Assembly: GCF_000154725.1 (NCBI RefSeq)
Contig: NZ_DS544873.1
Span: 2,379,340 to 2,443,339, forward strand
From: Kordia algicida OT-1
Lineage (GTDB): Bacteria > Bacteroidota > Bacteroidia > Flavobacteriales > Flavobacteriaceae
Direction: 5' to 3'
DNA: 64,000 nt
Position numbers and translations under genes: made by a program. The notes beneath the pieces were generated by a model that saw nothing but the letters and a program-made list of their open reading frames with translations, ran no database searches and was not told the origin of the DNA. This document shows positions 1 through 64,000 of the stretch, piece by piece. How positions within the stretch are numbered: the stretch's first letter is position 1; each line of letters opens with the position of its first letter.

Positions 1-165
1 AATGCGTGGTTGCTCTATTCTAACAGATTGAACCAGCTCTATCACATCACTAGCAATACACTGTCGTTTCTCTTTTGAACGTATCGCTCGGTAATATACT
101 TGCCTGCTTACCCCAAGTAACTCACAAGTAGATGAGATACTTTCTCTGTAATGTATTCTAAACAT
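1..165 (-). CDS. IS3 transposase OrfB, N-terminal part only
   Basis: First 55 codons of the DDE integrase-type transposase, same as the start of the complete OrfB at 25282-26181. Only the N-terminal HTH_21-like region is in the window; the catalytic domain lies beyond position 1. It is expected to be made as an OrfAB fusion through the -1 frameshift heptamer A_AAA_AAC, here at 186-192 on the minus strand. Confidence 0.88.
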   Translation of the reverse strand, partial: MFRIHYRESISSTCELLGVSRQVYYRAIRSKEKRQCIASDVIELVQSVRIEQPRI

Positions 166-170
166 ATCGA

Positions 171-557
171 TTACTTGGGTTTGGAGTTTTTTCTGATAGG
201 AATATTAAACTCTTTTTCTGCTAAATCAATCATCATATCAAACAAAATAGCTTTCTTGTCAGCACGCTCCGCCAGATGTTCTGCACGAGCCTTCTGCTTT
301 TCTAACAGTTTGATTTTTTCTTCTAATTCTAAAATCTTTTGTTCTGGAGTCTTTGTCATAGAAAGTGGAGTTTGATTATGCCAATCAAAGTTACCATATT
401 TTTTTAACCAAGTTCTGATGGTAGATCCAGATTGTATACCATACTTTGATAAGACTTGTGAGCGTGTCAGTTTGCCCTGTTCAATCTCTTGAACTACTTG
501 GAGTTTAAAAGATAATGAATAATCTTTTTGAGTACGTTTTACATAATTTGTTTTCAT
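171..557 (-). CDS. IS3 transposase OrfA
   Basis: 128-residue protein identical to OrfA of the second copy. The N-terminal half is a helix-turn-helix of the transposase_8 type (SFKLQVVQEIEQG ... SGSTIRTWLKKYG), which binds the element ends. Residues of about 70-120 form a charged leucine-zipper-like coiled coil (LELEEKIKLLEKQKARAEH), used for multimerisation in this family. The stop lies 5 bases before the orfB ATG, in the -1 frame relationship typical of IS3 elements. Confidence 0.93.
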   Translation of the reverse strand: MKTNYVKRTQKDYSLSFKLQVVQEIEQGKLTRSQVLSKYGIQSGSTIRTWLKKYGNFDWHNQTPLSMTKTPEQKILELEEKIKLLEKQKARAEHLAERADKKAILFDMMIDLAEKEFNIPIRKNSKPK

Positions 558-609
558 TACGCTTAAAATTTAGTGTAACGCTATTTCAGGACGAGACAAT
601 ATTAAAACA

Positions 610-653
610 AAAAAAGTCTTTGCGAATACATTTATATTTACAAAGACTTTTTT
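610..653 (-). terminator. Intrinsic terminator of the 58-aa precursor gene
   Basis: Perfect 13-bp stem (610-622 with 641-653, core AGTCTTTG/CAAAGACT) and an 18-base loop. Read on the minus strand it ends in a run of seven T. It lies 20 bases after the stop of the small precursor gene and 11 bases before the IS end. Confidence 0.8.
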
Positions 654-672
654 ATGTATTTTGTAGTATTAT

Positions 673-849
673 TTACCTTTGCGGTGTTTTATCAACTGGA
701 GCGCTTGCCAACGTGTGGTCGCAACAACTACAGGTTGGATCGTCACAATCATCAACTCTATGGTTTAGATTTAAATCTCCTTTAAATCCTCCTAATAGCG
801 TTTCTTTTTCGTGTACTTTAAGTACTTTTATTTTCTTATTTGTTTTCAT
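673..849 (-). CDS. Small RiPP-like precursor peptide, Cys-rich core
   Basis: 58-residue ORF found by reading the minus strand. It begins MKTNKKIKVLKVHEKETLLG and has a double-glycine leader end (LLGGFK, residues 19-23). The following part has a cysteine cluster DDCDDPTCSCC (Cys at about 35, 40, 42, 43), then a short hydrophilic tail. The leader shares KVH.KET with the peptide at 8898-9080, and the charged start, LxV/L motif and GG match the leaders of Bacteroidota class I lanthipeptide-like precursors. A terminator follows directly. No modification enzyme or transporter is nearby. The core has few Thr/Ser, so another cysteine-based modification or a plain bacteriocin is possible. Family assignment is inferred from motif only. 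Confidence 0.62.
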   Translation of the reverse strand: MKTNKKIKVLKVHEKETLLGGFKGDLNLNHRVDDCDDPTCSCCDHTLASAPVDKTPQR

Positions 850-1133
850 AATATGAATTTGTTTTAATGGTAATACAACACAATATAGTCATTATTTTAA
901 CACCATACGAATTTTCTTTGCGCTTTATGACTCATTTTCGGCAAAAAAGGTGTTAATCCTGAACACTTTATAGTGCTTTTCTTCCTTTTTGAAATGCAAG
1001 AATTAAAACCTGCTTTGCTTTTACCTATTTCCTGCGGTGCTTTTGATGAAAACCTCCGCTACTTTTCACCTTTTCCTGCGGTGCTTTTGGTGGTTTCCTG
1101 CGGTACTTTTTTCACATGATGGTGTATTGGTAT
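850..1133. repeat. Intergenic stretch with three copies of CCTGCGGTGCTTTT
   Basis: No gene seen. The 14-mer CCTGCGGTGCTTTT occurs at 1031-1044 and 1075-1088 and as CCTGCGGTACTTTT at 1097-1110, with partial relatives at 1010-1023 and 1052-1066. The spacing is irregular (44 and 22 bases). The words resemble the CTGCTTTGCTTTTAGAC words at about 18640-18660 and 33130-33155, so this is probably a decayed copy of a dispersed intergenic repeat. Confidence 0.55.
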
Positions 1134-1143
1134 TACAAAAAAA

Positions 1144-1166
1144 GCTGTCTAACTTTTTTAGACAGC
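1144..1166 (-). terminator. Terminator of the aspartyl-protease-like gene
   Basis: Stem GCTGTCTAA (1144-1152) with TTAGACAGC (1158-1166), flanked by A/T runs; on the minus strand it is followed by seven T. It sits about 45 bases after the stop of the gene at 1210-2418. Confidence 0.75.
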
Positions 1167-1209
1167 CTTTTGTATGGAATTTGATGCTAGAATTTATTTT
1201 TTACCTCGC

Positions 1210-2418
1210 TTATTCGTAAATACTATATTCAGGAAGTAAGGTAATTACTTTTCCATCACTTTTGGTAATGCTAAGTTTTTCTCCTTTGTGAAGTAATTCT
1301 AATTGAAAATTTCTGAGCGCTACATTGTCTTTAAAGTCAGCAGCTTTTTTCCCATTGATTTCTATGATTTCATCTCCAAGTTTCAAGTCTTGATTTCCTT
1401 TGGTATTTGGATTGTTGTAAATACCGATAATTTTTAATTTGTCTTCTAATTTGAAAATAATAACTCCGTGTTTTTTTTCAGGCGAAGTCTTCATTTTGGT
1501 TTTTCTAGTACTTAAAATGATTTCATTAGTATTACTATTGATGATACAGTTGTAGTTTCGTAACATCTTGTTACCAATACGCGCTCCTCTTTCTGAAGAT
1601 GTTATAAATAATTTGATAGGATGTGCTAAAATGGTATCTCCAATTTTATACGTAAAGTCTTTAATGTAATAGCCAACATCTGGTTTTGACAAACCGCCAA
1701 CAGACATTCCTGAAACACCTTCATACGTAGCTTTTTTAGAGTCTTTAAATAATTCTAGCGCATTAATAGTGACTTCAATATCATCACTGGTAGAGCCAAA
1801 ATCTATTTCGACACCATCTTTAATTCCATTGATTTCTAGAGAAGTAAACATGGTATTATAATCATTCAATACAAAAGGAATTACTATACCTTCTCCGTTG
1901 AATGGTTTTTGAGAAACCACCACATAGTTTTTGTCAAAGTTAAATTTCCAGTTTAATCGTTTGGTAATTGTTGCCCCCAAAACTCCATGGACTTCATCTC
2001 CAAAACCTGCTAACGATTCGATATCAAGCAATAGAAAAGGAGTTTGTTGTATTGTGTGACTACCTACTGTGATTTCTTTTGCTATTTTCAAATCCATATC
2101 TACTTGGTTGTTTACACCATCAGTCGCAGTAATTGTGTTTGCTTTTGTGTAATCTGTAAGTTGAAGTTTTTTCACCAGATTGCTATCAATTGCGGAAAAA
2201 GAGAAACCATTGTCCCACATAAATTTGAGCTCTTGGTCATTGACTTTCATTTTTAGTACAATCAAGTCATTGACAATCCTGATAGGAATTGTGTCTCTGT
2301 TTGTATTTTGAAGTAGTTTACCCTGATTTGCTACTTTTTTTATTTCCTCATCATTATGCTCTTGAGCCAAGGACGATGTCACAATGAGTGTTAGGATTGA
2401 TAAAATTATGTATTTCAT
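1210..2418 (-). CDS. Secreted aspartyl-protease-like protein with C-terminal PDZ domain
   Basis: 402 residues. A signal peptide (MKYIILSILTLIVTSSLA) directs it to the periplasm or beyond. Two retropepsin/pepsin-like lobes follow. The first active-site loop reads MWDNGFSFSAID (Asp69) where DTG/DSG is usual; the second reads VEIDFGSTSDD (around residue 205), again not strict DTG/DSG. Residues of about 320-395 form a PDZ-like domain (LKLGDEIIEINGKKAADF). Bacteroidota have many such aspartyl protease/PDZ proteins; substrate unknown. The altered loops (DNG, DFGS) keep both Asp but may lower or change activity. It stands alone between terminators. Confidence 0.8.
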   Translation of the reverse strand: MKYIILSILTLIVTSSLAQEHNDEEIKKVANQGKLLQNTNRDTIPIRIVNDLIVLKMKVNDQELKFMWDNGFSFSAIDSNLVKKLQLTDYTKANTITATDGVNNQVDMDLKIAKEITVGSHTIQQTPFLLLDIESLAGFGDEVHGVLGATITKRLNWKFNFDKNYVVVSQKPFNGEGIVIPFVLNDYNTMFTSLEINGIKDGVEIDFGSTSDDIEVTINALELFKDSKKATYEGVSGMSVGGLSKPDVGYYIKDFTYKIGDTILAHPIKLFITSSERGARIGNKMLRNYNCIINSNTNEIILSTRKTKMKTSPEKKHGVIIFKLEDKLKIIGIYNNPNTKGNQDLKLGDEIIEINGKKAADFKDNVALRNFQLELLHKGEKLSITKSDGKVITLLPEYSIYE

Positions 2419-2593
2419 ATTCTTTTTTAGAGTTTGAGATGTGTTTAATTGACTTTTGTCAGTAGGATTATATTCTTACTGATTTGAATTTAATCAAAAT
2501 ACAATTTCTCATATTAGTAGTATGCACAAAGATTTTGTTACGAATTTTGATGTCATTTAATACCAAATCTTTCATGAAATATAAGATACAAAA

Positions 2594-2620
2594 AAAAGCT
2601 CCTCAAATTGAGAAGCTTTT
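2594..2620 (-). terminator. Terminator of yidC
   Basis: 13-bp stem (2594-2606 with 2608-2620; AAAAGCT...AGCTTTT). On the minus-strand RNA the one non-Watson-Crick pair is a G-U wobble and a U-run follows, so it fits yidC transcription. Confidence 0.78.
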
Positions 2621-2644
2621 GTGTAATGTATTTACTGTTGTAAA

Positions 2645-4567
2645 TTATTTTTTACTGTTTGCTTTTTTCTGCGCTTCGGCTTGTTCCATCATTTGCTGCA
2701 TTTTCTTTTGGAATCTGTTCTGCTTTTTCGGCTTCTTTTTGTTTTCCTCAATTTGTGCATGAATTTTATCGTTGTCAATGATGTAGTTTTTGATGACTAA
2801 CATGATTCCGATCGTAATTAAGTTCGATACGAAATAGTATAAACTCAATCCACTTGCGTAGTTGTTAAAGAAGAATAACATCATTAATGGAGAGAAATAC
2901 ATCATGTATTTCATCATTTTACTCATGTCTGGCATTCCTTCTTGCGTTGGTTGCTGCATAGAACTCATTTGCTGGCCTGTAGTCATTCGCATATAGAAGA
3001 AGATGGCAATAGACGCTAAGATTGGAAATAAACTGATGTGATCTCCATATACAGGAATATTGAAAGGCAATTGAGCAATAGTATCGTATGACGATAAATC
3101 TTCTGCCCAAAGGAAGCTTTTTTGACGTAATTCAAACGCAGATGGGAAGAACATGAATAAGGCATAGAATACTGGAATTTGCATCAATGCAGGAATACAA
3201 CCTGCCATTGGACTCACGCCAGCTTTACCATATAGTTTCATGGTTTCTTGCTGCTTTTTCATTGCATCGTCTTTGTACTTTTCGTTGATTTCGTTGATCT
3301 CTGGACGAATTACTTTCATTTTTGCCTGTGATAGATACGACTTGTACGTAATTGGCGATAGTAATAAACGAACTAAAATTGTCATCACAATAATAGCAAT
3401 TCCCGCAGGTAAGAACGAACTTAACAATCCGAATAACGGAATTAGGAAGAAACGATTGATCCAACCAAAAATTCCCCAACCTAATGGAACGATTTCGTCT
3501 AAGTTTCTATCGTATTTGGATAGGATATCATAATCCGTTGGACCGTGATATAAATCCATGGTGTAATTTAATTCTCCGCCTTTTAATTCTAAAGGAATCG
3601 TTGCGCCAAAGTTCTTTAAGAACTCCACATCTTTTTCTGGCATTTCGCTGTCTACGATGTTTTCTGTTGAGATGGTAGCCGTTTTGAAAGGATCATCTGT
3701 CAGTAAGATAGACGTAAAGAAATGTTGTTTGTAGCCTAACCACGTAACATCGTTTATTTTTTCTTCGTCAGTCGCTTGCCCTAGGTAACTGTCTTTTCCA
3801 TCGTCGTATTCGTAGTGTAAATCTGTATAACGGTTTTCATAAGTTACACTTTTTGCATGTCTGAAACTTTTCAGTTTCCACTCCATGTTGATTGGCTGAC
3901 TTGCGTTGATGACACCATTTAATCCTTGTGAACGAACCGAAAAATCAACCATATAATCGTCTTTGATTTCGTATCTGTACTCCAAGTATTTATCTGCAGC
4001 AACTTTCAGTTTCATGGAAAGTACTTTGCTGTCTCCATTTTCAGAATAGTTCGGTTCAAAAGCTAAATCTTTCGTATTAATTACTCGATTATCAGTCGTT
4101 GTCAAGTTCAATCCGAAAGAAGCATTTCCGTCTTTTACTAGATATACAGGAAGTGAATCATAGGTTACCAAAGGTTCAAATTCGCCTTTTACCATTTGTC
4201 CTTTTACGCGTGCTTCAACAATTTGCCCACCTTTGTTACTTATTTTTAAAGAAAGTAATTGGTTTTCAAGCGTAGTTACTTTGTCTGCCGAAACTTTATC
4301 AGCGTTGTATCCGAAAGCGCCAAGCGAACTTTTGTATTGAGCTACTTGCGTAGAATCGGAAAGATTAAGTATAGTTTCTTTAGTAGCATTTGTTGCTGCT
4401 GTTATACTGTCTTGCTTTACAACTTGCTCCATTTTTGCTTTTTCAGCTTCTGCAGCAGCAATTTCTTCTTCGGTAGGTTTGGTACTGTTATACCAATATA
4501 CAGCAATTAAGGCAATTAAAGCAAGGCCTATGAATTGTTTGTAATCAAACTTGTTTTCTTCTTCCAT
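2645..4567 (-). CDS. yidC: Membrane protein insertase YidC
   Basis: 640 residues, the usual length for Bacteroidota YidC. It inserts proteins into the inner membrane, with or without SecYEG. One N-terminal membrane helix (about residues 12-26) is followed by a long periplasmic beta domain (about 60-350) and the conserved membrane core: GWGIFGWINRFFLIPLFGLL, TILVRLLLSPITYKSYLSQAK, KAGVSPMAGCIPALMQIPVF and two further helices near YFSPLMMLFFFNN. The tail is Lys/Gln rich, as expected for a ribosome-contacting end. pyrG lies directly upstream with its own terminator between, an order common in Flavobacteriia. Confidence 0.97.
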   Translation of the reverse strand: MEEENKFDYKQFIGLALIALIAVYWYNSTKPTEEEIAAAEAEKAKMEQVVKQDSITAATNATKETILNLSDSTQVAQYKSSLGAFGYNADKVSADKVTTLENQLLSLKISNKGGQIVEARVKGQMVKGEFEPLVTYDSLPVYLVKDGNASFGLNLTTTDNRVINTKDLAFEPNYSENGDSKVLSMKLKVAADKYLEYRYEIKDDYMVDFSVRSQGLNGVINASQPINMEWKLKSFRHAKSVTYENRYTDLHYEYDDGKDSYLGQATDEEKINDVTWLGYKQHFFTSILLTDDPFKTATISTENIVDSEMPEKDVEFLKNFGATIPLELKGGELNYTMDLYHGPTDYDILSKYDRNLDEIVPLGWGIFGWINRFFLIPLFGLLSSFLPAGIAIIVMTILVRLLLSPITYKSYLSQAKMKVIRPEINEINEKYKDDAMKKQQETMKLYGKAGVSPMAGCIPALMQIPVFYALFMFFPSAFELRQKSFLWAEDLSSYDTIAQLPFNIPVYGDHISLFPILASIAIFFYMRMTTGQQMSSMQQPTQEGMPDMSKMMKYMMYFSPLMMLFFFNNYASGLSLYYFVSNLITIGIMLVIKNYIIDNDKIHAQIEENKKKPKKQNRFQKKMQQMMEQAEAQKKANSKK

Positions 4568-4595
4568 CTAATCGTTAATTTATACTCATCTTATA

Positions 4596-4625
4596 AAAAG
4601 GCATCTACATTGGTAGACACCTTTT
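4596..4625 (-). terminator. Terminator of pyrG
   Basis: Arms 4596-4608 and 4613-4625 (AAAAGGCATCTAC / GTAGACACCTTTT). On the plus strand two pairs mismatch, but on the minus-strand RNA both become G-U wobbles, giving a 13-bp stem with a U tail. The hairpin is thus better for pyrG. Confidence 0.78.
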
Positions 4626-4665
4626 GTGTTGTTTTGTTACTCAAAAAAGCAACCATTTTCTATTT

Positions 4666-6387
<1,722 letters not shown>

Positions 6388-6453
6388 TCAAGTGTATTCA
6401 ACCTTTGTATTTTTTTCTGATAAAACTGATTATCAGTGCGCTATGTTTTGCTT

Positions 6454-6813
6454 TTAGGAAGTTTCTGTGTCATCTGTATTTTCATCTGTCTTTGTGACCA
6501 AGCCAATAGCGGTATTTATAACCGTATCGAGAATGCTGTTTTTTAAGTGACCGAGTTTTATTTTAGAAACGCCCGCAGCGTATAATCCTTTTAAAACTAC
6601 CAAGTCTTTTTGGCTTTCTACTAACCATTTGTAGTCTTGTGGCGTTAGGTTTCCTTCTGCTAATAAAGTTGTCCAGCGTTCTAATTTCGCTTTGGAAGCT
6701 TCTAGAAAGTCTTGTACATCTTTTTTTGATTCAGTTTTTAAGTCGTCAAACTTTGCACCCATTAGTTCTAATAGGTTTCCTTTTATTTCTTTTAGTACGT
6801 TTTTGAAATCCAT
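6454..6813 (-). CDS. Unknown 119-aa helical protein, last gene of amidase operon
   Basis: Not recognised. The sequence is mostly predicted helix (DFKNVLKEIKGNLLELMGAKF, SKAKLERWTTLLAEG), with no signal peptide. One weakly hydrophobic segment at about residues 92-106 (ILDTVINTAIGLV) is followed by an acidic tail rich in Asp, Glu and Thr. It starts 20 bases after the lipoprotein gene at 6834-7298 and is probably co-transcribed with it and with the amidase. The position beside a signal-less amidase and a lipoprotein allows, but does not show, a role in cell-wall access or lysis. Confidence 0.75.
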   Translation of the reverse strand: MDFKNVLKEIKGNLLELMGAKFDDLKTESKKDVQDFLEASKAKLERWTTLLAEGNLTPQDYKWLVESQKDLVVLKGLYAAGVSKIKLGHLKNSILDTVINTAIGLVTKTDENTDDTETS

Positions 6814-6833
6814 TTTTGTGTGTTGTTATGTCG

Positions 6834-7298
6834 TTATTGTAAACCTAAAAGTCCTTGTAGTCGTTTTTCTGCGGCAGGATCTTTTTTTCCTTCGTATTGT
6901 AAGATCAAATCGAGTGCTTCTACTACCTGTCCTTTTGCTTCGTTGATAAAGAATGATGATAGTTTTCCTTCTTCTTTCCAACGTTTTAAGAATCCTGCGA
7001 TGAATTTTTTATCAGGATTTGCCATCATTTTCCACATGGCATAACTGATTTGATTGTTGGGTCTATTTTTTTGGTATTCGAGCATTTTTGCTAGTTCGCC
7101 TTCAAGGTGTTCAATGGCTTCTGTTTGCGAAACGTATTGCATGGTTGCTTTATCCATGAGTCGCGTGGCATCTACTTTGAGTTCTGTTCCTTTTTGATAG
7201 GAATATTGGTCAAAAACTGGTGCGCGTAATGAGGTACATGAAGAAACCAATAGAAGTGCTACAACACTTAGGTATACTGCATAAAAACGTGTTTTCAT
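6834..7298 (-). CDS. Unknown lipoprotein, middle gene of amidase operon
   Basis: 154 residues with a clear lipoprotein signal (hydrophobic stretch ending LLLVSSC, Cys21). The mature part is charged and mostly helical (QTEAIEHLEGELAKMLEYQ, DKKFIAGFLKRWKEEGK). No known family recognised. It lies 17 bases after the amidase stop and 20 bases before the 119-aa gene. A small helical lipoprotein next to an endolysin-like amidase is reminiscent of an o-spanin, but this is only a contextual comparison. Confidence 0.77.
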   Translation of the reverse strand: MKTRFYAVYLSVVALLLVSSCTSLRAPVFDQYSYQKGTELKVDATRLMDKATMQYVSQTEAIEHLEGELAKMLEYQKNRPNNQISYAMWKMMANPDKKFIAGFLKRWKEEGKLSSFFINEAKGQVVEALDLILQYEGKKDPAAEKRLQGLLGLQ

Positions 7299-7315
7299 AG
7301 TTGTTTTTGTTATGA

Positions 7316-7912
7316 TTAAAATAATTCTTGTTTTACTCTTTTAATGGCATCTACATGATAGCGAATGACTTTTAATCGTCCTTCACGCGTCATTAAGATA
7401 GATTTACATTCTTCTTCATTGTCCATAAAGAAGTTTTCTGTTAAGATGGCTGGCATTCGTGTATGTTTTAACACGTAGAAGTTTTTTTCTTTGTCTAAAT
7501 CGCCATCCGAGAAATCGGTACGCAATCGACGATTTGGAAATTCTCTTTTGAATTCTTCTCCAAATACGGTAGCAATTCGGTCACTTTTGGTGTTACGCAT
7601 AGAAGTAAATATTTCGCTTCCATGTCCGCCACCAGCATTGGAATGTACGCTGAGATAGAAACAGTTTCGCGAGCCGTATTTGTTGGCTCTACGCACGCGT
7701 GTTTGAAGTGTGACATCTCTGTATTCTGCGGCAATGTTATCGTACGGAATACGAAGTTTTGTGAGTTCTTCAATGATTCCGTTTACGATAGCTCTGTTGA
7801 ATTCGCCTTCAAATAGTTGCGAACCATCATTCCAAATTGGAGAACGTTTTCCGGGTGTTTGATAGGTTCCATTGATGATTCCGCCGTGTCTATTGTCTAG
7901 TAATACGATCAT
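7316..7912 (-). CDS. N-acetylmuramoyl-L-alanine amidase (Amidase_3), no signal peptide
   Basis: 198 residues. It is expected to cut the bond between N-acetylmuramic acid and the stem peptide of peptidoglycan. Zinc-site motifs: VLLDNRHGG (His9; the family more often has DxGHGG), acidic residues in LFEGEFNR (35-37), YLSVHSNAGG (His90) and the catalytic-Glu motif AILTENFFMDN (Glu159). The protein starts straight at the catalytic domain, with no signal peptide, linker or binding domain, unlike periplasmic AmiC-type enzymes. That architecture is typical of phage endolysins or proteins released by another route. It leads a tight three-gene operon. Confidence 0.88.
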   Translation of the reverse strand: MIVLLDNRHGGIINGTYQTPGKRSPIWNDGSQLFEGEFNRAIVNGIIEELTKLRIPYDNIAAEYRDVTLQTRVRRANKYGSRNCFYLSVHSNAGGGHGSEIFTSMRNTKSDRIATVFGEEFKREFPNRRLRTDFSDGDLDKEKNFYVLKHTRMPAILTENFFMDNEEECKSILMTREGRLKVIRYHVDAIKRVKQELF

Positions 7913-8163
7913 AATATATGTCTGTGTTTAAACAAAAAATCCTTTCGTTTCTACTTCAAAAAGCAATTAAAATTTACTGATGAAGTTTCTATAAAAGGGG
8001 AATTCTTAAAGGTATGGAATATTTGAGAACCACAAAAAGGGGAAAATCACCTTTTTTTGTAGTTGCAGGTTAACTATTTATGAATGTATGGTAGAAGTTA
8101 TTAGAATTTGAATACCTACCTTATATATATGTATTTTAAGAATAGTATTGTTTGCATATAACA
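7913..8163. other. Intergenic, no gene seen
   Basis: A-T rich stretch between the amidase gene and a precursor terminator. It presumably holds the promoter of the minus-strand amidase operon, but I found no exact TAnnTTTG box close to the ATG. Confidence 0.5.
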
Positions 8164-8206
8164 GAAGCTATCTGTTTCTGAATATTCCTAAGAAACAGAT
8201 AGCTTC
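8164..8206 (-). terminator. Strong hairpin downstream of the 72-aa precursor
   Basis: Perfect 16-bp stem (8164-8179 with 8191-8206; GAAGCTATCTGTTTCT) and an 11-base loop, 53 bases after the precursor stop. No long T-run follows on either strand, so it may act as a terminator or as an RNA 3' stabiliser. The GAAGCTAT part of the stem recurs in the hairpin at 8808-8849 after the next precursor. Confidence 0.62.
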
Positions 8207-8259
8207 AATAGTATTTGTGCTAAAAGGTCTTTTGAAAGTTTAAAAAACCTTTTTATTAT

Positions 8260-8478
8260 TTAACAATCTTCAGTATAATCAGCTACGCATATCATCCAAT
8301 TATATGTTTTATTTGGACAATCACAACTGTCGACACAACTACCTCCTAGTCCTTCTGATACAGCTGGAGTTATAGTAACTATTGTTGTCGTAATTTTGGC
8401 TCCTCCTGTTACTTCGTTTAATTTACTAATCGTTTCTTTTTGAAAACTCAGTTTTTCAATACTTCTTTTTTTCTTCAT
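8260..8478 (-). CDS. RiPP-like precursor (class I lanthipeptide-type leader), 72 aa
   Basis: The leader MKKKRSIEKLSFQKETISKL then NEVTGG matches the Bacteroidota pattern K-rich start, LxLxKxTIxxLN and a GG-like end (residues 25-26). The core (27-72) is rich in Thr (ITTTIVTIT) and has six Cys, in a C..C.C cluster (GGSCVDSCDCPNK) and the last third (MICVADYTEDC). Thr plus Cys would allow lanthionine rings; without a LanB/LanC in the window the modification is unproven. It shares its first six residues with the peptide at 8898-9080. A hairpin follows. Confidence 0.78.
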   Translation of the reverse strand: MKKKRSIEKLSFQKETISKLNEVTGGAKITTTIVTITPAVSEGLGGSCVDSCDCPNKTYNWMICVADYTEDC

Positions 8479-8807
8479 AATAAATGTTTTAATGTTAGAT
8501 AAAACTCATAGGTATTCTGAAAAGAATGATAAAATTTCGATACGCAATGAATGCGTCAAATATATCTACATAAAAAACTCAAACGCACTATTCATAAAGC
8601 TTTGTGATAGATTACCACTGAAATAGTGATGAATTAAAAGTAAGATGTGATAAAATAAGACTTTTTTGGGATGATTTTTTAACAACTACACCTATACATT
8701 TATATCCCAAAATATACTTATATGGACTAGGCATTGAAGTAATAAATCTTTCCTTTACGACATGATAAAATTCTTATTTGTAAAACTGTCGCCGAGATAG
8801 TATAAAG
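8479..8807. other. Intergenic between two precursor genes, no gene seen
   Basis: Low-complexity A-T rich sequence. Apart from the expected promoter region of the precursor at 8260-8478 I see no ORF of note on either strand. Confidence 0.5.
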
Positions 8808-8849
8808 AAATGAAGCTATTCGTCTTTAAAAAGAAAAATAGCTTCATTT
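8808..8849 (-). terminator. Terminator of the 60-aa precursor
   Basis: Perfect 13-bp stem AAATGAAGCTATT (8808-8820) with 8837-8849, 16-base loop, 48 bases after the precursor stop. Confidence 0.72.
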
Positions 8850-8897
8850 TTATACATCACGATATATCCGTAAAATTTTTCACAGCTTCTTTATATC

Positions 8898-9080
8898 TCA
8901 TGGATCACCATGAGTAAACGAATGGTCAATTTTGTCTCGATTACAATCCCAAATAATTGTATAAATCACTATTAGCCCTTCTGTTACCGTAGTTGTTACA
9001 GCTCCTCCTTTAATTGTGTTTAAATTACTAATTGTTTCTTTGTGAACTTTTAGTTTTTGAATACTTCTTTTTTTCTTCAT
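8898..9080 (-). CDS. RiPP-like precursor, 60 aa, one-Cys core
   Basis: Start set at the ATG 9078-9080, giving MKKKRSIQKLKVHKETISNL then NTIKGG, a leader nearly the same as the 72-aa peptide. A longer reading to 9173 would add 31 hydrophobic residues that the sister peptides lack. The core (AVTTTVTEGL...) has Thr residues but only one Cys (WDCNRD), so it cannot form several lanthionine rings; it may be a decayed copy or carry another modification. The untranslated sequence just before both ATGs is alike (AATAAATRTTTTRATRTT), which suggests duplication. Confidence 0.7.
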   Translation of the reverse strand: MKKKRSIQKLKVHKETISNLNTIKGGAVTTTVTEGLIVIYTIIWDCNRDKIDHSFTHGDP

Positions 9081-9207
9081 AATAAATATTTTGATATTTA
9101 GGTAACAAACATATAGTGCTGTGAGAAAAGAAAAAAGAATTGTTAGTGACGTTTTATAAAGTGTCAACAGCAATTAACATCATGTATTAGTAGAAGAAAA
9201 ATGGTAA

Positions 9208-9456
9208 TTACTGTTTTTGAAAATGTCGCTGAATATTCCGAATCATCGGTTCTAAACCATTGATTTTGATATCAAGCATTTGTTCCATTTGTTTGCCGAG
9301 TTTTCCTTTGGGAAATCCTTTTTGTCGGTACCAAATCAAATAGCGTTCAGGTAAGTTAACCAAGTAGCTACCTTCGTATTTTCCGAAAGGCATTTTGGCG
9401 TGTGCCAATTCTATGAGAAGTTTTTGTTGCGCTTCTTTGTTGGGGAAATCAGTCAT
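9208..9456 (-). CDS. DUF3820 family protein
   Basis: 82 residues from the ATG at 9454-9456 (MTDFPNKEAQQKLLIELA). The core MPFGKYEG..LVNLPERYLIWYRQKGFPKGKLG is the signature of the short DUF3820 family, whose fold resembles part of the exonuclease-associated domain also seen here at the end of the gene at 31594-32367 (FSFGKHKGKKVAKV). Function unknown. The start overlaps the end of the DUF922 gene by 8 bases, indicating translational coupling. Confidence 0.85.
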   Translation of the reverse strand: MTDFPNKEAQQKLLIELAHAKMPFGKYEGSYLVNLPERYLIWYRQKGFPKGKLGKQMEQMLDIKINGLEPMIRNIQRHFQKQ

Positions 9457-10000
9457 TTTGTTTGGTAGGTTGTTTGTATTGACTGTATTTTTTGAGTTCT
9501 GATGCAATAAATTTTTGCCATTTTATTTGTCCTTCGTAATCGCGAGAATAATCAGAACCGTTATCATAAGCATTTTGCATTTCTTGAAGCTCTTTGTTTA
9601 CCTGATCGTATATTTTGGAAAGCTCTTGCTGAATGTTTTTGGTAGATTTGACATTCTTGAAACGCTTACGAAGTTTGCGTGCGTGTAATTCTGTAATATC
9701 AAAATGCAACTGTTCGTGTCCTAAAACGGTATCATTTACACGATCTCTTAAATACCAAGATTGATTTGGATAGAATTGCGCTATAACGTTGGTTGAATAT
9801 TCTATTTTATCACTATTAGAATAGGTTTTTGAGCGAAAACCATATGTAATTCCTGAAGCTGTAATAGCAACCGCATCCGAGTCGTAATCAGGCTCATCTT
9901 TGAAGTTTCCCCAATGAAGTTTTTGCGTTTTTTCCCATGTAATGGTTTCTTCTTCTTGAACGAGCAAGAAAATACAGAGTATGCCTAAAATTTTATACAT
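9449..10000 (-). CDS. DUF922 protein, predicted Zn-dependent protease
   Basis: 183 residues. A short hydrophobic N-terminus (MYKILGILCIFLLVQ) suggests export. The motif LGHEQLHFDITELHARKL (around residue 94) has the HExxH metal site that led to the protease prediction for DUF922. It ends one base before the OsmC gene starts upstream and overlaps DUF3820 downstream, so it is in the middle of a minus-strand run. Confidence 0.85.
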   Translation of the reverse strand: MYKILGILCIFLLVQEEETITWEKTQKLHWGNFKDEPDYDSDAVAITASGITYGFRSKTYSNSDKIEYSTNVIAQFYPNQSWYLRDRVNDTVLGHEQLHFDITELHARKLRKRFKNVKSTKNIQQELSKIYDQVNKELQEMQNAYDNGSDYSRDYEGQIKWQKFIASELKKYSQYKQPTKQND

Positions 10001-10402
10001 TTATTTCCAATGAAATTCAACAATCTTTTCAATATCTGGATGAAGACTGTAATGTACAGGACACGTGTTTGCGGTGTTTTCTAGTATTTTTTTGGTTTTA
10101 TCATCTGCTTCAAAAGGCAAATGAATTTGCACTTCTATTCTTGAGATTCTTCTCGGGTTTGAAGCCATGGTTTTGGTCACTTCGGCAGTCGTATTTTCCA
10201 TATTTACACCGAGTTGATTGGCTTTGATTCCCATTACCGTTAACATACAACTTGCGAGTCCTGTCGCAACAGTATCTGTAGGAGAAAACGCTTCTCCTTT
10301 ACCATTATTGTCTGTTGGCGCATCTGTAATGAATTCATTTCCAGATTTTATATGTTGAGAAACGGTTCTGAGGCTTCCTGTGTAGGTTACTTTTGAAGTC
10401 AT
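10001..10402 (-). CDS. OsmC family protein
   Basis: 133 residues, the full length of a single-domain OsmC/Ohr-like protein, cytoplasmic. Family members reduce organic hydroperoxides with two Cys; here they are Cys84-type in ATGLASCMLTVMG and the Cys in NTCPVHYSLHPDI. The core SPTDTVATGLASC is characteristic. It lies 4 bases after the LysM lipoprotein gene, so it is co-transcribed with it. Confidence 0.92.
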   Translation of the reverse strand: MTSKVTYTGSLRTVSQHIKSGNEFITDAPTDNNGKGEAFSPTDTVATGLASCMLTVMGIKANQLGVNMENTTAEVTKTMASNPRRISRIEVQIHLPFEADDKTKKILENTANTCPVHYSLHPDIEKIVEFHWK

Positions 10403-10406
10403 ATGT

Positions 10407-12350
10407 TTAGTTTTGTGGTATTTTTACTTCTACGAGTTCCAATCCTTCATATTTTACGATGTATACTCCTTTGTTGTAAAATCCGCCAAAGATTTTTTTA
10501 TCGTAATCAAATTTATTTTCTACATAACTCGTTTCTGCACCTGTGCGCACACTTTTCGCCAAGTTTTGGTCATATGCAAGACGTAATAATACATCAAATG
10601 TAATATCAAAACCTCTGACAGCAATGGTACTTGGAGTAATACCATAAGTACGCTTGTATTGTTTAACAAATTTGTTGCTAAACGACGTTGGTTTGTCTAT
10701 AGATGGATAGTGAAAATTCAGATTTGCCAAGTGACTGTTGTATACATTGTCACTGTTGTCGTAATTTTTGTTTCTGTTGGTTGTAAGCAGCACAATTTTA
10801 CGTTTTTCGCTAGTCGTATATGAGTTTAGCACTGATGTGGCATTTGCGATGAGCGATAGGTCATCTGATTCAAGAATAACCCAATTTTCAACATCAGCTT
10901 TGAGTAAAGGTAAAATTTTTGTGGGTTGAATGTAATTTCCATCTTCAGGATCAAATACGGTAGCATTTGGCAATGCTGAACGCAATCTGTTTTTAATAGC
11001 TGATTTATTTTTTCCCGCAATGATGATAACGTTTTTATCTTGTCCGTTTTGTTTGATAAAATCTAGCATTTTTTCTTCCAATAACCTTTTATCAGGCACA
11101 CTTTGATAAACATTTCTATGTTTTACTTCGATGCTTGATAGTGGAGAGATTACTGGAATTCCGTCTGATTTTAATTCAGAAGCCACAACTTCTACGTTTG
11201 AATCTAAGATTGGACCAATTACCGCATGTACGTCTGAAAAGTCATAGCTTTCTACCGCTTTTCGAGTTCCACTTTTATTTCCTTGATTGTCAATAATTTT
11301 CACATTAACAGATAAACCTAAGTTTTTGATAGAATCTAAGGCAATTAAAGTTCCTGTGTAAAATTCTGTTGCATAATTTAACAAGCGATCATTTTTGAGT
11401 TTGTCTTTTGTTTGCGACACAGAATCCATGTTCATTTCGTTCAGTTTAAACGGTAACATGATAACGATGTTGGAAACATTTTCAGTGTCTACATGCTCAA
11501 TGAAATTGAATTTATCTACGACAACAGCACCGACTACTTCCAAATCTTCTGATTTTTTCACAGGTAATTTTAACACCATTCCTGCTTTTAGTCCATCTTT
11601 TAACGCTGGATTTAGACGTATCAATTCATCTTCAGAAACACCTAGTTTTCGCGTAAGCGTGTACATTGTTTGCTTTGGTTTTACATCATAAAACACATAG
11701 TTCGCTGCACTAGCAACTTTTGGCTTTTCTTTGCGAATTGGTAATTTTATTTCTTGTCCAATTTTTAATCCTTCTTTTATTTCTGGATTGATGTCTTCGA
11801 GTTCTTCAATGGTAAGTCCGTAACTGTGCGCAATTCCCCATTTTGTTTCTTTTGCTTTAACAGTGTATTTTTCAAAAGAAACTTCTTCGTCAGTATCATC
11901 CTTATCTTCATCATCATTTGTTGAGGAATTGTCTACGACTTCGTTCGCTTCTTTCTTTTTATACTTCGGAATGGCAATACGATCGCCTTTTTTAAGACCT
12001 TCTTTTGCAACCTTTTCATTAAATTTTAAGATATCATCAACAGTAACACCGTATTTTTTGGAAATGCTATAAAGCGTTTCCTTTCTACGTACTTTATGAT
12101 TGGTAAAGGTTACATCTACATCTTTGGAAACTTTTATCGATTTTGAAGGAATGACTAATACATTATTTCTTCGAACGCCACGTCGTGCTTCAGGGTTTAG
12201 TCTGATAATATCATCAGCCGTAATATTGTATTGTGCTGCAATACTTTCTACCGTTTCGCCTCTAGATACTTTATGACTTTTATATTGTTGTGCAGTGGCA
12301 GAACAACTTGTCAATAATATCATTAAAAAAAATCCTAAAAGCTTCTTCAT
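10407..12350 (-). CDS. LysM-repeat lipoprotein with periplasmic-binding-protein-like domain
   Basis: 647 residues. A lipobox (LMILLTSC, Cys16) anchors it to a membrane. Four LysM modules follow (about 22-68, 84-130, 162-208 and 218-264; e.g. YKSHKVSRGETVESIAAQYN, HKVRRKETLYSISKKYGVT), which bind peptidoglycan glycans. From about 290 the sequence looks like a type 1 periplasmic-binding/amino-acid receptor fold (NIVIMLPFKLNEMN, VIGPILDSNVEVVASELKSD, IPVISPLSS). Such proteins commonly sit next to guaA in Flavobacteriia. Ligand and role unknown; an envelope structural or sensing role is plausible. Confidence 0.88.
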   Translation of the reverse strand: MKKLLGFFLMILLTSCSATAQQYKSHKVSRGETVESIAAQYNITADDIIRLNPEARRGVRRNNVLVIPSKSIKVSKDVDVTFTNHKVRRKETLYSISKKYGVTVDDILKFNEKVAKEGLKKGDRIAIPKYKKKEANEVVDNSSTNDDEDKDDTDEEVSFEKYTVKAKETKWGIAHSYGLTIEELEDINPEIKEGLKIGQEIKLPIRKEKPKVASAANYVFYDVKPKQTMYTLTRKLGVSEDELIRLNPALKDGLKAGMVLKLPVKKSEDLEVVGAVVVDKFNFIEHVDTENVSNIVIMLPFKLNEMNMDSVSQTKDKLKNDRLLNYATEFYTGTLIALDSIKNLGLSVNVKIIDNQGNKSGTRKAVESYDFSDVHAVIGPILDSNVEVVASELKSDGIPVISPLSSIEVKHRNVYQSVPDKRLLEEKMLDFIKQNGQDKNVIIIAGKNKSAIKNRLRSALPNATVFDPEDGNYIQPTKILPLLKADVENWVILESDDLSLIANATSVLNSYTTSEKRKIVLLTTNRNKNYDNSDNVYNSHLANLNFHYPSIDKPTSFSNKFVKQYKRTYGITPSTIAVRGFDITFDVLLRLAYDQNLAKSVRTGAETSYVENKFDYDKKIFGGFYNKGVYIVKYEGLELVEVKIPQN

Positions 12351-12369
12351 TCTTTACGTTGTTAATTAA

Positions 12370-13905
12370 TTATTCCCATTCAATGGTAGCTGGCGGTTTT
12401 GAACTGATGTCATATACTACTCTATTAACGCCTTTAACTTTATTTATTATATCATTTGATACTTTTTGCAAAAATTTATAAGGTAAATCTACCCAATCTG
12501 CCGTCATTCCATCGGTGCTTTCTACAGCTCGTAAGGCAACTACTTTTTCGTAGGTTCGCTCATCTCCCATGACTCCTACTGAGTTTACAGGCAATAATAT
12601 TGCACCTGCTTGCCAAACTTTATCGTATAAATCCCATTCACGCAATCCGTTGATAAAAACGGCATCAACTTCTTGTAAGATACGAACTTTTTCAGCAGTA
12701 ATATCTCCCAATATTCTAATTGCCAATCCTGGACCCGGAAATGGATGACGTCCTAGTAACTGTTTGTCCATTCCCATAGAAGCGCCAACTCTGCGAACTT
12801 CATCTTTAAACAATGCTTTTAAAGGTTCTACGATTTTTAATTTCATAAAATCTGGCAAACCGCCAACATTATGGTGACTTTTTATCGTAGCACTTGGTCC
12901 GCCCGTAGCACTGACACTTTCTATCACGTCAGGATAAATAGTTCCTTGCGCCAACCAAGTTACATCTTTAATTTGTGTTGCTTCATCATCGAATACTTCA
13001 ATAAAAACACGACCAATGGCTTTACGTTTTTTCTCAGGATCACTCAATCCTGCTAGCGCATCCAAAAAGCGTGCCGAAGCATCAACTCCTTTTACATTGA
13101 GTCCCATACCTTCGTATTGTTTCAATACGCTTGAAAATTCATCTTTTCGTAACAAACCATTGTTTACAAAGATGCAATATAAGTTTTCGCCAATGGCTTT
13201 GTGTAATAACATTGCTGCGACACTTGAGTCCACTCCGCCAGATAAACCTAAGACTACTTTGTCATTTCCAAGTTGTGCTTTTAAGGCTTCTACCGTTTCT
13301 TCTACAAAAGCATTTGGTGTCCAATCTGGATTTACCTCAGCAATGTTTACCAAGAAATTTTCAAGCAATTGTTTTCCATCTGTTGAATGATATACTTCTG
13401 GATGAAATTGAATAGCAAACGTTGTTTCTCCTTCAATTTTATACGCTGCATTTTGCACATCGTGCGTACTTGCCAATAGTTTTCCGTTGGTTGGTAAACT
13501 TTTAATGGTATCACTGTGACTCATCCATACTTGACTTCCTGAAGAAATTCCCGCTAAAAATGGTTCATTTTCTTGTACAAAACTCAGGTTGGCACGTCCG
13601 TATTCACGTGTGTTTGATTCGGCAACTTCACCACCTGAAAAGTGTGCTAAGTATTGCGCGCCGTAACAAACTGCAAGCATTGGTTTTTCGCCTCGAATGC
13701 CTTTTAAATCTGGATGAAAAGCATCATCAGACCTTACAGACATTGGACTTCCTGAAAGAATAACCGCTTTGTAATCGTCTACGTTAGTTGGAATTTTGTT
13801 GAATGGATGAATTTCGGAATAGATGTTCAGTTCTCGAACTCTGCGCGCAATAAGTTGTGTGTATTGCGATCCGAAGTCTAATATTAATACCTTGTCGTGT
13901 TGCAT
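12370..13905 (-). CDS. guaA: GMP synthase (glutamine-hydrolysing)
   Basis: 511 residues. It converts XMP to GMP with glutamine and ATP. N-terminal amidotransferase with nucleophile loop [13 protein letters not shown] and [12 protein letters not shown]; then the PP-loop [15 protein letters not shown]-terminal dimerisation part ends PATIEWE as in all GuaA. Start at the ATG 13903-13905 ([14 protein letters not shown]); the codon two upstream is TTG. A -7 box lies only 3 bases upstream of the ATG, so the mRNA may be leaderless. Confidence 0.97.
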
Positions 13906-13908
13906 ACG

Positions 13909-13916
13909 CAAAAGTA
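13909..13916 (-). promoter_or_regulatory. Bacteroidota -7 box (TACTTTTG) abutting guaA ATG
   Basis: TACTTTTG on the minus strand is an exact TAnnTTTG. Its last G is 4 bases before the A of the guaA ATG, which is where transcription would start. No good -33 TTG was seen at the normal distance, so this remains tentative. Confidence 0.45.
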
Positions 13917-14116
13917 GTATTTAGATTTTAGATTTTAACACTTCAATTGAAGATTTTTTCACAGGATATTCACAAGGAGTCTACGCTATTTTTTATGGCT
14001 TTTTAGACTAAAATAGTAGTACTTACAATTTATAAATATGAAGATAGTTTACTAGGGATCGCATATTGCATTATGTATTTTTAGTAGTGATTTATTAATT
14101 CAAACTTAATATTATT

Positions 14117-14323
14117 ATGAAAAAAAAGAATGTAAAGTCATTAAGACTGAACAAAAAAGCCATTTCGTCGATAACTCAAGTGACAGTTACGGGAGGCGGA
14201 ACACATTGGAATACAGGATGCTTATCTTGCGCTGATACAACTGCAGATCCTCCTCCTAATACAATTTATTTGAGTTGTGGTACATGGTGTGGACTATGCA
14301 AAAAAATTAAGAAACCTGATTAA
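14117..14323 (+). CDS. RiPP-like precursor, 68 aa, five-Cys core
   Basis: The leader MKKKNVKSLRLNKKAISSIT then QVTVTGGG follows the Lys-rich, LRLxKxxIxxI, GG pattern of the other precursors in this window. The core THWNTGCLSCADTTADPP ... YLSCGTWCGLCKKIKKPD has five Cys in CxxC and CxxxCxxC spacing plus Thr/Ser and a basic tail. It is the only one on the plus strand and has its own promoter region and a textbook terminator, so it is probably expressed alone. No modification enzyme is adjacent. Confidence 0.77.
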   Translation: MKKKNVKSLRLNKKAISSITQVTVTGGGTHWNTGCLSCADTTADPPPNTIYLSCGTWCGLCKKIKKPD

Positions 14324-14330
14324 TCTCATT

Positions 14331-14353
14331 AGCGAACTTCGGTTCGCTTTTTT
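14331..14353 (+). terminator. Terminator of the 68-aa precursor (UUCG tetraloop)
   Basis: Stem AGCGAAC/GTTCGCT (14331-14337, 14342-14348) closed by the stable TTCG tetraloop, then a T-run. It begins 7 bases after the stop. Confidence 0.92.
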
Positions 14354-14391
14354 TATACACCTTATTATCTGATTACCTCTTGTTAATTAGA

Positions 14392-15999
14392 TTACAATTC
14401 CAACACCAAAAATTCTCCTGATAATGGTTGCAAATGTTTTACTAAAGTTGGAATGAGCGTTTCGCCATATTCTAAATACAATTCACTAAAGTTTTGCTTA
14501 CGCTCTTGTAAAGAGTTTGCAGGAAATAATGTTTCTCGCAATTCGGTACTTCTTGAAACTTTATCTTTCAACATTCGTTTTTGAGCTGTTAACAAGCGTT
14601 TTTCCAAATGATTCAAGCCTTTAAGTTGCTTTTTTTCTTGCGCAGCAACTGCTCCAATAAATGATTTGTCCGTTTGTTCTGCAAGTTTGTACAAGTCTTC
14701 AAATTGCTGTTGTAAGTGTTCTTTTTGTGGTGTGAAATCAATCTCAATTTTACTGAGCTCTTTGACTTTTTTGGCTATAAAATCCTCTTTTTTGAGGAAT
14801 AAATCACGATTGGAAATATTGAGTTTTCCCATTTTTTCCGATTGCTTCTGCGTTTTTACAACTGCGGAGTTTCGCAAGAGCAACATCGGGAATGTCACGT
14901 TAACAGTTTCAAAGTAAGATTTCAATTCAAGCCAATACGCCAATTCTCCGCCACCACCAATGTAACATAGGTTTGGCAGAATGATCTCTTGATATAACGG
15001 ACGCAATAATGCATTTGGTGAGAAACGTTCTGGATGTGCGTGAACCTCAGCTTTTATTTGCTCCGAGTTCCATCTCACGGAAGTGTTATTTACCATAAAA
15101 ACACCTTCATGCTCAATAATGCGTTCGCGGATTCCGTTGTTGATATAAAATAGATTGATTTCTCTTGGATTAACTTGTATTTTGTAGGAATCATTAACTT
15201 TCGTTAGATGTTCCGCCGTTTCCAACACTTTTTTGTATGCGGTTTGTTGAAACAACTCGTTTTCGACAAACGGAATGAATAGTTTTTTTAATTCTTTATC
15301 ATTTCCATCCACAATGACCAATCCGTATTTTTTGAATAATTCGTTGGCAATATAACGCGTTGCATCTGTAAGATTATTGTGTTTTACATAACCATCTTCA
15401 AATAGCGATTGTAAGTATTTTGCATTGTCGCTGATGCCTATTTTTTTGGAGAAATCTTCCAAAACTTCCGCCAAACCTTCTGTAGATAATTCGCCAACTG
15501 CGCCACTTGCTTCACGTTCCCAACGTATTTTTTTGCCTTTGTAATTGAAGAAACAGATTTCGTCAAAATCATGATCTTCCGAAGCCATCCAATAGATTGG
15601 TACAAAATGATGATTTGGATGTTTTTCTTGTAACGTCGTTGTCAAATTAATCGTAGAAATAATTTTGTACAAGAAGTATAATGGACCTGTAAATAGGTTT
15701 AATTGATGCCCTGTCGTGATGGTAAATGTATTTTCTAACGCAAGTTTTTGAATATTTTTTAGTGTTGTTTTTGAAGCATTTACGTTTTCATATTGCTTTA
15801 CCAAAGCGTTTGACAGAATAGCTCTTTGCGAAATAGCTGTTAAACTGGATTGTTGCTTTTCTTTAATTTGAGCTTCAAAATTCTCAAGCTTCGGAAAACG
15901 GTGATAAAAGGGTTTTAGCGTGTTTTTTTCGGCTAAATAATCACACATTAAGGGAGAAAAATATCCAGTTTCACTGTAGGGAATACATTCTGTTGGCAT
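14392..15999 (-). CDS. bshC: Bacillithiol synthase BshC (cysteine-adding enzyme)
   Basis: 535 residues, normal for the family. BshC joins cysteine to glucosaminyl-malate in the last step of bacillithiol synthesis. The Rossmann-like core is recognisable from TITTGHQLNLFTGPLYFLYK and PIYWMASEDHDFDEI; a coiled coil (about 395-470, LEKRLLTAQKRMLKDKVSR) follows, as in BshC structures. bshA and bshB are not in the window. A -7 box sits 26 bases upstream. Confidence 0.94.
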   Translation of the reverse strand: MPTECIPYSETGYFSPLMCDYLAEKNTLKPFYHRFPKLENFEAQIKEKQQSSLTAISQRAILSNALVKQYENVNASKTTLKNIQKLALENTFTITTGHQLNLFTGPLYFLYKIISTINLTTTLQEKHPNHHFVPIYWMASEDHDFDEICFFNYKGKKIRWEREASGAVGELSTEGLAEVLEDFSKKIGISDNAKYLQSLFEDGYVKHNNLTDATRYIANELFKKYGLVIVDGNDKELKKLFIPFVENELFQQTAYKKVLETAEHLTKVNDSYKIQVNPREINLFYINNGIRERIIEHEGVFMVNNTSVRWNSEQIKAEVHAHPERFSPNALLRPLYQEIILPNLCYIGGGGELAYWLELKSYFETVNVTFPMLLLRNSAVVKTQKQSEKMGKLNISNRDLFLKKEDFIAKKVKELSKIEIDFTPQKEHLQQQFEDLYKLAEQTDKSFIGAVAAQEKKQLKGLNHLEKRLLTAQKRMLKDKVSRSTELRETLFPANSLQERKQNFSELYLEYGETLIPTLVKHLQPLSGEFLVLEL

Positions 16000-16025
16000 A
16001 GTTGGTCGTCAGGATTTTAAAGTTG

Positions 16026-16033
16026 CAAAGATA
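16026..16033 (-). promoter_or_regulatory. -7 box (TATCTTTG) for bshC
   Basis: Exact TAnnTTTG on the minus strand, 26 bases before the bshC ATG, in the divergent region with the M14 peptidase gene. Confidence 0.55.
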
Positions 16034-16097
16034 TGGTTATTTAAATGCGATTTTCTCAAAATTTCGTTAAGATATTCTTTTTCAAAATTATATTAGT

Positions 16098-16105
16098 TAG
16101 CTTTG
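16098..16105 (+). promoter_or_regulatory. -7 box (TAGCTTTG) for the M14 peptidase gene
   Basis: Exact TAnnTTTG. It ends directly before the first in-frame ATG (16106), which would leave that ATG upstream of or at the transcript start, and so decides for the later ATG at 16130. Confidence 0.5.
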
Positions 16106-16129
16106 ATGTCTATCAAACTGAACCAACTA

Positions 16130-18607
16130 ATGAGACGACATTTTTTTACTTTACTTTCATTTTTTATTATTTCTACTACAATTTTTGCCCAAAACATTCA
16201 GTCACCTAAAGATTTTTTAGGCTATGAATTGGGAACACGATTTACAAATCATTATCGTGTTGTGGATTATTATCAGTATTTGGCAAAAGCTTCCAACATG
16301 ATTCAACTAGAAGAATATGGTAAAACGAATGAACATCGTTTGTTGCAAATTGCCTATGTTTCTACACCTGAAAATTTAGCAAATTTAGAAAGTATTCGGA
16401 AAAATCATTTGGCAAATGCCGGAATTGGCACTTCTTCCGCTTCCGCAGATAAAGCTATCGTTTGGTTGAGTTATAATGTACATGGAAACGAATCGTCTAG
16501 TACAGAAGCTTCTATGAAAACGATTTACGAATTGATTACTTCCAAGAAAATTTGGCTTCAAAATACTGTCGTTATTATTGATCCATGTATCAATCCTGAT
16601 GGACGCGATCGGTATGTAAATTGGTACAATCAAGTAGCTAGTGTTCCGTATAATTCACATCAAAAAGCAAAAGAACATGACGAACCTTGGCCTGGCGGAC
16701 GACCAAATCATTATTTGTTTGATTTAAACCGAGATTGGGCTTGGGCAACACAAGTAGAAACACGTCAACGATTGAAAGTATATAATAAATGGTTGCCACA
16801 TATTCATGTTGATTTTCATGAACAAGGCATTAACGAACCGTATTATTTTGCACCTGCAGCAGAACCTTTTCATGAAGTTATTACCGATTGGCAACGTAAT
16901 TTTCAGATACAAATTGGAAAGAATCATGCTGGCTATTTTGATAAGGAAGGTTGGTTGTATTTTACGCGCGAACGTTTTGATTTGTTTTATCCGAGTTATG
17001 GAGATACATATCCTACGTTTAATGGTGCCATTGGAATGACGTACGAACAAGCAGGACACGGACGCGCAGGTTTGGGAATTATGACTGATGAAGGCGATTT
17101 GCTGACGTTGAAAGATCGAATTGCACATCATCATACTACAGGATTGTCAACCGTAGAGATTTCATCAAAAAATGTTGATAAGTTGAATGCTGAATTTAAA
17201 AAGTTTTTTAGTAATAAGGATTTTACATATAAAAGTTATGTTTTGGAAGGAAATCAAGATCGTATTAATAAGTTAACAACCTTGTTGGATAGACATGAAA
17301 TTAAATACGGTTTTACTGCAAACACAACGATAAAAGGATACGATTATGAGAGTAATTCTCAGAAATCAAATAAGGTAAATAATGCGTTGGTGGTCAGCAC
17401 AAATCAGCCAAAAGCAAAAATGGTCAAAGTATTGTTTGAGCCCAACGCAAAATTGAGTGATTCTGTTACATATGATATTACTGCATGGAGTATTCCGTAT
17501 GCGTATGGTTTAAAAACAACTGCTTCTAAGACTTTGGTTTCTACAAATGCAATAACTAAAGATTCTATAATTTTTAACTCAGATTATGGCACAAGTCCTG
17601 CTTACATTATTTCTTGGAATTCAATCAAAGATGCTGCTTTTTTAAGTCGATTGTTAAAAAACAAATTTCGCATTCGCTTTACCGAAAAACCAATTGTTTA
17701 TGATGGAAAAAAGTTCGATCGTGGTTCGTTGATTATTACCCGTAGTGATAATAAAAATATAGCTAATTTCAATACATCTTTAGCAGATTTAGCAAATAGT
17801 TCTAAAATAATAATGACAAAAATTGGTAGTGGGTTTTCAGATAATGGTGTTGATTTGGGTTCGCCAGATATTAAAGAAATAAAGATGCCAAAAGTCGCGG
17901 TAATGTCTGGAAAAACAACAAGTTCATTAGGTTTTGGTGAACTTTGGTACTTTTTTGAGCAAGAATTAAAATTTCCTGTAACGAATATTAATAGTGAAAG
18001 CTTTTCTGCAAATACACTGAATTCTTTTAATGTTTTGGTTTTACCTGACGGAAATTATAAGGAAGTCTTTAATAACAAACAATTACAAGTGTTAAAGAAT
18101 TGGATTTCTCGTGGTGGGAAAGTAATTGCGATGAAAGGTGCTTTAAGAACATTTGAAGGAAAAGAAGGTTTTGGGCTCACAAAGAAAGAGCGTGAAAAGG
18201 AAGATAAAAAGAATGAAATTATTTCGTATGCAAAGAGCGAACGAAAGAATATTTCCAATTACATTACAGGAGCTATTTTTAAAACGAAAGTTGATACGAC
18301 ACATCCACTAGGATTTGGATATAACGACTCGTATTTTACCTTGAAATTAGGAAGCGACGCGTATGATTATTTGAAAAAAGGATATACCGTTACCTATTTG
18401 GAAGATAATAACGTAGTTTCTGGTTTTGCAGGATATAAAGCTGCTAAAAATATTAAAAATACCTTAGTTTTTGGAGAACAACGCATTGAAAAAGGAAGCG
18501 TGATTTATATGGTTGATAATCCAATGTTTCGTGCTTTTTGGGAAAATGGAAAGTTGTTTTTTGCCAATGCAATTTTTATGGTGAATAATAATAGTTTTGA
18601 ATTGTGA
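16130..18607 (+). CDS. Secreted M14-family zinc carboxypeptidase
   Basis: 825 residues from the ATG at 16130, which gives a clean signal peptide (MRRHFFTLLSFFIISTTIFA). The M14 peptidase domain spans about 30-330: zinc ligands in YNVHGNESSS (His118, Glu121) and HIHVDFHEQG (His230 likely), substrate-binding DPCINPDGRDRY, and Glu in MTYEQAGHGR. The rest, including VAVMSGKTTSSLGFGELWYF and VLVLPDGNY, resembles the amidotransferase-like C-terminal region found in large bacterial M14 proteins. It probably degrades peptides outside the cytoplasm. Earlier starts at 16103 (TTG) and 16106 lie on the promoter. Confidence 0.9.
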   Translation: MRRHFFTLLSFFIISTTIFAQNIQSPKDFLGYELGTRFTNHYRVVDYYQYLAKASNMIQLEEYGKTNEHRLLQIAYVSTPENLANLESIRKNHLANAGIGTSSASADKAIVWLSYNVHGNESSSTEASMKTIYELITSKKIWLQNTVVIIDPCINPDGRDRYVNWYNQVASVPYNSHQKAKEHDEPWPGGRPNHYLFDLNRDWAWATQVETRQRLKVYNKWLPHIHVDFHEQGINEPYYFAPAAEPFHEVITDWQRNFQIQIGKNHAGYFDKEGWLYFTRERFDLFYPSYGDTYPTFNGAIGMTYEQAGHGRAGLGIMTDEGDLLTLKDRIAHHHTTGLSTVEISSKNVDKLNAEFKKFFSNKDFTYKSYVLEGNQDRINKLTTLLDRHEIKYGFTANTTIKGYDYESNSQKSNKVNNALVVSTNQPKAKMVKVLFEPNAKLSDSVTYDITAWSIPYAYGLKTTASKTLVSTNAITKDSIIFNSDYGTSPAYIISWNSIKDAAFLSRLLKNKFRIRFTEKPIVYDGKKFDRGSLIITRSDNKNIANFNTSLADLANSSKIIMTKIGSGFSDNGVDLGSPDIKEIKMPKVAVMSGKTTSSLGFGELWYFFEQELKFPVTNINSESFSANTLNSFNVLVLPDGNYKEVFNNKQLQVLKNWISRGGKVIAMKGALRTFEGKEGFGLTKKEREKEDKKNEIISYAKSERKNISNYITGAIFKTKVDTTHPLGFGYNDSYFTLKLGSDAYDYLKKGYTVTYLEDNNVVSGFAGYKAAKNIKNTLVFGEQRIEKGSVIYMVDNPMFRAFWENGKLFFANAIFMVNNNSFEL

Positions 18608-18957
18608 TTTAGATCGCTGGCGCTTTTAGACCACTTCATTGTTAGACTGCTTTGCTTTTAGACTTGTTTCGCTTGCGCAATGTTTGGTGTTTAGCTTTTA
18701 GCTTTTAGCTTTTAGCGAAGAAACAGATTACTTCGTCGCAAACTCCTCGTAATGAAGTCGTTTCAAAAACTTCTACATTCAAAATTAAATATTCAGTATT
18801 CGATATTCATTATAACAAAACGTATTGAAGAAAATCAATTACACTTTGAAGTCAATTCAACATTCAAAACTTAACATTCAACATAAAAAAAGAAACAGAT
18901 TACTTCGTCGCAAACTCCTCGTAATGACATTTGAAATACTTTTACATTTAGCTTTTA
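18608..18957. repeat. Intergenic mosaic of dispersed and tandem repeats
   Basis: No gene. It contains TTAGACTGCTTTGCTTTTAG-type words (18635-18665; also at 33120-33155), four TTAGCTT heptamers (18690-18717), and two copies of the AGAAACAGATTACTTCGTCG ... CTCGTAATGA element (18718-18766 and 18891-18928), the second preceded by TCAATTCAACATTC. The same words occur at 26437-26483, 59826-59866 and 60020-60057. Confidence 0.8.
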
Positions 18958-20265
18958 TCATTTCACAGCAGGTTCGCCATACAAATCAAAATCAGCAGCA
19001 TCTGTGATTTTAACATCTACAAACTCACCTTGCTTTACGTAGAATTTTGCTGCGTCAATTAAAACTTCATTATCAACATCTGGAGAATCAAATTCGGTAC
19101 GACCTACAAAGTAGTTTCCTTCTTTTCGATCAATGATACATTTAAAGGTTTGTCCAATTTTTTCCTGATTCAATTCCCAAGAGATTTGCGACTGAATTTC
19201 CATGATTTGATTCGCACGATCTTGCTTTACTTCTTCTGGTACATCGTCTTCTAAGTTGTATGCATGTGTATTTTCTTCATGCGAATACGTGAAACAACCT
19301 AAACGTTCAAAACGCATTTCCTGAACCCAGTTTTTTAAGGTTTGAAAATGTTCCTCAGTTTCTCCTGGATAACCAACAATTAATGTTGTACGGATGGTCA
19401 TGTTTGGAACGGCAGCTCGGAATTCTTTTAATAACTTAGTCGTTTTCGCCTGATTGGTTCCACGACGCATCGACTTTAAAATATCGTCCGCAATGTGTTG
19501 CAACGGAATGTCTAAGTAATTACAAATTTTTGGTTCATTATTCATTACTTCTAAAACATCCATCGGGAAACCTGCTGGAAACGCGTAATGTAAACGAATC
19601 CATTCAATTCCTTCTACTTTTACTAAATTTTGAAGCAACTCTGCAAGATTTCGCTTTTTGTATAAATCGAGTCCGTAATACGTTAAATCTTGTGCAATCA
19701 AGATCAATTCTTTGACACCTTTTGCGGCTAATTTTTCGGTTTCTTCTACCAATTCTTCAATCGGTTTCGATTTGTGTTTTCCGCGCATTAACGGAATTGC
19801 ACAGAATGAACACGGACGATCGCAACCTTCCGCAATTTTAAGATATGCATAGTTTTTTGGTGTTGTTGTAATTCGCTCACCAATCAATTCATGTTTGTAA
19901 TCGGCACCAAGTGCTTTTAGCAATCGTGGTAAATCTGAAGTTCCGAAATATTGGTCAACATCTGGAATTTCTGCCTCTAAATCTGGCTTATAACGCTCAC
20001 TTAAACAACCTGTTACAAAAACCTTATCAACAACGCCTTCTTCCTTCTTATTTACATAATCTAAAATCGTATTAACGCTTTCTTCTTTTGCATTATTGAT
20101 GAATCCGCACGTGTTAATTACGACAATATTTCCTTCTTCTTCATGCGCCACTTCTTTTCCGTTGGCTTTCAATTGTCCCATCAAAACTTCAGAATCATAT
20201 ACATTCTTAGAGCATCCAAGTGTTACGACGTTGATTTTGTTTTTCTTTAAAGTCTTTGTTCTCAT
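18958..20265 (-). CDS. rimO: Ribosomal protein S12 methylthiotransferase RimO
   Basis: 435 residues from the ATG at 20263-20265. A radical-SAM enzyme that methylthiolates Asp of ribosomal protein S12. N-terminal UPF0004 domain (VVTLGCSKNVYDSEVLMGQL), radical SAM cluster EGCDRPCSFCAIPLMRGKHK and a C-terminal TRAM domain (FVDVKITDAADFDLYGEPA). The longer reading to 20286 would start inside or upstream of the -7 box at 20284-20291, so the shorter start is preferred. Confidence 0.95.
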   Translation of the reverse strand: MRTKTLKKNKINVVTLGCSKNVYDSEVLMGQLKANGKEVAHEEEGNIVVINTCGFINNAKEESVNTILDYVNKKEEGVVDKVFVTGCLSERYKPDLEAEIPDVDQYFGTSDLPRLLKALGADYKHELIGERITTTPKNYAYLKIAEGCDRPCSFCAIPLMRGKHKSKPIEELVEETEKLAAKGVKELILIAQDLTYYGLDLYKKRNLAELLQNLVKVEGIEWIRLHYAFPAGFPMDVLEVMNNEPKICNYLDIPLQHIADDILKSMRRGTNQAKTTKLLKEFRAAVPNMTIRTTLIVGYPGETEEHFQTLKNWVQEMRFERLGCFTYSHEENTHAYNLEDDVPEEVKQDRANQIMEIQSQISWELNQEKIGQTFKCIIDRKEGNYFVGRTEFDSPDVDNEVLIDAAKFYVKQGEFVDVKITDAADFDLYGEPAVK

Positions 20266-20283
20266 ATCCAAAAATTCAGTGGG

Positions 20284-20291
20284 CAAAGATA
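20284..20291 (-). promoter_or_regulatory. -7 box (TATCTTTG) for rimO
   Basis: Exact TAnnTTTG on the minus strand, 18 bases before the chosen rimO ATG. Confidence 0.55.
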
Positions 20292-20346
20292 CAATCTAAT
20301 TTAAACCTTTGGTATATTTAACAGTCATAAAATGAAAATCTAAAAG

Positions 20347-21438
20347 ATGAACCGACTTTTTTTTGTATTTCTATTTGTTTTAGTATTATTTTTTGTGAAT
20401 TGTTCTTCGGAAGAAACAGATGAAATTCCACCAGAAGAAACGCCTACAACGGTTGATACATCCCTGTATTTCCCACCTTTAACTTCCGATACATGGGAAA
20501 CAACTTCGGTTACAGAATTGAACTGGAATGCAGATCAATTGTCACCACTTTTAGGATATCTTGAAGAAAAAAACACCAAAAGTTTTATCATCCTTCACAA
20601 AGGAAAAATTGTTGTAGAAGCGTATATGAACGGACATTCAGATACATCACCTTGGTATTGGGCAAGTGCCGGAAAAACCTTGACAACTGCTGTTGCAGGA
20701 ATTGCACAAGAAGAAAGTCTCATCAATCTTAATGATAAAGTTTCCGATTATATTGGAAATGGTTGGACAAGCGCCACTTTGGAAAAAGAAAATTTAATTA
20801 CTTGTAAAAATTTATTGTCTATGACTTCAGGTTTGGATGATAGTATGGGCGATGGAATTGCTCCCGAAAATTTACAATATATTGCAGATGCGGGAACACG
20901 TTGGGCATATCACGGTGTATTTTTGAAAATGCAAGATGTAGTGGCTTCCGCAAGCAATCAACCGTGGGATGATTATTTTGAGGTAAAATTGAAAAATCGT
21001 ATTGGCATGACTGGCTCTTGGATTCAAAATGGAAATACGAATGTGTATTGGAGTACGACACGAAGCATGGCTCGTTTTGGTTTGCTCATTGCCGCAAAAG
21101 GAACTTGGGAAAACACACAGATTATCCCTGAAAGTTTTTTGAATGAAGCAACATCAACTACGCAAAATATCAACAAAGCGTATGGATATTTATGGTGGCT
21201 CAATGGAAAGACTTCTTATCGTTTGCCACAAACTCAATTGGAGTTTTCTGGTGAATTGATTCCGAATGCGCCACAAGACATGTTTTGTGCATTAGGTAAA
21301 AACGATCAAAAGATTTATATCGTTCCAAGCAAAGATTTGGTTATTGTGCGAATGGGAAATGCTGCCGATGATGACAATTTTGCACTTTCTGACTTTGATA
21401 ATGTTTTTTGGGGAAAAATAAATACTTTGATTGATTAA
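20347..21438 (+). CDS. Serine hydrolase lipoprotein (class C beta-lactamase-like)
   Basis: 363 residues. Lipobox LFFVNC (Cys19). The beta-lactamase/DD-peptidase fold has the nucleophile motif SAGK (Ser107, Lys110, in WYWASAGKTLTT), MTSGLDDS and a C-terminal strand region (FCALGKNDQKIYIVPSKDL). The second motif, usually YxN, reads WAYHGVFLKM, so the Tyr is kept but Asn is replaced by Gly. Probably an esterase or peptidase in the envelope rather than a true beta-lactamase. It ends in a convergent shared terminator. Confidence 0.87.
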   Translation: MNRLFFVFLFVLVLFFVNCSSEETDEIPPEETPTTVDTSLYFPPLTSDTWETTSVTELNWNADQLSPLLGYLEEKNTKSFIILHKGKIVVEAYMNGHSDTSPWYWASAGKTLTTAVAGIAQEESLINLNDKVSDYIGNGWTSATLEKENLITCKNLLSMTSGLDDSMGDGIAPENLQYIADAGTRWAYHGVFLKMQDVVASASNQPWDDYFEVKLKNRIGMTGSWIQNGNTNVYWSTTRSMARFGLLIAAKGTWENTQIIPESFLNEATSTTQNINKAYGYLWWLNGKTSYRLPQTQLEFSGELIPNAPQDMFCALGKNDQKIYIVPSKDLVIVRMGNAADDDNFALSDFDNVFWGKINTLID

Positions 21439-21469
21439 AGAGTATTTGATTAAAATAGTATATCCTTTT

Positions 21470-21592
21470 ATAGAGAATAGGTAATTGTATGCGCGTTAAG
21501 GATACTTCGACTTTGCTCAGTGTAATACAACCTATATGTTTTCCCGCGTTAAGGATAGTAGCAAGTTACCGTGTAACGCGGATAGCCTGACG
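21470..21592. repeat. Dispersed-repeat-like spacer with inverted CGCGTTA arms
   Basis: Contains ACTTCGACTTTGCTCAGTGT, typical of a common Bacteroidota intergenic repeat, and an inverted pair CGCGTTA (21545-21551) / TAACGCG (21574-21580) flanking a 22-base loop. It sits directly before the 20-bp terminator stem. No ORF. Confidence 0.5.
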
Positions 21593-21650
21593 AAAACAAA
21601 ATAAAACCCGCATTTCGAGATTCCTCAATGTGCGGGTTTTATTTTGTTTT
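21593..21650. terminator. Bidirectional terminator between convergent genes
   Basis: Perfect 20-bp stem: 21593-21612 pairs with 21631-21650 (ACCCGCA / TGCGGGT core extended by A/T-rich arms), 18-base loop. It serves the serine hydrolase (+) and the amidase (-). Confidence 0.92.
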
Positions 21651-21671
21651 GGGAACGCCCAAATTAGTATG

Positions 21672-23303
21672 TTATTGATAGTTTTTCGGTGCTTTTCGCT
21701 TTTTAGACGCTTGCTCGTAGACATACGCCCATTCTAGTAATTTTTTGTCGCCAAACGATTTTGTGATAAAGGTAAGTCCTTTTGGTTCGCCTTTGTTCGT
21801 ATAACCCATCGGAACGGTGAGCGCAGGATATTCTGCCACTGCCGCAAATGCCGCATGATAGTTATTGATGGATAAAACACCATCTAAATTGTGTTTTTCC
21901 ATAGGCGAATTGAAAAATGTTTTTCCGTTTTCGTGCAATACTTTTTTCATCTCTGAGAATTCTTCTTTGGAAGCGTTGTCATTCACAATTCCATAGAATA
22001 ATTTTTGTCCATATGGCATCGCTTTCGCGGAATCTTGCTTGTTAAAATCAATCACATCTTGTACAGATTTGAGCGAAAGTGTTTTTCCTCCATGGTTTTT
22101 GAAATAATCTGGCAAGTCATTTTGCATATCAAGATTCAACAGATTGATAAATTTTGGCAATCCAACTTCCACTTCTTCTATTTCTATAATTTCTGCGCCT
22201 TGCTGTTTTAAAACTTCCAATGCTTCTACATATAAAGTGTCATTCATTAAACGAGTAAATGCGCCAAAACGCTTGCCTTTCAAGGAAGGTTTGCCGTTTT
22301 TAATTCCCGAATAGTAGTAACTTCCTGCATATTTGAAATTCTTACTTTTACTATCAGTTGTATCATAACCGTACAACGCGGATAATAAAATTGCATTGTC
22401 CATCACATTTTTTGTCATCGGTCCAGGTGTGTCTAGTGTGCTAGAAATTGGTACAATTCCGGAGCGACTCAACAAACCGATGGTTGGTTTGAGTCCTACA
22501 ACTGAGTTTTGACTTGATGGCGAAAGTATGGAACCTGCAGTTTCTGTTCCTACGGCAGCGACAGCGAAGTTTGCTGCAACTGAAACGCCACTTCCAGAAC
22601 TCGATCCACCAGTGTCAAATATTTTTCTTCCGTACGGATTTAAGGTTTGTCCACCAATAGCACTGTAACCGCTTGGACAATCGCCACAGAAAAAGTATGC
22701 CCATTCACTTAGATTGGCTTTTCCAAGAATGATAGCGCCGTTTTCTTTTAATCGCTCTGTGATGAAAGCATCGTTTGTATTGTTATTTTCAAGTGCAAAC
22801 GCGCCAGCCGTAGTTGGCATATTTTCGGTATTGATATTATCTTTTAGTAAGATGGGCATTCCGAAAATAAGCGGTTTTAGTTTTTTATTGAAAAAATCAC
22901 GATCACGCTGTTTCGCTTCTGTAATTGCATTTGGATTGATGCTGATTACAGAATTTAATGACAAATTATTATCACGATCGTATTTTTTAATTCTATAGAG
23001 ATAAAATTTCACCAATTGCTCATAAGTAAATACGCCTTGCACTCTGCTTTGGTGTAGTTCCAAAATGTTTTTCTCTAAGATGTATGGTTTTAAGCGTTTG
23101 TAATCGGCTTCCGTAAAATCTTCCATTTGTGTTGAAACCGAATTCCAAACACCTTGATTATCAATGATTTTAGAATCTAATACTTTAAATTCTCGAAACT
23201 CTTTTGCACTAATATCTGAGAGATTACTTTCTTGTTGCGCTGTTTTTTGTGTGTGACAAGCTATTGATGAAAATAGAATAGCTAGAAATATAATTTTCTT
23301 CAT
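21672..23303 (-). CDS. Amidase-signature lipoprotein
   Basis: 543 residues. Lipobox FSSIAC (Cys16). The amidase-signature Ser-cisSer-Lys triad is visible: Lys in [18 protein letters not shown], cis-Ser in [17 protein letters not shown], nucleophile Ser in [14 protein letters not shown]-terminal [21 protein letters not shown] is typical. Exported amidases of this type hydrolyse amides or peptides in the periplasm; the substrate is unknown. Not GatA: it is a lipoprotein and stands alone. Confidence 0.92.
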
Positions 23304-23405
23304 TTTGATACGTTATTTACAGATATAAAGATACAATCTTAAAGTTTAACTATTTAGAATTCTTGTTTTTTTGGCTTCTAAATGATAAACTCTTTATTGT
23401 TTTTA

Positions 23406-23413
23406 TATATTTG
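23406..23413 (+). promoter_or_regulatory. -7 box (TATATTTG) for the FN3 lipoprotein
   Basis: Exact TAnnTTTG, 22 bases before the ATG at 23436. It lies inside the longer upstream reading from 23382, arguing against that start. Confidence 0.5.
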
Positions 23414-23435
23414 TCATATTCGAAAAAAAAAATTT

Positions 23436-24776
23436 ATGAAAAAAGTAGTTTTACTTCTACTGATAGGATTTGTGTTTTCGTGTTCAGACGATGTACAAAT
23501 TCCAGAAATTATACAGCCATGTCAAACCGTAGCAGCATCTTTTGCTTCTGATATCACCGATAATTCAGCCAGATTGAATTGGTGTGGAAGCGTTAATGAA
23601 GCTGGAGAATGTTTACCAGTTACTGGAGTTACTTGGACTGCTTCTTGGGGATTACCAGGATTTGATCCAGATACTGGAACTATTATTGACACACCAGCAA
23701 CAAGCATTAATATTACAGGATTATCTCCACAGACTTCATACGAGTTTTATGTAAAGTCTGATTGTGATTTGGCAAATAACGAATGGTTTGGACCTGTTGA
23801 ATTTCGTACTTCATGTCCAGCTCCAACTGGTTTAGGCGCAACGAATATTACACAAACAGGAGCAACATTGACATGGATGCCTGGCGGAAGTGAAATTTCT
23901 TGGGAGATTAAATACGGACTTGTAGGATTTAATTTGGAAGAAGCTGAATTGTTTGCTACAGGAAATAGTACTGAGCATATTGTAAATAATTTAATGCCAA
24001 ATAGCGAATACGAATTTTATGTTCGTGCCAATTGTAATTCAGTAACTGATGGAAGCCAAACAGGAAGTTCAAGTGCTTTTTCTGGACCGTATAGATTTGC
24101 TACTTGTTTACCGCCAATTAATTTAACTTTTGATACCGTTACTCAAAATTCAATTACAGTAGATTGGGATTCGAATGCACAAACTACTTGGGAAGTAAGT
24201 TATGGTGAAGCCGCAGGTTTTACGCCAGATACAGGAACGATTACAACGACAAACAACTCTAATTTTACAGCTACAGGCTTATGCCCAAATACAACATATA
24301 CATTTGCTGTAAGAACGATATGTAGTTCTACAACGCAAAGTCAGTGGTTTAGTTTTGGAAGTGTGACAACTCCGACGTTAGGATATACAGGAATGTACAC
24401 ATATGAAGAAATTGGAAATACAGATGAGCCAATTTTTGGTGATCCTGCAACGGTAGAAATTGTGAGTGTTTCTGATACGGAAAGAAGCATTACTGTAAAG
24501 TATTTAGCAAACTTAGATGTTGCAGGTACACAACCAACAATGACGTTTAACTTTACTTTAAATTGTGATGGAACGGTAAGTGTTCCAGAAGATCAAGATA
24601 CAAACTTCAATTGTGGAGGCGCAAATGTACTGTTAGGATTAGGCGCAGCAACACCAACCGCTTATAATATGGTAGATGATACTACTATTGATATTCGCTT
24701 TACAGAAGACACAGGAAGTGCAATGTGTACAAACGCTCCACTTAGCGAAGTCACCATTCGATTGACAAAGATATAG
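23436..24776 (+). CDS. Lipoprotein with three fibronectin type III domains
   Basis: 446 residues from the ATG at 23436. Lipobox IGFVFSC (Cys16), followed by SDD as in exported Bacteroidota lipoproteins. Three FN3-like repeats at about 28-130, 134-232 and 235-325, each with a W...YG motif (TWTASWGLPGFDPDTGTI, SWEIKYGLVGF, TWEVSYGEAAGF) and a YEFYV or YTFAV strand. The last 115 residues are a separate domain with two or three Cys. Such surface lipoproteins bind protein or sugar; function unknown. Confidence 0.88.
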   Translation: MKKVVLLLLIGFVFSCSDDVQIPEIIQPCQTVAASFASDITDNSARLNWCGSVNEAGECLPVTGVTWTASWGLPGFDPDTGTIIDTPATSINITGLSPQTSYEFYVKSDCDLANNEWFGPVEFRTSCPAPTGLGATNITQTGATLTWMPGGSEISWEIKYGLVGFNLEEAELFATGNSTEHIVNNLMPNSEYEFYVRANCNSVTDGSQTGSSSAFSGPYRFATCLPPINLTFDTVTQNSITVDWDSNAQTTWEVSYGEAAGFTPDTGTITTTNNSNFTATGLCPNTTYTFAVRTICSSTTQSQWFSFGSVTTPTLGYTGMYTYEEIGNTDEPIFGDPATVEIVSVSDTERSITVKYLANLDVAGTQPTMTFNFTLNCDGTVSVPEDQDTNFNCGGANVLLGLGAATPTAYNMVDDTTIDIRFTEDTGSAMCTNAPLSEVTIRLTKI

Positions 24777-24805
24777 TCTCTAGAGATTAATTAGAATAGA
24801 TATCA

Positions 24806-24840
24806 AAAAAAGCTGCATGTTTTTAACGTGCAGCTTTTTT
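24806..24840 (+). terminator. Terminator of the FN3 lipoprotein
   Basis: AAAAAGCTGCATG (24806-24818) with CGTGCAGCTTTTT (24827-24839), one G-U wobble on the plus-strand RNA. The T-run is followed by GTTTTAAG and the IS3 element. Confidence 0.88.
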
Positions 24841-24889
24841 GTTTTAAGTGTCTCGTCCTGAAATAGCGTTACACTAAATTTTAAGCGTA

Positions 24890-25276
24890 ATGAAAACAAA
24901 TTATGTAAAACGTACTCAAAAAGATTATTCATTATCTTTTAAACTCCAAGTAGTTCAAGAGATTGAACAGGGTAAACTGACACGCTCACAAGTCTTATCA
25001 AAGTATGGTATACAATCTGGATCTACCATCAGAACTTGGTTAAAAAAATATGGTAACTTTGATTGGCATAATCAAACTCCACTTTCTATGACAAAGACTC
25101 CAGAACAAAAGATTTTAGAATTAGAAGAAAAAATCAAACTGTTAGAAAAGCAGAAGGCTCGTGCAGAACATCTGGCGGAGCGTGCTGACAAGAAAGCTAT
25201 TTTGTTTGATATGATGATTGATTTAGCAGAAAAAGAGTTTAATATTCCTATCAGAAAAAACTCCAAACCCAAGTAA
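24890..25276 (+). CDS. IS3 transposase OrfA
   Basis: 128 residues, intact, identical to the copy at 171-557. Helix-turn-helix in the first 60 residues, leucine-zipper-like coiled coil at about 70-110. Alone it can act as a regulator of transposition; fused to OrfB by frameshift it makes the active transposase. Confidence 0.95.
   Translation: MKTNYVKRTQKDYSLSFKLQVVQEIEQGKLTRSQVLSKYGIQSGSTIRTWLKKYGNFDWHNQTPLSMTKTPEQKILELEEKIKLLEKQKARAEHLAERADKKAILFDMMIDLAEKEFNIPIRKNSKPK
25255..25261 (+). promoter_or_regulatory. Programmed -1 frameshift heptamer A_AAA_AAC
   Basis: In the orfA frame the bases split as A AAA AAC (codons at 25256 and 25259), a standard slippery heptamer. Slipping by -1 enters the frame of orfB, which is open from 25243 on. 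The product would be an OrfAB protein of about 430 residues. Confidence 0.85.
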
Positions 25277-25281
25277 TCGAT

Positions 25282-26181
25282 ATGTTTAGAATACATTACA
25301 GAGAAAGTATCTCATCTACTTGTGAGTTACTTGGGGTAAGCAGGCAAGTATATTACCGAGCGATACGTTCAAAAGAGAAACGACAGTGTATTGCTAGTGA
25401 TGTGATAGAGCTGGTTCAATCTGTTAGAATAGAGCAACCACGTATTGGCACAAGGAAGTTATATCATATTCTACAAGAGTCTTTACGTAGTTTAGGTGTC
25501 GGCAGAGATCGTTTATTTGCTATTTTAAAGGCAAATCATATGTTGATTAAACCCAAGCGGAGCTATCATATCACTACTAACTCTCATCATCGGTTTAGAA
25601 AACATAACAATGTAATAGAGAATTTAGATGTAAACAGACCAGAACAAGTTTGGGTAGCAGATATTACCTATGTAGGTAATCGAGCTAATCCCATGTATTT
25701 ATCGCTTATTACAGATGCATATTCTAAGATGATCGTTGGGTATTATCTATCCAATACCTTAGCAGTAGATAGTTCTATAAAAGCATTAAAGCAAGCTGTT
25801 AAAAACAGAAAATATCCCAAGGAAAGGCTAATACATCATTCTGATAGAGGTTTACAATATTGTAGTAATCAATATCAAAGAATATTAACTAAGAGTCATA
25901 TTAAATGTAGTATGACAGAATCCTATGATCCATATCAAAATGCAGTAGCAGAGCGAATCAACGGAATCTTGAAACAAGAGTTTTTGATGGGCACCTCTAA
26001 AATAGACATCAAACTAATGAAGAAAATAGTACAACAGAGTATTAAAGTTTATAATACCAAAAGACCGCATTTATCATGTCAAATGCTAACTCCAGAACAG
26101 ATGCACAAACAAAATAAAGTCAACATAAAAACCTATAAAAGAAAAAACACAGATAAGACAGCTGTCTTATCTGTGTTTTAA
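25282..26181 (+). CDS. IS3 transposase OrfB (DDE integrase domain)
   Basis: 299 residues, intact. N-terminal HTH_21-like region (residues 1-90) then the rve/integrase catalytic core with the DDE triad in QVWVADITYVG (Asp), LIHHSDRGLQYCS (Asp) and QNAVAERINGILKQEF (Glu, 35 residues after the second Asp as in IS3). It is made mainly as the OrfAB fusion. The last twelve codons lie over a 34-bp palindrome that can end transcription. Confidence 0.96.
   Translation: MFRIHYRESISSTCELLGVSRQVYYRAIRSKEKRQCIASDVIELVQSVRIEQPRIGTRKLYHILQESLRSLGVGRDRLFAILKANHMLIKPKRSYHITTNSHHRFRKHNNVIENLDVNRPEQVWVADITYVGNRANPMYLSLITDAYSKMIVGYYLSNTLAVDSSIKALKQAVKNRKYPKERLIHHSDRGLQYCSNQYQRILTKSHIKCSMTESYDPYQNAVAERINGILKQEFLMGTSKIDIKLMKKIVQQSIKVYNTKRPHLSCQMLTPEQMHKQNKVNIKTYKRKNTDKTAVLSVF
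26145..26178 (+). terminator. 34-bp perfect palindrome over the orfB 3' end
   Basis: 17-bp arms AAACACAGATAAGACAG and its reverse complement, with no spacer (26145-26161 and 26162-26178), ending 3 bases before the end of the stop codon. It can form a hairpin with a weak U tail and so act as terminator within coding sequence. Confidence 0.6.
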
Positions 26182-26230
26182 CTATTTTTAATCCTAAATA
26201 ACTGTAACGGTTTTTTAGGACGGGTCAAAG

Positions 26231-26542
26231 ACTTTCTTAGATTGTGAGGTTTATTATGTTAAATGTTGGATTTTGAATGTTGAATTAACTTCGAATTATA
26301 ATTGGTTTTCTTGAATACAAATCGTCATAGCGAGTGAATTTTTGATTTGGAAATTTTAATATGAAGAAACCTCTAGTTTTTCTACAAAGAATTTTCAATC
26401 AAGTAACCTATTCAAATCATAAAAATTCATATTTGAAAGAAACAGATTGCCACGAATTTTTCTAAAATTCTCGTAAAGACAATTCAAAACATCAATAAAA
26501 ATCTAAAATGCTAAAAGCGAAGCGATTTCTAAGAAATCTATC
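26231..26542. repeat. Intergenic dispersed repeats downstream of IS copy 2
   Basis: No gene. On the minus strand 26249-26295 reads like the GTTAATTCAACATTCAAAA words found at 18850-18885. 26323-26360 (CGTCATAGCGAGTGAATTTT) resembles the reverse complement of 59935-59968. 26437-26483 is a decayed AGAAACAGATT...CTCGTAA element. Confidence 0.65.
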
Positions 26543-27499
26543 TTATTTTTTAAAGAATGAATCTACAAATTCATATTTATTGAATACTTGCAAATCTTCA
26601 ATACCTTCTCCAACACCAATGTATTTTACAGGAATTTGAAATTGATCTGAGATTCCTATGACAACGCCACCTTTTGCAGTTCCATCGAGTTTGGTTACTG
26701 CCAATGTTGTTACTTCTGTAGCCGCAGTAAACTGTTTTGCTTGCTCAAAAGCATTTTGACCTGTAGAACCATCTAAAACCAATAAAACGTCGTGTGGCGC
26801 GTCTCCAATGACTTTTTGCATTACTTTTTTGACTTTTGTCAATTCCTTCATCAAGTTTACTTTGTTATGCAATCTTCCCGCAGTATCAATAATAATAACA
26901 TCAGCATCTTGTGCAACTCCCGATTGTAAAGCATCAAAAGCAACCGAAGCAGGATCGCTTCCCATGCTTTGTTTTACGATAGGAACGCCTACTCTATCTG
27001 CCCAAACTTGTAATTGATCGATTGCAGCAGCTCTAAATGTATCAGCAGCACCAAGTACTACTTTGAGTCCTTTTTTGTTGAATTGATGTGCTAGTTTTCC
27101 GATCGTAGTTGTTTTTCCAACACCATTTACTCCAACGACCATAAGTACGTATGGCTTTTTATCGGCTGGAATGGTGTATTCAGTATCTTCTCCAGAGTTT
27201 GTTTCAGAAAGTAATGCTGCAATTTCTTCGCGGAGAATTTTATTTAATTCGTCCGTTCCTAAATATTTGTCTTTAGCAACTCTTTCTTCTATTCGGTCAA
27301 TAATTTTTAAAGTCGTATCAACTCCAACATCACTGCTCACTAATACTTCTTCAAGATTATCTAAAACTTCATCATCTACTTTGCTTTTTCCTGCAACAGC
27401 TTTGGTCAATTTTGAAAAGAAACTTGATTTCGATTTTTCCAAACCTTTATCGAGTGTTTCCTTTTTTTCTGATGAAAATATTTTTTTAAAAAAACTCAT
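26543..27499 (-). CDS. ftsY: Signal recognition particle receptor FtsY
   Basis: 318 residues, a short FtsY with only a small charged N-terminus before the NG domain, as usual in Bacteroidota. It receives SRP-ribosome complexes at the inner membrane. GTPase motifs: GVNGVGKTTTIGKLA (P-loop), DTFRAAAIDQL, IIDTAGRLHNK, TKLDGTAKGG. It follows rpmB-rpmG-DUF4295 on the same strand with a hairpin between. Confidence 0.97.
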   Translation of the reverse strand: MSFFKKIFSSEKKETLDKGLEKSKSSFFSKLTKAVAGKSKVDDEVLDNLEEVLVSSDVGVDTTLKIIDRIEERVAKDKYLGTDELNKILREEIAALLSETNSGEDTEYTIPADKKPYVLMVVGVNGVGKTTTIGKLAHQFNKKGLKVVLGAADTFRAAAIDQLQVWADRVGVPIVKQSMGSDPASVAFDALQSGVAQDADVIIIDTAGRLHNKVNLMKELTKVKKVMQKVIGDAPHDVLLVLDGSTGQNAFEQAKQFTAATEVTTLAVTKLDGTAKGGVVIGISDQFQIPVKYIGVGEGIEDLQVFNKYEFVDSFFKK

Positions 27500-27683
27500 A
27501 ATTTGTGATACTATTTTTAATGCTACGCACCTTTTAATATTTATGCGAACCGCAAAACAAGATACTTAAAATTCATGTATGTTTTGCATTGTTATTTTAG
27601 ATACCTTTTCATTGTCAATTATCTTGCCCAAATGACACACCTGAAAAACTGTCATATTTTTTAGGTTGAGGTATAAAAACAAA

Positions 27684-27709
27684 AAGCTACTCTCTTTCGA
27701 AAGTAGCTT
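27684..27709 (-). terminator. Hairpin between DUF4295 gene and ftsY
   Basis: AAGCTACT (27684-27691) pairs with AGTAGCTT (27702-27709); on the minus strand it is followed by TTTGTTTTT. It may end or attenuate the ribosomal protein transcript before ftsY. Confidence 0.72.
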
Positions 27710-27732
27710 ATATACTTAGTATAAACATATAC

Positions 27733-27882
27733 TTATTTTTTTAACCAATCGTTTACCTTATCTGGTGACATGATTGACTCAACAAATGTATAAGCTCCTG
27801 TTTTTGGAGACTTTACCATTTTGATTGCTTTTGTTAGTCTTTTTGATCCTGTTTGTAAGGATGCTACTGATTTCTTTGCCAT
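27733..27882 (-). CDS. DUF4295 family small basic protein
   Basis: 49 residues, read directly from the minus strand: it starts MAKKSVASLQTGSKRLTKAI and ends KVNDWLKK. This tiny Lys-rich protein is conserved in Bacteroidota between rpmG and ftsY and is annotated as DUF4295. The position suggests a ribosome-linked role, unproven. It starts 6 bases after the rpmG stop, so it is in the same operon. Confidence 0.93.
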   Translation of the reverse strand: MAKKSVASLQTGSKRLTKAIKMVKSPKTGAYTFVESIMSPDKVNDWLKK

Positions 27883-27888
27883 GACTTA

Positions 27889-28071
27889 TTATTTTATTTC
27901 TTTGTGAACAGTCATTCTCTTTAAGATTGGATTAAATTTTTTAATCTCTAATCTGTCTGGAGTATTCTTTTTATTTTTTGTAGTGATATAACGAGAAGTT
28001 CCTGGTTGTCCAGACGCTTTGTGCTCTGTACACTCTAGTATCACTTGAACTCTATTTCCTTTCTTCGCCAT
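27889..28071 (-). CDS. rpmG: 50S ribosomal protein L33
   Basis: 60 residues, starting [20 protein letters not shown], typical for L33. Only one Cys is present, so this is the zinc-free (C-minus) form. It lies 31 bases after rpmB. Confidence 0.97.
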
Positions 28072-28102
28072 TGCTATTGGTATTTATACTTTTATGACTG
28101 AA

Positions 28103-28339
28103 TTACTTGATAAAACCTTTCGCTCTTGCTTCTTTTAGCACAGCTGAGATTCCTTTTTTATTAATTGTTTTTAATGCTGAAGTAGAAACTTTCAAAGTTA
28201 CCCACTTATCTTCTTCAGGGATGTAAAAGCGCTTTTTTGTAAGATTCGCATTAAATTTGCGTTTTGTCTTATTCATTGCATGGGAAACATTATTCCCTAC
28301 CATAGCTTTCTTACCTGTTAATTCACAAATTCTTGACAT
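28103..28339 (-). CDS. rpmB: 50S ribosomal protein L28
   Basis: 78 residues, MSRICELTGKKAMVGNNVSH, the standard L28 start, and KRKFNANLTKKRFYIPEEDK. First gene of the rpmB-rpmG-DUF4295 operon, 36 bases after a -7 box. Confidence 0.97.
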   Translation of the reverse strand: MSRICELTGKKAMVGNNVSHAMNKTKRKFNANLTKKRFYIPEEDKWVTLKVSTSALKTINKKGISAVLKEARAKGFIK

Positions 28340-28375
28340 CTGTACTAAACTTTTAAGTTATTCAAAAACGAGGTG

Positions 28376-28383
28376 CAAATTTA
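28376..28383 (-). promoter_or_regulatory. -7 box (TAAATTTG) of the rpmB operon
   Basis: Exact TAnnTTTG on the minus strand, 36 bases before the rpmB ATG, in the short gap after cinA. It predicts a leader of about 30 nt. Confidence 0.58.
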
Positions 28384-28409
28384 CATTTTTTTATTTTCTC
28401 AGCAAATAT

Positions 28410-29666
28410 TTAGTTACTGTTTTTTAAAATTTCTTCTAGTAACATCTGAAAAGCTTTTGTAACAGCTTTATTTACTACCTTTTCGCGCGGTTGTCCAAAA
28501 TTAAATTCTTGCGAAACGATTCCGTTTGGCGTGGCAATTCCGATACAAACCGTACCAACTTCTACATCTGAGTTTCCTTTTGACGGACCCGCATTTCCTG
28601 TCGTAGCTATTGCATAATCTGATTTATAGATTTTTTTTGCGCCAGCAGCCATTAATTCTACAACTTGTGTACTCACCACAGAATACGTTTTGATAATGTC
28701 TTCCGAAACGCCCAAAAGATCAACTTTAGATGGCAATGCATAAGTTACCGCACTTCCTTTGAAAAATGCTGAAACACCAGATTCTTTTGTAATTTCGGCA
28801 GCAATGCGTCCACCTGTACAACTTTCGGCAGCAGCCAATGTATGTTTTTTTGCTTTTAAAAATTCTCCAATTTGCGTTACAATACTGCTTTTTCCTTCTA
28901 TTCCTTGAATGATATCTCCAATTATTGGATATAGTTGTTGCGCATATGCATCTACAGCAGTGATAATTTTTTCTTTGTCGGTTCCTTTTCCCGTAAGACG
29001 TAAACGTACTTTTCCGTAGTTAGGCAAATAGGCAAGTTTGATAAAACTCGGCAGACTGTCTTCCCAAGCTTCAATTTTCATTGCAATGCTACTTTCGCCC
29101 ATTCCGTACGTGAGAATCGTTTTGTGGTATATAAAAGGACGCTCAAATTCTTCTTGAAGTTTCGGAATGATATGATTTGTCATCAATCCGCGCATTTCAT
29201 ACGGAACGCCTGGCATTGAGATGAATACCGTATTGTCTTTTTCAAGCCACATTCCTGGTGCTGTCCCAAATTCATTTTTTAAAACTTGTGCCTTGGAAGG
29301 TACTAAAGCTTGCATTCTATTCATGTCCGAAATTGGCGAAGTCGTTGCAAATTTTTTGAATAATTCTTCTATATGCACTAAAACTTCATCGTTTCGAATG
29401 AGTTCGTCTTCAAAGTATTCACATAAAGTATGTTTGGTAATGTCGTCTTTTGTCGGACCTAATCCGCCAGTGATTAATACGATATCAGCTTTTGCTTTTG
29501 CAGCTTCTAGCGCTTCTAGAATGTGTGTTTTTTCATCCTGAATTGACGTGATTTGATGCACAGAGATTCCAATTTCATTGAGTGCTTTTGATATGAATAC
29601 AGAATTGGTATCCACAATTTGCCCAATAAGAATTTCATCACCGATGGTAATTATTTCTGCAATCAT
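28410..29666 (-). CDS. cinA: CinA-like protein (competence/damage-inducible; NMN deamidase domain)
   Basis: 418 residues, two domains. 1-170 is a molybdopterin-binding-like domain (EIITIGDEILIGQIVDTNS, ITGGLGPTKDDITK). About 255-415 is the CinA C-terminal domain that deamidates nicotinamide mononucleotide, with AAAESCTGGRIAAEI and IATTGNAGPSKGNSDVEVGT. Last gene of a five-gene minus-strand operon, 2 bases after the Hpt gene. Confidence 0.95.
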   Translation of the reverse strand: MIAEIITIGDEILIGQIVDTNSVFISKALNEIGISVHQITSIQDEKTHILEALEAAKAKADIVLITGGLGPTKDDITKHTLCEYFEDELIRNDEVLVHIEELFKKFATTSPISDMNRMQALVPSKAQVLKNEFGTAPGMWLEKDNTVFISMPGVPYEMRGLMTNHIIPKLQEEFERPFIYHKTILTYGMGESSIAMKIEAWEDSLPSFIKLAYLPNYGKVRLRLTGKGTDKEKIITAVDAYAQQLYPIIGDIIQGIEGKSSIVTQIGEFLKAKKHTLAAAESCTGGRIAAEITKESGVSAFFKGSAVTYALPSKVDLLGVSEDIIKTYSVVSTQVVELMAAGAKKIYKSDYAIATTGNAGPSKGNSDVEVGTVCIGIATPNGIVSQEFNFGQPREKVVNKAVTKAFQMLLEEILKNSN

Positions 29667-29668
29667 AC

Positions 29669-30010
29669 TTAGTGTAAGTTGAATTCTTTCTTTAGTTCAA
29701 TGATATTGTCGTTGATTTTTTTGGAGACACTTTCAAAAATGACTACAATGTCCGTGATGTTGGTTTCTGCTTTTGACCAGCTAAGTATTTGAAGATTTTG
29801 ATCGTATGATTCTTGCATACCAAGTAAATCTAAGTTTGGCTTTATCTTATGACTTACTTGATAAATACCTTCGTAATTCCCTGATTTTACTTCTTGTTCA
29901 AGTTTTACAAGATCTTCTGGAATTTCTTCTATAAAAGTGACTACGACTGCTTCTATAAAATCTTTATCTCCATCTGAAATTGCGTTAATTTTTTCTAAGT
30001 TATATCCCAT
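29669..30010 (-). CDS. Histidine phosphotransfer (Hpt) domain protein
   Basis: 113 residues, a stand-alone four-helix Hpt domain. The phospho-accepting His is His54 in YQVSHKIKPNLDLLGM. Such proteins pass phosphate between hybrid kinases and response regulators; no kinase or regulator is in the window. It lies 3 bases after the FAH gene and 2 before cinA. Confidence 0.88.
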   Translation of the reverse strand: MGYNLEKINAISDGDKDFIEAVVVTFIEEIPEDLVKLEQEVKSGNYEGIYQVSHKIKPNLDLLGMQESYDQNLQILSWSKAETNITDIVVIFESVSKKINDNIIELKKEFNLH

Positions 30011-30013
30011 TTT

Positions 30014-30625
30014 TTATTTTACTACTATTGAAAATAATTGTTGTCCTTCTAAATATCCCGTCAATCGATCGTCAGCATGCACTTTGCCAACTCCTGCTGG
30101 AGTTCCTGTAAAGATGATGTCTCCGATTTTTAAGGTAAAATATTGAGAAACATATGCAATAAGTTCATCTATTTTCCAAAGCATTTGCTTGGTATTTCCT
30201 TGCTGAACGATTTCGTCATTTTTTTCTAATTTGAAATTGAGATCGTTCAAATCTGTAAATTGATCTTTCGAAATCCACTTTCCTACAACTGCCGAACCAT
30301 CAAAAGCTTTTGCTTTTTCCCACGGCAATCCTTTGGCTTTGAGTTTCGATTGCAAGTCGCGCGCCGTAAAATCAATCCCTACACTGATTTCGTTATAATA
30401 TTTGTGCGCAAACTTCTGATCGATATATTTTCCTAATTTATTAATTTTTACCAAAACTTCCACTTCATGATGAATTTCTTTTGAAAAATCGGGAATGAAA
30501 AATGGTTGCTTTTTTATAAGTATCGAAGTATCAGACTTCATAAAAATTACGGGATCAGCAGGTTTTTCATTTTCTAGCTCTGCAATGTGTTCCGTGTAGT
30601 TTCTACCAATACAAATAATTTTCAT
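30014..30625 (-). CDS. Fumarylacetoacetate hydrolase family protein
   Basis: 203 residues, short FAH fold of the acylpyruvase/YcgM type. It starts MKIICIGRNYTEHIAELENE; metal ligands in HHEVEVLVKI and SVGIDFTARDLQ; end IIFTGTPAGVGKVHADDRL. It hydrolyses or decarboxylates 2-oxo acids such as acylpyruvates or oxaloacetate. Middle of a five-gene operon. Confidence 0.92.
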   Translation of the reverse strand: MKIICIGRNYTEHIAELENEKPADPVIFMKSDTSILIKKQPFFIPDFSKEIHHEVEVLVKINKLGKYIDQKFAHKYYNEISVGIDFTARDLQSKLKAKGLPWEKAKAFDGSAVVGKWISKDQFTDLNDLNFKLEKNDEIVQQGNTKQMLWKIDELIAYVSQYFTLKIGDIIFTGTPAGVGKVHADDRLTGYLEGQQLFSIVVK

Positions 30626-30643
30626 CGGTGTATTTTTAGTTAT

Positions 30644-31585
30644 TTAGTTTGTTAGTTTTAGTTTAAATGCTGGTGCTACAACTTCATTGGGTTTAAAATT
30701 AGCACGCGGCATTTTTAGTTTTCGTACTTTTTTCCATCCGTCGACAGACATATAATACGAGAAAGATTCGCCATCTTCTTCTACAATACCTTTAAATATA
30801 GGTGCATACCGCTTTTGTTTGATGTCGTATATTTTGAGCGTGTCACTTACTTTTAAATGAATGACTTCTTCAAAGGTATTTTCTTCAATAAATAAATGTT
30901 CCACCACCACAAAAAAACCTTCTTTTGGCACTTCTATTCCATTGGCGGGCATTTGTATTTTTGTTTTTGCTTTTTTATAGCTTATTTCTACAATGATAGG
31001 ATCTAGCAAATCGTCTTTCGGCATTTTATTTGCTGTTGCTGAGACAATACGAAATCTGAATTTTGCATTGTGCCTACCTTCTTTGTAAAAGAATATTGTG
31101 ACTTCTTTTAGATAGTTTTCATCGCCCAAACTTTCGTCATACGAATAATACCGAGCAAACATTGACGGATATGCGCCACCACTAAAGTTTCCTAAGCCGA
31201 TACTTCGCCTTCCACGAAACGGATTGACACGTACTATTTTTTCTTTTTCTGTGTTGGATAAATGTACGGCACTCAAAAATTCAACAGAAGGTTGCATGTA
31301 AATGACCAAGCCTTTTTTTTGCGTGAGCACTATTTTTTTGTCATCAAAACCAACACAGGTTATTTTTAGTTCTTTTCCAACCCATTTATCAGGTACTGTA
31401 AATTCAAATTTCCCATTAAAGTCTGCCGTTGTTCCTCTTTTTTCAGTCGGAATGATTAAATGTGCATACGCAATAGGTTCGTTGGTTTCTTGATTTACAA
31501 TAGTTCCTGAAATGTTTTTCTGCGCAAAACTTATGCTTATTGTTAAAAATGTTATGAGTATTATGGTAGATTTTCTCAGAATCAC
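30644..31585 (-). CDS. Secreted protein with carboxypeptidase-D-regulatory-like domain
   Basis: 313 residues. Signal peptide MILRKSTIILITFLTISISFA. Residues of about 23-95 form the beta-sandwich domain found at the N-terminus of Bacteroidota outer-membrane receptors (ISGTIVNQETNEPIAYAHLI, GTTADFNGKFEF). The remainder has no recognised domain. No barrel follows, so it is not a TonB receptor. Operon member after the exonuclease (8-base gap). Confidence 0.85.
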   Translation of the reverse strand: MILRKSTIILITFLTISISFAQKNISGTIVNQETNEPIAYAHLIIPTEKRGTTADFNGKFEFTVPDKWVGKELKITCVGFDDKKIVLTQKKGLVIYMQPSVEFLSAVHLSNTEKEKIVRVNPFRGRRSIGLGNFSGGAYPSMFARYYSYDESLGDENYLKEVTIFFYKEGRHNAKFRFRIVSATANKMPKDDLLDPIIVEISYKKAKTKIQMPANGIEVPKEGFFVVVEHLFIEENTFEEVIHLKVSDTLKIYDIKQKRYAPIFKGIVEEDGESFSYYMSVDGWKKVRKLKMPRANFKPNEVVAPAFKLKLTN

Positions 31586-31593
31586 TTTTATTT

Positions 31594-32367
31594 TTAAAAT
31601 TTGGTATTGAGTTTTCTTAGTTTGATCGCTGTCAACACTTTTTTGGTGTACAATGGAAAGTTTGCATTGAGAATCCAGCCAAAGTAGCCAGGTTCTTCGT
31701 CAAGCACTTTTGCTACTTTTTTACCTTTGTGTTTTCCGAAAGAGAAGATTTCCTCGCCATCTTTATCGAAGATGATAAAACCTGCAAAATCGGCTGTTTT
31801 TTTACGTGTAGTAAATTCGCTTAGCTTTTTTACATCATTTTCCAATTCGTCATAACGATCTAATTGCGATTTTAACACTTCGTACGTTGCGTTTGTATCT
31901 GCTTCTGCGCCGTGTGCGCCTTCGAGTTCTTTTCCACAGTAAAATTTATATGCGGCAGATAACGTTCGTTTCTCCATTTTGTGAAAAATGGTTTGTACAT
32001 CGATAGAGACTTTATTTTTCATGTCGAAGTCAATATCTGCGCGTAATAATTCTTCTGCTAATAGCGGAATGTCAAATCGGTCAGAATTGTAACCTGCCAA
32101 ATCACTATCTTTTATCATGTTGTAGATTTCTTTTGAAAGCTCTTTAAAAGTAGGCTCGTTAGCAACTTTATCATCTGTAATTCCGTGAATTTCTGACGTT
32201 TCTGCGGGAATCGGCATTTCAGGATTTACCAACCATGTTTTGCTCTCTTTATTTCCGTTTGGATACACTTTAAGTATCGCAATTTCTACAATTCTATCTT
32301 TTGCCACTTCTACTCCTGTCGTTTCTAAATCGAAGAAGCAGATCGGATTTTTTAGTTTTAATTCCAT
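31594..32367 (-). CDS. DnaQ-like 3'-5' exonuclease
   Basis: 257 residues from the ATG at 32365-32367 (MELKLKNPICFFDLETTGVE). DEDDh nuclease motifs: FDLETTG, GYNSDRFDIPLLAEEL, HGAEADTNATYEVL. C-terminal part FSFGKHKGKKVAKVLDEEPGYFGWIL is the small domain shared with DUF3820-like proteins and often found on RNase T/ExoX-type enzymes in Bacteroidota. It likely trims DNA or RNA 3' ends. First gene of the operon ending in cinA. The longer reading to 32409 lacks family support. Confidence 0.92.
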   Translation of the reverse strand: MELKLKNPICFFDLETTGVEVAKDRIVEIAILKVYPNGNKESKTWLVNPEMPIPAETSEIHGITDDKVANEPTFKELSKEIYNMIKDSDLAGYNSDRFDIPLLAEELLRADIDFDMKNKVSIDVQTIFHKMEKRTLSAAYKFYCGKELEGAHGAEADTNATYEVLKSQLDRYDELENDVKKLSEFTTRKKTADFAGFIIFDKDGEEIFSFGKHKGKKVAKVLDEEPGYFGWILNANFPLYTKKVLTAIKLRKLNTKF

Positions 32368-32462
32368 TTTTTTGTTTAAAAGAGTAAATTTACCACTATT
32401 ACGGAGCAAATAAAATTATTTTGTGGTATAATAATTGATTTTTATATTTTATTAACAATTAA

Positions 32463-33110
32463 ATGAAATCAAGTATGGGGAAGTCTATTTTAGCAACTAT
32501 TTTGCTGTGTTTTTGTTGGATATTTTCAATGTTTGCACAAACGAAAGCTGTTGAAATTATAGAGGTGAAAGAGAAGAAAAAAATTTTGTTTTATGCGATG
32601 AATCACTCCGAAACCGATAAAGAAGTTTTTTTTAAGATTGATGGTAAAGGCTTTCGGAAAAGTAGTTACCGACCCGTGATTAAAAATGCGCCTTCCAAAC
32701 AAAAAACATTACTTACCACGTTGATTCCACTAAAAAATACAACACCAGAATACACCTATTTTTATTCTTTTGATGATAAACTGGAAAAGGTCAATGTTGA
32801 TGTCGTGAACGTTAAAAATTGGAAAGTGCTGAACCAATTGATTGATAGAGGCGAAACTATCATTTTTACGAAAGATCAATGTCCTAAATGTGAAAAGTTG
32901 ATCGGCATGCTAAAAGCAAATCGCATTTCACACAAAGCGTTGAATATTTCTGAAAATGAACGATATAAAGAATTTTTCTGGAATACAATCTCCAAAATGA
33001 AACGCCAAGATGTGATGATTTCTTCTATTCCAATTGCCATTGTGAAAGGCGAATTGCATGAAGGTTTGAATTTGATTTCTTTTATTGAGATGTTGAAGAA
33101 GGATAAATAG
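32463..33110 (+). CDS. Exported protein with glutaredoxin/thioredoxin-like domain
   Basis: 215 residues. Signal-like N-terminus (SILATILLCFCWIFSMFAQ). A beta-rich first half (about 30-130) is followed by a thioredoxin-fold part with the redox motif FTKDQCPKCEKL (CPKC, around residue 140) and cis-Pro-like SIPIAIVKGELHEG. It may be a periplasmic thiol oxidoreductase. Divergent from the exonuclease operon. The start could also be the Met at codon 5. Confidence 0.85.
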   Translation: MKSSMGKSILATILLCFCWIFSMFAQTKAVEIIEVKEKKKILFYAMNHSETDKEVFFKIDGKGFRKSSYRPVIKNAPSKQKTLLTTLIPLKNTTPEYTYFYSFDDKLEKVNVDVVNVKNWKVLNQLIDRGETIIFTKDQCPKCEKLIGMLKANRISHKALNISENERYKEFFWNTISKMKRQDVMISSIPIAIVKGELHEGLNLISFIEMLKKDK

Positions 33111-33316
33111 ATCGTTGACGCTTTTAGACCGCTTTGCTTTTAGACTGGCAGAAATCTCTTAGATCGCGCTTTAGCACTGTTGGATTTTTTCTGTTTGTTG
33201 ATTTTTAAATCACTCATTTGTTAACTCATAACATAGAAACCATCTAATTTCCAAATACTACTTAAACATTACATTAAGTGAATTTTTGTAAAGAAACTAT
33301 ACCAAAACTTAACAAA
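33111..33316. repeat. Intergenic with TTTTAGACCGCTTTGCTTTTAG repeat word
   Basis: 33113-33155 repeats the words of 18606-18665 (GACGCTTTTAGACCGC, GCTTTGCTTTTAGACT), in the same position just after a plus-strand stop. The rest is A-T rich with no ORF. Confidence 0.6.
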
Positions 33317-33344
33317 AAAGAGTTCCCATAATTGAGAACTCTTT
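33317..33344 (-). terminator. Terminator of the E2 gene
   Basis: AAAGAGTTC (33317-33325) pairs with GAACTCTTT (33336-33344), 27 bases after the E2 stop; T-rich on the minus strand. Confidence 0.82.
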
Positions 33345-33371
33345 CTTCTATATAATCTGTATAATTTCAAA

Positions 33372-34724
33372 TTAAATATCTCTATCGCTGTCCCAAGCTT
33401 CTAAGTAATCAGCTACTTGTTTTACAAATTGTCCCCCAAGTGCTCCATTGACAACTCTGTGGTCGTAGGAATGTGATAAGAACATTTTGTAACGAATTCC
33501 GATAAAATCACCTTCTGGAGTTTCAATCACAGCAGGCACTTTTCTAATTGCACCTAAAGCTAAAATTCCAACTTGTGGCTGATTGATAATCGGAGTTCCC
33601 ATGATGCTTCCAAAAGTACCCACATTCGTTACTGTATACGTTCCACCTTGAATATCGTCTGGTTTTAATTTGTTAGCTCTTGCTCTGCTTGCCAAGTCGT
33701 TTACAGATTTTGCCATGCCTACCAAGTTTAGTTGATCTGCATTTTTGATAACAGGAACAATTAGGTTTCCGTCTGGTAATGCAGCTGCCATGCCTAGGTT
33801 GATATTTTTCTTTTTAATGATGTTATCGCCATCTACAGCAATGTTCATCATTGGGAAATCTTTTAGCGCTTTTGCTACCGCTTCCATAAAGATTGGTGTG
33901 AACGTTAGTTTTTCACCTTCACGTTTTTCAAAAGCCGTTTTTACTTTTTTACGCCAATTCCAGATTTTTGTCACATCAACTTCTACAAAACTTTGTACAT
34001 GTGCTGAGGTTTGTACCGAAGCGACCATGTGATGCGCGATGAGTTTCCCCATACGTGTCATTTCGATGATTTCGTCGCTTCCGTTTACAGAAACTGGAGT
34101 TGCTGGTGTCGATTTTGGCATTGCCACCGTTTTTGCAGCTTCTTTTACTGCTGCTTTTGGCGTTTCTTGCACGTTTGATTTTTGTACAACTTTCGGTTGT
34201 TTTTTACCTTCTTTTATATAATTGAGGATATCGTTTTTTGTAACTCTACCATCTTTTCCTGTCCCTGCAATGCTGTCCAATTCTTCAACTGAAATCCCTT
34301 CTTCTTTCGCAATGTTTTTTACTAATGGCGAATAGAATTTTTCAGAAGTTGAAAAGTCATTTGTTACTGTCTCTTTTGCTTTTACAACTGCTTGTGCTGC
34401 AATTTCTGCTTCTGCAGGTTCGCCTTTTACTTCGGTTTCAGGTAATGTTTCTGTACTTTCTGTGCTTGTTGCCTCTCCTTCTCCTTCTGTTTCGATAATA
34501 GCAACTGTTTGCCCAACTTTTACAACATCATCTACGTTGAATAAGATTTCAACTAAAACACCATCAACTTCACTTGGCAATTCAGAATCTACCTTGTCTG
34601 TTGCGATTTCTAAGACTGCTTCATCAGCTTCAATAGTGTCGCCAACTTCTTTGAGCCATGATATAATTGTTGCTTCTGCAACACTTTCTCCCATCTGTGG
34701 AAGTTTTAGTTCAAATTTTGCCAT
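33372..34724 (-). CDS. Dihydrolipoamide acyltransferase (E2 of a 2-oxoacid dehydrogenase)
   Basis: 450 residues. N-terminal lipoyl domain with Lys44 in EIATDKVDSELPS; an Ala/Pro/Glu linker; E3/E1-binding domain at about 130-170 (YSPLVKNIAKEEGISVEELD, GTGKDGRVTKNDIL); catalytic domain ending SHSYDHRVVNGALGGQF with His422 as active site. The single lipoyl domain and sequence style fit a branched-chain or 2-oxoglutarate type E2; which one cannot be told without comparison. E1 and E3 are not beside it. Confidence 0.93.
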   Translation of the reverse strand: MAKFELKLPQMGESVAEATIISWLKEVGDTIEADEAVLEIATDKVDSELPSEVDGVLVEILFNVDDVVKVGQTVAIIETEGEGEATSTESTETLPETEVKGEPAEAEIAAQAVVKAKETVTNDFSTSEKFYSPLVKNIAKEEGISVEELDSIAGTGKDGRVTKNDILNYIKEGKKQPKVVQKSNVQETPKAAVKEAAKTVAMPKSTPATPVSVNGSDEIIEMTRMGKLIAHHMVASVQTSAHVQSFVEVDVTKIWNWRKKVKTAFEKREGEKLTFTPIFMEAVAKALKDFPMMNIAVDGDNIIKKKNINLGMAAALPDGNLIVPVIKNADQLNLVGMAKSVNDLASRARANKLKPDDIQGGTYTVTNVGTFGSIMGTPIINQPQVGILALGAIRKVPAVIETPEGDFIGIRYKMFLSHSYDHRVVNGALGGQFVKQVADYLEAWDSDRDI

Positions 34725-34873
34725 ATCCTTAATCTAAAGATGTTATTTTATTTTATTTTGCGAAAATACTAAATAATATGATTTTTTATTGAATTATTTT
34801 CAATTTACTTCAACAAGTTCGGTAACCGTACTTCAAGTTTCTCAAACACAATTCTTTTGCTTACTTAACAATC

Positions 34874-35998
34874 CTACTTCGATATATTCAGTAATTGAAC
34901 TTCTCCTCTATTTTTTGAGGAATCGCTACCGATGATAAAAGTACTGTTTTTTGGTAATATTTTGTAATATCCAAGTTGTTTTTCAACGATTTGAATGATC
35001 ATTTTTGTATCCACAAAATGATTGTCTAGAATGATTTCTGTACTGTTTTCATTTTTTATTTGACGTAATAAGTGCCCTAAGTTTTCTACGCGAGTACATT
35101 CTTTCGGATGATAAACGGCTTTTATTTTCTTGAAACGTTCCGCCGAATCGCTGACAAAAATATATTTTTGGACTTGTTTTTTGGCTTCTTTTTCGGATGA
35201 TGATACTAACGGAATTAACTTCGCGCCAAGCGTCACCGCCACATCATAGATGAGATTTCTTTTGAAATGTTTTTTGTAAAATAATTGCATGGCTCCGTAA
35301 AACCGTTTTGCATAGGTTTTGTCTTTTAACGTGCTTTCGCCTTTGTAATGAATGACTGTCGTTTTGCCGTAATAGTAGTTTTGAAAACCTGCTTTTTTTA
35401 TTTTGTACGACAAATCAATGTCTTCGCCATACATGAAATAGTCTTCGTCGAAACCTTGTACGTTTTCATAGACATTTTTTTCCATAAACATGAACGCGCC
35501 AACCAAAATATCGACTTTTCCGATGTCGTTTTCATCAAGACTGGAATAGTAACCTGAGTTTTTATTACCCAAAATTTTCTTTACAGAAACCATTGGCGTA
35601 GGAATGTTGCGTTTGCTTTCTGGTAGAAACATTCCGCTTCCATCGATGAGTTTGCAACCTATACTTCCTAGATTTTCGGTAGTTTCGGCAAATTTTAGAA
35701 GTTGCGTAAAGGTATCTTCTGCAACGATTGTATCTGGATTTAAGATACAGATGTATTTCCCTTTTGCAATTTTGACTCCTTGATTGTTGGCTTTGGCAAA
35801 ACCTACATTTTCCGTGTTTGGAATGAGTTGAATGTTTGGAAATGTATTTTGCATCATGTCGCAACTGTCGTCTGGCGAATTGTTATCAATGACGATAATT
35901 TCTGCATTTAATTCAGAAATTGCCGCTTGCACACTTCTGATACAAGCTTCTAAAAAGTAGCGTACGTTGTAGTTGAGAATGATGACTGAAAGTTGCAT
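34874..35998 (-). CDS. Glycosyltransferase family 2
   Basis: 374 residues from the ATG at 35996-35998 (MQLSVIILNYNVRYFLEACI); the upstream alternative is a TTG. GT-A fold: IIVIDNNSPDDSCDMM, ICILNPDTIVAEDTF (DXD-like), GAFMFMEKNVYENVQGFDED, FMYGEDIDLSYKIKKAGF. This is the rhamnosyl/N-acetylglucosaminyl-type GT2 pattern for polysaccharide building. The C-terminal 100 residues are less conserved. It lies 12 bases after recR. Confidence 0.93.
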   Translation of the reverse strand: MQLSVIILNYNVRYFLEACIRSVQAAISELNAEIIVIDNNSPDDSCDMMQNTFPNIQLIPNTENVGFAKANNQGVKIAKGKYICILNPDTIVAEDTFTQLLKFAETTENLGSIGCKLIDGSGMFLPESKRNIPTPMVSVKKILGNKNSGYYSSLDENDIGKVDILVGAFMFMEKNVYENVQGFDEDYFMYGEDIDLSYKIKKAGFQNYYYGKTTVIHYKGESTLKDKTYAKRFYGAMQLFYKKHFKRNLIYDVAVTLGAKLIPLVSSSEKEAKKQVQKYIFVSDSAERFKKIKAVYHPKECTRVENLGHLLRQIKNENSTEIILDNHFVDTKMIIQIVEKQLGYYKILPKNSTFIIGSDSSKNRGEVQLLNISK

Positions 35999-36010
35999 GA
36001 ACAAATGATT

Positions 36011-36631
36011 TTATGAACTTTTCAGTGAATTTTCAAACGGAACTCTGTTGAGAATACTTCTTCCTAAAGTGACCTCATCTGCATATTCTAATTCGTCTCC
36101 AACCGAGATTCCACGAGCAATTGTAGAGGTTTTTACGTCATATTTTTCAATTTGTTTGTAGATGTAAAAGTTGGTCGTATCGCCTTCCATTGTGGAACTG
36201 AGCGCAAAAATGATTTCTTTGACTTTTCCTGCTTTTACTTTTTCAACCAAACTATTGATGGTTAGATTATGCGGACCAATTCCGTCTAACGGAGAAATTT
36301 TTCCACCTAAGACATGATAGAGTCCTTTGTATTGTGCAGTACTTTCAATTGCCATGACATCGCGAATGTCTTCTACTACACAGATAATTTCTTGCTGGCG
36401 ATTTACATTTCTACAAATATCACAAATTTCTACATCGGAAATGTTGTGACAGTTTTTGCAGTGTTTGATTTCCGTGCGTAAGTCTTGTAATGCATTCGTA
36501 AGATGCAAGGTTTGACTTTCTGGTTGACGCAAGAGGTGCAAAACCAAGCGCAATGCCGTTCGCTTTCCGATTCCAGGCAATTGCGAAATTTCGTTGACTG
36601 CGTTTTCTAAGAGTTTTGAGGAGAATTCCAT
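36011..36631 (-). CDS. recR: Recombination protein RecR
   Basis: 206 residues. It works with RecF/RecO loading RecA at gaps. HhH motif [18 protein letters not shown], four-Cys zinc finger [16 protein letters not shown], Toprim domain [14 protein letters not shown] and Walker-like C-terminus [21 protein letters not shown] -7 box lies 4 bases before the ATG. Confidence 0.97.
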
Positions 36632-36635
36632 TTGA

Positions 36636-36643
36636 CAAAGTTA
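36636..36643 (-). promoter_or_regulatory. -7 box (TAACTTTG) abutting recR ATG
   Basis: Exact TAnnTTTG on the minus strand. Its G is 5 bases before the A of the recR ATG, so transcription would begin about at the start codon, as proposed for guaA. Confidence 0.48.
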
Positions 36644-36765
36644 CGTTTTTTTAATTCAGAATTCTGAATTGAGAATTCTGAATTATTGAATTCTTTAATC
36701 TTTTAAGCATTCAATCTAAAAAAGTCATAGAAGTTTGTATTTTGCACTATTGAAAATTTACATTG

Positions 36766-38283
36766 ATGCAGCCGATTCACATTTTACTACTGATTGCCGG
36801 ATATTTTGGCGTTTTGATTTTAATCTCCTATTTCACAGGAAAAGACGATAGTAACGAAACTTTTTTTAAGGCCTCGCGAAAATCGCCTTGGTATGTCGTA
36901 GCTTTTGGAATGATTGGCGCATCACTTTCGGGTGTGACCTTTATTTCCGTGCCTGGTTGGGTAGAAGCTTCTCAGTTTAGTTATATGCAAGTCGTTTTTG
37001 GCTATTTGGTTGGTTATTTTATCATTGCGTATGTGTTAATGCCTATTTATTATCGATTGAATGTCACGTCTATTTATCAATATTTAGAAGATCGATTTGG
37101 CGTTGTGAGTTATAAAACTGGTGCTTTTTTCTTTTTAATTTCCAGAATTCTTGGTGCTTCTTTTAGATTGTATTTGGTTGCTATTGTACTACAACGTTAT
37201 GTTTTTGACGCGTATGAAATTCCGTTTTTTGTCACGGTCTCACTGTCTGTTTTGCTGATTTGGTTATACACATTTCGTGGCGGAATTAAAACGATTGTTT
37301 GGACAGATACGTTACAAACACTATTTATGCTAATTGCCGTTGGCGTTGCTATTTATTTGATTTTAGGCGACTTGAACATGAGTTTTGGTAATTTTTGGAA
37401 CTCAGAATCTTTAGGCGAATACAGTCAAATATGGTTTACCGACAATATGATGGCAAAGAATTATTTTGTAAAATCGTTCCTTGGCGGATTGTTCATTGCG
37501 GTTTGTATGACAGGACTCGATCAAGATATGATGCAAAAGAATTTAACTTGCAAGAGTTTGGGCGACGCACAAAAAAATATGGTTTCGTTCAGTCTTGTGT
37601 TGGTTGTTGTAAATATGATCTTTTTATTATTAGGAGCGTTGGTATTTATGTATGCTAGTAAACACGGTATTGAAGTTCCTATTATGGACGGAAAACCTAG
37701 AACAGACTTGTTATTTCCTGAAATTGCGCTCAAAGGCGGATTGGGAATTGTGTTGGCAATTGTCTTTTTATTAGGATTAATTGCTGCCGCGTATTCGAGC
37801 GCCGATTCTGCCCTAACTTCTCTGACAACTTCTTTTTCAGTAGATTTTTTAGGTATTGAAAAGAAACCAGAAAATAAACAGAAAAGCACTCGTAAAATTG
37901 TTCACATTGCGATGTCAGTCGTGCTTATTATTGTTGTCGTTATCTTTAATAGTTTGAGTAACAAAAGTGTTATTGACAGTTTATTAACGATTGCTGGTTA
38001 CACTTACGGTCCATTATTAGGATTGTTTGCCTTTGGAATTTTCACCAAATATAAAGTCGTTGATAAAAACGTTTGGATTGTGACCTTAGTTTCCATCTGC
38101 TTGACGTATTTGATTGCTAATTTTGGAGCATATTATACCTTTTTTACTGCTGATGTAGCCGATATGGCAGCAGCAGTAAAACTTTCAAAGAAAACTTTTT
38201 ATCAATTCGGATATGAATTGTTACCGATTAACGGATTGCTAACGTTTATAGGTTTAGTATTGATTAGACGCCAACATAACTAA
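36766..38283 (+). CDS. Sodium:solute symporter (SSS family)
   Basis: 505 residues from the ATG at 36766. About 13 hydrophobic segments. Family motifs: [76 protein letters not shown] (sodium site). Substrate unknown. Its 3' end overlaps the convergent CoA-binding gene by 30 bases. Confidence 0.95.
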
Positions 38284-38610
38284 GGTACAAGCTACTGTAT
38301 GTTTGATATCTTTTTCTTCTAACATTTTATAAAAGTCTGAATTTTCCGTTCCAGGATTAAAAATGACACGTTCTGGTTGTAACGAAATGATATATTCGTA
38401 AAAATCGGCTTGTCTTGACGGATTTAAATACAGCGTAACTGTGTGAATATCTTCGTATGGTAACAGTTCTGTATCAATCTTTACACCATTAATTTCTCCT
38501 TCTCTTAATCCGTAGGCAACGACTTCGTGTCCGTTTGCAGAAAGTTTATGTACAGCTTTATGAGAAAAGCGATGTGGCTTCAAGGAAGCACCTAATACTA
38601 ATGTTTTCAA
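38254..38610 (-). CDS. CoA-binding protein (YccU-like Rossmann domain)
   Basis: 118 residues, single CoA-binding Rossmann domain: [20 protein letters not shown] at the start, [47 protein letters not shown]. Function unproven in general. Its last nine codons lie antisense to the end of the symporter gene, and no terminator sits between them. Confidence 0.9.
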
Positions 38611-38816
38611 TAGGTTATATATTTAGGTTACGAATTGGGTTATACTCACTGGTGATGAGCGTACAAACTTACTAATTTTTAAAATGCAACGCTCATATTT
38701 GTTAAAATATGTTAAAAGTAGTTAAAGAACGTAACACAACTTGAATTCCTTCGTCAAGTATGCATGATTCTAGTATTTCTAGTTTCATCATCATCAACAA
38801 AAAACGAACTAATTAC

Positions 38817-41285
38817 ATGAAAAAACTATTCACACTGTGCATGGCAATGTTATGCTTTGCCTTACACGCTCAAAACGAAACCCCCAAAATCGGTACTGTA
38901 CAAGGAAAAGTTATTGACGCAAACACCAGCGAAGCAATTCCTTATGCAACGATTGTTATCAAATCGAAAGCAGACAACAAAGTTATTACTGGAGCAATTT
39001 CAGACGACAACGGAAATTTCAAAATTGAAAAAATTCCCGCAGGAACGCTTAAAGTAGACATTCAGTTTATCGGTTACGAAACTATTACGCGAGAAATTAC
39101 AATTTCAAGAGAGAATAAAATTGCGCAACTCGGAACGATTTCTTTAGCTGAAAGTGCTACAACGCTTAATGAAGTTGAAGTTGTTGCCGAACGTACCACA
39201 ATTGAACAAAAAGTAGACAGAAAGGTGATTACCGTTGGTAAAGACTTGGTAACAAGCGGACCAACTGCTTCCGACATTATGAACAATTTACCTTCTGTAA
39301 ATGTCGATCAGCAAACAGGAGACATCAGTTTACGAGGAAATCAGAATGTGCGTGTAATGGTTGATGGAAAGTTATCCAACATTCCAACAGCACAATTATT
39401 AAGACAATTACCTTCCAATTCTATCAAAAAAATAGAATTAATTACAAATCCTTCCGCAAAATATAATCCTGAAGGAATGAGCGGAATCATCAATATTGTA
39501 TTGCGTAAAAATGTAAATATTGGTTTCAATGGAAATGTAAATATTGGTTTGACGCGTGAACGTGAATCAAAGTTTAACAGTTCTCTTGATATGAACTACC
39601 GTAACGGAAAATTCAACATCTTTGGAAACTACGGAAACAATATTTCTAAAAATGCAAATGATGGAAATATCTTCCGTGCAGACGAAAATTCAGAACAAAT
39701 TTTCAGCTTTTTAGACAATAGAAAAACACACTTATTTAAAGTTGGAGTTGATATTTATTTGAATGAAAAAAATACCGTTTCTTTCTTTACCAATCAAAAT
39801 ATTACCGACAGCAGAACAGATGGAGTTACAGACGTATTTTTCTATGACGATGCTTCATCCAACAGTTTTCAAGATTTTGCAGCTTTAAATGATAATCTTG
39901 CTTCACAATACAACTTTAACTATAAATATGATATTGACGATGAAGGTCACAACATTGAACTTGAAGTAGACTATAATGTGTTTGATGCAAATGATAATAT
40001 TGACTTTCAATTTTCGGGTGTTTCTGCATTTCCAGATTATATTGATGAAACTGAAACAGACAGAGATCGTACGACAATTAACCTAGATTATGTGCGTCCT
40101 TTAAAAAACAAAGCCAAGTTAGAATTAGGTGCAGAAGCACGTTTGTTTAATTCTGGAATTGACTATCAATCTTCTGGATTTACGTTTAACGAATTAGGAA
40201 ACTTACGCAGAACGCCAAGTACTGATTTTGATTATAGCAGAGATATTTATTCTGTGTACGGAACGTATGGAAAACAATACGAAAAATGGTCATACCAAGT
40301 TGGTCTACGCGCAGAAAGCGTTCAGGTAGATGCAAACGCACTTTCTAGAGAAATTGAAACAACTGACGTAAATAATATTGTTTTTGAAAACGATTACGTT
40401 CAAGTGTATCCTTCGGCGTTCTTTACATATACACCTTCTGAAAAAAATTCATACCAATTAAGTTATAGCAGACGTGTAGATCGTCCTGGAATTGGACAAG
40501 TAAATCCTATTAGAGAATGGAGTACACCATTGATTTCTTCTTTTGGAAATATCAATCTAGAGCCACAATTTACCAACTCTATGGAAGTAAATTACACGAG
40601 AAAACTTGGCAATAAAGGAACAATTACGGGTGGCGTTTTTTATAGATTGATTGAAGATGAGATTAACAGAGCCGTTTTTGTAGATCGTACAGATATCAAC
40701 CGATTGATTTTAACTCACGATAATTTTGACAATACTTCCGCGTATGGAGTAGAGATTTCAAGCAACTTTAGACCAACAAGCTGGTGGAGTTTTAACTCTA
40801 GTTTCGATTTCTTTTCTCAAACACAAAAAGGAATTACGGAATCATTAAATGCACCAACAGATGTTGCTACGGCTGATAATATTGTTCGTGAAACTGTTGA
40901 GGTTGACAATGCCGCTTGGAATTTTAGAATGTTCAACAACTTTAAAGTAAGTAAAAAATTAAACCTTTCTGCTTTTGGGTTTTACCGTGGAAGTGTACAA
41001 GGATTACAATTTGAGATGAAACCAATGTACTTTGTAAACATTGGCGCACGTTACTCATTTGCACAAGGAAACGGAACGTTGAGTGTAAATTATAATGATA
41101 TTTTCAACACTATGGAATTTGGTTTTGATGGACAAAGACCTTTCCGTCAGGTTGGAGCCTTTACTTGGGAAAGTAATACGGTAAATGTTGCCATTTCATA
41201 CCGTTTTGGTGGCGGAAAATACAGAGCAAAATCTCGTAAACAACGTGATAATGATGAAAAATCAGGAAGTGGCGGATTCTTATAA
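38817..41285 (+). CDS. Outer-membrane beta-barrel receptor (TonB-dependent-like, OMP_b-brl_3)
   Basis: 822 residues from the ATG at 38817 (signal peptide MKKLFTLCMAMLCFALHA). Carboxypeptidase-D-regulatory-like domain at about 25-110 (TVQGKVIDANTSEAIPYATI), then a plug-like part (KVITVGKDLVTSGPTASDIM, GNQNVRVMVDGKLSNIP) and a long barrel ending in a Phe-rich tail. It matches the PF14905-type barrels of Bacteroidota rather than SusC: no SusD partner is present and the C-terminus is basic and Gly-rich. Ligand unknown. Confidence 0.92.
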   Translation: MKKLFTLCMAMLCFALHAQNETPKIGTVQGKVIDANTSEAIPYATIVIKSKADNKVITGAISDDNGNFKIEKIPAGTLKVDIQFIGYETITREITISRENKIAQLGTISLAESATTLNEVEVVAERTTIEQKVDRKVITVGKDLVTSGPTASDIMNNLPSVNVDQQTGDISLRGNQNVRVMVDGKLSNIPTAQLLRQLPSNSIKKIELITNPSAKYNPEGMSGIINIVLRKNVNIGFNGNVNIGLTRERESKFNSSLDMNYRNGKFNIFGNYGNNISKNANDGNIFRADENSEQIFSFLDNRKTHLFKVGVDIYLNEKNTVSFFTNQNITDSRTDGVTDVFFYDDASSNSFQDFAALNDNLASQYNFNYKYDIDDEGHNIELEVDYNVFDANDNIDFQFSGVSAFPDYIDETETDRDRTTINLDYVRPLKNKAKLELGAEARLFNSGIDYQSSGFTFNELGNLRRTPSTDFDYSRDIYSVYGTYGKQYEKWSYQVGLRAESVQVDANALSREIETTDVNNIVFENDYVQVYPSAFFTYTPSEKNSYQLSYSRRVDRPGIGQVNPIREWSTPLISSFGNINLEPQFTNSMEVNYTRKLGNKGTITGGVFYRLIEDEINRAVFVDRTDINRLILTHDNFDNTSAYGVEISSNFRPTSWWSFNSSFDFFSQTQKGITESLNAPTDVATADNIVRETVEVDNAAWNFRMFNNFKVSKKLNLSAFGFYRGSVQGLQFEMKPMYFVNIGARYSFAQGNGTLSVNYNDIFNTMEFGFDGQRPFRQVGAFTWESNTVNVAISYRFGGGKYRAKSRKQRDNDEKSGSGGFL

Positions 41286-41358
41286 ATCGCTATTCCATAA
41301 CAAATTAATAACTTCAATTATTATTGATGGTTAGTGTTAATTGAACGTTATTAAACAA

Positions 41359-41392
41359 AGAAAACCTTAGTTGTGCACAGCTAGGGTTTTCT
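41359..41392 (+). terminator. Terminator of the barrel receptor gene
   Basis: AGAAAACCTTAG (41359-41370) with CTAGGGTTTTCT (41381-41392), one G-U wobble on the plus strand, then ATTTTTTT. Confidence 0.87.
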
Positions 41393-41625
41393 ATTTTTTT
41401 GTACGATTTAGTTTGTTATCAAAGTGCTATTAATCCGTAAACTAGCACATTTGAACAAAAAAAATGTTAAAATTCTGTCAATCAGTAAACAAATCTCAAA
41501 AAAAACAGCCTACTTGCAGTATCAAATTAAGTATACTGTATTGTTTTAGGTTAATTATTCGAATTTAGCACTCTAAAAATACCCTTAAAATTGCATAACG
41601 TATACTAGATATTTATATCTAAGAA
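41393..41625. other. Intergenic, nothing recognised
   Basis: A-T rich sequence between two terminators of convergent genes; no ORF or repeat family seen. Confidence 0.5.
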
Positions 41626-41659
41626 AAAATCCCAAACGCACGCCAGCATTTGGGATTTT
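41626..41659 (-). terminator. Terminator of fabH
   Basis: AAAATCCCAAA (41626-41636) pairs with TTTGGGATTTT (41649-41659), perfect 11-bp stem, 12-base loop. Confidence 0.87.
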
Positions 41660-41697
41660 ATTGTTATGATGATGCGAAATTTATTCGCAAGCTTAAT

Positions 41698-42714
41698 TTA
41701 CCATTTTATAATGACACTTCCCCAAGTAAATCCACTTCCAAAAGCTGCCAATACTACAGTATCACCTTCATTGATTTTTCCTTCTTGCCACGCTTCTGTT
41801 AGTGCAATTGGAATTGATGCCGCAGTTGTGTTTCCATAACGCATGATATTGTTATAGACTTGATCGTCACTTAATCCAAATTTCTTCTGAATAAATTGTG
41901 CAATTCGTAAATTCGCTTGATGCGGAATTAACATATCAATATCACCTTTATTCAATCCGTTTTGCATCAAACCTTCCATAATTACTTCACTAAAACGAAC
42001 TACTGCATTTTTAAATACAAACTGTCCGTTCATAAGTGGAAAGTATGAAGTATCTTCTTCTCCGTTATCGTGATCTTTTAAAATATCATTTACCCAACGT
42101 GTTCCCATTCCTGGTGCCGTTAAAGCTAGTTCTTCTGCATGTTCTCCTTGTGAGTGTAAATGTGTTGATAAAATTCCACGACTGTTATCATCACTTCTAG
42201 TAAGTACAGCCGCTCCAGCTCCATCACCAAAAATCACAGAAACTCCTCTCCCACGAGTTGTCATATCTAAACCGTGTGAATGTAACTCAGAACCAATCAC
42301 TAAAATATTTTTATACATTCCAGTTTTAATAAATTGGTCGGCAACAGAAATCGCATAAACAAAACCAGAACATTGGTTACGTACATCGAGTGCTCCAACC
42401 GTTTTAATATCTAGTTCTTTTTGAACCATTACGCCTGGTCCTGGGAAGTAATAATCTGGACTTAAAGTAGCAAAAATGATAAAATCGATGTCATCTTTGT
42501 CAATACCTGCACGTTCAATTGCTATTTTTGCAGCTTTTACGCCCATTCCCGAAGTTGTATCTTCTGTACCTTTTACAGCAAATCTTCTTTCTTTTATTCC
42601 TGTACGTTCTTGTATCCATTCATCATTCGTATCCATTATTTTGGATAAATCGTCATTGGTAACTACATTATCTGGAACATAATGTCCTAATCCTATAATT
42701 CTTGATGTATACAT
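41698..42714 (-). CDS. fabH: 3-oxoacyl-ACP synthase III (FabH-type)
   Basis: 338 residues. It condenses acetyl-CoA with malonyl-ACP to start fatty acid synthesis. Catalytic Cys115 in LDVRNQCSGFVYAIS, His in MLIPHQANLRIAQF and Asn in MRYGNTTAASIPIAL; end FGSGFTWGSVIIKW. It stands alone, not beside plsX or rpmF, so it may be an extra paralogue (starter-unit variant) rather than the primary FabH. Confidence 0.92.
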   Translation of the reverse strand: MYTSRIIGLGHYVPDNVVTNDDLSKIMDTNDEWIQERTGIKERRFAVKGTEDTTSGMGVKAAKIAIERAGIDKDDIDFIIFATLSPDYYFPGPGVMVQKELDIKTVGALDVRNQCSGFVYAISVADQFIKTGMYKNILVIGSELHSHGLDMTTRGRGVSVIFGDGAGAAVLTRSDDNSRGILSTHLHSQGEHAEELALTAPGMGTRWVNDILKDHDNGEEDTSYFPLMNGQFVFKNAVVRFSEVIMEGLMQNGLNKGDIDMLIPHQANLRIAQFIQKKFGLSDDQVYNNIMRYGNTTAASIPIALTEAWQEGKINEGDTVVLAAFGSGFTWGSVIIKW

Positions 42715-42840
42715 AAATTGTAGATTTTAAATTTTTTAGTGTAAAATCGCTCTATAAATTTACACATTCTTAAAAATTGAACCACAATATTAAGCATTAA
42801 TAATTACATCTGTACTGTCAATTGAATGCACTTCAACGAA

Positions 42841-42871
42841 AAAGCACATCTATGAAACATAAATGTGCTTT
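42841..42871 (-). terminator. Orphan hairpin between divergent genes
   Basis: AAAGCACAT (42841-42849) pairs with ATGTGCTTT (42863-42871). Read on the minus strand it ends in TTTTT. Both neighbouring genes run away from it, so it does not end either. It may terminate a small unannotated RNA from 42872-43060. Confidence 0.5.
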
Positions 42872-43062
42872 AAAACAACCTAACCAATAAATAAACAATT
42901 GATTAAGGAATCATTCTATTTTTGTAGTAATCTCTCTCCTTAATCGTTGTAAAGTATATCGAAATGATTTACGATTCCTTACAGGAAATTTCTGTTTTTT
43001 ACGATTTTCTTCATTTTTTTAAATAGTTTTACATTTCACCAACCAAAAACAAAAAAATTACC

Positions 43063-45489
43063 ATGAAAAAAATAATCTTACTCTTTTTAATAACGCTGCC
43101 TTTTTCGATCATTCGGGCACAAGAAAATATTGGATATCAAAAACCACCTCAAGAAATTCTAGAACTTGCTGATGCAGAAGCCGCACCAAGAGTTCGTATG
43201 GATAGCAAAGGAGAAAATTTCTATTTTTTATATCGAAGCAGTTACAAAACTATTGCCGAACTCTCTGAAAAAGAATTACGCTTGGCAGGTTTACGTATCA
43301 ATCCAAAAACAAATATTGGCAGCAGACAAAGTTATTATAACAGACTTGAAATTAGAATTGGGCGCAATAGCAGAGAAGAAACTGTAAAAGGATTGCCGAC
43401 TACGGGAAAATTTGCCAATTTTAGATGGTCGCCAGATGAAACAAAAATAGCACTAACAAATACGACTGACACTGGCGTGGAATTATGGATTGTTGATTTC
43501 ACTACAAAATCAGCAAAAAAACTTACAGATGCAAATTTAAATGCCAACATTGGAAGTCCGTATATGTGGTTTAAAAATAGTCAATCTTTATTGGTAAAAA
43601 AAGTTCCTAATGGAAGAAAAGCATTGATTAATACTGCGATTACAATACCTACAGGACCTACAATTTCAGTAAGCGAAAAAGGTAAAAAAGCGCAAAACAG
43701 AACCTATCAAGATTTATTGAAAAATAAAAATGACGAATTCAATTTTGAACAATTAGCCACTTCGGAGTTATATAAAGTTGACCTTGACGGTACAAATACT
43801 TTATGGAAAGAAAAAAATATGTATAAAAGCATGTCTTTTTCGCCAAATGGAGAATTTATCATGTTGAATACTATTGAAAAACCATTTTCATATTTAGTGA
43901 CTTATTCAAGATTTCCATACACTTCCGTAATTTATGATACAAAAGGAAATAAAGTATATGAAGCTTTAAAAGTTGCATTAATTGAAGATTTACCAAAAGG
44001 TTTCATGTCTGTTCGTAAAGGACGTAGAAGTCTAAGATGGCGCTCAGATCAAGCAGCAACTCTATATTGGTGTAAAGCCTTGGATGAAGGCGATGCTGGA
44101 AAAGAAGTTGCTCACAGAGATGAAGTATTTCAACTAAAAGCTCCTTTTACAGGAACACCAACATCATTACTAAAAACAAAAGGGCGTTTTTCTGGAATTA
44201 CTTGGGGAAACAAAACAACTGCGATTGCCTATGATTATTGGTGGAATACGCGAAATACGAAAAGATATCTATTCAATCCTTCCAACAATTCTATTCCTGC
44301 CAAAGTGATTACAGACAGAAGTTACCAAGATTCATATAGCAATCCTGGAAACTATATCACTTCAAAGAATTCTTTCAATGAATATGTATTAAGTATCGAA
44401 AAAAACAATCTTTATTTAATCGGTGAAGGATATAGCAAAAACGGAAGAAAACCTTTTGTGGACAAATTCAACTTAAAAACTCAAAAAAAGACACGTATTT
44501 ATGAATCTGATTTTACAGATAAAAGACTAAATATTCTCGATGCTATTGACTTAAAAAAAGGAAGCTTTTTAATCATGCTAGAATCACAGAATGAATATCC
44601 TAATTATTACATTAAAAACTTAAAGAAAAATAAAAAAGAAATACCACTCACAAATATTAAAAATCCTTTTGAAAGTATTCAGAATGTATCAAAAAAAGTA
44701 ATAACCTATAAACGTGATGATGGTTTGGATCTCTCTGGAACCTTATATCTTCCTACAGATTATAAAGAAGGAAAAAAATACCCAATGATTCTTTGGGCAT
44801 ATCCTGTAGAATACAAAGACAAGAAAAATGCAGGTCAGGTAACGACAAACGCTAATGAATTTACCTATCCGTATTACGGTTCGCCAATTTACTGGGTTAC
44901 CAGAGGTTATGTAGTGCTAGATGATGCTTCTTTCCCAATTGTAGGTGAAGGTGACGAAGAACCAAACGATACGTTTATAAAACAATTAGTTGCTAACGGA
45001 AAAGCTGCTATTGATGCTGTAGACAAACTTGGATATATTGACAGGACGAAAGTTGCCGTTGGCGGACATTCGTACGGTGCATTTATGACTGCAAACTTAT
45101 TAACGCATTCCGATTTGTTTGCCGCAGGAATCGCAAGAAGTGGCGCGTATAACAGAACGCTAACTCCGTACGGTTTTCAAAGTGAAGAACGCAACTATTG
45201 GGAAGCTCCTGAAGTATATTACAACATGTCACCGTTTATGCATGCTGATAAAATGAAAACACCATTATTATTAATTCATGGTGAAGCAGATAATAACTCA
45301 GGAACCTATCCTTTACAAAGTGAACGTTATTTTAACGCACTAAAAGGAATGGGCGCGCCTGTACGTTTGGTAATGCTTCCAAAGGAAAGTCACGGATACC
45401 GATCAAGAGAATCTATTTTGCACTTATTGTGGGAACAAGATCGTTGGTTAGAAATGCATCTAAAAAACAAAAAACCAGATTCTAAGTAA
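43063..45489 (+). CDS. Secreted prolyl-oligopeptidase-family (S9) peptidase
   Basis: 808 residues. Signal peptide MKKIILLFLITLPFSIIRA. An N-terminal beta-propeller (about 40-530) leads to the alpha/beta-hydrolase domain with Ser670 in VGGHSYGAFMTANLL, Asp743 in LIHGEADNNSGTY and His777 in KESHGYRSRES. The GGHSYGAFM context resembles glutamyl-endopeptidase-like members (S9D). It digests peptides in the periplasm. It ends in a strong terminator. Confidence 0.93.
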   Translation: MKKIILLFLITLPFSIIRAQENIGYQKPPQEILELADAEAAPRVRMDSKGENFYFLYRSSYKTIAELSEKELRLAGLRINPKTNIGSRQSYYNRLEIRIGRNSREETVKGLPTTGKFANFRWSPDETKIALTNTTDTGVELWIVDFTTKSAKKLTDANLNANIGSPYMWFKNSQSLLVKKVPNGRKALINTAITIPTGPTISVSEKGKKAQNRTYQDLLKNKNDEFNFEQLATSELYKVDLDGTNTLWKEKNMYKSMSFSPNGEFIMLNTIEKPFSYLVTYSRFPYTSVIYDTKGNKVYEALKVALIEDLPKGFMSVRKGRRSLRWRSDQAATLYWCKALDEGDAGKEVAHRDEVFQLKAPFTGTPTSLLKTKGRFSGITWGNKTTAIAYDYWWNTRNTKRYLFNPSNNSIPAKVITDRSYQDSYSNPGNYITSKNSFNEYVLSIEKNNLYLIGEGYSKNGRKPFVDKFNLKTQKKTRIYESDFTDKRLNILDAIDLKKGSFLIMLESQNEYPNYYIKNLKKNKKEIPLTNIKNPFESIQNVSKKVITYKRDDGLDLSGTLYLPTDYKEGKKYPMILWAYPVEYKDKKNAGQVTTNANEFTYPYYGSPIYWVTRGYVVLDDASFPIVGEGDEEPNDTFIKQLVANGKAAIDAVDKLGYIDRTKVAVGGHSYGAFMTANLLTHSDLFAAGIARSGAYNRTLTPYGFQSEERNYWEAPEVYYNMSPFMHADKMKTPLLLIHGEADNNSGTYPLQSERYFNALKGMGAPVRLVMLPKESHGYRSRESILHLLWEQDRWLEMHLKNKKPDSK

Positions 45490-45512
45490 TCTCTTTTACA
45501 TAAAACAATAGG

Positions 45513-45536
45513 AACTCCGCTTTTTTGGCGGAGTTT
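45513..45536 (+). terminator. Terminator of the S9 peptidase gene
   Basis: AACTCCGC (45513-45520) pairs with GCGGAGTT (45528-45535), 7-base loop, then TTTTTTG. Confidence 0.93.
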
Positions 45537-45801
45537 TTTTGTCTTTATAAATTATCTAATGAAATAGTATCAAAAGAATTTGTTGGACTCACAAAAGTTA
45601 TTGTAACTAAAAAGCAGATTACCGCAAATTTTTACAAAATTTCCGTAAAGGTATTTCAAAGAGATTTACTCATTCAATCTTTTAATCAAAATTTGACAGA
45701 AATGATGTCATCTTGTCACTTGCGTAGAACATGGTATTTTTTTTGAAAAGAATGTTGTCAAACAATACGAATTATTTAATCATAAACTAAAAAGATAACA
45801 A
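45537..45801. other. Intergenic upstream of htpG
   Basis: 265 A-T rich bases expected to hold the htpG promoter. No CIRCE-type inverted repeat seen; no exact TAnnTTTG within 60 bases of the ATG. Confidence 0.45.
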
Positions 45802-47691
45802 ATGGCAACAGGAAATATTAATGTATCTGTAGAAAATATTTTCCCCTTAATTAAGAAGTTCTTATACAGCGATCACGAAATCTTTTTAAGAGAGCTTATT
45901 TCTAACGCAACCGATGCTACACTTAAGCTTAAGCACTTAACCAATATTGGAGAAGCTAGCGTAGAATACGGAAATCCAGTGATCGAAATTAAAGTAGACA
46001 AAGAAGGAAAGAAATTGCACATTATCGATCAGGGAATCGGAATGTCAGCAGACGAAATCCAAAAATATATCAACGAAGTGGCTTTTTCTGGAGCCGAAGA
46101 ATTTTTAGAAAAATACAAAGATTCTGCCAAAGATTCAGGAATTATCGGACATTTTGGACTTGGTTTTTATTCTGCATTCATGGTTGCAGAAAAAGTAGAA
46201 ATCATCTCAAAAAGCTATAAAGAAGATGAAAAAGCGGCACATTGGACGTGTGATGGTTCGCCACAATATACGATAGAAGAACACGACAAAACAGAGCGTG
46301 GAACAGAAATTATTTTACACATTGCAGAAGATTCAACCGAATTCCTAGAAGATTCAAGAATCAACGAATTGTTAGTAAAATATAACAAATTTATGCCTAT
46401 TCCAATCAAGTTTGGAACAAAAGAAGAAACACTTCCACTTCCTGAAGATGCAGAAGAAGGCGCAGAAGCTGAAAAAATTACAGTTGATAATATCATCAAC
46501 AATCCAAATCCAGCGTGGACAAAACAACCTGCCGATTTAGAAGATGCTGATTATAAAAGTTTCTACCGCGAGTTATATCCAATGCAATTTGAAGAACCTT
46601 TATTCAACATTCATTTAAATGTAGATTATCCGTTTAACTTAACTGGTATTTTATATTTCCCAAAACTTGGGAATGATATGAACATGCAAAAGGATCGCAT
46701 TCAATTATACCAAAACCAAGTATTTGTAACGGACAATGTAGAAGGAATTGTACCTGAGTTTTTAACCATGCTAAAAGGTGTTATTGATTCTCCAGACATT
46801 CCATTAAACGTTTCACGTTCGTACTTGCAAGCGGATGGAAATGTAAAGAAAATTTCTTCATACATCACACGAAAAGTAGCGGACAAATTAAATTCACTGT
46901 TCAAAAACAACAGAGAAGATTTTGAAGCAAAATGGGATGATATTAAAATTGTGATCGAATACGGAATGCTTTCAGAAGATAAATTCTTTGACAAAGCTGA
47001 TAAATTCGCACTATATCCTTCTGTTGATGGAACGTATTATACGTATGAAGAATTATACGAAAAAATAAAAGATGCACAAACAGATAAAGATGATAAAACG
47101 ATCATTTTGTATGCTTCTAACAAAGATCAACAGCACAGCTATATTGAAGCTGCCAAAGAAAAAGGATATGAAGTATTGTTGTTAGATTCTCCAATTGTTT
47201 CACATTTAATTCAAAAATTAGAAACATCAAAAGAGAACATTTCGTTTGCTCGTGTGGATGCCGATCATATTGACAACATCATCAAGAAAGACTCAGCACA
47301 AATTTCTAAGCTTTCAGACGAAGAAAAAGAATCGTTAAAAACGACCTTAACAGAAGTTGTTCCTGCCGATAAATACACGGTTCAGTTAGAAGCAATGGAT
47401 TCAAACGCATCACCATTTATGATTACGCAACCAGAATTTATGCGTCGTATGAAAGAAATGCAACAAACTGGCGGTGGCGGTATGTTTGGAATGGGGAATT
47501 TCCCTGAAATGTACAACTTAATCGTAAATACAAATCACGAATTGGTTGGACAAATTCTAAACACAAAAACAAGAAAGAAACAAGAACGTTTAATCAAGCA
47601 ATCTCTCGATTTAGCGCGATTATCACAAAACTTACTTACGGGAGAAGAATTGACACAATTCATCAAACGTAGTTACGAAATGATAAAATAA
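45802..47691 (+). CDS. htpG: Chaperone HtpG (Hsp90)
   Basis: 629 residues. ATP-dependent chaperone, cytoplasmic. GHKL ATPase motifs: FLRELISNATDATLKLKHL, IDQGIGMSADEIQKYI, GHFGLGFYSAFMVA, GTEIILHIAEDS. Middle domain YPFNLTGILYFPK and the catalytic-loop Arg in NVSRSYLQADGNVKK. C-terminal dimer part ends FIKRSYEMIK. Alone in its transcript. Confidence 0.97.
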   Translation: MATGNINVSVENIFPLIKKFLYSDHEIFLRELISNATDATLKLKHLTNIGEASVEYGNPVIEIKVDKEGKKLHIIDQGIGMSADEIQKYINEVAFSGAEEFLEKYKDSAKDSGIIGHFGLGFYSAFMVAEKVEIISKSYKEDEKAAHWTCDGSPQYTIEEHDKTERGTEIILHIAEDSTEFLEDSRINELLVKYNKFMPIPIKFGTKEETLPLPEDAEEGAEAEKITVDNIINNPNPAWTKQPADLEDADYKSFYRELYPMQFEEPLFNIHLNVDYPFNLTGILYFPKLGNDMNMQKDRIQLYQNQVFVTDNVEGIVPEFLTMLKGVIDSPDIPLNVSRSYLQADGNVKKISSYITRKVADKLNSLFKNNREDFEAKWDDIKIVIEYGMLSEDKFFDKADKFALYPSVDGTYYTYEELYEKIKDAQTDKDDKTIILYASNKDQQHSYIEAAKEKGYEVLLLDSPIVSHLIQKLETSKENISFARVDADHIDNIIKKDSAQISKLSDEEKESLKTTLTEVVPADKYTVQLEAMDSNASPFMITQPEFMRRMKEMQQTGGGGMFGMGNFPEMYNLIVNTNHELVGQILNTKTRKKQERLIKQSLDLARLSQNLLTGEELTQFIKRSYEMIK

Positions 47692-47711
47692 ACTGTAAAA
47701 AGCAGTATCTT

Positions 47712-47740
47712 AAAGCCTCTTGAAATTCAAGAGGCTTTTT
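47712..47740 (+). terminator. Terminator of htpG
   Basis: AAAGCCTCTTG (47712-47722) pairs with CAAGAGGCTTT (47728-47738), then a T-run. Confidence 0.93.
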
Positions 47741-47797
47741 TTGTAACCAAATCAAACTTTATATCGTCTAACTAATCATCAATCAAAAACAAAAAAC

Positions 47798-49453
47798 ATG
47801 AAAAAAAGCATATTACTTAAGCAACTTTTACTACTTCTCTTTATTACAGCTCCTGCCGTTCTGCTATCGCAAAACATGGAAAAACTGATCGATCAAATTA
47901 TGAACGATCAATATCAAAAAGAAAATTATGGCGCCACCGTTTTAGTCGCAAAAGATGGCAAAGTGCGCTACCGAAAAGCTTTTGGAAAAGCAAATGTAGA
48001 ATTGGACATTAACATGATTCCTGAAAATGTATTCGAAATTGGTTCCATCACAAAACAATTTACCGCAGTTGGTATTTTAATGCTACTAGAAGAAGGAAAA
48101 CTTTCGCTGGACGATGAAATCACAAAGTTTATTCCTGAATATCCGACACAAGGCACTAAAATTACCATTCATCATTTACTAACACACACTTCTGGAATAA
48201 AAAGTTACACGTCAATTCCTTCGTTAAGAGAATTTGCACGAAAAGATTTAAAGGTTACAGAACTCATTGACGCCTTTAAAAACGAGCCAATGGATTTTAA
48301 ACCTGGCGAACAATACCGCTATAACAACTCTGGATACGTTCTTTTGGGTTATATCATTGAAAAGGTAAGCGGAATGACTTACGAAGATTTTATCCAAAAG
48401 CGATTTTTTGACAAATTGGACATGAATACATCTCATTACGGAAGCAAGTCTAAAATCATTAAAAACAGAGCGTATGGTTATCAACAAAGCGAAAATGGTT
48501 ATGCAAATGCAGATTATATCAGCATGACCATTCCGTATGCGGCAGGTTCTATCATGTCTACGGTTGATGATTTATTAAAGTGGAATACCGCAGTTCAAAA
48601 TCACGAATTAATCTCTAAGAAAAGTTTAGAAAAAGCCTTTACAAACTACACACTAAACAACGGCAATAAAATCAATTACGGTTACGGATGGTCGCTTAAC
48701 AGCATCAAAGATGTAGCAACTATTGAGCATGGTGGCGGAATTTTTGGTTTTACCACACAAGGAATTTATGTACCAAGCGAAGATGTATACGTGATTATTT
48801 TGACAAATTGCGATTGTGATTCGCCTACACAAACTGCTAACAAAATTGCCGCTATTGCTATTGGAAAACCATATCCAAAAGCTATGGATGCTATCAAACT
48901 TAGTAAAGAAGAACTCAAAAAATGGGTTGGCGCATACAAATTTGAAGATGGCACAATACGTGTTATCACCTTAAAAGGAAACCAATTATACAGTCAACGA
49001 ACGGACAGTAGCGCTGAATTTAAAATTTTCCCGCTTTCGCAGCATCGTTTTTTCTTCGAAGACAGTTTTTCGGAATTTATTTTTTCTGATGGAAAGCAAA
49101 AAACGGCTATTTTTAAAAGTAATACTTTTGAATCTAAAGGAATTGAAACCGATGCAAAATTGCCCGAACCAAAAAAAGAAGTACAACTTTCTCCTACAAC
49201 ACTCAAAAAATACATTGGAAATTACCAATTAGCACCAAATTTCTTTATTGAAATTACGGTGGACGGAAATCAAATTTTCGCACAAGCTACCGGACAATCC
49301 AAATTTGAAATGTTTGCAGAATCGGAAGATAATTTCTTTCTAAAAGTTGTTCCTGCAAGCGTTACTTTTCAAATTGATGAACGCACAAAAATGCCAAAAA
49401 GCTTGACACTTCATCAAGGCGGCAACAGTACAGTTGGGAAAAAAGTAAAATAG
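47798..49453 (+). CDS. Secreted serine hydrolase (beta-lactamase-like) with C-terminal domain
   Basis: 551 residues. Signal peptide MKKSILLKQLLLLLFITAPA. Beta-lactamase/DD-peptidase fold with SxxK (Ser83, Lys86 in EIGSITKQFTAVGI), YxN (YRYNNSGYVLLGYIIEKVSG) and HGG (IEHGGGIFGF). After about 370 come two beta-rich repeats of a DUF3471-like type (LKKWVGAYKFEDGTIRV and LKKYIGNYQLAPNFFIEI). Likely an esterase or D-aminopeptidase-like enzyme of the periplasm. Confidence 0.92.
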   Translation: MKKSILLKQLLLLLFITAPAVLLSQNMEKLIDQIMNDQYQKENYGATVLVAKDGKVRYRKAFGKANVELDINMIPENVFEIGSITKQFTAVGILMLLEEGKLSLDDEITKFIPEYPTQGTKITIHHLLTHTSGIKSYTSIPSLREFARKDLKVTELIDAFKNEPMDFKPGEQYRYNNSGYVLLGYIIEKVSGMTYEDFIQKRFFDKLDMNTSHYGSKSKIIKNRAYGYQQSENGYANADYISMTIPYAAGSIMSTVDDLLKWNTAVQNHELISKKSLEKAFTNYTLNNGNKINYGYGWSLNSIKDVATIEHGGGIFGFTTQGIYVPSEDVYVIILTNCDCDSPTQTANKIAAIAIGKPYPKAMDAIKLSKEELKKWVGAYKFEDGTIRVITLKGNQLYSQRTDSSAEFKIFPLSQHRFFFEDSFSEFIFSDGKQKTAIFKSNTFESKGIETDAKLPEPKKEVQLSPTTLKKYIGNYQLAPNFFIEITVDGNQIFAQATGQSKFEMFAESEDNFFLKVVPASVTFQIDERTKMPKSLTLHQGGNSTVGKKVK

Positions 49454-49479
49454 TATTAGATCTAGATATCTATAAAGGA

Positions 49480-49606
49480 GACTGTCTAAAAAGTATATTA
49501 AAACGTCATTCTGGACTTGATACAGAATCTCATCATATTGATTTTCAACTGTTATGAGAAACCGAATCAAGTTCGGCTTGACGAAATCTGTACTTTTTAG
49601 ATAGTC
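49480..49606. repeat. Nested palindromic repeat, 127 bp
   Basis: Outer arms GACTGTCTAAAAAGTA (49480-49495) and TACTTTTTAGATAGTC (49591-49606) match at 15 of 16 positions. Inside, CGTCATTCTGGACTTGAT (49504-49521) and ATCAAGTTCGGCTTGACG (49566-49583) form a second, imperfect inverted pair (14/18). The inner words are like a common intergenic repeat. The RNA would fold into one long hairpin between convergent genes and could end transcription both ways. Confidence 0.75.
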
Positions 49607-49636
49607 TTTTATATTTATTAAAATGTATAACTAATT

Positions 49637-50065
49637 TTATTCTGTAAGTACATCTGATGTTACTGTCTTTTTACAGTCAGAACTAAAAGCGCCGCATTTG
49701 GTACATTTTTTTCCATCTTTATCTGGGATACAACCATCATCAGTAGCACAATACGTAGTAGTACATGAAATTCCTGCATATTTTAACATTGTCTCTTTTT
49801 CTACTTTTAATAACGTCGTTGTAATTTCACCATCATGATATAATCTTAAATAATAGCCATCATTAATTTTCATCAGTTTTACAGAATCAATTGATACATT
49901 CGCATCTTTAGAAATAGATAAATTTGTAGAAACTAATTTCACAATTGCGTCTTGCTCTGATTTACTCAACGTTTTTTGTTCAATAGTTAAATCGTCTGAT
50001 GAACAAGAAATTACAAACACGGTAAAAACACATAATATGCTGAGTATAAAATTCTTTTTTTTCAT
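49637..50065 (-). CDS. Small lipoprotein with Cys-rich C-terminus
   Basis: 142 residues, not recognised. Lipobox FVISC (Cys21) followed by SSDD. A central helical/beta part (KSEQDAIVKLVSTN, YYLRLYHDGEITTTLLKVEK) precedes a Cys-rich end with seven Cys: ISCTTTYCATDDGCIPDKDG then KKCTKCGAFSSDC. The Cys spacing could hold disulfides or a metal. A terminator-like palindrome lies downstream at 49480-49606. Confidence 0.8.
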   Translation of the reverse strand: MKKKNFILSILCVFTVFVISCSSDDLTIEQKTLSKSEQDAIVKLVSTNLSISKDANVSIDSVKLMKINDGYYLRLYHDGEITTTLLKVEKETMLKYAGISCTTTYCATDDGCIPDKDGKKCTKCGAFSSDCKKTVTSDVLTE

Positions 50066-50264
50066 GATATGTTGAGGTTTATGCTATTTTATGGTGTAAA
50101 ATTATGTAAAACGAACGTCAATACATTACGGTAAACCGTAGAATTTGAATATTTTTGTAAGAATTAACACTTTTTAGCCATAAGATAATATATAATCAAT
50201 CATAAATCAACTGATATTTAATTATTTAATTTAGTCTTTCTATTTTTACCAAAAAGTAACATTC

Positions 50265-51167
50265 TTGAAACTTCTCGAAACACATATTGTTCCCAAACTT
50301 AATTCTCCCGTGCGAATTCAGGCATATGATGTGTCTAATTTTACAAGTATTGCTACGAAAAGTTCCCTCAAAAAAGCGTTGAAAAAGAAGCGGATTCTCA
50401 TCAATAATAAAATAGCGACAACAGCTACGTTTATTTCTGAAAATGATGTCATTGAAATTTATGCTGAAGAAACAATTGTAAAGAAAATATTCAAGCTTGT
50501 CATTTCTGTAATTTTTGAAGATGATGAAATTGCTATCATCAACAAACCTGCTGGATTTCCTACTAATGGAAATTATTTTAAAACTATTGAAAACGCATTA
50601 CCACACAACCTAAAACCTTCTAATTCTATTGATGCTTTGCCGTTTCCGAAACCTGTACATCGTTTAGACAATCCGACTTCAGGAATTTTGATTATCGCCA
50701 AAACAAAAAGTGCACAAATATCACTATATCAACAATTTGAACAACAGGAAATTTCAAAAACGTATCAGGCAATTGTTATCGGTAAAACAGATAAAGAAGG
50801 TGAAATTACTTCCGCCGTAGCAGAAAAAGAAGCATTGACAAACTACGAAACACTTCAAACTGTTTCTTCATTACAAAACGGACATCTTTCGCTGGTAAAA
50901 TTATTCCCAAAAACAGGAAGAACGCATCAATTACGCATACATTTGGCAAGTATCAATCATCCAATAGTGGGCGATCAATTGTATGGAAAAGCGGAAGAAA
51001 ATTATAAAAAAGGATTGTTTTTATGCGCAACTTCGATTCAGTTGATACATCCAAAAACAAAAGAAAAACTTGTATTTACCATTCATCCGCCAAATAAATA
51101 TAAAAGCTTGTTAGCACGTGAAGAAAAACGATTTTTGAAGTTTAGAATCGATTCGCGCAATTCATAG
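50265..51167 (+). CDS. RluA-family pseudouridine synthase
   Basis: 300 residues if begun at the TTG 50265-50267; no in-frame ATG exists upstream or in the first 100 codons, so TTG is the likely start. S4-like RNA-binding part at about 15-70 (SSLKKALKKKRILINNKIA), catalytic Asp135 in VHRLDNPTSGILIIAKT, and KTGRTHQLRIHLASINHPI. It converts uridine to pseudouridine in rRNA or tRNA; exact site unknown. Confidence 0.92.
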   Translation: MKLLETHIVPKLNSPVRIQAYDVSNFTSIATKSSLKKALKKKRILINNKIATTATFISENDVIEIYAEETIVKKIFKLVISVIFEDDEIAIINKPAGFPTNGNYFKTIENALPHNLKPSNSIDALPFPKPVHRLDNPTSGILIIAKTKSAQISLYQQFEQQEISKTYQAIVIGKTDKEGEITSAVAEKEALTNYETLQTVSSLQNGHLSLVKLFPKTGRTHQLRIHLASINHPIVGDQLYGKAEENYKKGLFLCATSIQLIHPKTKEKLVFTIHPPNKYKSLLAREEKRFLKFRIDSRNS

Positions 51168-51301
51168 ATTTAAAATTCAATCTGAATAGAAAAGAATAAT
51201 CTATCAATAGGTAAATTACTTTGGAAGTTTCACTTATTAATTTTAGTTAAGATTTTAAAAATTTAGAATCCAAGAATTCGGTATTGTAAAAGTTTTTTTA
51301 C
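51168..51301. other. Intergenic, nothing recognised
   Basis: A-T rich spacer between the pseudouridine synthase stop and the inverted-repeat element. Confidence 0.45.
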
Positions 51302-51464
51302 TGAAGTGATTTAAACTTTTCGGGTTTAAGCGAAAATTAGAAGTTTTAAGTACTGTTGAAGGCTTTTTTGAGTTTCATAGCAGCACTACGGAACGAAAAA
51401 AAGACGAAAACAGGGCTGAAAAACAGTAATTTTTTAGCAAATCAAAAAAGTTTAAATCACTTCA
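51302..51464. repeat. 163-bp MITE-like element with perfect 19-bp inverted ends
   Basis: TGAAGTGATTTAAACTTTT at 51302-51320 is the exact reverse complement of 51446-51464. A second inner inverted pair (TACTGTT at about 51351 and AACAGTA at about 51423) and T-run/A-run arms lie within. No ORF. The size and long perfect ends fit a miniature inverted-repeat transposable element; no clear target duplication was seen. It could also be a folded RNA. Confidence 0.72.
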
Positions 51465-51490
51465 CTGAACAAAATCAAAAATAAAGTATC

Positions 51491-52255
51491 TTAAACACGC
51501 TTCTTCTTCAAATATTTCTTCTTCAAATATTTTTTACGGTTTATCTTTCGTTTGAATGCTGTACTGTGTTTAAGTAATAAATTCTGTACTTCGTGAAGTT
51601 CTTTATTTGCTAATTCCGCATAACGTTTGCTAATAATGTGAATCATCAATTTTGATAACCATAAACGTTTTAGATTTTCCATACGCTGATCTAAATTCAT
51701 TGATTCAAACTTCATTCGGTTTAAGTCTATTAAATAAAAATCATAATGCTGATCGCGTTTTACAATCAACGTATTTCCTGGAGAATGATCTAAAAAATTG
51801 ACATCATGTTCATGTAACTGAAAACAGAATTCTGCGAATTGCTCTAAAATTTGCCTACGATTTTCAAACAACGGATCGTGAATTAATGCCCGAAAATCAA
51901 AATCATAGTCAATATGTAAACTCACATAATAACTATCTTTCAAGCCCAAAGCAGAAAAATTTTCCACATATGCAATCGGAAACGGCGTTTTAATCGCGTT
52001 TAACAATAACTTTTCCGCATATTCAAACGAACGTTTTGCTTTAGAAGGTCGTACAAATTTATATATAAAACTATTAAAAGCTTTTGGTACACGAAACGAT
52101 TTTATATTGATCGTTTCATCATCCAAATTAAAAGACTTGATAACGTTTCGCTCTCCTTTTGTCACATACTCACCTTGATTTTGAAAATCATTGATAAAAG
52201 CCAAAACCGCTTCTCTTTTATCTTGATATTTTGGATGAATGTGTACAGTTTGCAT
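51491..52255 (-). CDS. Lipopolysaccharide-kinase-like protein (Kdo/WaaP type)
   Basis: 254 residues, protein-kinase-like fold of the lipopolysaccharide kinase family. Phosphorylates core sugars on the inner leaflet. Lys in KSFRVPKAFNSFIYKFVRPS, catalytic loop NFLDHSPGNTLIVK (Asp, Asn) and DLNRMKF in place of DFG. The tail carries repeated KKYLKK motifs. Divergent from a family 9 glycosyltransferase, consistent with envelope polysaccharide work. Confidence 0.87.
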   Translation of the reverse strand: MQTVHIHPKYQDKREAVLAFINDFQNQGEYVTKGERNVIKSFNLDDETINIKSFRVPKAFNSFIYKFVRPSKAKRSFEYAEKLLLNAIKTPFPIAYVENFSALGLKDSYYVSLHIDYDFDFRALIHDPLFENRRQILEQFAEFCFQLHEHDVNFLDHSPGNTLIVKRDQHYDFYLIDLNRMKFESMNLDQRMENLKRLWLSKLMIHIISKRYAELANKELHEVQNLLLKHSTAFKRKINRKKYLKKKYLKKKRV

Positions 52256-52272
52256 ATTTCGAGGATATTTTC

Positions 52273-52280
52273 CAAAGATA
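52273..52280 (-). promoter_or_regulatory. -7 box (TATCTTTG) for the LPS-kinase-like gene
   Basis: Exact TAnnTTTG on the minus strand, 17 bases before the ATG. Confidence 0.52.
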
Positions 52281-52354
52281 TACTAAATGAAATTTTAATA
52301 AAAGCCGAAAAAATAATATTTTGCACGAATAGCCTGGTTTCACAATTATACTAC

Positions 52355-53419
52355 ATGAAAAAAATATTAATTATACAGAATAAACGTATTGGAGATGTCT
52401 TGATAAGTTCTGTAATTGCAAATAATATTAAAAAAATATTTCCTGAAAGTCGTGTAGATTTTATGGTGTATGATTATACAACAGGCGTTATTGAAAACAA
52501 TCCGAACATTGACGTTATCATTCCGATTAATGAAAAGGAATTAAAGAAGATTCCGAATTTGATAAAGATGATTGGCAAGATTCGAAAAGAGAAATACGAC
52601 ATCATTTTTGATCCGTATTCAAAACTGCAAAGTCGCTTGATTTGTTACTTTTCGAAAGCAAAATATCGCATTGGAAACAAACGAAAGCACAAAAAATTAC
52701 CACTTCACTTCTACTCACATCCAATTAATTTGTTGGATGAAAAAACACAAATTTGCGGAAAAGCGATTGAAGATAGAATCAACTTAATCACAAGTGTTTT
52801 TCCATTGGAAAACCCAGATTTTGAACCAAAAATCACATTAAAAGAAAGCGAAAAATCGTATCCAAAACTTGACAAATACAAACATCCTGTGTTAATGTTG
52901 GGTATTTTAGGAAGCACGCCACAAAAATCGATGCCGTATGAATATATTGCTGAAATTGTAGATTACATTACCTCAAATCATAAAGTACATATTTTGTTCA
53001 ACTATGCGCCGCATCAAAAAGCGGAAGCTGACAAGATTTACGAACTTTGTCAAAACAAAGAAAGTATCATTTTAGACATTTATGAAGATAGTATTCGCGG
53101 TTTTGTACGACTGATGTATGCATGTGATTTAATGGTGGCAAATGAAGGCGGCATTGTTCATATTGCAAAAGCGCTCAACAAACCAACATTTACCATATTT
53201 TCACCGTATGTAAATAAAGATCATTGGGCTAGTTTTGAAGATGGAAAACAACACGAATCCATTCACTTATTAGAGGAAAAACCCGATTTATTTGATACGT
53301 TTACCTTTGAAGAGCGCAAGAAAATTGAGGAAAATCCGCATGATTTATACAAACAACTAACGCCAAAAATGATAATTCCGAAATTGGAAAAATTTTTAGC
53401 TTTACATTTAAAAAACTAA
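52355..53419 (+). CDS. Glycosyltransferase family 9 (heptosyltransferase-like)
   Basis: 354 residues from the ATG at 52355 (MKKILIIQNKRIGDVLISSV). GT-B fold: N-terminal QNKRIGDVLISSVIANNI and YDIIFDPYSKLQSRLICYF; C-terminal LMLGILGSTPQKSMP and LMVANEGGIVHIAKALNKPT, the ADP-heptose-type binding motif. It adds heptose-like sugars to lipopolysaccharide core. A longer reading from 52175 would run through the divergent kinase gene start. One base separates it from the methyltransferase gene. Confidence 0.93.
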   Translation: MKKILIIQNKRIGDVLISSVIANNIKKIFPESRVDFMVYDYTTGVIENNPNIDVIIPINEKELKKIPNLIKMIGKIRKEKYDIIFDPYSKLQSRLICYFSKAKYRIGNKRKHKKLPLHFYSHPINLLDEKTQICGKAIEDRINLITSVFPLENPDFEPKITLKESEKSYPKLDKYKHPVLMLGILGSTPQKSMPYEYIAEIVDYITSNHKVHILFNYAPHQKAEADKIYELCQNKESIILDIYEDSIRGFVRLMYACDLMVANEGGIVHIAKALNKPTFTIFSPYVNKDHWASFEDGKQHESIHLLEEKPDLFDTFTFEERKKIEENPHDLYKQLTPKMIIPKLEKFLALHLKN

Positions 53420-53420
53420 T

Positions 53421-53990
53421 ATGAATCTGATAGATAAATTTCATAATTGGCGCAGAAAGCTTCGTTGGAATAAGCAATACAAAAAAGGTCGTTGGGATAA
53501 TTTACGTAATCCTATTGAAGCAGATCGTTACAATACGATTATCAATTTTATCAAATTACACGCAAATGATCGACCAAGTATTTTAGATTTAGGAGCTGGA
53601 GAAGGTGTATTGAACGAATATATTTCACCTGAATTATTTGAATATTTCTTAGGAATGGACTTTTCTGAAGTTTCCATTCAAAAAGCTAAAGCAAAAAACT
53701 TTCCGAAAGCCGAATTTGTTACTGCAGATATTCACAAATACAAACCAAAACGAAAATTTGACGTTATCATTTTTAACGAAGCGTTTTATTATGTACATGA
53801 ATCTGAAAAGCAAAATGTACTCGACAGAATGTTAGCGCATTTGGAAGACAATGGAATTTTGATTGTCTCCATTTACCGTGAAGGAATTGGTTGTTGGGAA
53901 TATTTTGACAAGCTGAAACAACTCAATTTTACAACTGTAAAAACGGATCACGAGAAAACATATTGGAAGATTGGAGCGTATAAATTATAA
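53421..53990 (+). CDS. Class I SAM-dependent methyltransferase
   Basis: 189 residues. SAM-binding motif I SILDLGAGEGVLNEYIS (about residue 53), FLGMDFSEVSIQKAKAKN, FDVIIFNEAFYYVHES (motif IV). Substrate unknown. It is translationally linked to the glycosyltransferase 9 gene (1-base gap), so it may modify an envelope glycan. Confidence 0.9.
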   Translation: MNLIDKFHNWRRKLRWNKQYKKGRWDNLRNPIEADRYNTIINFIKLHANDRPSILDLGAGEGVLNEYISPELFEYFLGMDFSEVSIQKAKAKNFPKAEFVTADIHKYKPKRKFDVIIFNEAFYYVHESEKQNVLDRMLAHLEDNGILIVSIYREGIGCWEYFDKLKQLNFTTVKTDHEKTYWKIGAYKL

Positions 53991-54122
53991 CTGCAAAATT
54001 TGAAAATGTATCAAGTTAGTTTCAAACAATACTGAATGTCACTTTAGAAACGATTTAACGTTTTATATAAAATCAAATAATCTCAGAAAATCCTTAAATT
54101 GAGCGAAGTGAATCAAAAATAA

Positions 54123-54155
54123 AAAAGGCTCGCCAATTGCTTGACGAACCCTTTT
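54123..54155 (-). terminator. Terminator of the Hsp20 gene
   Basis: AAAAGGCTCGCCAA (54123-54136) and TTGACGAACCCTTTT (54141-54155); on the minus-strand RNA the odd pairs become G-U wobbles, with a T-run after. Confidence 0.78.
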
Positions 54156-54184
54156 CCCATTAACTAACCAATCCTAAATAATTA

Positions 54185-54634
54185 TTATGAAATTTCGATG
54201 GTGCGCTTTGGCTTCACCTTATCTTCTTCCCTTTTTGGCAATCCTACGTATAAGATTCCATTTGTATAAGTTGCGTTGATCGCTTCTTTGTTTATGGTTT
54301 GTGGTAACTTGAACGATCTTTTAAACGACGAAAAACTAAATTCTCTACGTGTATAATTGTCTTTTGTATCTTCTGTAGTTGCTTCTGTTTCAACTTTCTT
54401 TTCTTCAGTACTGATAGTAATCACATCATGGTCTAATGCAATTGTAAAATCTTCTTTTGCTTTTCCTGGTGCAGCAACTTCAAGCATAAATTCGTCTGCT
54501 GTTTCTTTAATATTTACTGCAGGAATATTGGTAGTATTTGCTACTTGATTTGCAATGCCGCCAAACCAATCAGTTGGAAATAATTCGTCAAAAATTGAAG
54601 GTAAGTCTACGTTTTTTCTTTTTACTATGTTCAT
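54185..54634 (-). CDS. Small heat-shock protein Hsp20 (alpha-crystallin)
   Basis: 149 residues. Holdase chaperone, cytoplasmic. Begins MNIVKRKNVDLPSIFDELFP; alpha-crystallin domain at about 40-140 (PAVNIKETADEFMLEVAAPG, RREFSFSSFKRSFKLPQTIN) with the ATYTNGILYVGLPKREE strand and a C-terminal KPKRTIEIS (I-x-I-like anchor). Confidence 0.95.
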   Translation of the reverse strand: MNIVKRKNVDLPSIFDELFPTDWFGGIANQVANTTNIPAVNIKETADEFMLEVAAPGKAKEDFTIALDHDVITISTEEKKVETEATTEDTKDNYTRREFSFSSFKRSFKLPQTINKEAINATYTNGILYVGLPKREEDKVKPKRTIEIS

Positions 54635-54891
54635 CTTATTTGTTTTTTTAATGATTTTTAAATTTTGTGTTTTTTGTTATTCAAATACGATTACTATATG
54701 GCAAAAAGGATTCCAAGCGAAAAAACATGTCGTTTTGACATATTATTATGGCGGAATGATGACAAAATGACGTTTTTGTATAGATTTGTACGACACAGTG
54801 GCGCAAAACGAACAAAACTTGCTGTCGTAAACTTCATTCGTATTGTATAATATGATGAGGTAATAAGAAAGGGCACTTATAGAACTAAAAA
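54635..54891. other. Intergenic, Hsp20 promoter region
   Basis: No ORF judged real. A-T rich; no clear operator. Confidence 0.4.
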
Positions 54892-54928
54892 AAGCATCAA
54901 ACGAAATCCTTGAAATCGTTTGATGCTT
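54892..54928 (-). terminator. Terminator of the 117-aa secreted protein gene
   Basis: Perfect 13-bp stem AAGCATCAAACGA (54892-54904) with TCGTTTGATGCTT (54916-54928), 31 bases after the stop; T-rich on the minus strand. Confidence 0.88.
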
Positions 54929-54959
54929 CTATATTATAAGTCGTTTGAATTATTAAAGG

Positions 54960-55313
54960 TTAATTCGTGCCATCTTTAAATTCCAACTTTACTTTTGCAG
55001 CCAATTTGCTATCAAAGTACATTTCACTTCCTTGACGCAGTGGAATCATCGTCGCAACTCCAGGCTCCAATTCACGTGTTTGAAAAATTTTTCCTTGATA
55101 TTGTACACGAATCGAAAATACGTTTTCGCCAAGGTTTTTAACAAATGCAATACTATTTCCGTCTTTATATGGATTAATTGCTGCATCTTGCCCAGCTCCT
55201 TTTCCTGTCATACACATACTTTGATTAGGTTTTAATTCAAAAACTTTTTTGTCTTTCTGCGCATATGATTGAAGTGCAAAAAGCATGACGAACAGTAAAA
55301 TATATTTTTTCAT
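54960..55313 (-). CDS. Small secreted protein, unknown
   Basis: 117 residues. Signal peptide MKKYILLFVMLFALQSYA. Mature part is predicted all-beta (KVFELKPNQSMCMTGKGAGQ, VFSIRVQYQGKIFQTRELEP), with a single Cys next to GKGAGQD. No family recognised. Monocistronic, with its own terminator. Confidence 0.82.
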   Translation of the reverse strand: MKKYILLFVMLFALQSYAQKDKKVFELKPNQSMCMTGKGAGQDAAINPYKDGNSIAFVKNLGENVFSIRVQYQGKIFQTRELEPGVATMIPLRQGSEMYFDSKLAAKVKLEFKDGTN

Positions 55314-55566
55314 TTGTAGATGATTAAATTATTATTGCATTTATGTGTCTAAGATACAACATATTTGAAATTTTAAAAAAAAGTCAGTTTAGAGTTTGTA
55401 CAACTCCGATGATTTCCTCAAATTTCTCGTTTAATTGTTCTTCTGATTCATAAGACACAAATAAAAAGTCATATTTTCATATTCTAGACATATTTTTTCC
55501 TAAAAAAAATGAAAATTTAACACCATTTTTTCTCATTAAATTAAATACTAATACTTATTTAATCAA
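55314..55566. other. Divergent intergenic region, no gene seen
   Basis: Promoter region of the 117-aa gene (minus) and of the MbnP/MbnH-like cluster (plus). No operator palindrome was obvious. Confidence 0.45.
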
Positions 55567-55574
55567 TATCTTTG
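55567..55574 (+). promoter_or_regulatory. -7 box (TATCTTTG) of the MbnP/MbnH-like cluster
   Basis: Exact TAnnTTTG, 16 bases before the TTG start at 55591, which supports that unusual start. Confidence 0.55.
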
Positions 55575-55590
55575 TAGCACAATTATTGCT

Positions 55591-55983
55591 TTGAAAAGAA
55601 TACTTTCCATAACATTACTTATTCTAATTTCCTTAAAACCGATACTCTATGTGAGTCATGTGGCGTATTTTCAATTGAATATCGATTACATTATCGAAAC
55701 CTATTGCATCAATAAAGATAAACCTCAGTTAGAATGTAATGGAAAATGTCACTTAGCAACGCAACTGGCAGAAATTGATCCAGGCGCAAAAGATTCAAAC
55801 ACTTCAAATAGCATTAATACCAAAGAAATTTTCACATTAGTATTTCTTGTAAAGAATACGGTTAATTTACCTGAAAAATCACAAAATTTTTCACCGAAAA
55901 AGTTAATCAACTCATATCAAAAAAACTATTCTTTTTTAGGAATTTCATCTTGCTTCAAGCCTCCACAAGAATATTTAGTTTAA
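55591..55983 (+). CDS. Small exported Cys-motif protein, first gene of MbnP/MbnH-like cluster
   Basis: 130 residues, beginning at TTG (55591). N-terminal hydrophobic segment (ILSITLLILISLKPILYVSH). Four Cys: ETYCINKDKPQLECNGKCHL (Cys39, 49, 53, with His54) and ISSCFKPPQEY (Cys121). The YCxNKDKPxLxCxGKC stretch looks like a metal- or disulfide-bearing motif. I do not know a named family; I recall similar short proteins near copper-related genes in Bacteroidota, which is weak support. It is 67 bases before the MbnP-like gene. Confidence 0.78.
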   Translation: MKRILSITLLILISLKPILYVSHVAYFQLNIDYIIETYCINKDKPQLECNGKCHLATQLAEIDPGAKDSNTSNSINTKEIFTLVFLVKNTVNLPEKSQNFSPKKLINSYQKNYSFLGISSCFKPPQEYLV

Positions 55984-56050
55984 TTCAGTTTACATCTTAG
56001 GCAATTAAATACTAGCCTTGAATAGTATTTTCTATTAAATTAAATTACAA

Positions 56051-56854
56051 ATGAAATTTATAAAATTAACATTTGCGATCATGCTATCGCTTACCATATT
56101 GTCATGCACTAGTGACGACGATTCAAACACGGAAGACTTAACAGGTCAAACAGGAAACTTAGTTTTAAAATTTGACAACGGAGTTGGCGACCAAGATTTT
56201 ATTTTTGGAACAACTTACAACAAGTCAAACGGAGAATCTTATTCCTTAACGACACTTAAATATTTGATTAGTAATGTACGCTTTACTGATGAAAATGGAA
56301 ACGAATTTATGTTTCCACATGATGACAATGTATTCATTATTGATGAAGCAACAGCAAATAATGCAGGTGAAATTTGGCTTACTTTAAATAATGTTGATGC
56401 AGCAAATTACACCTCAGTTACTTTCGGAATTGGGATTGACCAAGAGCGCTATGCATTGGGCGCAGAAGGACAAGGAGATTTCCTCACAGAAGCCGCTGAT
56501 GCTGGCATGATGTGGTCTTGGGCAACTGGTTTTAGATTTACACGTTTTGATGGTACATATTCTTCTGCAACAATCACAGATGAAGCTTTAAATATTCACA
56601 TGGGAAGTGTAGGAACTTCTCTTGACAATTATAGAGAAGTAACGCTTTCATTACCAAATAATGCGCGCGTAAGACAAACAACAACTCCAGAAGTTCACAT
56701 CAAAGCAGATATTGCAAAAGTGTTTGATAGTGATACTACATCTATCAACTTCGCAGACGGCTACAGTCAAGTACACACAAATACCGAAACGACGACTGTA
56801 ATTGCAAATAACATGAGTACAATTTTCACTGTACACCACGTTCATAATGAATAA
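56051..56854 (+). CDS. MbnP-like copper-binding lipoprotein
   Basis: 267 residues. Lipobox LTILSC (Cys19). It matches the MbnP family: NLVLKFDNGVGDQDF, YSLTTLKYLISNVRF, TSVTFGIGID, GMMWSWATGFRFTRFDG (Trp155, Trp157), EVHIKADIAKVF, and a His-rich end FTVHHVHNE. In methanotroph MbnP/MopE a Trp is oxidised to kynurenine by the partner diheme enzyme and then helps bind Cu(I) with His residues. The partner gene follows here. Which Trp or His is used cannot be told from sequence alone. Confidence 0.9.
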   Translation: MKFIKLTFAIMLSLTILSCTSDDDSNTEDLTGQTGNLVLKFDNGVGDQDFIFGTTYNKSNGESYSLTTLKYLISNVRFTDENGNEFMFPHDDNVFIIDEATANNAGEIWLTLNNVDAANYTSVTFGIGIDQERYALGAEGQGDFLTEAADAGMMWSWATGFRFTRFDGTYSSATITDEALNIHMGSVGTSLDNYREVTLSLPNNARVRQTTTPEVHIKADIAKVFDSDTTSINFADGYSQVHTNTETTTVIANNMSTIFTVHHVHNE

Positions 56855-56862
56855 TTTTTAAT

Positions 56863-56901
56863 AAACCTCTCATAATTGACAATGTTGATTTTGGGAGGTT
56901 T
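56863..56901 (+). terminator. Weak hairpin between MbnP-like and MbnH-like genes (possible attenuator)
   Basis: AAACCTCTC (56863-56871) pairs with GGGAGGTTT (56893-56901), one G-U wobble on the plus strand, followed by TTTG only. It lies 9 bases after the MbnP stop and may reduce read-through into the enzyme gene. Confidence 0.55.
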
Positions 56902-56926
56902 TTGAAATATTTAAAAATGTTTATAT

Positions 56927-57976
56927 ATGAACAAACTTATAATATTATGCATCGCCATAACAATTTGGTCATGCTCAAAAAACACGGATTTTGACGAAAT
57001 TTATCAGCCAATTCCTGTAACTGTAGAAGTCCCTGCAAATTTTCCAGAGATGACCTATAATCTGGATAATAATCCTGTGACGGAAGATGGAATTGCTTTA
57101 GGAAAAAAACTGTTTTTCGACGGACGATTGTCTGCTAATAACTCCATTCCATGTGCTTTTTGTCACGAGCAAGCCTTTGCGTTTACACATCACGGACATA
57201 CCGTAAGTCATGGTGTTGATGGAAATGTGGGAAAAAGAAATGCGCAACCAATTCAAAATATGGCATTCCAACGTGAATTTATGTGGGATGGCGCATCTTC
57301 TCATTTAGACTTACAACCAATCATTCCAATTACGAGTGATTTAGAAATGGGCGAAACGCTATCTAACGTAATTCAAAAACTACAAACTGATAACGAATAC
57401 AAAAAATTGTTTCGTCGTGCTTTTGAAGATGGAAACATAAACAGTGAAAATATGCTAAAAGCACTTTCGCAATTTATGATTGTAATGATTTCTTCCAATT
57501 CTAAATATGATAAATATGTGAGACAAGAAGATAACGTAACGCTCACCGCTATAGAACAAGATGGTTTAAATACGTTTACAGCAAAATGCACTTCATGTCA
57601 CGCAACTGATTTGTTTACAGATGAAAGCTATCGAAATAATGGCTTACCTGTAAATCCGCAACTCAATGATTTAGGCAGATTTGACATTTTAGAAAATCCA
57701 GACGATCTGTACAAATTTAAAGTTCCTAGTTTGCGAAATATTGAAGTCACCTATCCATATATGCACGATGGACGATTTTCTACACTAGAAGCTGTATTGA
57801 ACTTTTACAACCAAGGAATGGTTGATAACGGCAACGTAGATCCTAGCTTATTAAGAACTGATGGTAGTTACGGAATTTCCTTAACAGCATATGAAAAAAC
57901 GAGTATCATCGCGTTTTTAAAAACACTTACTGATTATGAATTTTTAAATGATGAACGTTTTGCAGAATATGAATAA
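56927..57976 (+). CDS. Diheme enzyme of the MbnH / cytochrome c peroxidase family
   Basis: 349 residues. Lipobox TIWSC (Cys16). Two c-type haem sites: CAFCH (Cys76, Cys79, His80) and CTSCH (Cys221, Cys224, His225). Between and after them lie the MauG/MbnH-type motifs GRLSANNSIPCAFCHEQAFA, HGVDGNVGKRNAQPIQNM and YPYMHDGRFSTLEAVLNFYN. Partner of the MbnP-like protein, expected to oxidise its Trp in the periplasm. Its stop overlaps the start of the next gene by 8 bases. Confidence 0.93.
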   Translation: MNKLIILCIAITIWSCSKNTDFDEIYQPIPVTVEVPANFPEMTYNLDNNPVTEDGIALGKKLFFDGRLSANNSIPCAFCHEQAFAFTHHGHTVSHGVDGNVGKRNAQPIQNMAFQREFMWDGASSHLDLQPIIPITSDLEMGETLSNVIQKLQTDNEYKKLFRRAFEDGNINSENMLKALSQFMIVMISSNSKYDKYVRQEDNVTLTAIEQDGLNTFTAKCTSCHATDLFTDESYRNNGLPVNPQLNDLGRFDILENPDDLYKFKVPSLRNIEVTYPYMHDGRFSTLEAVLNFYNQGMVDNGNVDPSLLRTDGSYGISLTAYEKTSIIAFLKTLTDYEFLNDERFAEYE

Positions 57977-58883
57977 ATATCACGTATTACTTATACTAAT
58001 TTTGGTGAGTTTCGCAGGAAATGCTTGTGATCTTTGCAGTTGCACCACAAGTGGCGGAAGCGCAACATTTGGAAACTTGGGAATGTCTAATTTTATTGGA
58101 ATTAGATACATTCATCAATCTTATGAATCTCAAAATGGAATTTTTGTCAATTCCCCAAAAAGTCAAGAGCAGTTTAACACCTATCAATTATGGGGTTTTG
58201 TACCACTAAATACCTCTTTTTACATAAGTGCCATTATTCCGTATCAAGATTTAAACAGAACATTTCAAAATTTAGATGAAAACAGTAACGGATTGGGAGA
58301 TATTACTGTAATGGGCTGGTACAAATGGAAGGTTCAAAAAAAATCAGAAGACGAGACTATGACTGATAAAATTGATAGTGGTCATGCCATAAACTTTGGA
58401 CTTGGCGTAAAATCTCCTACAGGAGAATTTGAACAACGTCTGACCGATCGAGTTAACCCTGGATTTCAAGTAGGCACAGGAAGTTGGGATTTTGTAAGTT
58501 CAGCTATGCATTCTTTTGAAAAAAACAATATAGGAATCAGCACAAATGTTTCGTACTATATAAAATCAAAAAATAAAAATGAGTATAAATTTGGGAATCA
58601 ATTCAGCTTTAGCACAAATATGTACTACAAGTTGAACACATCAAAAATGGATATTTCTCCTTTTGTTGCTTTTTCAGGAGATTTTTATGAGTCAATTCAG
58701 CAATATGGTGAAAAACTACCTGAAACTGATGGCTCCATATACAATGCGTCTTTAGGAACAGAATTTAACCTTCGTAAAGTCCAAATTGGCGGTAAATTTA
58801 CCTTTCCGGTATCTCAAGATCTCTTTGGAGGAAATGTGACTTCTAAAAACAGTTTTTCTGTGTATTTAAACTATGTATTGTAG
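57969..58883 (+). CDS. Outer-membrane-barrel-like protein with CxxCxC start
   Basis: 304 residues from the ATG at 57969 (overlapping the MbnH stop in ATGAATAA). Signal sequence MNKYHVLLILILVSFAGNA, then CDLCSCTTSGGS (Cys20, 23, 25) at the mature N-terminus. The rest has alternating beta strands (FIGIRYIHQSYES, YISAIIPYQDLNRTFQ, FGLGVKSPTGEFEQRLTDRV) and ends in VYLNYVL, typical of a transporter-like barrel. The Cys motif at the periplasmic end could hold copper. Role in the cluster inferred only. Confidence 0.88.
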   Translation: MNKYHVLLILILVSFAGNACDLCSCTTSGGSATFGNLGMSNFIGIRYIHQSYESQNGIFVNSPKSQEQFNTYQLWGFVPLNTSFYISAIIPYQDLNRTFQNLDENSNGLGDITVMGWYKWKVQKKSEDETMTDKIDSGHAINFGLGVKSPTGEFEQRLTDRVNPGFQVGTGSWDFVSSAMHSFEKNNIGISTNVSYYIKSKNKNEYKFGNQFSFSTNMYYKLNTSKMDISPFVAFSGDFYESIQQYGEKLPETDGSIYNASLGTEFNLRKVQIGGKFTFPVSQDLFGGNVTSKNSFSVYLNYVL

Positions 58884-58905
58884 TTAATTATAATATGATT
58901 TGAGT

Positions 58906-58941
58906 AATGTATGTTTGCGATTAAAACTTCAAACATACATT
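58906..58941. terminator. Bidirectional terminator at end of the cluster
   Basis: Perfect 12-bp stem AATGTATGTTTG (58906-58917) with CAAACATACATT (58930-58941), between convergent genes. Confidence 0.85.
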
Positions 58942-58945
58942 GCTC

Positions 58946-59692
58946 TTATTTTTTAGATTTTATAATTCCAATAATTACTCCGAAGTTTCCATCATCTTGT
59001 TTATAATTCTTTTCTGGTAGATAAGTTTTTGAGACAAATCCGTCAAGATACAAAGCATTTTTACAACCATTTTTTTGAAAGAAACTTGCAAAATCATAGA
59101 AATTAATTTTTTCTTTACTCATCGCAAACAGTAAATTTCCGTTTGGTAATACGCCTACTCCATTCCGAATATGCAGGTTTTTAGAACCTTTGGTGAGTTT
59201 TTTATGAAGATTCCCATCAATCACTAACATCGGACCAGATTGTGTTGCGTATTTTATATTTTTTGCTTCTCTAAATGATTCGGTAGTACAAATAATGGAA
59301 TTGTTTTCTTCAGTAACATAAAAAACACCATTCGGTTGTAAATAGAAATTTCCGTAACCTTCTTTATTTGTGTCCAAAGGTGCTAAAACTTCCCCGTTTT
59401 CAATGTATAAACCTTGTGGCGATTGATCTTTTTTGTACATGCCGCCATTCATTGCAAATATCAATTTTTCACCTTTTGCTTCAAGTTGCACTTTTAGATT
59501 TTTGGCATTTCCATAGATTTGACGCTGCTCATTTTTCCAATAGAAATGTAATTGATCCTTTCTCGGATTGACTTCATACGCGAGAATTCGCGACGTATCA
59601 TATTGCTTCTTTGAAGTTTCTTTTGAGCAGAAACTAAGTATTATTGCAAGCACAATCAGGCGAAAGCTGAGAAATAGTTTTTTGAAAGTCAT
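58946..59692 (-). CDS. Phosphodiester glycosidase-like lipoprotein
   Basis: 248 residues. Lipobox ILSFC (Cys22). DUF2233/NAGPA-like fold: FAMNGGMYKKDQSPQGLYIE, GNFYLQPNGVFYVTEENN, ATQSGPMLVIDGNLHKK, NALYLDGFVSKTYLPE. Related enzymes remove N-acetylglucosamine-1-phosphate caps; the bacterial substrate is unknown. Confidence 0.9.
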   Translation of the reverse strand: MTFKKLFLSFRLIVLAIILSFCSKETSKKQYDTSRILAYEVNPRKDQLHFYWKNEQRQIYGNAKNLKVQLEAKGEKLIFAMNGGMYKKDQSPQGLYIENGEVLAPLDTNKEGYGNFYLQPNGVFYVTEENNSIICTTESFREAKNIKYATQSGPMLVIDGNLHKKLTKGSKNLHIRNGVGVLPNGNLLFAMSKEKINFYDFASFFQKNGCKNALYLDGFVSKTYLPEKNYKQDDGNFGVIIGIIKSKK

Positions 59693-60111
59693 GTAAAATT
59701 TTGAAAGCTTTTTGAAAGATAGGAAAAATTTGAATGAACTGAATTAGATACGACTTAGCCAAAATTTAGATAAAATTTACAGTTGAGAAAACTGCTTGTT
59801 GTTTGAAATCAATTCAACATACAAAGAGAAACAGATTACTTCGCTATCGCTCGTAATGACGTTTCAAAACTACTTTTACATTTAAAATTTAGCATTTTAT
59901 ATTTTTAATTTCAAAGCATATCTCGATACAAATTTTTTCAAAGAAATTCACTCAATATGACGATCTGTACTTTTAAAAACTAAATGCTATGTGAAGCCAA
60001 TTCAACATTCAACATAAAAAAGACAGATTAATTCGCTATCGCTCGTAATGACGTTTCAAATAGTTTTAATTAAAAATCTAAAATCAACCAAAATCGCACA
60101 TCTAAAATCGT
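59693..60111. repeat. Dispersed intergenic repeats, two full copies of the ATTACTTCG element
   Basis: No gene. Copies of the AGAAACAGATTACTTCGCTA ... CTCGTAATGACGTTTCAAA element at 59826-59866 and 60020-60057, each preceded by CCAATTCAACATTCAACATA-like or ATTCAACATAC words. In between, 59935-59968 is the reverse complement of a GTCATATTGAGTGAATTTCT word related to 26323-26360. Confidence 0.78.
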
Positions 60112-61347
60112 CTAGTACCAACGTTTCTTTTTCTTTTTAGAAGCTTCCGATTTACGTCCTTTTTTATACTTACTACCTTTCTTTTTGTGTACAGGTGGTT
60201 TTGCTTTTGGATCTAGCGGATACGGATGATCTTCTTCTACGTGAATTGTCGTATTAATAAGTTGCTGAATATCCTTAATGTAATTTTTCTCATCTGCCGA
60301 ACAGAACGACAATGCCATTCCAGATGCGCCAGCACGTGCTGTTCTTCCAATTCGATGGACATACGTTTCAGAAACATTAGGAATGTCAAAATTAATCACA
60401 GCATCTACATTTTTAATATCAATTCCGCGTGCAGCGACATCGGTTGCAATAAAGATTTTCGCTTCTCCTTTTTTAAATGCGTTTAAAGCTTCTTGTCGAA
60501 GGTTTTGTGATTTGTCTCCGTGAATACTCGCCACTTTATAATTATTCCGCAGCAGCGTTTTTTCAAGTTTATCAACACCATATTTGGTTCTTCTGAAAAT
60601 AATTACATTTCCTTTAATGGTATTCCTGAGCAAATGCAAACACAATTCAATCTTTTTAGGTTTCGGCACATAATATAACACTTGATCTACTCCTTTTGCC
60701 GCCGATGACGTTGGAGAAACTTCTACATATGCTGGCGATTTAAGAATTGAATTTGCCAAATGCTCCACTTTATATGGCATGGTAGCAGAAAATAGCAGAA
60801 TTTGTTTTCCATCGGGACACAAACGTTCAATTTTTTTGACATCGTCGATGAATCCCATATCCAACATCAAATCGGCTTCATCCAATACTAAGATTTCTAC
60901 ATAATCTAAATTGACAACATCTTGTTTGTGCAAATCAAGCAAACGACCTGGCGTAGCAACCAAAATATCAATTCCTTTTTTCAACATGTCTTTTTGTGGT
61001 TCAATTGAAGCGCCACCAAAAATAACACCTGTGCGTAAGTTTGTGTATTTGCTATAGGTTTGAAAGTTTTCTTCTATCTGAATTGCCAATTCACGCGTAG
61101 GACAAACAACCAATGCTTTTATTTTCTTTCCTTTCTTTGGAGCGTCTTGCTTATCAAACAATAGTTGTAAAATTGGCAACGCATACGCAGCCGTTTTTCC
61201 AGTTCCTGTTTGTGCAGAAACAATGATATCTTTTTTAGTTAAAATAACAGGAATGGCACGTTCTTGAACTAAAGTTGGTTCCTCGTAGTTTTTTTCGAAT
61301 AAAGCACGAATGATTGGTTTGTTTAATTTTAGTTCTTTGAATTGCAT
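60112..61347 (-). CDS. DEAD-box RNA helicase (RhlE-like)
   Basis: 411 residues. Motifs Q (LNKPIIRALFEKNYEEPTLVQ), I (SAQTGTGKTAAYALP), II (LVLDEADLMLDMGF), III (FSATMP), V (TDVAARGIDI) and VI (YVHRIGRTARAG) all present. Basic C-terminal tail of about 40 residues (KKGSKYKKGRKSEASKKKKK) for RNA binding. Ribosome assembly or cold adaptation roles are usual. Confidence 0.95.
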   Translation of the reverse strand: MQFKELKLNKPIIRALFEKNYEEPTLVQERAIPVILTKKDIIVSAQTGTGKTAAYALPILQLLFDKQDAPKKGKKIKALVVCPTRELAIQIEENFQTYSKYTNLRTGVIFGGASIEPQKDMLKKGIDILVATPGRLLDLHKQDVVNLDYVEILVLDEADLMLDMGFIDDVKKIERLCPDGKQILLFSATMPYKVEHLANSILKSPAYVEVSPTSSAAKGVDQVLYYVPKPKKIELCLHLLRNTIKGNVIIFRRTKYGVDKLEKTLLRNNYKVASIHGDKSQNLRQEALNAFKKGEAKIFIATDVAARGIDIKNVDAVINFDIPNVSETYVHRIGRTARAGASGMALSFCSADEKNYIKDIQQLINTTIHVEEDHPYPLDPKAKPPVHKKKGSKYKKGRKSEASKKKKKRWY

Positions 61348-61447
61348 ATTTGTTTGTTATTTATTTGTTGTTTCATCGCGACTTCGCTCGATGTGACAGT
61401 TGTTTGCTTGAAACTATATTTTTCAATTAAAAATTTAACGTTTTAAC

Positions 61448-61557
61448 TTCGTTATTCGTTATTCGTTATTCGTTATTCGTAATTCGTAATTCGTTATTCG
61501 TTATTCGTTATTCGTTGTTCGTTGTTTGTTGTTTGTTGTTTGTTGTTTGTTGTTTGT
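61448..61557. repeat. Heptanucleotide tandem array, 15 units
   Basis: From 61451: GTTATTC x4, GTAATTC x2, GTTATTC x3, GTTGTTC x1, GTTGTTT x5, then GT. The unit changes stepwise along the array. No spacers, so not CRISPR. Confidence 0.93.
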
Positions 61558-61639
61558 AAGATGTTTACGATGATTTTAAAACTCGAACTGTTAAACTTAT
61601 GTTGAGGTTGTAAAGATTTCTATTCAAAAATTATCTAAT

Positions 61640-61688
61640 ACCCAACACCTAAAACCTAACACCTAACACCTTTTACCCAACACCTAAA
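61640..61688. repeat. Degenerate CCTAACA heptamer array
   Basis: Repeats of ACCTAAC/ACCTAAA/CCCAACA with 7-base period, just upstream of the tRNA terminator. Confidence 0.75.
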
Positions 61689-61712
61689 GATACATTGATT
61701 TTCGGGCATAAA

Positions 61713-61741
61713 AAAAAGCTCCTTATTGAAAGGAGCTTTTT
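61713..61741 (-). terminator. Terminator of the tRNA-Thr transcript
   Basis: AAAAAGCTCCTT (61713-61724) pairs with AAGGAGCTTTTT (61730-61741), ending 6 bases past the mature tRNA; T-run on the minus strand. Confidence 0.88.
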
Positions 61742-61747
61742 ACTTTG

Positions 61748-61821
61748 AGCCGATGGAGGGACTCGAACCCACGACCTGCTGATTACAAATCAGCTGCTCT
61801 AGCCAGCTGAGCTACATCGGC
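61748..61821 (-). tRNA. tRNA-Thr (anticodon TGT)
   Basis: On the minus strand: acceptor GCCGATG pairs with CATCGGC; D arm GCTCAGCTGGCTAGAGC; anticodon stem GCTGA/TCAGC with loop TTTGTAA, anticodon TGT; T arm with GTTCGAGTC. 74 nt with a T discriminator; CCA not encoded. Confidence 0.96.
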
Positions 61822-61878
61822 AAAGCGGTTGCAAATATAAAAAGCTTTTTATTTTTTGCAAACCTTTTTTTTATTTTT

Positions 61879-62145
61879 TTAAAGACTATTAATTTTTGCT
61901 ACTAATTCAGTTGCTTTTGTCTCTAATGATTGTCTGATTCCTTTATAGTGAGCTTTCGGATTTTCAACACCTCTTTTGTTTGTTTCTACAATCAATTCAT
62001 CAAAACTTTTAATAGACTCATCAATGATTTCCTCACTTTTCGTTGCATCTTCCTCTGGATTTGCAATTTGCCATATTAAAGCTGCATCAATGATATCACC
62101 AAAAACGTAGTTTAAGTCCTTCTTTAAATCTCTTTTATTTGACAT
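61879..62145 (-). CDS. Small acidic protein, unknown
   Basis: 88 residues, helical and charged (MSNKRDLKKDLNYVFGDIID, EEIIDESIKSFDELIVETNK), no Cys and no signal peptide. Not recognised. A -7 box 17 bases upstream supports expression. Confidence 0.82.
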   Translation of the reverse strand: MSNKRDLKKDLNYVFGDIIDAALIWQIANPEEDATKSEEIIDESIKSFDELIVETNKRGVENPKAHYKGIRQSLETKATELVAKINSL

Positions 62146-62162
62146 GATTTATTATTTTTTTG

Positions 62163-62170
62163 CAAATTTA
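62163..62170 (-). promoter_or_regulatory. -7 box (TAAATTTG) for the 88-aa protein
   Basis: Exact TAnnTTTG on the minus strand, 17 bases before the ATG at 62143-62145. Confidence 0.52.
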
Positions 62171-62247
62171 CACTAAAATGGTATATAATTTGTTATAAAT
62201 AACACAAATATTAGAAGGTCTAATTTAAATTTTATAGTTTTATATCA

Positions 62248-62373
62248 ATGAATGCTTTAGTACAATTATATCGCCAATTTATAAATCGTAATACAAACGC
62301 AAAACGTGTTATGATTACCATTCCTGTATCAACAAATAAACGTACAAATTACAAGCATCGACATAAGTATTAG
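62248..62373 (+). CDS. 41-aa very basic small protein, unknown
   Basis: Found by reading the plus strand: MNALVQLYRQFINRNTNAKR then VMITIPVSTNKR...YKHRHKY. It has ten Lys/Arg, three His or fewer, and no acidic residue. A clear terminator lies 32 bases after the stop, which supports an expressed short gene. No family recognised; a nucleic-acid-binding or ribosome-linked role would fit the charge but is a guess. Confidence 0.5.
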   Translation: MNALVQLYRQFINRNTNAKRVMITIPVSTNKRTNYKHRHKY

Positions 62374-62405
62374 TTAACAATTCTATATTCATATCATAAA
62401 CTTAT

Positions 62406-62433
62406 AAGGTGCTTTTTACAAAGCACCTTTTTT
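62406..62433 (+). terminator. Terminator after the 41-aa gene
   Basis: AAGGTGCTTT (62406-62415) pairs with AAAGCACCTT (62420-62429), 4-base loop, then TTTT. Confidence 0.9.
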
Positions 62434-62468
62434 ATTTTTATATCATTAATTTTTTAAAACCTATTATT

Positions 62469-62591
62469 ATGAAAAACATGTTCAAATTTATTCAAAAGAC
62501 ACTGATGACCATTCGCCGCTTTACACCCTATTTTGGAGTCAACAATTCGTTTGCATTAACCGAACCAATACCACTTTTGATACATCATTAA
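62469..62591 (+). CDS. 40-aa small protein, unknown
   Basis: Start chosen at the ATG 62469 (MKNMFKFIQKTLMTIRRFTP, then YFGVNNSFALTEPIPLLIHH). A longer reading from 62409 would begin inside the terminator. Basic amphipathic N-terminal half; no signal peptide. It is 12 bases before the 124-aa gene, so the two are probably co-translated. Confidence 0.5.
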   Translation: MKNMFKFIQKTLMTIRRFTPYFGVNNSFALTEPIPLLIHH

Positions 62592-62603
62592 AATTTAAAC
62601 ATT

Positions 62604-62978
62604 ATGAACACATTAACACAAAATAAAATACAGACAAATATTCAGTTTTTAGTCACTAAGAAAGTGGCGAATAGTAATGGATTTTTACATCCGCATGTAC
62701 TTTTTGACAAGATTCAACTTGTAGCAACATATCCAATTAGAGAATTTTATACTCATGAAGTTCCTGCCATTGTCGATTATACATTTAAAATGACCAAAAG
62801 CGCACGTTTACATGATAAGCTAACAATTCAGGCACAATTGATTCAACAACATGATAAAAAATTAATCGTTCGTATCTTGGTTACCAAACCGAAGAAGAAA
62901 GCAGGAACCGAAGAAGTGATTTGTTCAGCTGTTTTTGGCTTTCCTTTAAAAGAGAAACCAATACGCAAAGTTTCATGA
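62604..62978 (+). CDS. 124-aa protein, possible hotdog-fold
   Basis: Not firmly recognised. Order of strands AIVDYTFKMTKSARLHDKLT, IQAQLIQQHDKKLIVRILVT, EEVICSAVFGFPLKE resembles the second half of hotdog-fold thioesterases (a long strand, a turn with RxxD, two antiparallel strands). The usual catalytic Asp/Glu helix is not evident. Cytoplasmic. Followed by a terminator. Confidence 0.72.
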   Translation: MNTLTQNKIQTNIQFLVTKKVANSNGFLHPHVLFDKIQLVATYPIREFYTHEVPAIVDYTFKMTKSARLHDKLTIQAQLIQQHDKKLIVRILVTKPKKKAGTEEVICSAVFGFPLKEKPIRKVS

Positions 62979-62983
62979 GTTAT

Positions 62984-63018
62984 AAAATTCCCAAGTTGTT
63001 TGATGCTTGGGATTTTTT
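62984..63018 (+). terminator. Terminator of the 124-aa gene
   Basis: AAAATTCCCAAG (62984-62995) pairs with CTTGGGATTTT (63006-63016) with one bulged T; T-run follows. Confidence 0.85.
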
Positions 63019-63167
63019 TTTATTCGCTTCGCTCATCAATTCAAAGATTTAAAAATTCAATGATTCAAGGTTTTTCCTGAGATCATTATTTGATTTTTAC
63101 ATAAAATACTAAGTATTAAATACGTTTCTAGGAAGAAATTGAATGTTGTTTGAAACTAATTGTTACA

Positions 63168-63231
63168 TTTTCAAATTTTCAAATTTTCAAATTGTTAGAT
63201 TGTTAGATTGTTAGATTGTTAGATTGTTAGA
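63168..63231. repeat. Octanucleotide tandem array that switches unit
   Basis: TTTTCAAA x3 (63168-63191) then TTGTTAGA x5 (63192-63231), all with 8-base period and no break. Confidence 0.92.
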
Positions 63232-63262
63232 AGCTAAAATTTATTTGAAAAACTTCTCAATT

Positions 63263-63290
63263 CTCACAACTCACAACTCACAACTCACAA
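63263..63290. repeat. CTCACAA heptamer array, 4 units
   Basis: Four exact tandem CTCACAA units, then CTAAAAAAAA, just after the trmL 3' end region. Confidence 0.9.
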
Positions 63291-63300
63291 CTAAAAAAAA

Positions 63301-63753
63301 TCACTTCAACCTACGTATGCCTTCATACACCACAATACTAACTGCATTTGCCAAATTGAGACTTCTAATGTGTTCGCTAAACATAGGAATGGTATACAAA
63401 TGTTCTTTATTATTTTCCACGATTTCTTCTGATAAACCCACTGATTCTTTCCCAAATACTAAAAACAATTCGTCTTCATACGGAATTTCATCATAGGTTT
63501 TTTGTCCATGACTTGACAGATATACCATTTTTTTACCAGCATTTTTTGCATAGAATTCTGCAGTATTTTCGTAGATATGTACTTCCAAATGTTGCCAATA
63601 ATCCAAACCCGCACGTTTGAGTCGCGCATCTGTAATTTCAAAACCAAAAGGCTTTACTAAATGAAGTTTGGAACCAGAAGCGAGACTTAAACGACCTATA
63701 TTTCCTGTGTTTGTTGGAATTTCAGGTTCCATCAATACGATGTTGTATGCCAT
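63301..63753 (-). CDS. trmL: tRNA (cytidine/uridine-34) 2'-O-methyltransferase TrmL
   Basis: 150 residues, SPOUT knot methyltransferase of the TrmL type: MAYNIVLMEPEIPTNTGNIG, LHLVKPFGFEITDARLKRAG, LVFGKESVGLSEEIVENN and IPMFSEHIRSLNLANAVSIV (knot). It methylates the wobble base of certain leucine tRNAs. Its ATG overlaps the upstream stop (TAATG). Confidence 0.95.
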   Translation of the reverse strand: MAYNIVLMEPEIPTNTGNIGRLSLASGSKLHLVKPFGFEITDARLKRAGLDYWQHLEVHIYENTAEFYAKNAGKKMVYLSSHGQKTYDEIPYEDELFLVFGKESVGLSEEIVENNKEHLYTIPMFSEHIRSLNLANAVSIVVYEGIRRLK

Positions 63754-64000
63754 TATTCAAACTTTATGTAATCAATTTCAATTTTAAACTCGCCCGCTTT
63801 CTTTTCATTTGAGATAAAACCAACACGCAATATTTTTTTCAGTTCATTTTTGGAGATTTTCCCAGGACGTTTGCGCCCAATATTGTATCGTGCAAATCCT
63901 GAAAACGGAATTTCTATTGTTTCCCATTTCCAGTCTGTCACTGGTAAATCTACTTTATAATAGGGTACAAACCAACGTCTATCCATTTCTAAGGTAAATC
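63753..64000 (-). CDS. CIA30-like family protein, C-terminal part (cut by window edge)
   Basis: The visible C-terminus MDRRWFVPYYKVDLPVTDWK, WETIEIPFSGFARYNIGRKR, FKIEIDYIKFE follows the galactose-binding-like CIA30/NDUFAF1 family, which in bacteria has no assigned role. The frame stays open past position 64000 (codons before the Met at 63986 are read through), so the true start lies outside the window. Confidence 0.82.
   Translation of the reverse strand, partial: FTLEMDRRWFVPYYKVDLPVTDWKWETIEIPFSGFARYNIGRKRPGKISKNELKKILRVGFISNEKKAGEFKIEIDYIKFE

Follow-up and report, generated by a model that had tools for sequence, protein, structure and literature searches.

A conserved four-gene MbnP/MbnH cluster in Kordia algicida, with a small cysteine-motif protein and a predicted outer-membrane barrel, as a candidate copper-handling unit

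The window, a 64,000-nucleotide stretch of the Kordia algicida OT-1 genome (GCF_000154725.1, contig NZ_DS544873.1, positions 2,379,340 to 2,443,339), contains four consecutive genes on the plus strand whose open reading frames, read directly, lie in the order S, MbnP, MbnH and B (Table 1). S and MbnP are separated by 67 nt and MbnP and MbnH by 72 nt, while MbnH and B overlap by 29 nt. The initial annotation had described an MbnP/MbnH cluster with two extra Cys-motif proteins, and all four genes are present together with the quoted motifs, including YCINKDKPQLECNGKC in S. A scan of the locus for sigma-70 promoters and terminators gave no signal exceeding shuffles, and the inverted repeat after B was not called. 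Judged by sequence, MbnP and MbnH are members of known families; for S and B no family was found.

Table 1. Features of the cluster, in window coordinates
Feature	Position	Strand	Description
S	55591..55983	+	TTG start, 130 aa; exported or inner-membrane-anchored small protein
MbnP (PF20243)	56051..56854	+	267 aa lipoprotein; Met153, Trp155, Trp157, His183 and triad His216, His263, His265
MbnH-like di-haem lipoprotein	56927..57976	+	349 aa; CxxCH at 76-80 and 221-225; conserved Tyr278, Tyr294
B, predicted outer-membrane barrel	57948..58883	+	311 aa; CDLCSC at residues 27-32 precedes the first strand
Inverted repeat, candidate transcript end	58902..58945		16-nt arms, 94% match, 12-nt spacer; immediately past B

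In methanotrophs, MbnH is known to convert a tryptophan of MbnP to kynurenine, completing a Cu(I) site. The pair in the window resembles methanotroph MbnP/MbnH (7L6G, 6E1C; TIGR04052/TIGR04039) in the MbnP fold, in the WxW, Met and His positions and in the adjoining di-haem MbnH. It differs in having no four-Cys motif and no MbnB match in the genome, in carrying three extra histidines on MbnP, in the two further genes S and B, and in scoring below both TIGR cut-offs. MbnP is a member of PF20243 (158.7 bits, cut-off 27) but reaches only 52.8 bits against the MbnP_like_WxW equivalog TIGR04052, under the cut-off of 140. The four-Cys motif, which we take to be the defining feature of that model, appears in the molecule name of 7L6G; the sole Cys of the window MbnP is the lipobox Cys19. 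An AF2 model of MbnP (pLDDT 87.7) matches 7L6G_D, the MbnP of Methylosinus, with Z 16.2 and rmsd 3.4 over 212 residues, the next entry having Z 5.3. The set Met153, Trp155, Trp157 and His183, matching the WxW, Met and His copper site reported in Manesis 2021, is complete in the window and in 105 of 129 aligned MbnPs.

Both CxxCH haem sites are kept in all 126 aligned MbnH, whose rows were picked as MbnP neighbours. The window MbnH has 6E1C as its best PDB match and scores 231.9 bits against TIGR04039, under a cut-off of 362.85 that is passed in just 3 of 345 phylum genomes, and 172.7 bits against TIGR03791 (MauG), under the cut-off of 443.85. The MauG-type axial ligand expected of an MbnH is a tyrosine, not Met; position Tyr294 is Tyr in 116 of the 126 and Phe in 10, and its equivalence to MauG Tyr294 is one that we infer from alignment ends alone. 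Lipid anchoring of both partner proteins, as first proposed, agrees with conservation of the lipobox-like Cys19 of MbnP (100/125 in the alignment) and Cys16 of MbnH (113/126). The absence of methane oxidation genes likewise held in the window's genome as far as the searches went, for PF05114, the MbnB family, which did match two control genomes, and more weakly for PF02461, with no match in the control genomes either. CorA/CorB and MopE of methanotrophs are absent from the PDB sequence-search matches. CorA employs a pair of His and one water, with a kynurenine close by.

S contains Cys39, Cys49 and Cys53 within YCxNxxxPxLxCxGxC, followed by a C-terminal Pro-Pro, all invariant in 22 aligned rows. 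The window protein has neither a Pfam nor an NCBIfam match, and 22 members searched against NCBIfam gave single chance-level matches only (best E 0.041) and no named family. S is probably anchored in the inner membrane. The predicted structure of B has 13 strand segments, interpreted as 12 strands, in agreement with its earlier description as barrel-like. Foldseek finds FapF (5O67, E 5.6e-11) as the best match and then the COG4313 channel (4RL8, E 1.3e-9), at 12-17% identity; these are the closest solved barrels to B by fold, and we know of nothing that links either to copper. The window B matches no Pfam or NCBIfam model, the Plug domain included, and a Pfam search with 20 members returned single-member matches only, the best being an autotransporter barrel at 9.5e-5, so that a family was not found. 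As a plugless barrel of about 12 predicted strands, B is not expected to be acted on by TonB. Its CxxCxC should, from the model, face the periplasm. The metal motifs suggested for S and B hold up in so far as they are invariant in the aligned rows (22 for S, 20 and 61 for B), but some distant barrels have lost the third Cys. Reading CDLCSC as a lipobox was rejected for most B members, in which the motif starts anywhere from ORF residue 20 to 59 and keeps its form.

The cluster is conserved as a unit. B occurs in 22 of the 149 genomes sampled from the window's family; MbnH adjoins it in 22/22, and MbnP adjoins it and S lies upstream in 21/22 each, the one exception to both being the same cut contig. 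The co-occurrence check across Bacteroidota that had been suggested was run, and the flanking S and B do co-occur with the MbnP/MbnH pair: 75 of 80 loci in named genomes have all four genes, a figure that includes two re-examined loci with odd starts, and of the rest four are cut contigs and one has lost MbnH. Loci from 345 phylum genomes yielded 112 MbnP ORFs, with B within 3.5 kb in 39, S in 52 and MbnH in 111. Co-occurrence at the level of family, named genomes and phylum rules out chance adjacency.

Is the pair involved with copper, or could MbnH be an ordinary peroxidase and MbnP its docking lipoprotein, with copper incidental? Just downstream in 8 loci of the window's family are genes that, named by eye, encode a LysR-type regulator and a Dps-like protein, as would suit a peroxidase; those loci share other backbone synteny, however, and a peroxide-stress unit was rejected because these neighbours belong to the wider synteny. 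The tie between MbnH and Trp155 is also broken at L184, where MbnP has no MbnH nearby yet retains Trp155 and His183, and at L174 and L176, which have Phe at 155 although MbnH adjoins. Against this stand the 105 MbnPs with a complete primary site and the sole barrel cluster found without MbnH, that of Flavobacterium zepuense (L297). In this single draft genome, the basis of the MbnH-loss case, the cluster-type MbnH was not found and MbnP carries W155S and H183Y, with triad and barrel retained. This joint loss lends indirect support to oxidation of Trp155 by MbnH. In three genomes used for comparison, MbnH, Trp155 and His183 are all present, though position 153 is Leu; a plasmid search for the L297 MbnP found none. 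We consider the peroxidase explanation very improbable.

A second line of evidence comes from the neighbours of S in other loci. The OprC copper site, CxxxM plus HxM, is found in 20 of 22 c0-type receptors near S and in 6 of 23 away from it; CxxxM is missing from all 12 c53-type receptors that lie near S. For two of the receptors linked to S, a PDB search puts OprC first (E 1e-37 and E 2e-8). In a second family of the window's order, five loci carry SCO1, YHS and SOD genes, three of them also a CPC ATPase. Of the 49 triad loci, just 17 show at least one of the additional neighbour types tested inside 6 kb, SCO1 being present in 8. The proposed copper role thus draws support from neighbours across the phylum, namely OprC-type receptors, SCO1, the CPC-type ATPase and the YHS protein, but not from the window's own flanks, where none of the tested types occurs within 6 kb. 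It is very likely that the unit handles copper.

The direction of transport is less clear-cut. The CPC-type P-ATPase, YHS protein and superoxide dismutase neighbours would also fit copper defence, in which MbnP and MbnH buffer or store envelope Cu(I), B releases copper and S acts as a periplasmic sink; FapF, the best structural match of B, is a secretion channel, making export by B possible. S, however, is linked to OprC-type receptors, and OprC imports copper in Pseudomonas (PMC8610252). The barrel cluster and OprC-type receptors also show a tendency towards mutual exclusion, as would fit two import routes: among 46 genomes from two sampled families of the window's order, 2 have both, 19 the barrel only, 14 the receptor only and 11 neither (Fisher p 0.0015, kinship ignored). 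The two occur together in G001, G466 and G150. Defence is an unlikely explanation, and the unit probably imports copper. Overall, a copper-handling operon, most likely for uptake, best explains the whole, with a probability of roughly 0.55.

The initial annotation missed the extra histidine triad of MbnP, which is the feature best tying it to the barrel. By an alignment-based count, His216, His263 and His265 are present in 49 of 49 MbnPs beside a C[DE]xC[GS]C barrel, a class defined after the data were seen, and in 0 of 80 others (0/72 without a barrel and 0/8 with a related barrel of CDFC[NS] type). Such zero exceptions among 129 MbnPs, and the Flavobacterium zepuense MbnP, which no longer has the kynurenine site but still has the triad beside a retained barrel, argue against a structural or zinc site whose match to the barrel reflects shared descent rather than function. 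Shared descent does find support in the clustering of the groups on the trees and in the three triad-less barrels with CDFCNC, which are also CxxCxC and bring the plain CxxCxC count to 49/52. Independent supported pairs agree with the link in 2/2 cases on the MbnP tree and 4/4 on the MbnH tree, and with so few firmly supported changes a sign test gives p 0.5 and p 0.125, respectively. We regard this explanation as somewhat unlikely, and place a direct action of triad and B on each other slightly short of an even chance.

Returning to uptake, our best reading of the sequences would be a module that captures copper at the surface and in which MbnP has two separable sites. As its motif hints, the lipoprotein MbnP would reside at the outer membrane and might be exposed on the outside of the cell. 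MbnH, with its two haems and an oxidant, would make kynurenine of Trp155, which together with Met153 and His183 would complete a Cu(I) site, as family knowledge and the conserved residues suggest. A second site, formed by His216 and the C-terminal His-x-His, may bind metal and work with B, a coupling seen in their co-occurrence. Copper would then pass to or through B, whose fold would place CxxCxC on the periplasmic side, and S, a Cys3 protein, may hand it onwards, as it may also do beside the OprC-type receptors to which it is linked. The initial annotation had this chain ending at the outer membrane; it more likely begins there, because the N-terminus of MbnP suggests a surface-export start when compared with the motif of PMC5080379.

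OprC may perform the same job, and S is the small partner of OprC-type receptors in other loci, but OprC is a 22-stranded barrel with a plug (PMC8610252), in contrast to the roughly 12 predicted strands in 311 residues and no plug of B. Tentatively, and at odds well below even, MbnP would combine the kynurenine Cu(I) site with a His216/HxH site handing copper to CxxCxC of the plugless barrel, which with S would form a TonB-independent gate for copper in the outer membrane and give Bacteroidota a modular substitute for OprC that shares its Cys3 partner. If true, this would explain the MbnP/MbnH "mystery pair" far from methanobactin, as a pair that joins varied outer-membrane partners, OprC-type receptor or barrel. 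To our knowledge, outer-membrane passage of ionic copper is little explored in Gram-negatives outside Proteobacteria, and a defined four-gene flavobacterial system, offering two Cys3 motifs, a specific triad of histidines and a naturally occurring loss, opens each step to mutational testing. Literature searches found no paper on the four-gene cluster; the genome-neighbourhood analysis of Manesis 2021 reportedly may include Bacteroidota, and therefore we claim no priority. Against our reading stand S–B pairs that lack MbnP. Three of them, in a single family, have a CAACGC barrel, and in L206 the S–B pair is directly followed by an OprC-type receptor.

All four open reading frames of the initial annotation were located at the positions claimed for them, on the + strand. 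In the window, S (a small exported or inner-membrane-anchored protein with three cysteines), MbnP, MbnH and B (a predicted outer-membrane barrel with the motif CDLCSC) follow one another at distances of 67 nt and 72 nt and then with a 29-nt overlap; because the gaps are small and the last two genes overlap, one transcript is possible for the four. An inverted repeat lies downstream of B. MbnP matches its Pfam family at 158.7 bits (cut-off 27). The di-haem protein matches CCP_MauG in Pfam, and its top PDB match is 6E1C, labelled 'Di-heme enzyme', which we take to be MbnH of Methylosinus. Window S and window B had no family match in Pfam or NCBIfam, and 22 S relatives against NCBIfam and 20 B relatives against Pfam gave stray single matches only.

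MbnP reportedly binds Cu(I) in a kynurenine-dependent manner, and its gene neighbourhoods are said to have been surveyed (Manesis 2021). The MbnP/MbnH pair is thus already known, and Kenney and Rosenzweig (PMC3621798) describe it as conserved well outside methanobactin producers. In the portions of open-licence literature searched, no description was found of S, B or the MbnP histidine triad (His216, His263 and His265, window numbering).

B is present in 22 of 149 genomes of the window's family, taken from named relatives to be Flavobacteriaceae. MbnH adjoins it in all 22, while MbnP adjoins it and S lies upstream in 21, the same contig-end locus being the exception both times. A search of GTDB genomes with B gave 257 loci, of which the best 80 are named; they include Meridianimaribacter, Psychroserpens, Lacinutrix, Polaribacter, Winogradskyella and Flavobacterium. 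The co-occurrence of all four genes, proposed earlier as a check, held in 75 of these best 80 of 257 (73 complete, two with an odd start of S); four others are cut and one, Flavobacterium zepuense, is without the cluster MbnH. The four-gene cluster is a real, conserved operon, a variant form of the MbnP/MbnH system that most likely serves to capture copper at the outer membrane. Across a phylum sample of 345 genomes, MbnP occurs in 87, the S family in 128 and matches to the B profile, many weak and distant, in 61. Within 3.5 kb of 112 MbnP ORFs in fetched loci, MbnH was found for 111, S for 52 and B for 39.

In a Foldseek search with the AlphaFold2 model of MbnP (pLDDT 87.7, built from 77 rows), the top six rows were all 7L6G chains (Methylosinus trichosporium MbnP), and VIA-align gave 7L6G a Z of 16.2, the next entry 5.3. 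The B model (pLDDT 81.1) is divided into 13 strand segments; two of these, 109-116 and 119-131, run on almost without a break, and we therefore read 12 strands; the earlier description of B as barrel-like agrees with this prediction. Among solved structures, the fold of B comes closest to FapF and to a channel of COG4313. CDLCSC falls in a low-confidence stretch of the model (21-39) ahead of strand one. The usual rule for such barrels would put the stretch before the first strand, and the motif with it, on the periplasmic side. Across 61 rows B keeps all three of its cysteines without exception, and across 22 rows S does the same with its three cysteines and a Pro-Pro; among more distant barrels, some have lost the third cysteine or the entire motif.

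In an alignment of 129 MbnPs, all 49 that sit beside a C[DE]xC[GS]C barrel, a class defined after the data were seen, have the complete triad; the 72 without a barrel and the eight beside a CDFC[NS] barrel all lack it. Three of those eight barrels are CDFCNC, so that 49 of 52 have the triad when barrels are classed by CxxCxC alone. Single triad residues among the 80 other MbnPs are few (His216 in seven, His263 in none, His265 in three). For the named set (best 80 of 257 loci), His-x-His lies within the C-terminal 45 residues of all 78 MbnPs, and every one of the 80 barrels has CDxCxC. Part of this association is due to kinship. The eight MbnPs beside CDFC[NS] barrels form a single clade in both the MbnP and MbnH trees; the MbnP tree, computed with the trait columns removed, needs seven trait changes (two firmly supported) and the MbnH tree nine (four firmly supported). 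Supported pairs agree in direction, 2/2 (p 0.5) and 4/4 (p 0.125), respectively. The link between triad and barrel is close, yet few independent events stand behind it, since the firmly supported changes number two and four. Two barrel-less MbnPs (L173, L162) have His-rich tails in a different register.

In the Flavobacterium zepuense locus (L297), B begins before MbnP has ended, and no MbnH separates them. Ser and Tyr replace Trp155 and His183, two residues of the primary copper site, in this MbnP, but all three triad histidines are retained. Trp155 and His183 occur in all of the remaining 76 alignment rows, Leu153 in four. Three di-haem proteins lie elsewhere in this draft genome, the best being 33% identical to window MbnH and scoring 341 bits with the MbnH profile versus 490-499 for cluster MbnH of three comparison genomes, in all of which residue 153 of MbnP is Leu. 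This pattern, from one genome, fits a role for MbnH on Trp155 and for the triad in serving the barrel. The tie is looser in the wider set: MbnPs of L174 and L176 have Phe at 155 with MbnH adjacent, and that of L184, with no MbnH nearby, has Trp155 and His183 and no Met153 or Trp157. Tandem MbnP genes occur in L167 and L179, one copy being without primary-site residues. The window's genome itself has a second MbnP-MbnH pair (locus L025), which is without S, B or triad.

Coordinates of additional features (L025 in the window's genome, L215 in genome G427)
Feature	Locus	Coordinates	Strand	Remark
Region of second pair	L025	4178500-4198000
MbnH	L025	4185856-4186755	minus	177-aa ORF between MbnH and MbnP
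MbnP	L025	4187831-4188433	minus
Short barrel remnant	L215	G427:C11:19370-19546		three stops

After the lipobox, MbnPs with a C[DE]xC[GS]C barrel mostly start C-S/T-S/N-D-D-D or similar. Three or more acidic residues between +3 and +7 are found in 30 of these 49 versus 11 of the 72 without a barrel, which include 25 without a recognised lipobox, and in none of the eight beside a CDFC[NS] barrel; MbnH of the 49 loci has them in 17. According to PMC5080379, similar signals are carried by surface lipoproteins of Bacteroides fragilis (SDDDD) and by predicted surface lipoproteins of Flavobacterium johnsoniae (SDDFE), and both function as surface signals in Capnocytophaga. MbnP is likely displayed on the cell surface, because its N-terminus resembles these signals.

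Away from MbnP, S has a same-strand TonB receptor no more than 4.5 kb off in 17 of the 20 loci chosen to test this, and likewise in 6 of 6 fetched earlier. Receptors of the c0 type near S have CxxxM and HxM, spaced 181-183 residues, in 20 of 22; c0-type receptors not near S have both in 6 of 23. The ligands of OprC are given as Cys143, Met147, His323 and Met325 in PMC8610252, and an OprC-like motif in a Bizionia argentinensis receptor was noted in 2024 (PMC11213822). Two receptors tested against the PDB had OprC as first match (E 1e-37 and 2e-8). Eight loci share one run of S, a YtkA-like lipoprotein, an OprC-type receptor and MbnP-MbnH, the identities of its protein clusters c1 and c0 coming from one member each plus c0 of L147. 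Five loci of a second family of the order have S, a YHS protein, SCO1, superoxide dismutase, S, MbnP, MbnH and B; three of the five also have a CPC-type ATPase upstream. CxxxM was found in none of 12 c53-type receptors near S. Six loci (L125, L126, L218, L314, L316, L320) combine S with such a receptor, which lacks CxxxM, and with a membrane protein of the PepSY type; this grouping may serve a different metal or a reductase-linked route. A small lipoprotein (c29) recurs within or beside the cluster in L039, L041, L042, L083, L085 and L092; two members read have an MMxWMH stretch, and a Pfam scan of one gave no match.

The window genome has one S copy, and a search of it for OprC homologues found no good one (24% over part, none at 1e-70). 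Barrel cluster and OprC-type receptor occur together in only 2 of 46 genomes from two sampled families of the order (p 0.0015, ignoring kinship and leaving a barrel remnant in G427 uncounted); one genome outside those families, G150, has both. The G427 genome carries an OprC-type MbnP run (L148), and its remnant is perhaps a trace of replacement. In L206, L212 and L213, a CAACGC barrel adjoins S with no MbnP/MbnH, and the next gene in L206 is an OprC-type receptor. S and B may have formed a pair first, with MbnP a later addition.
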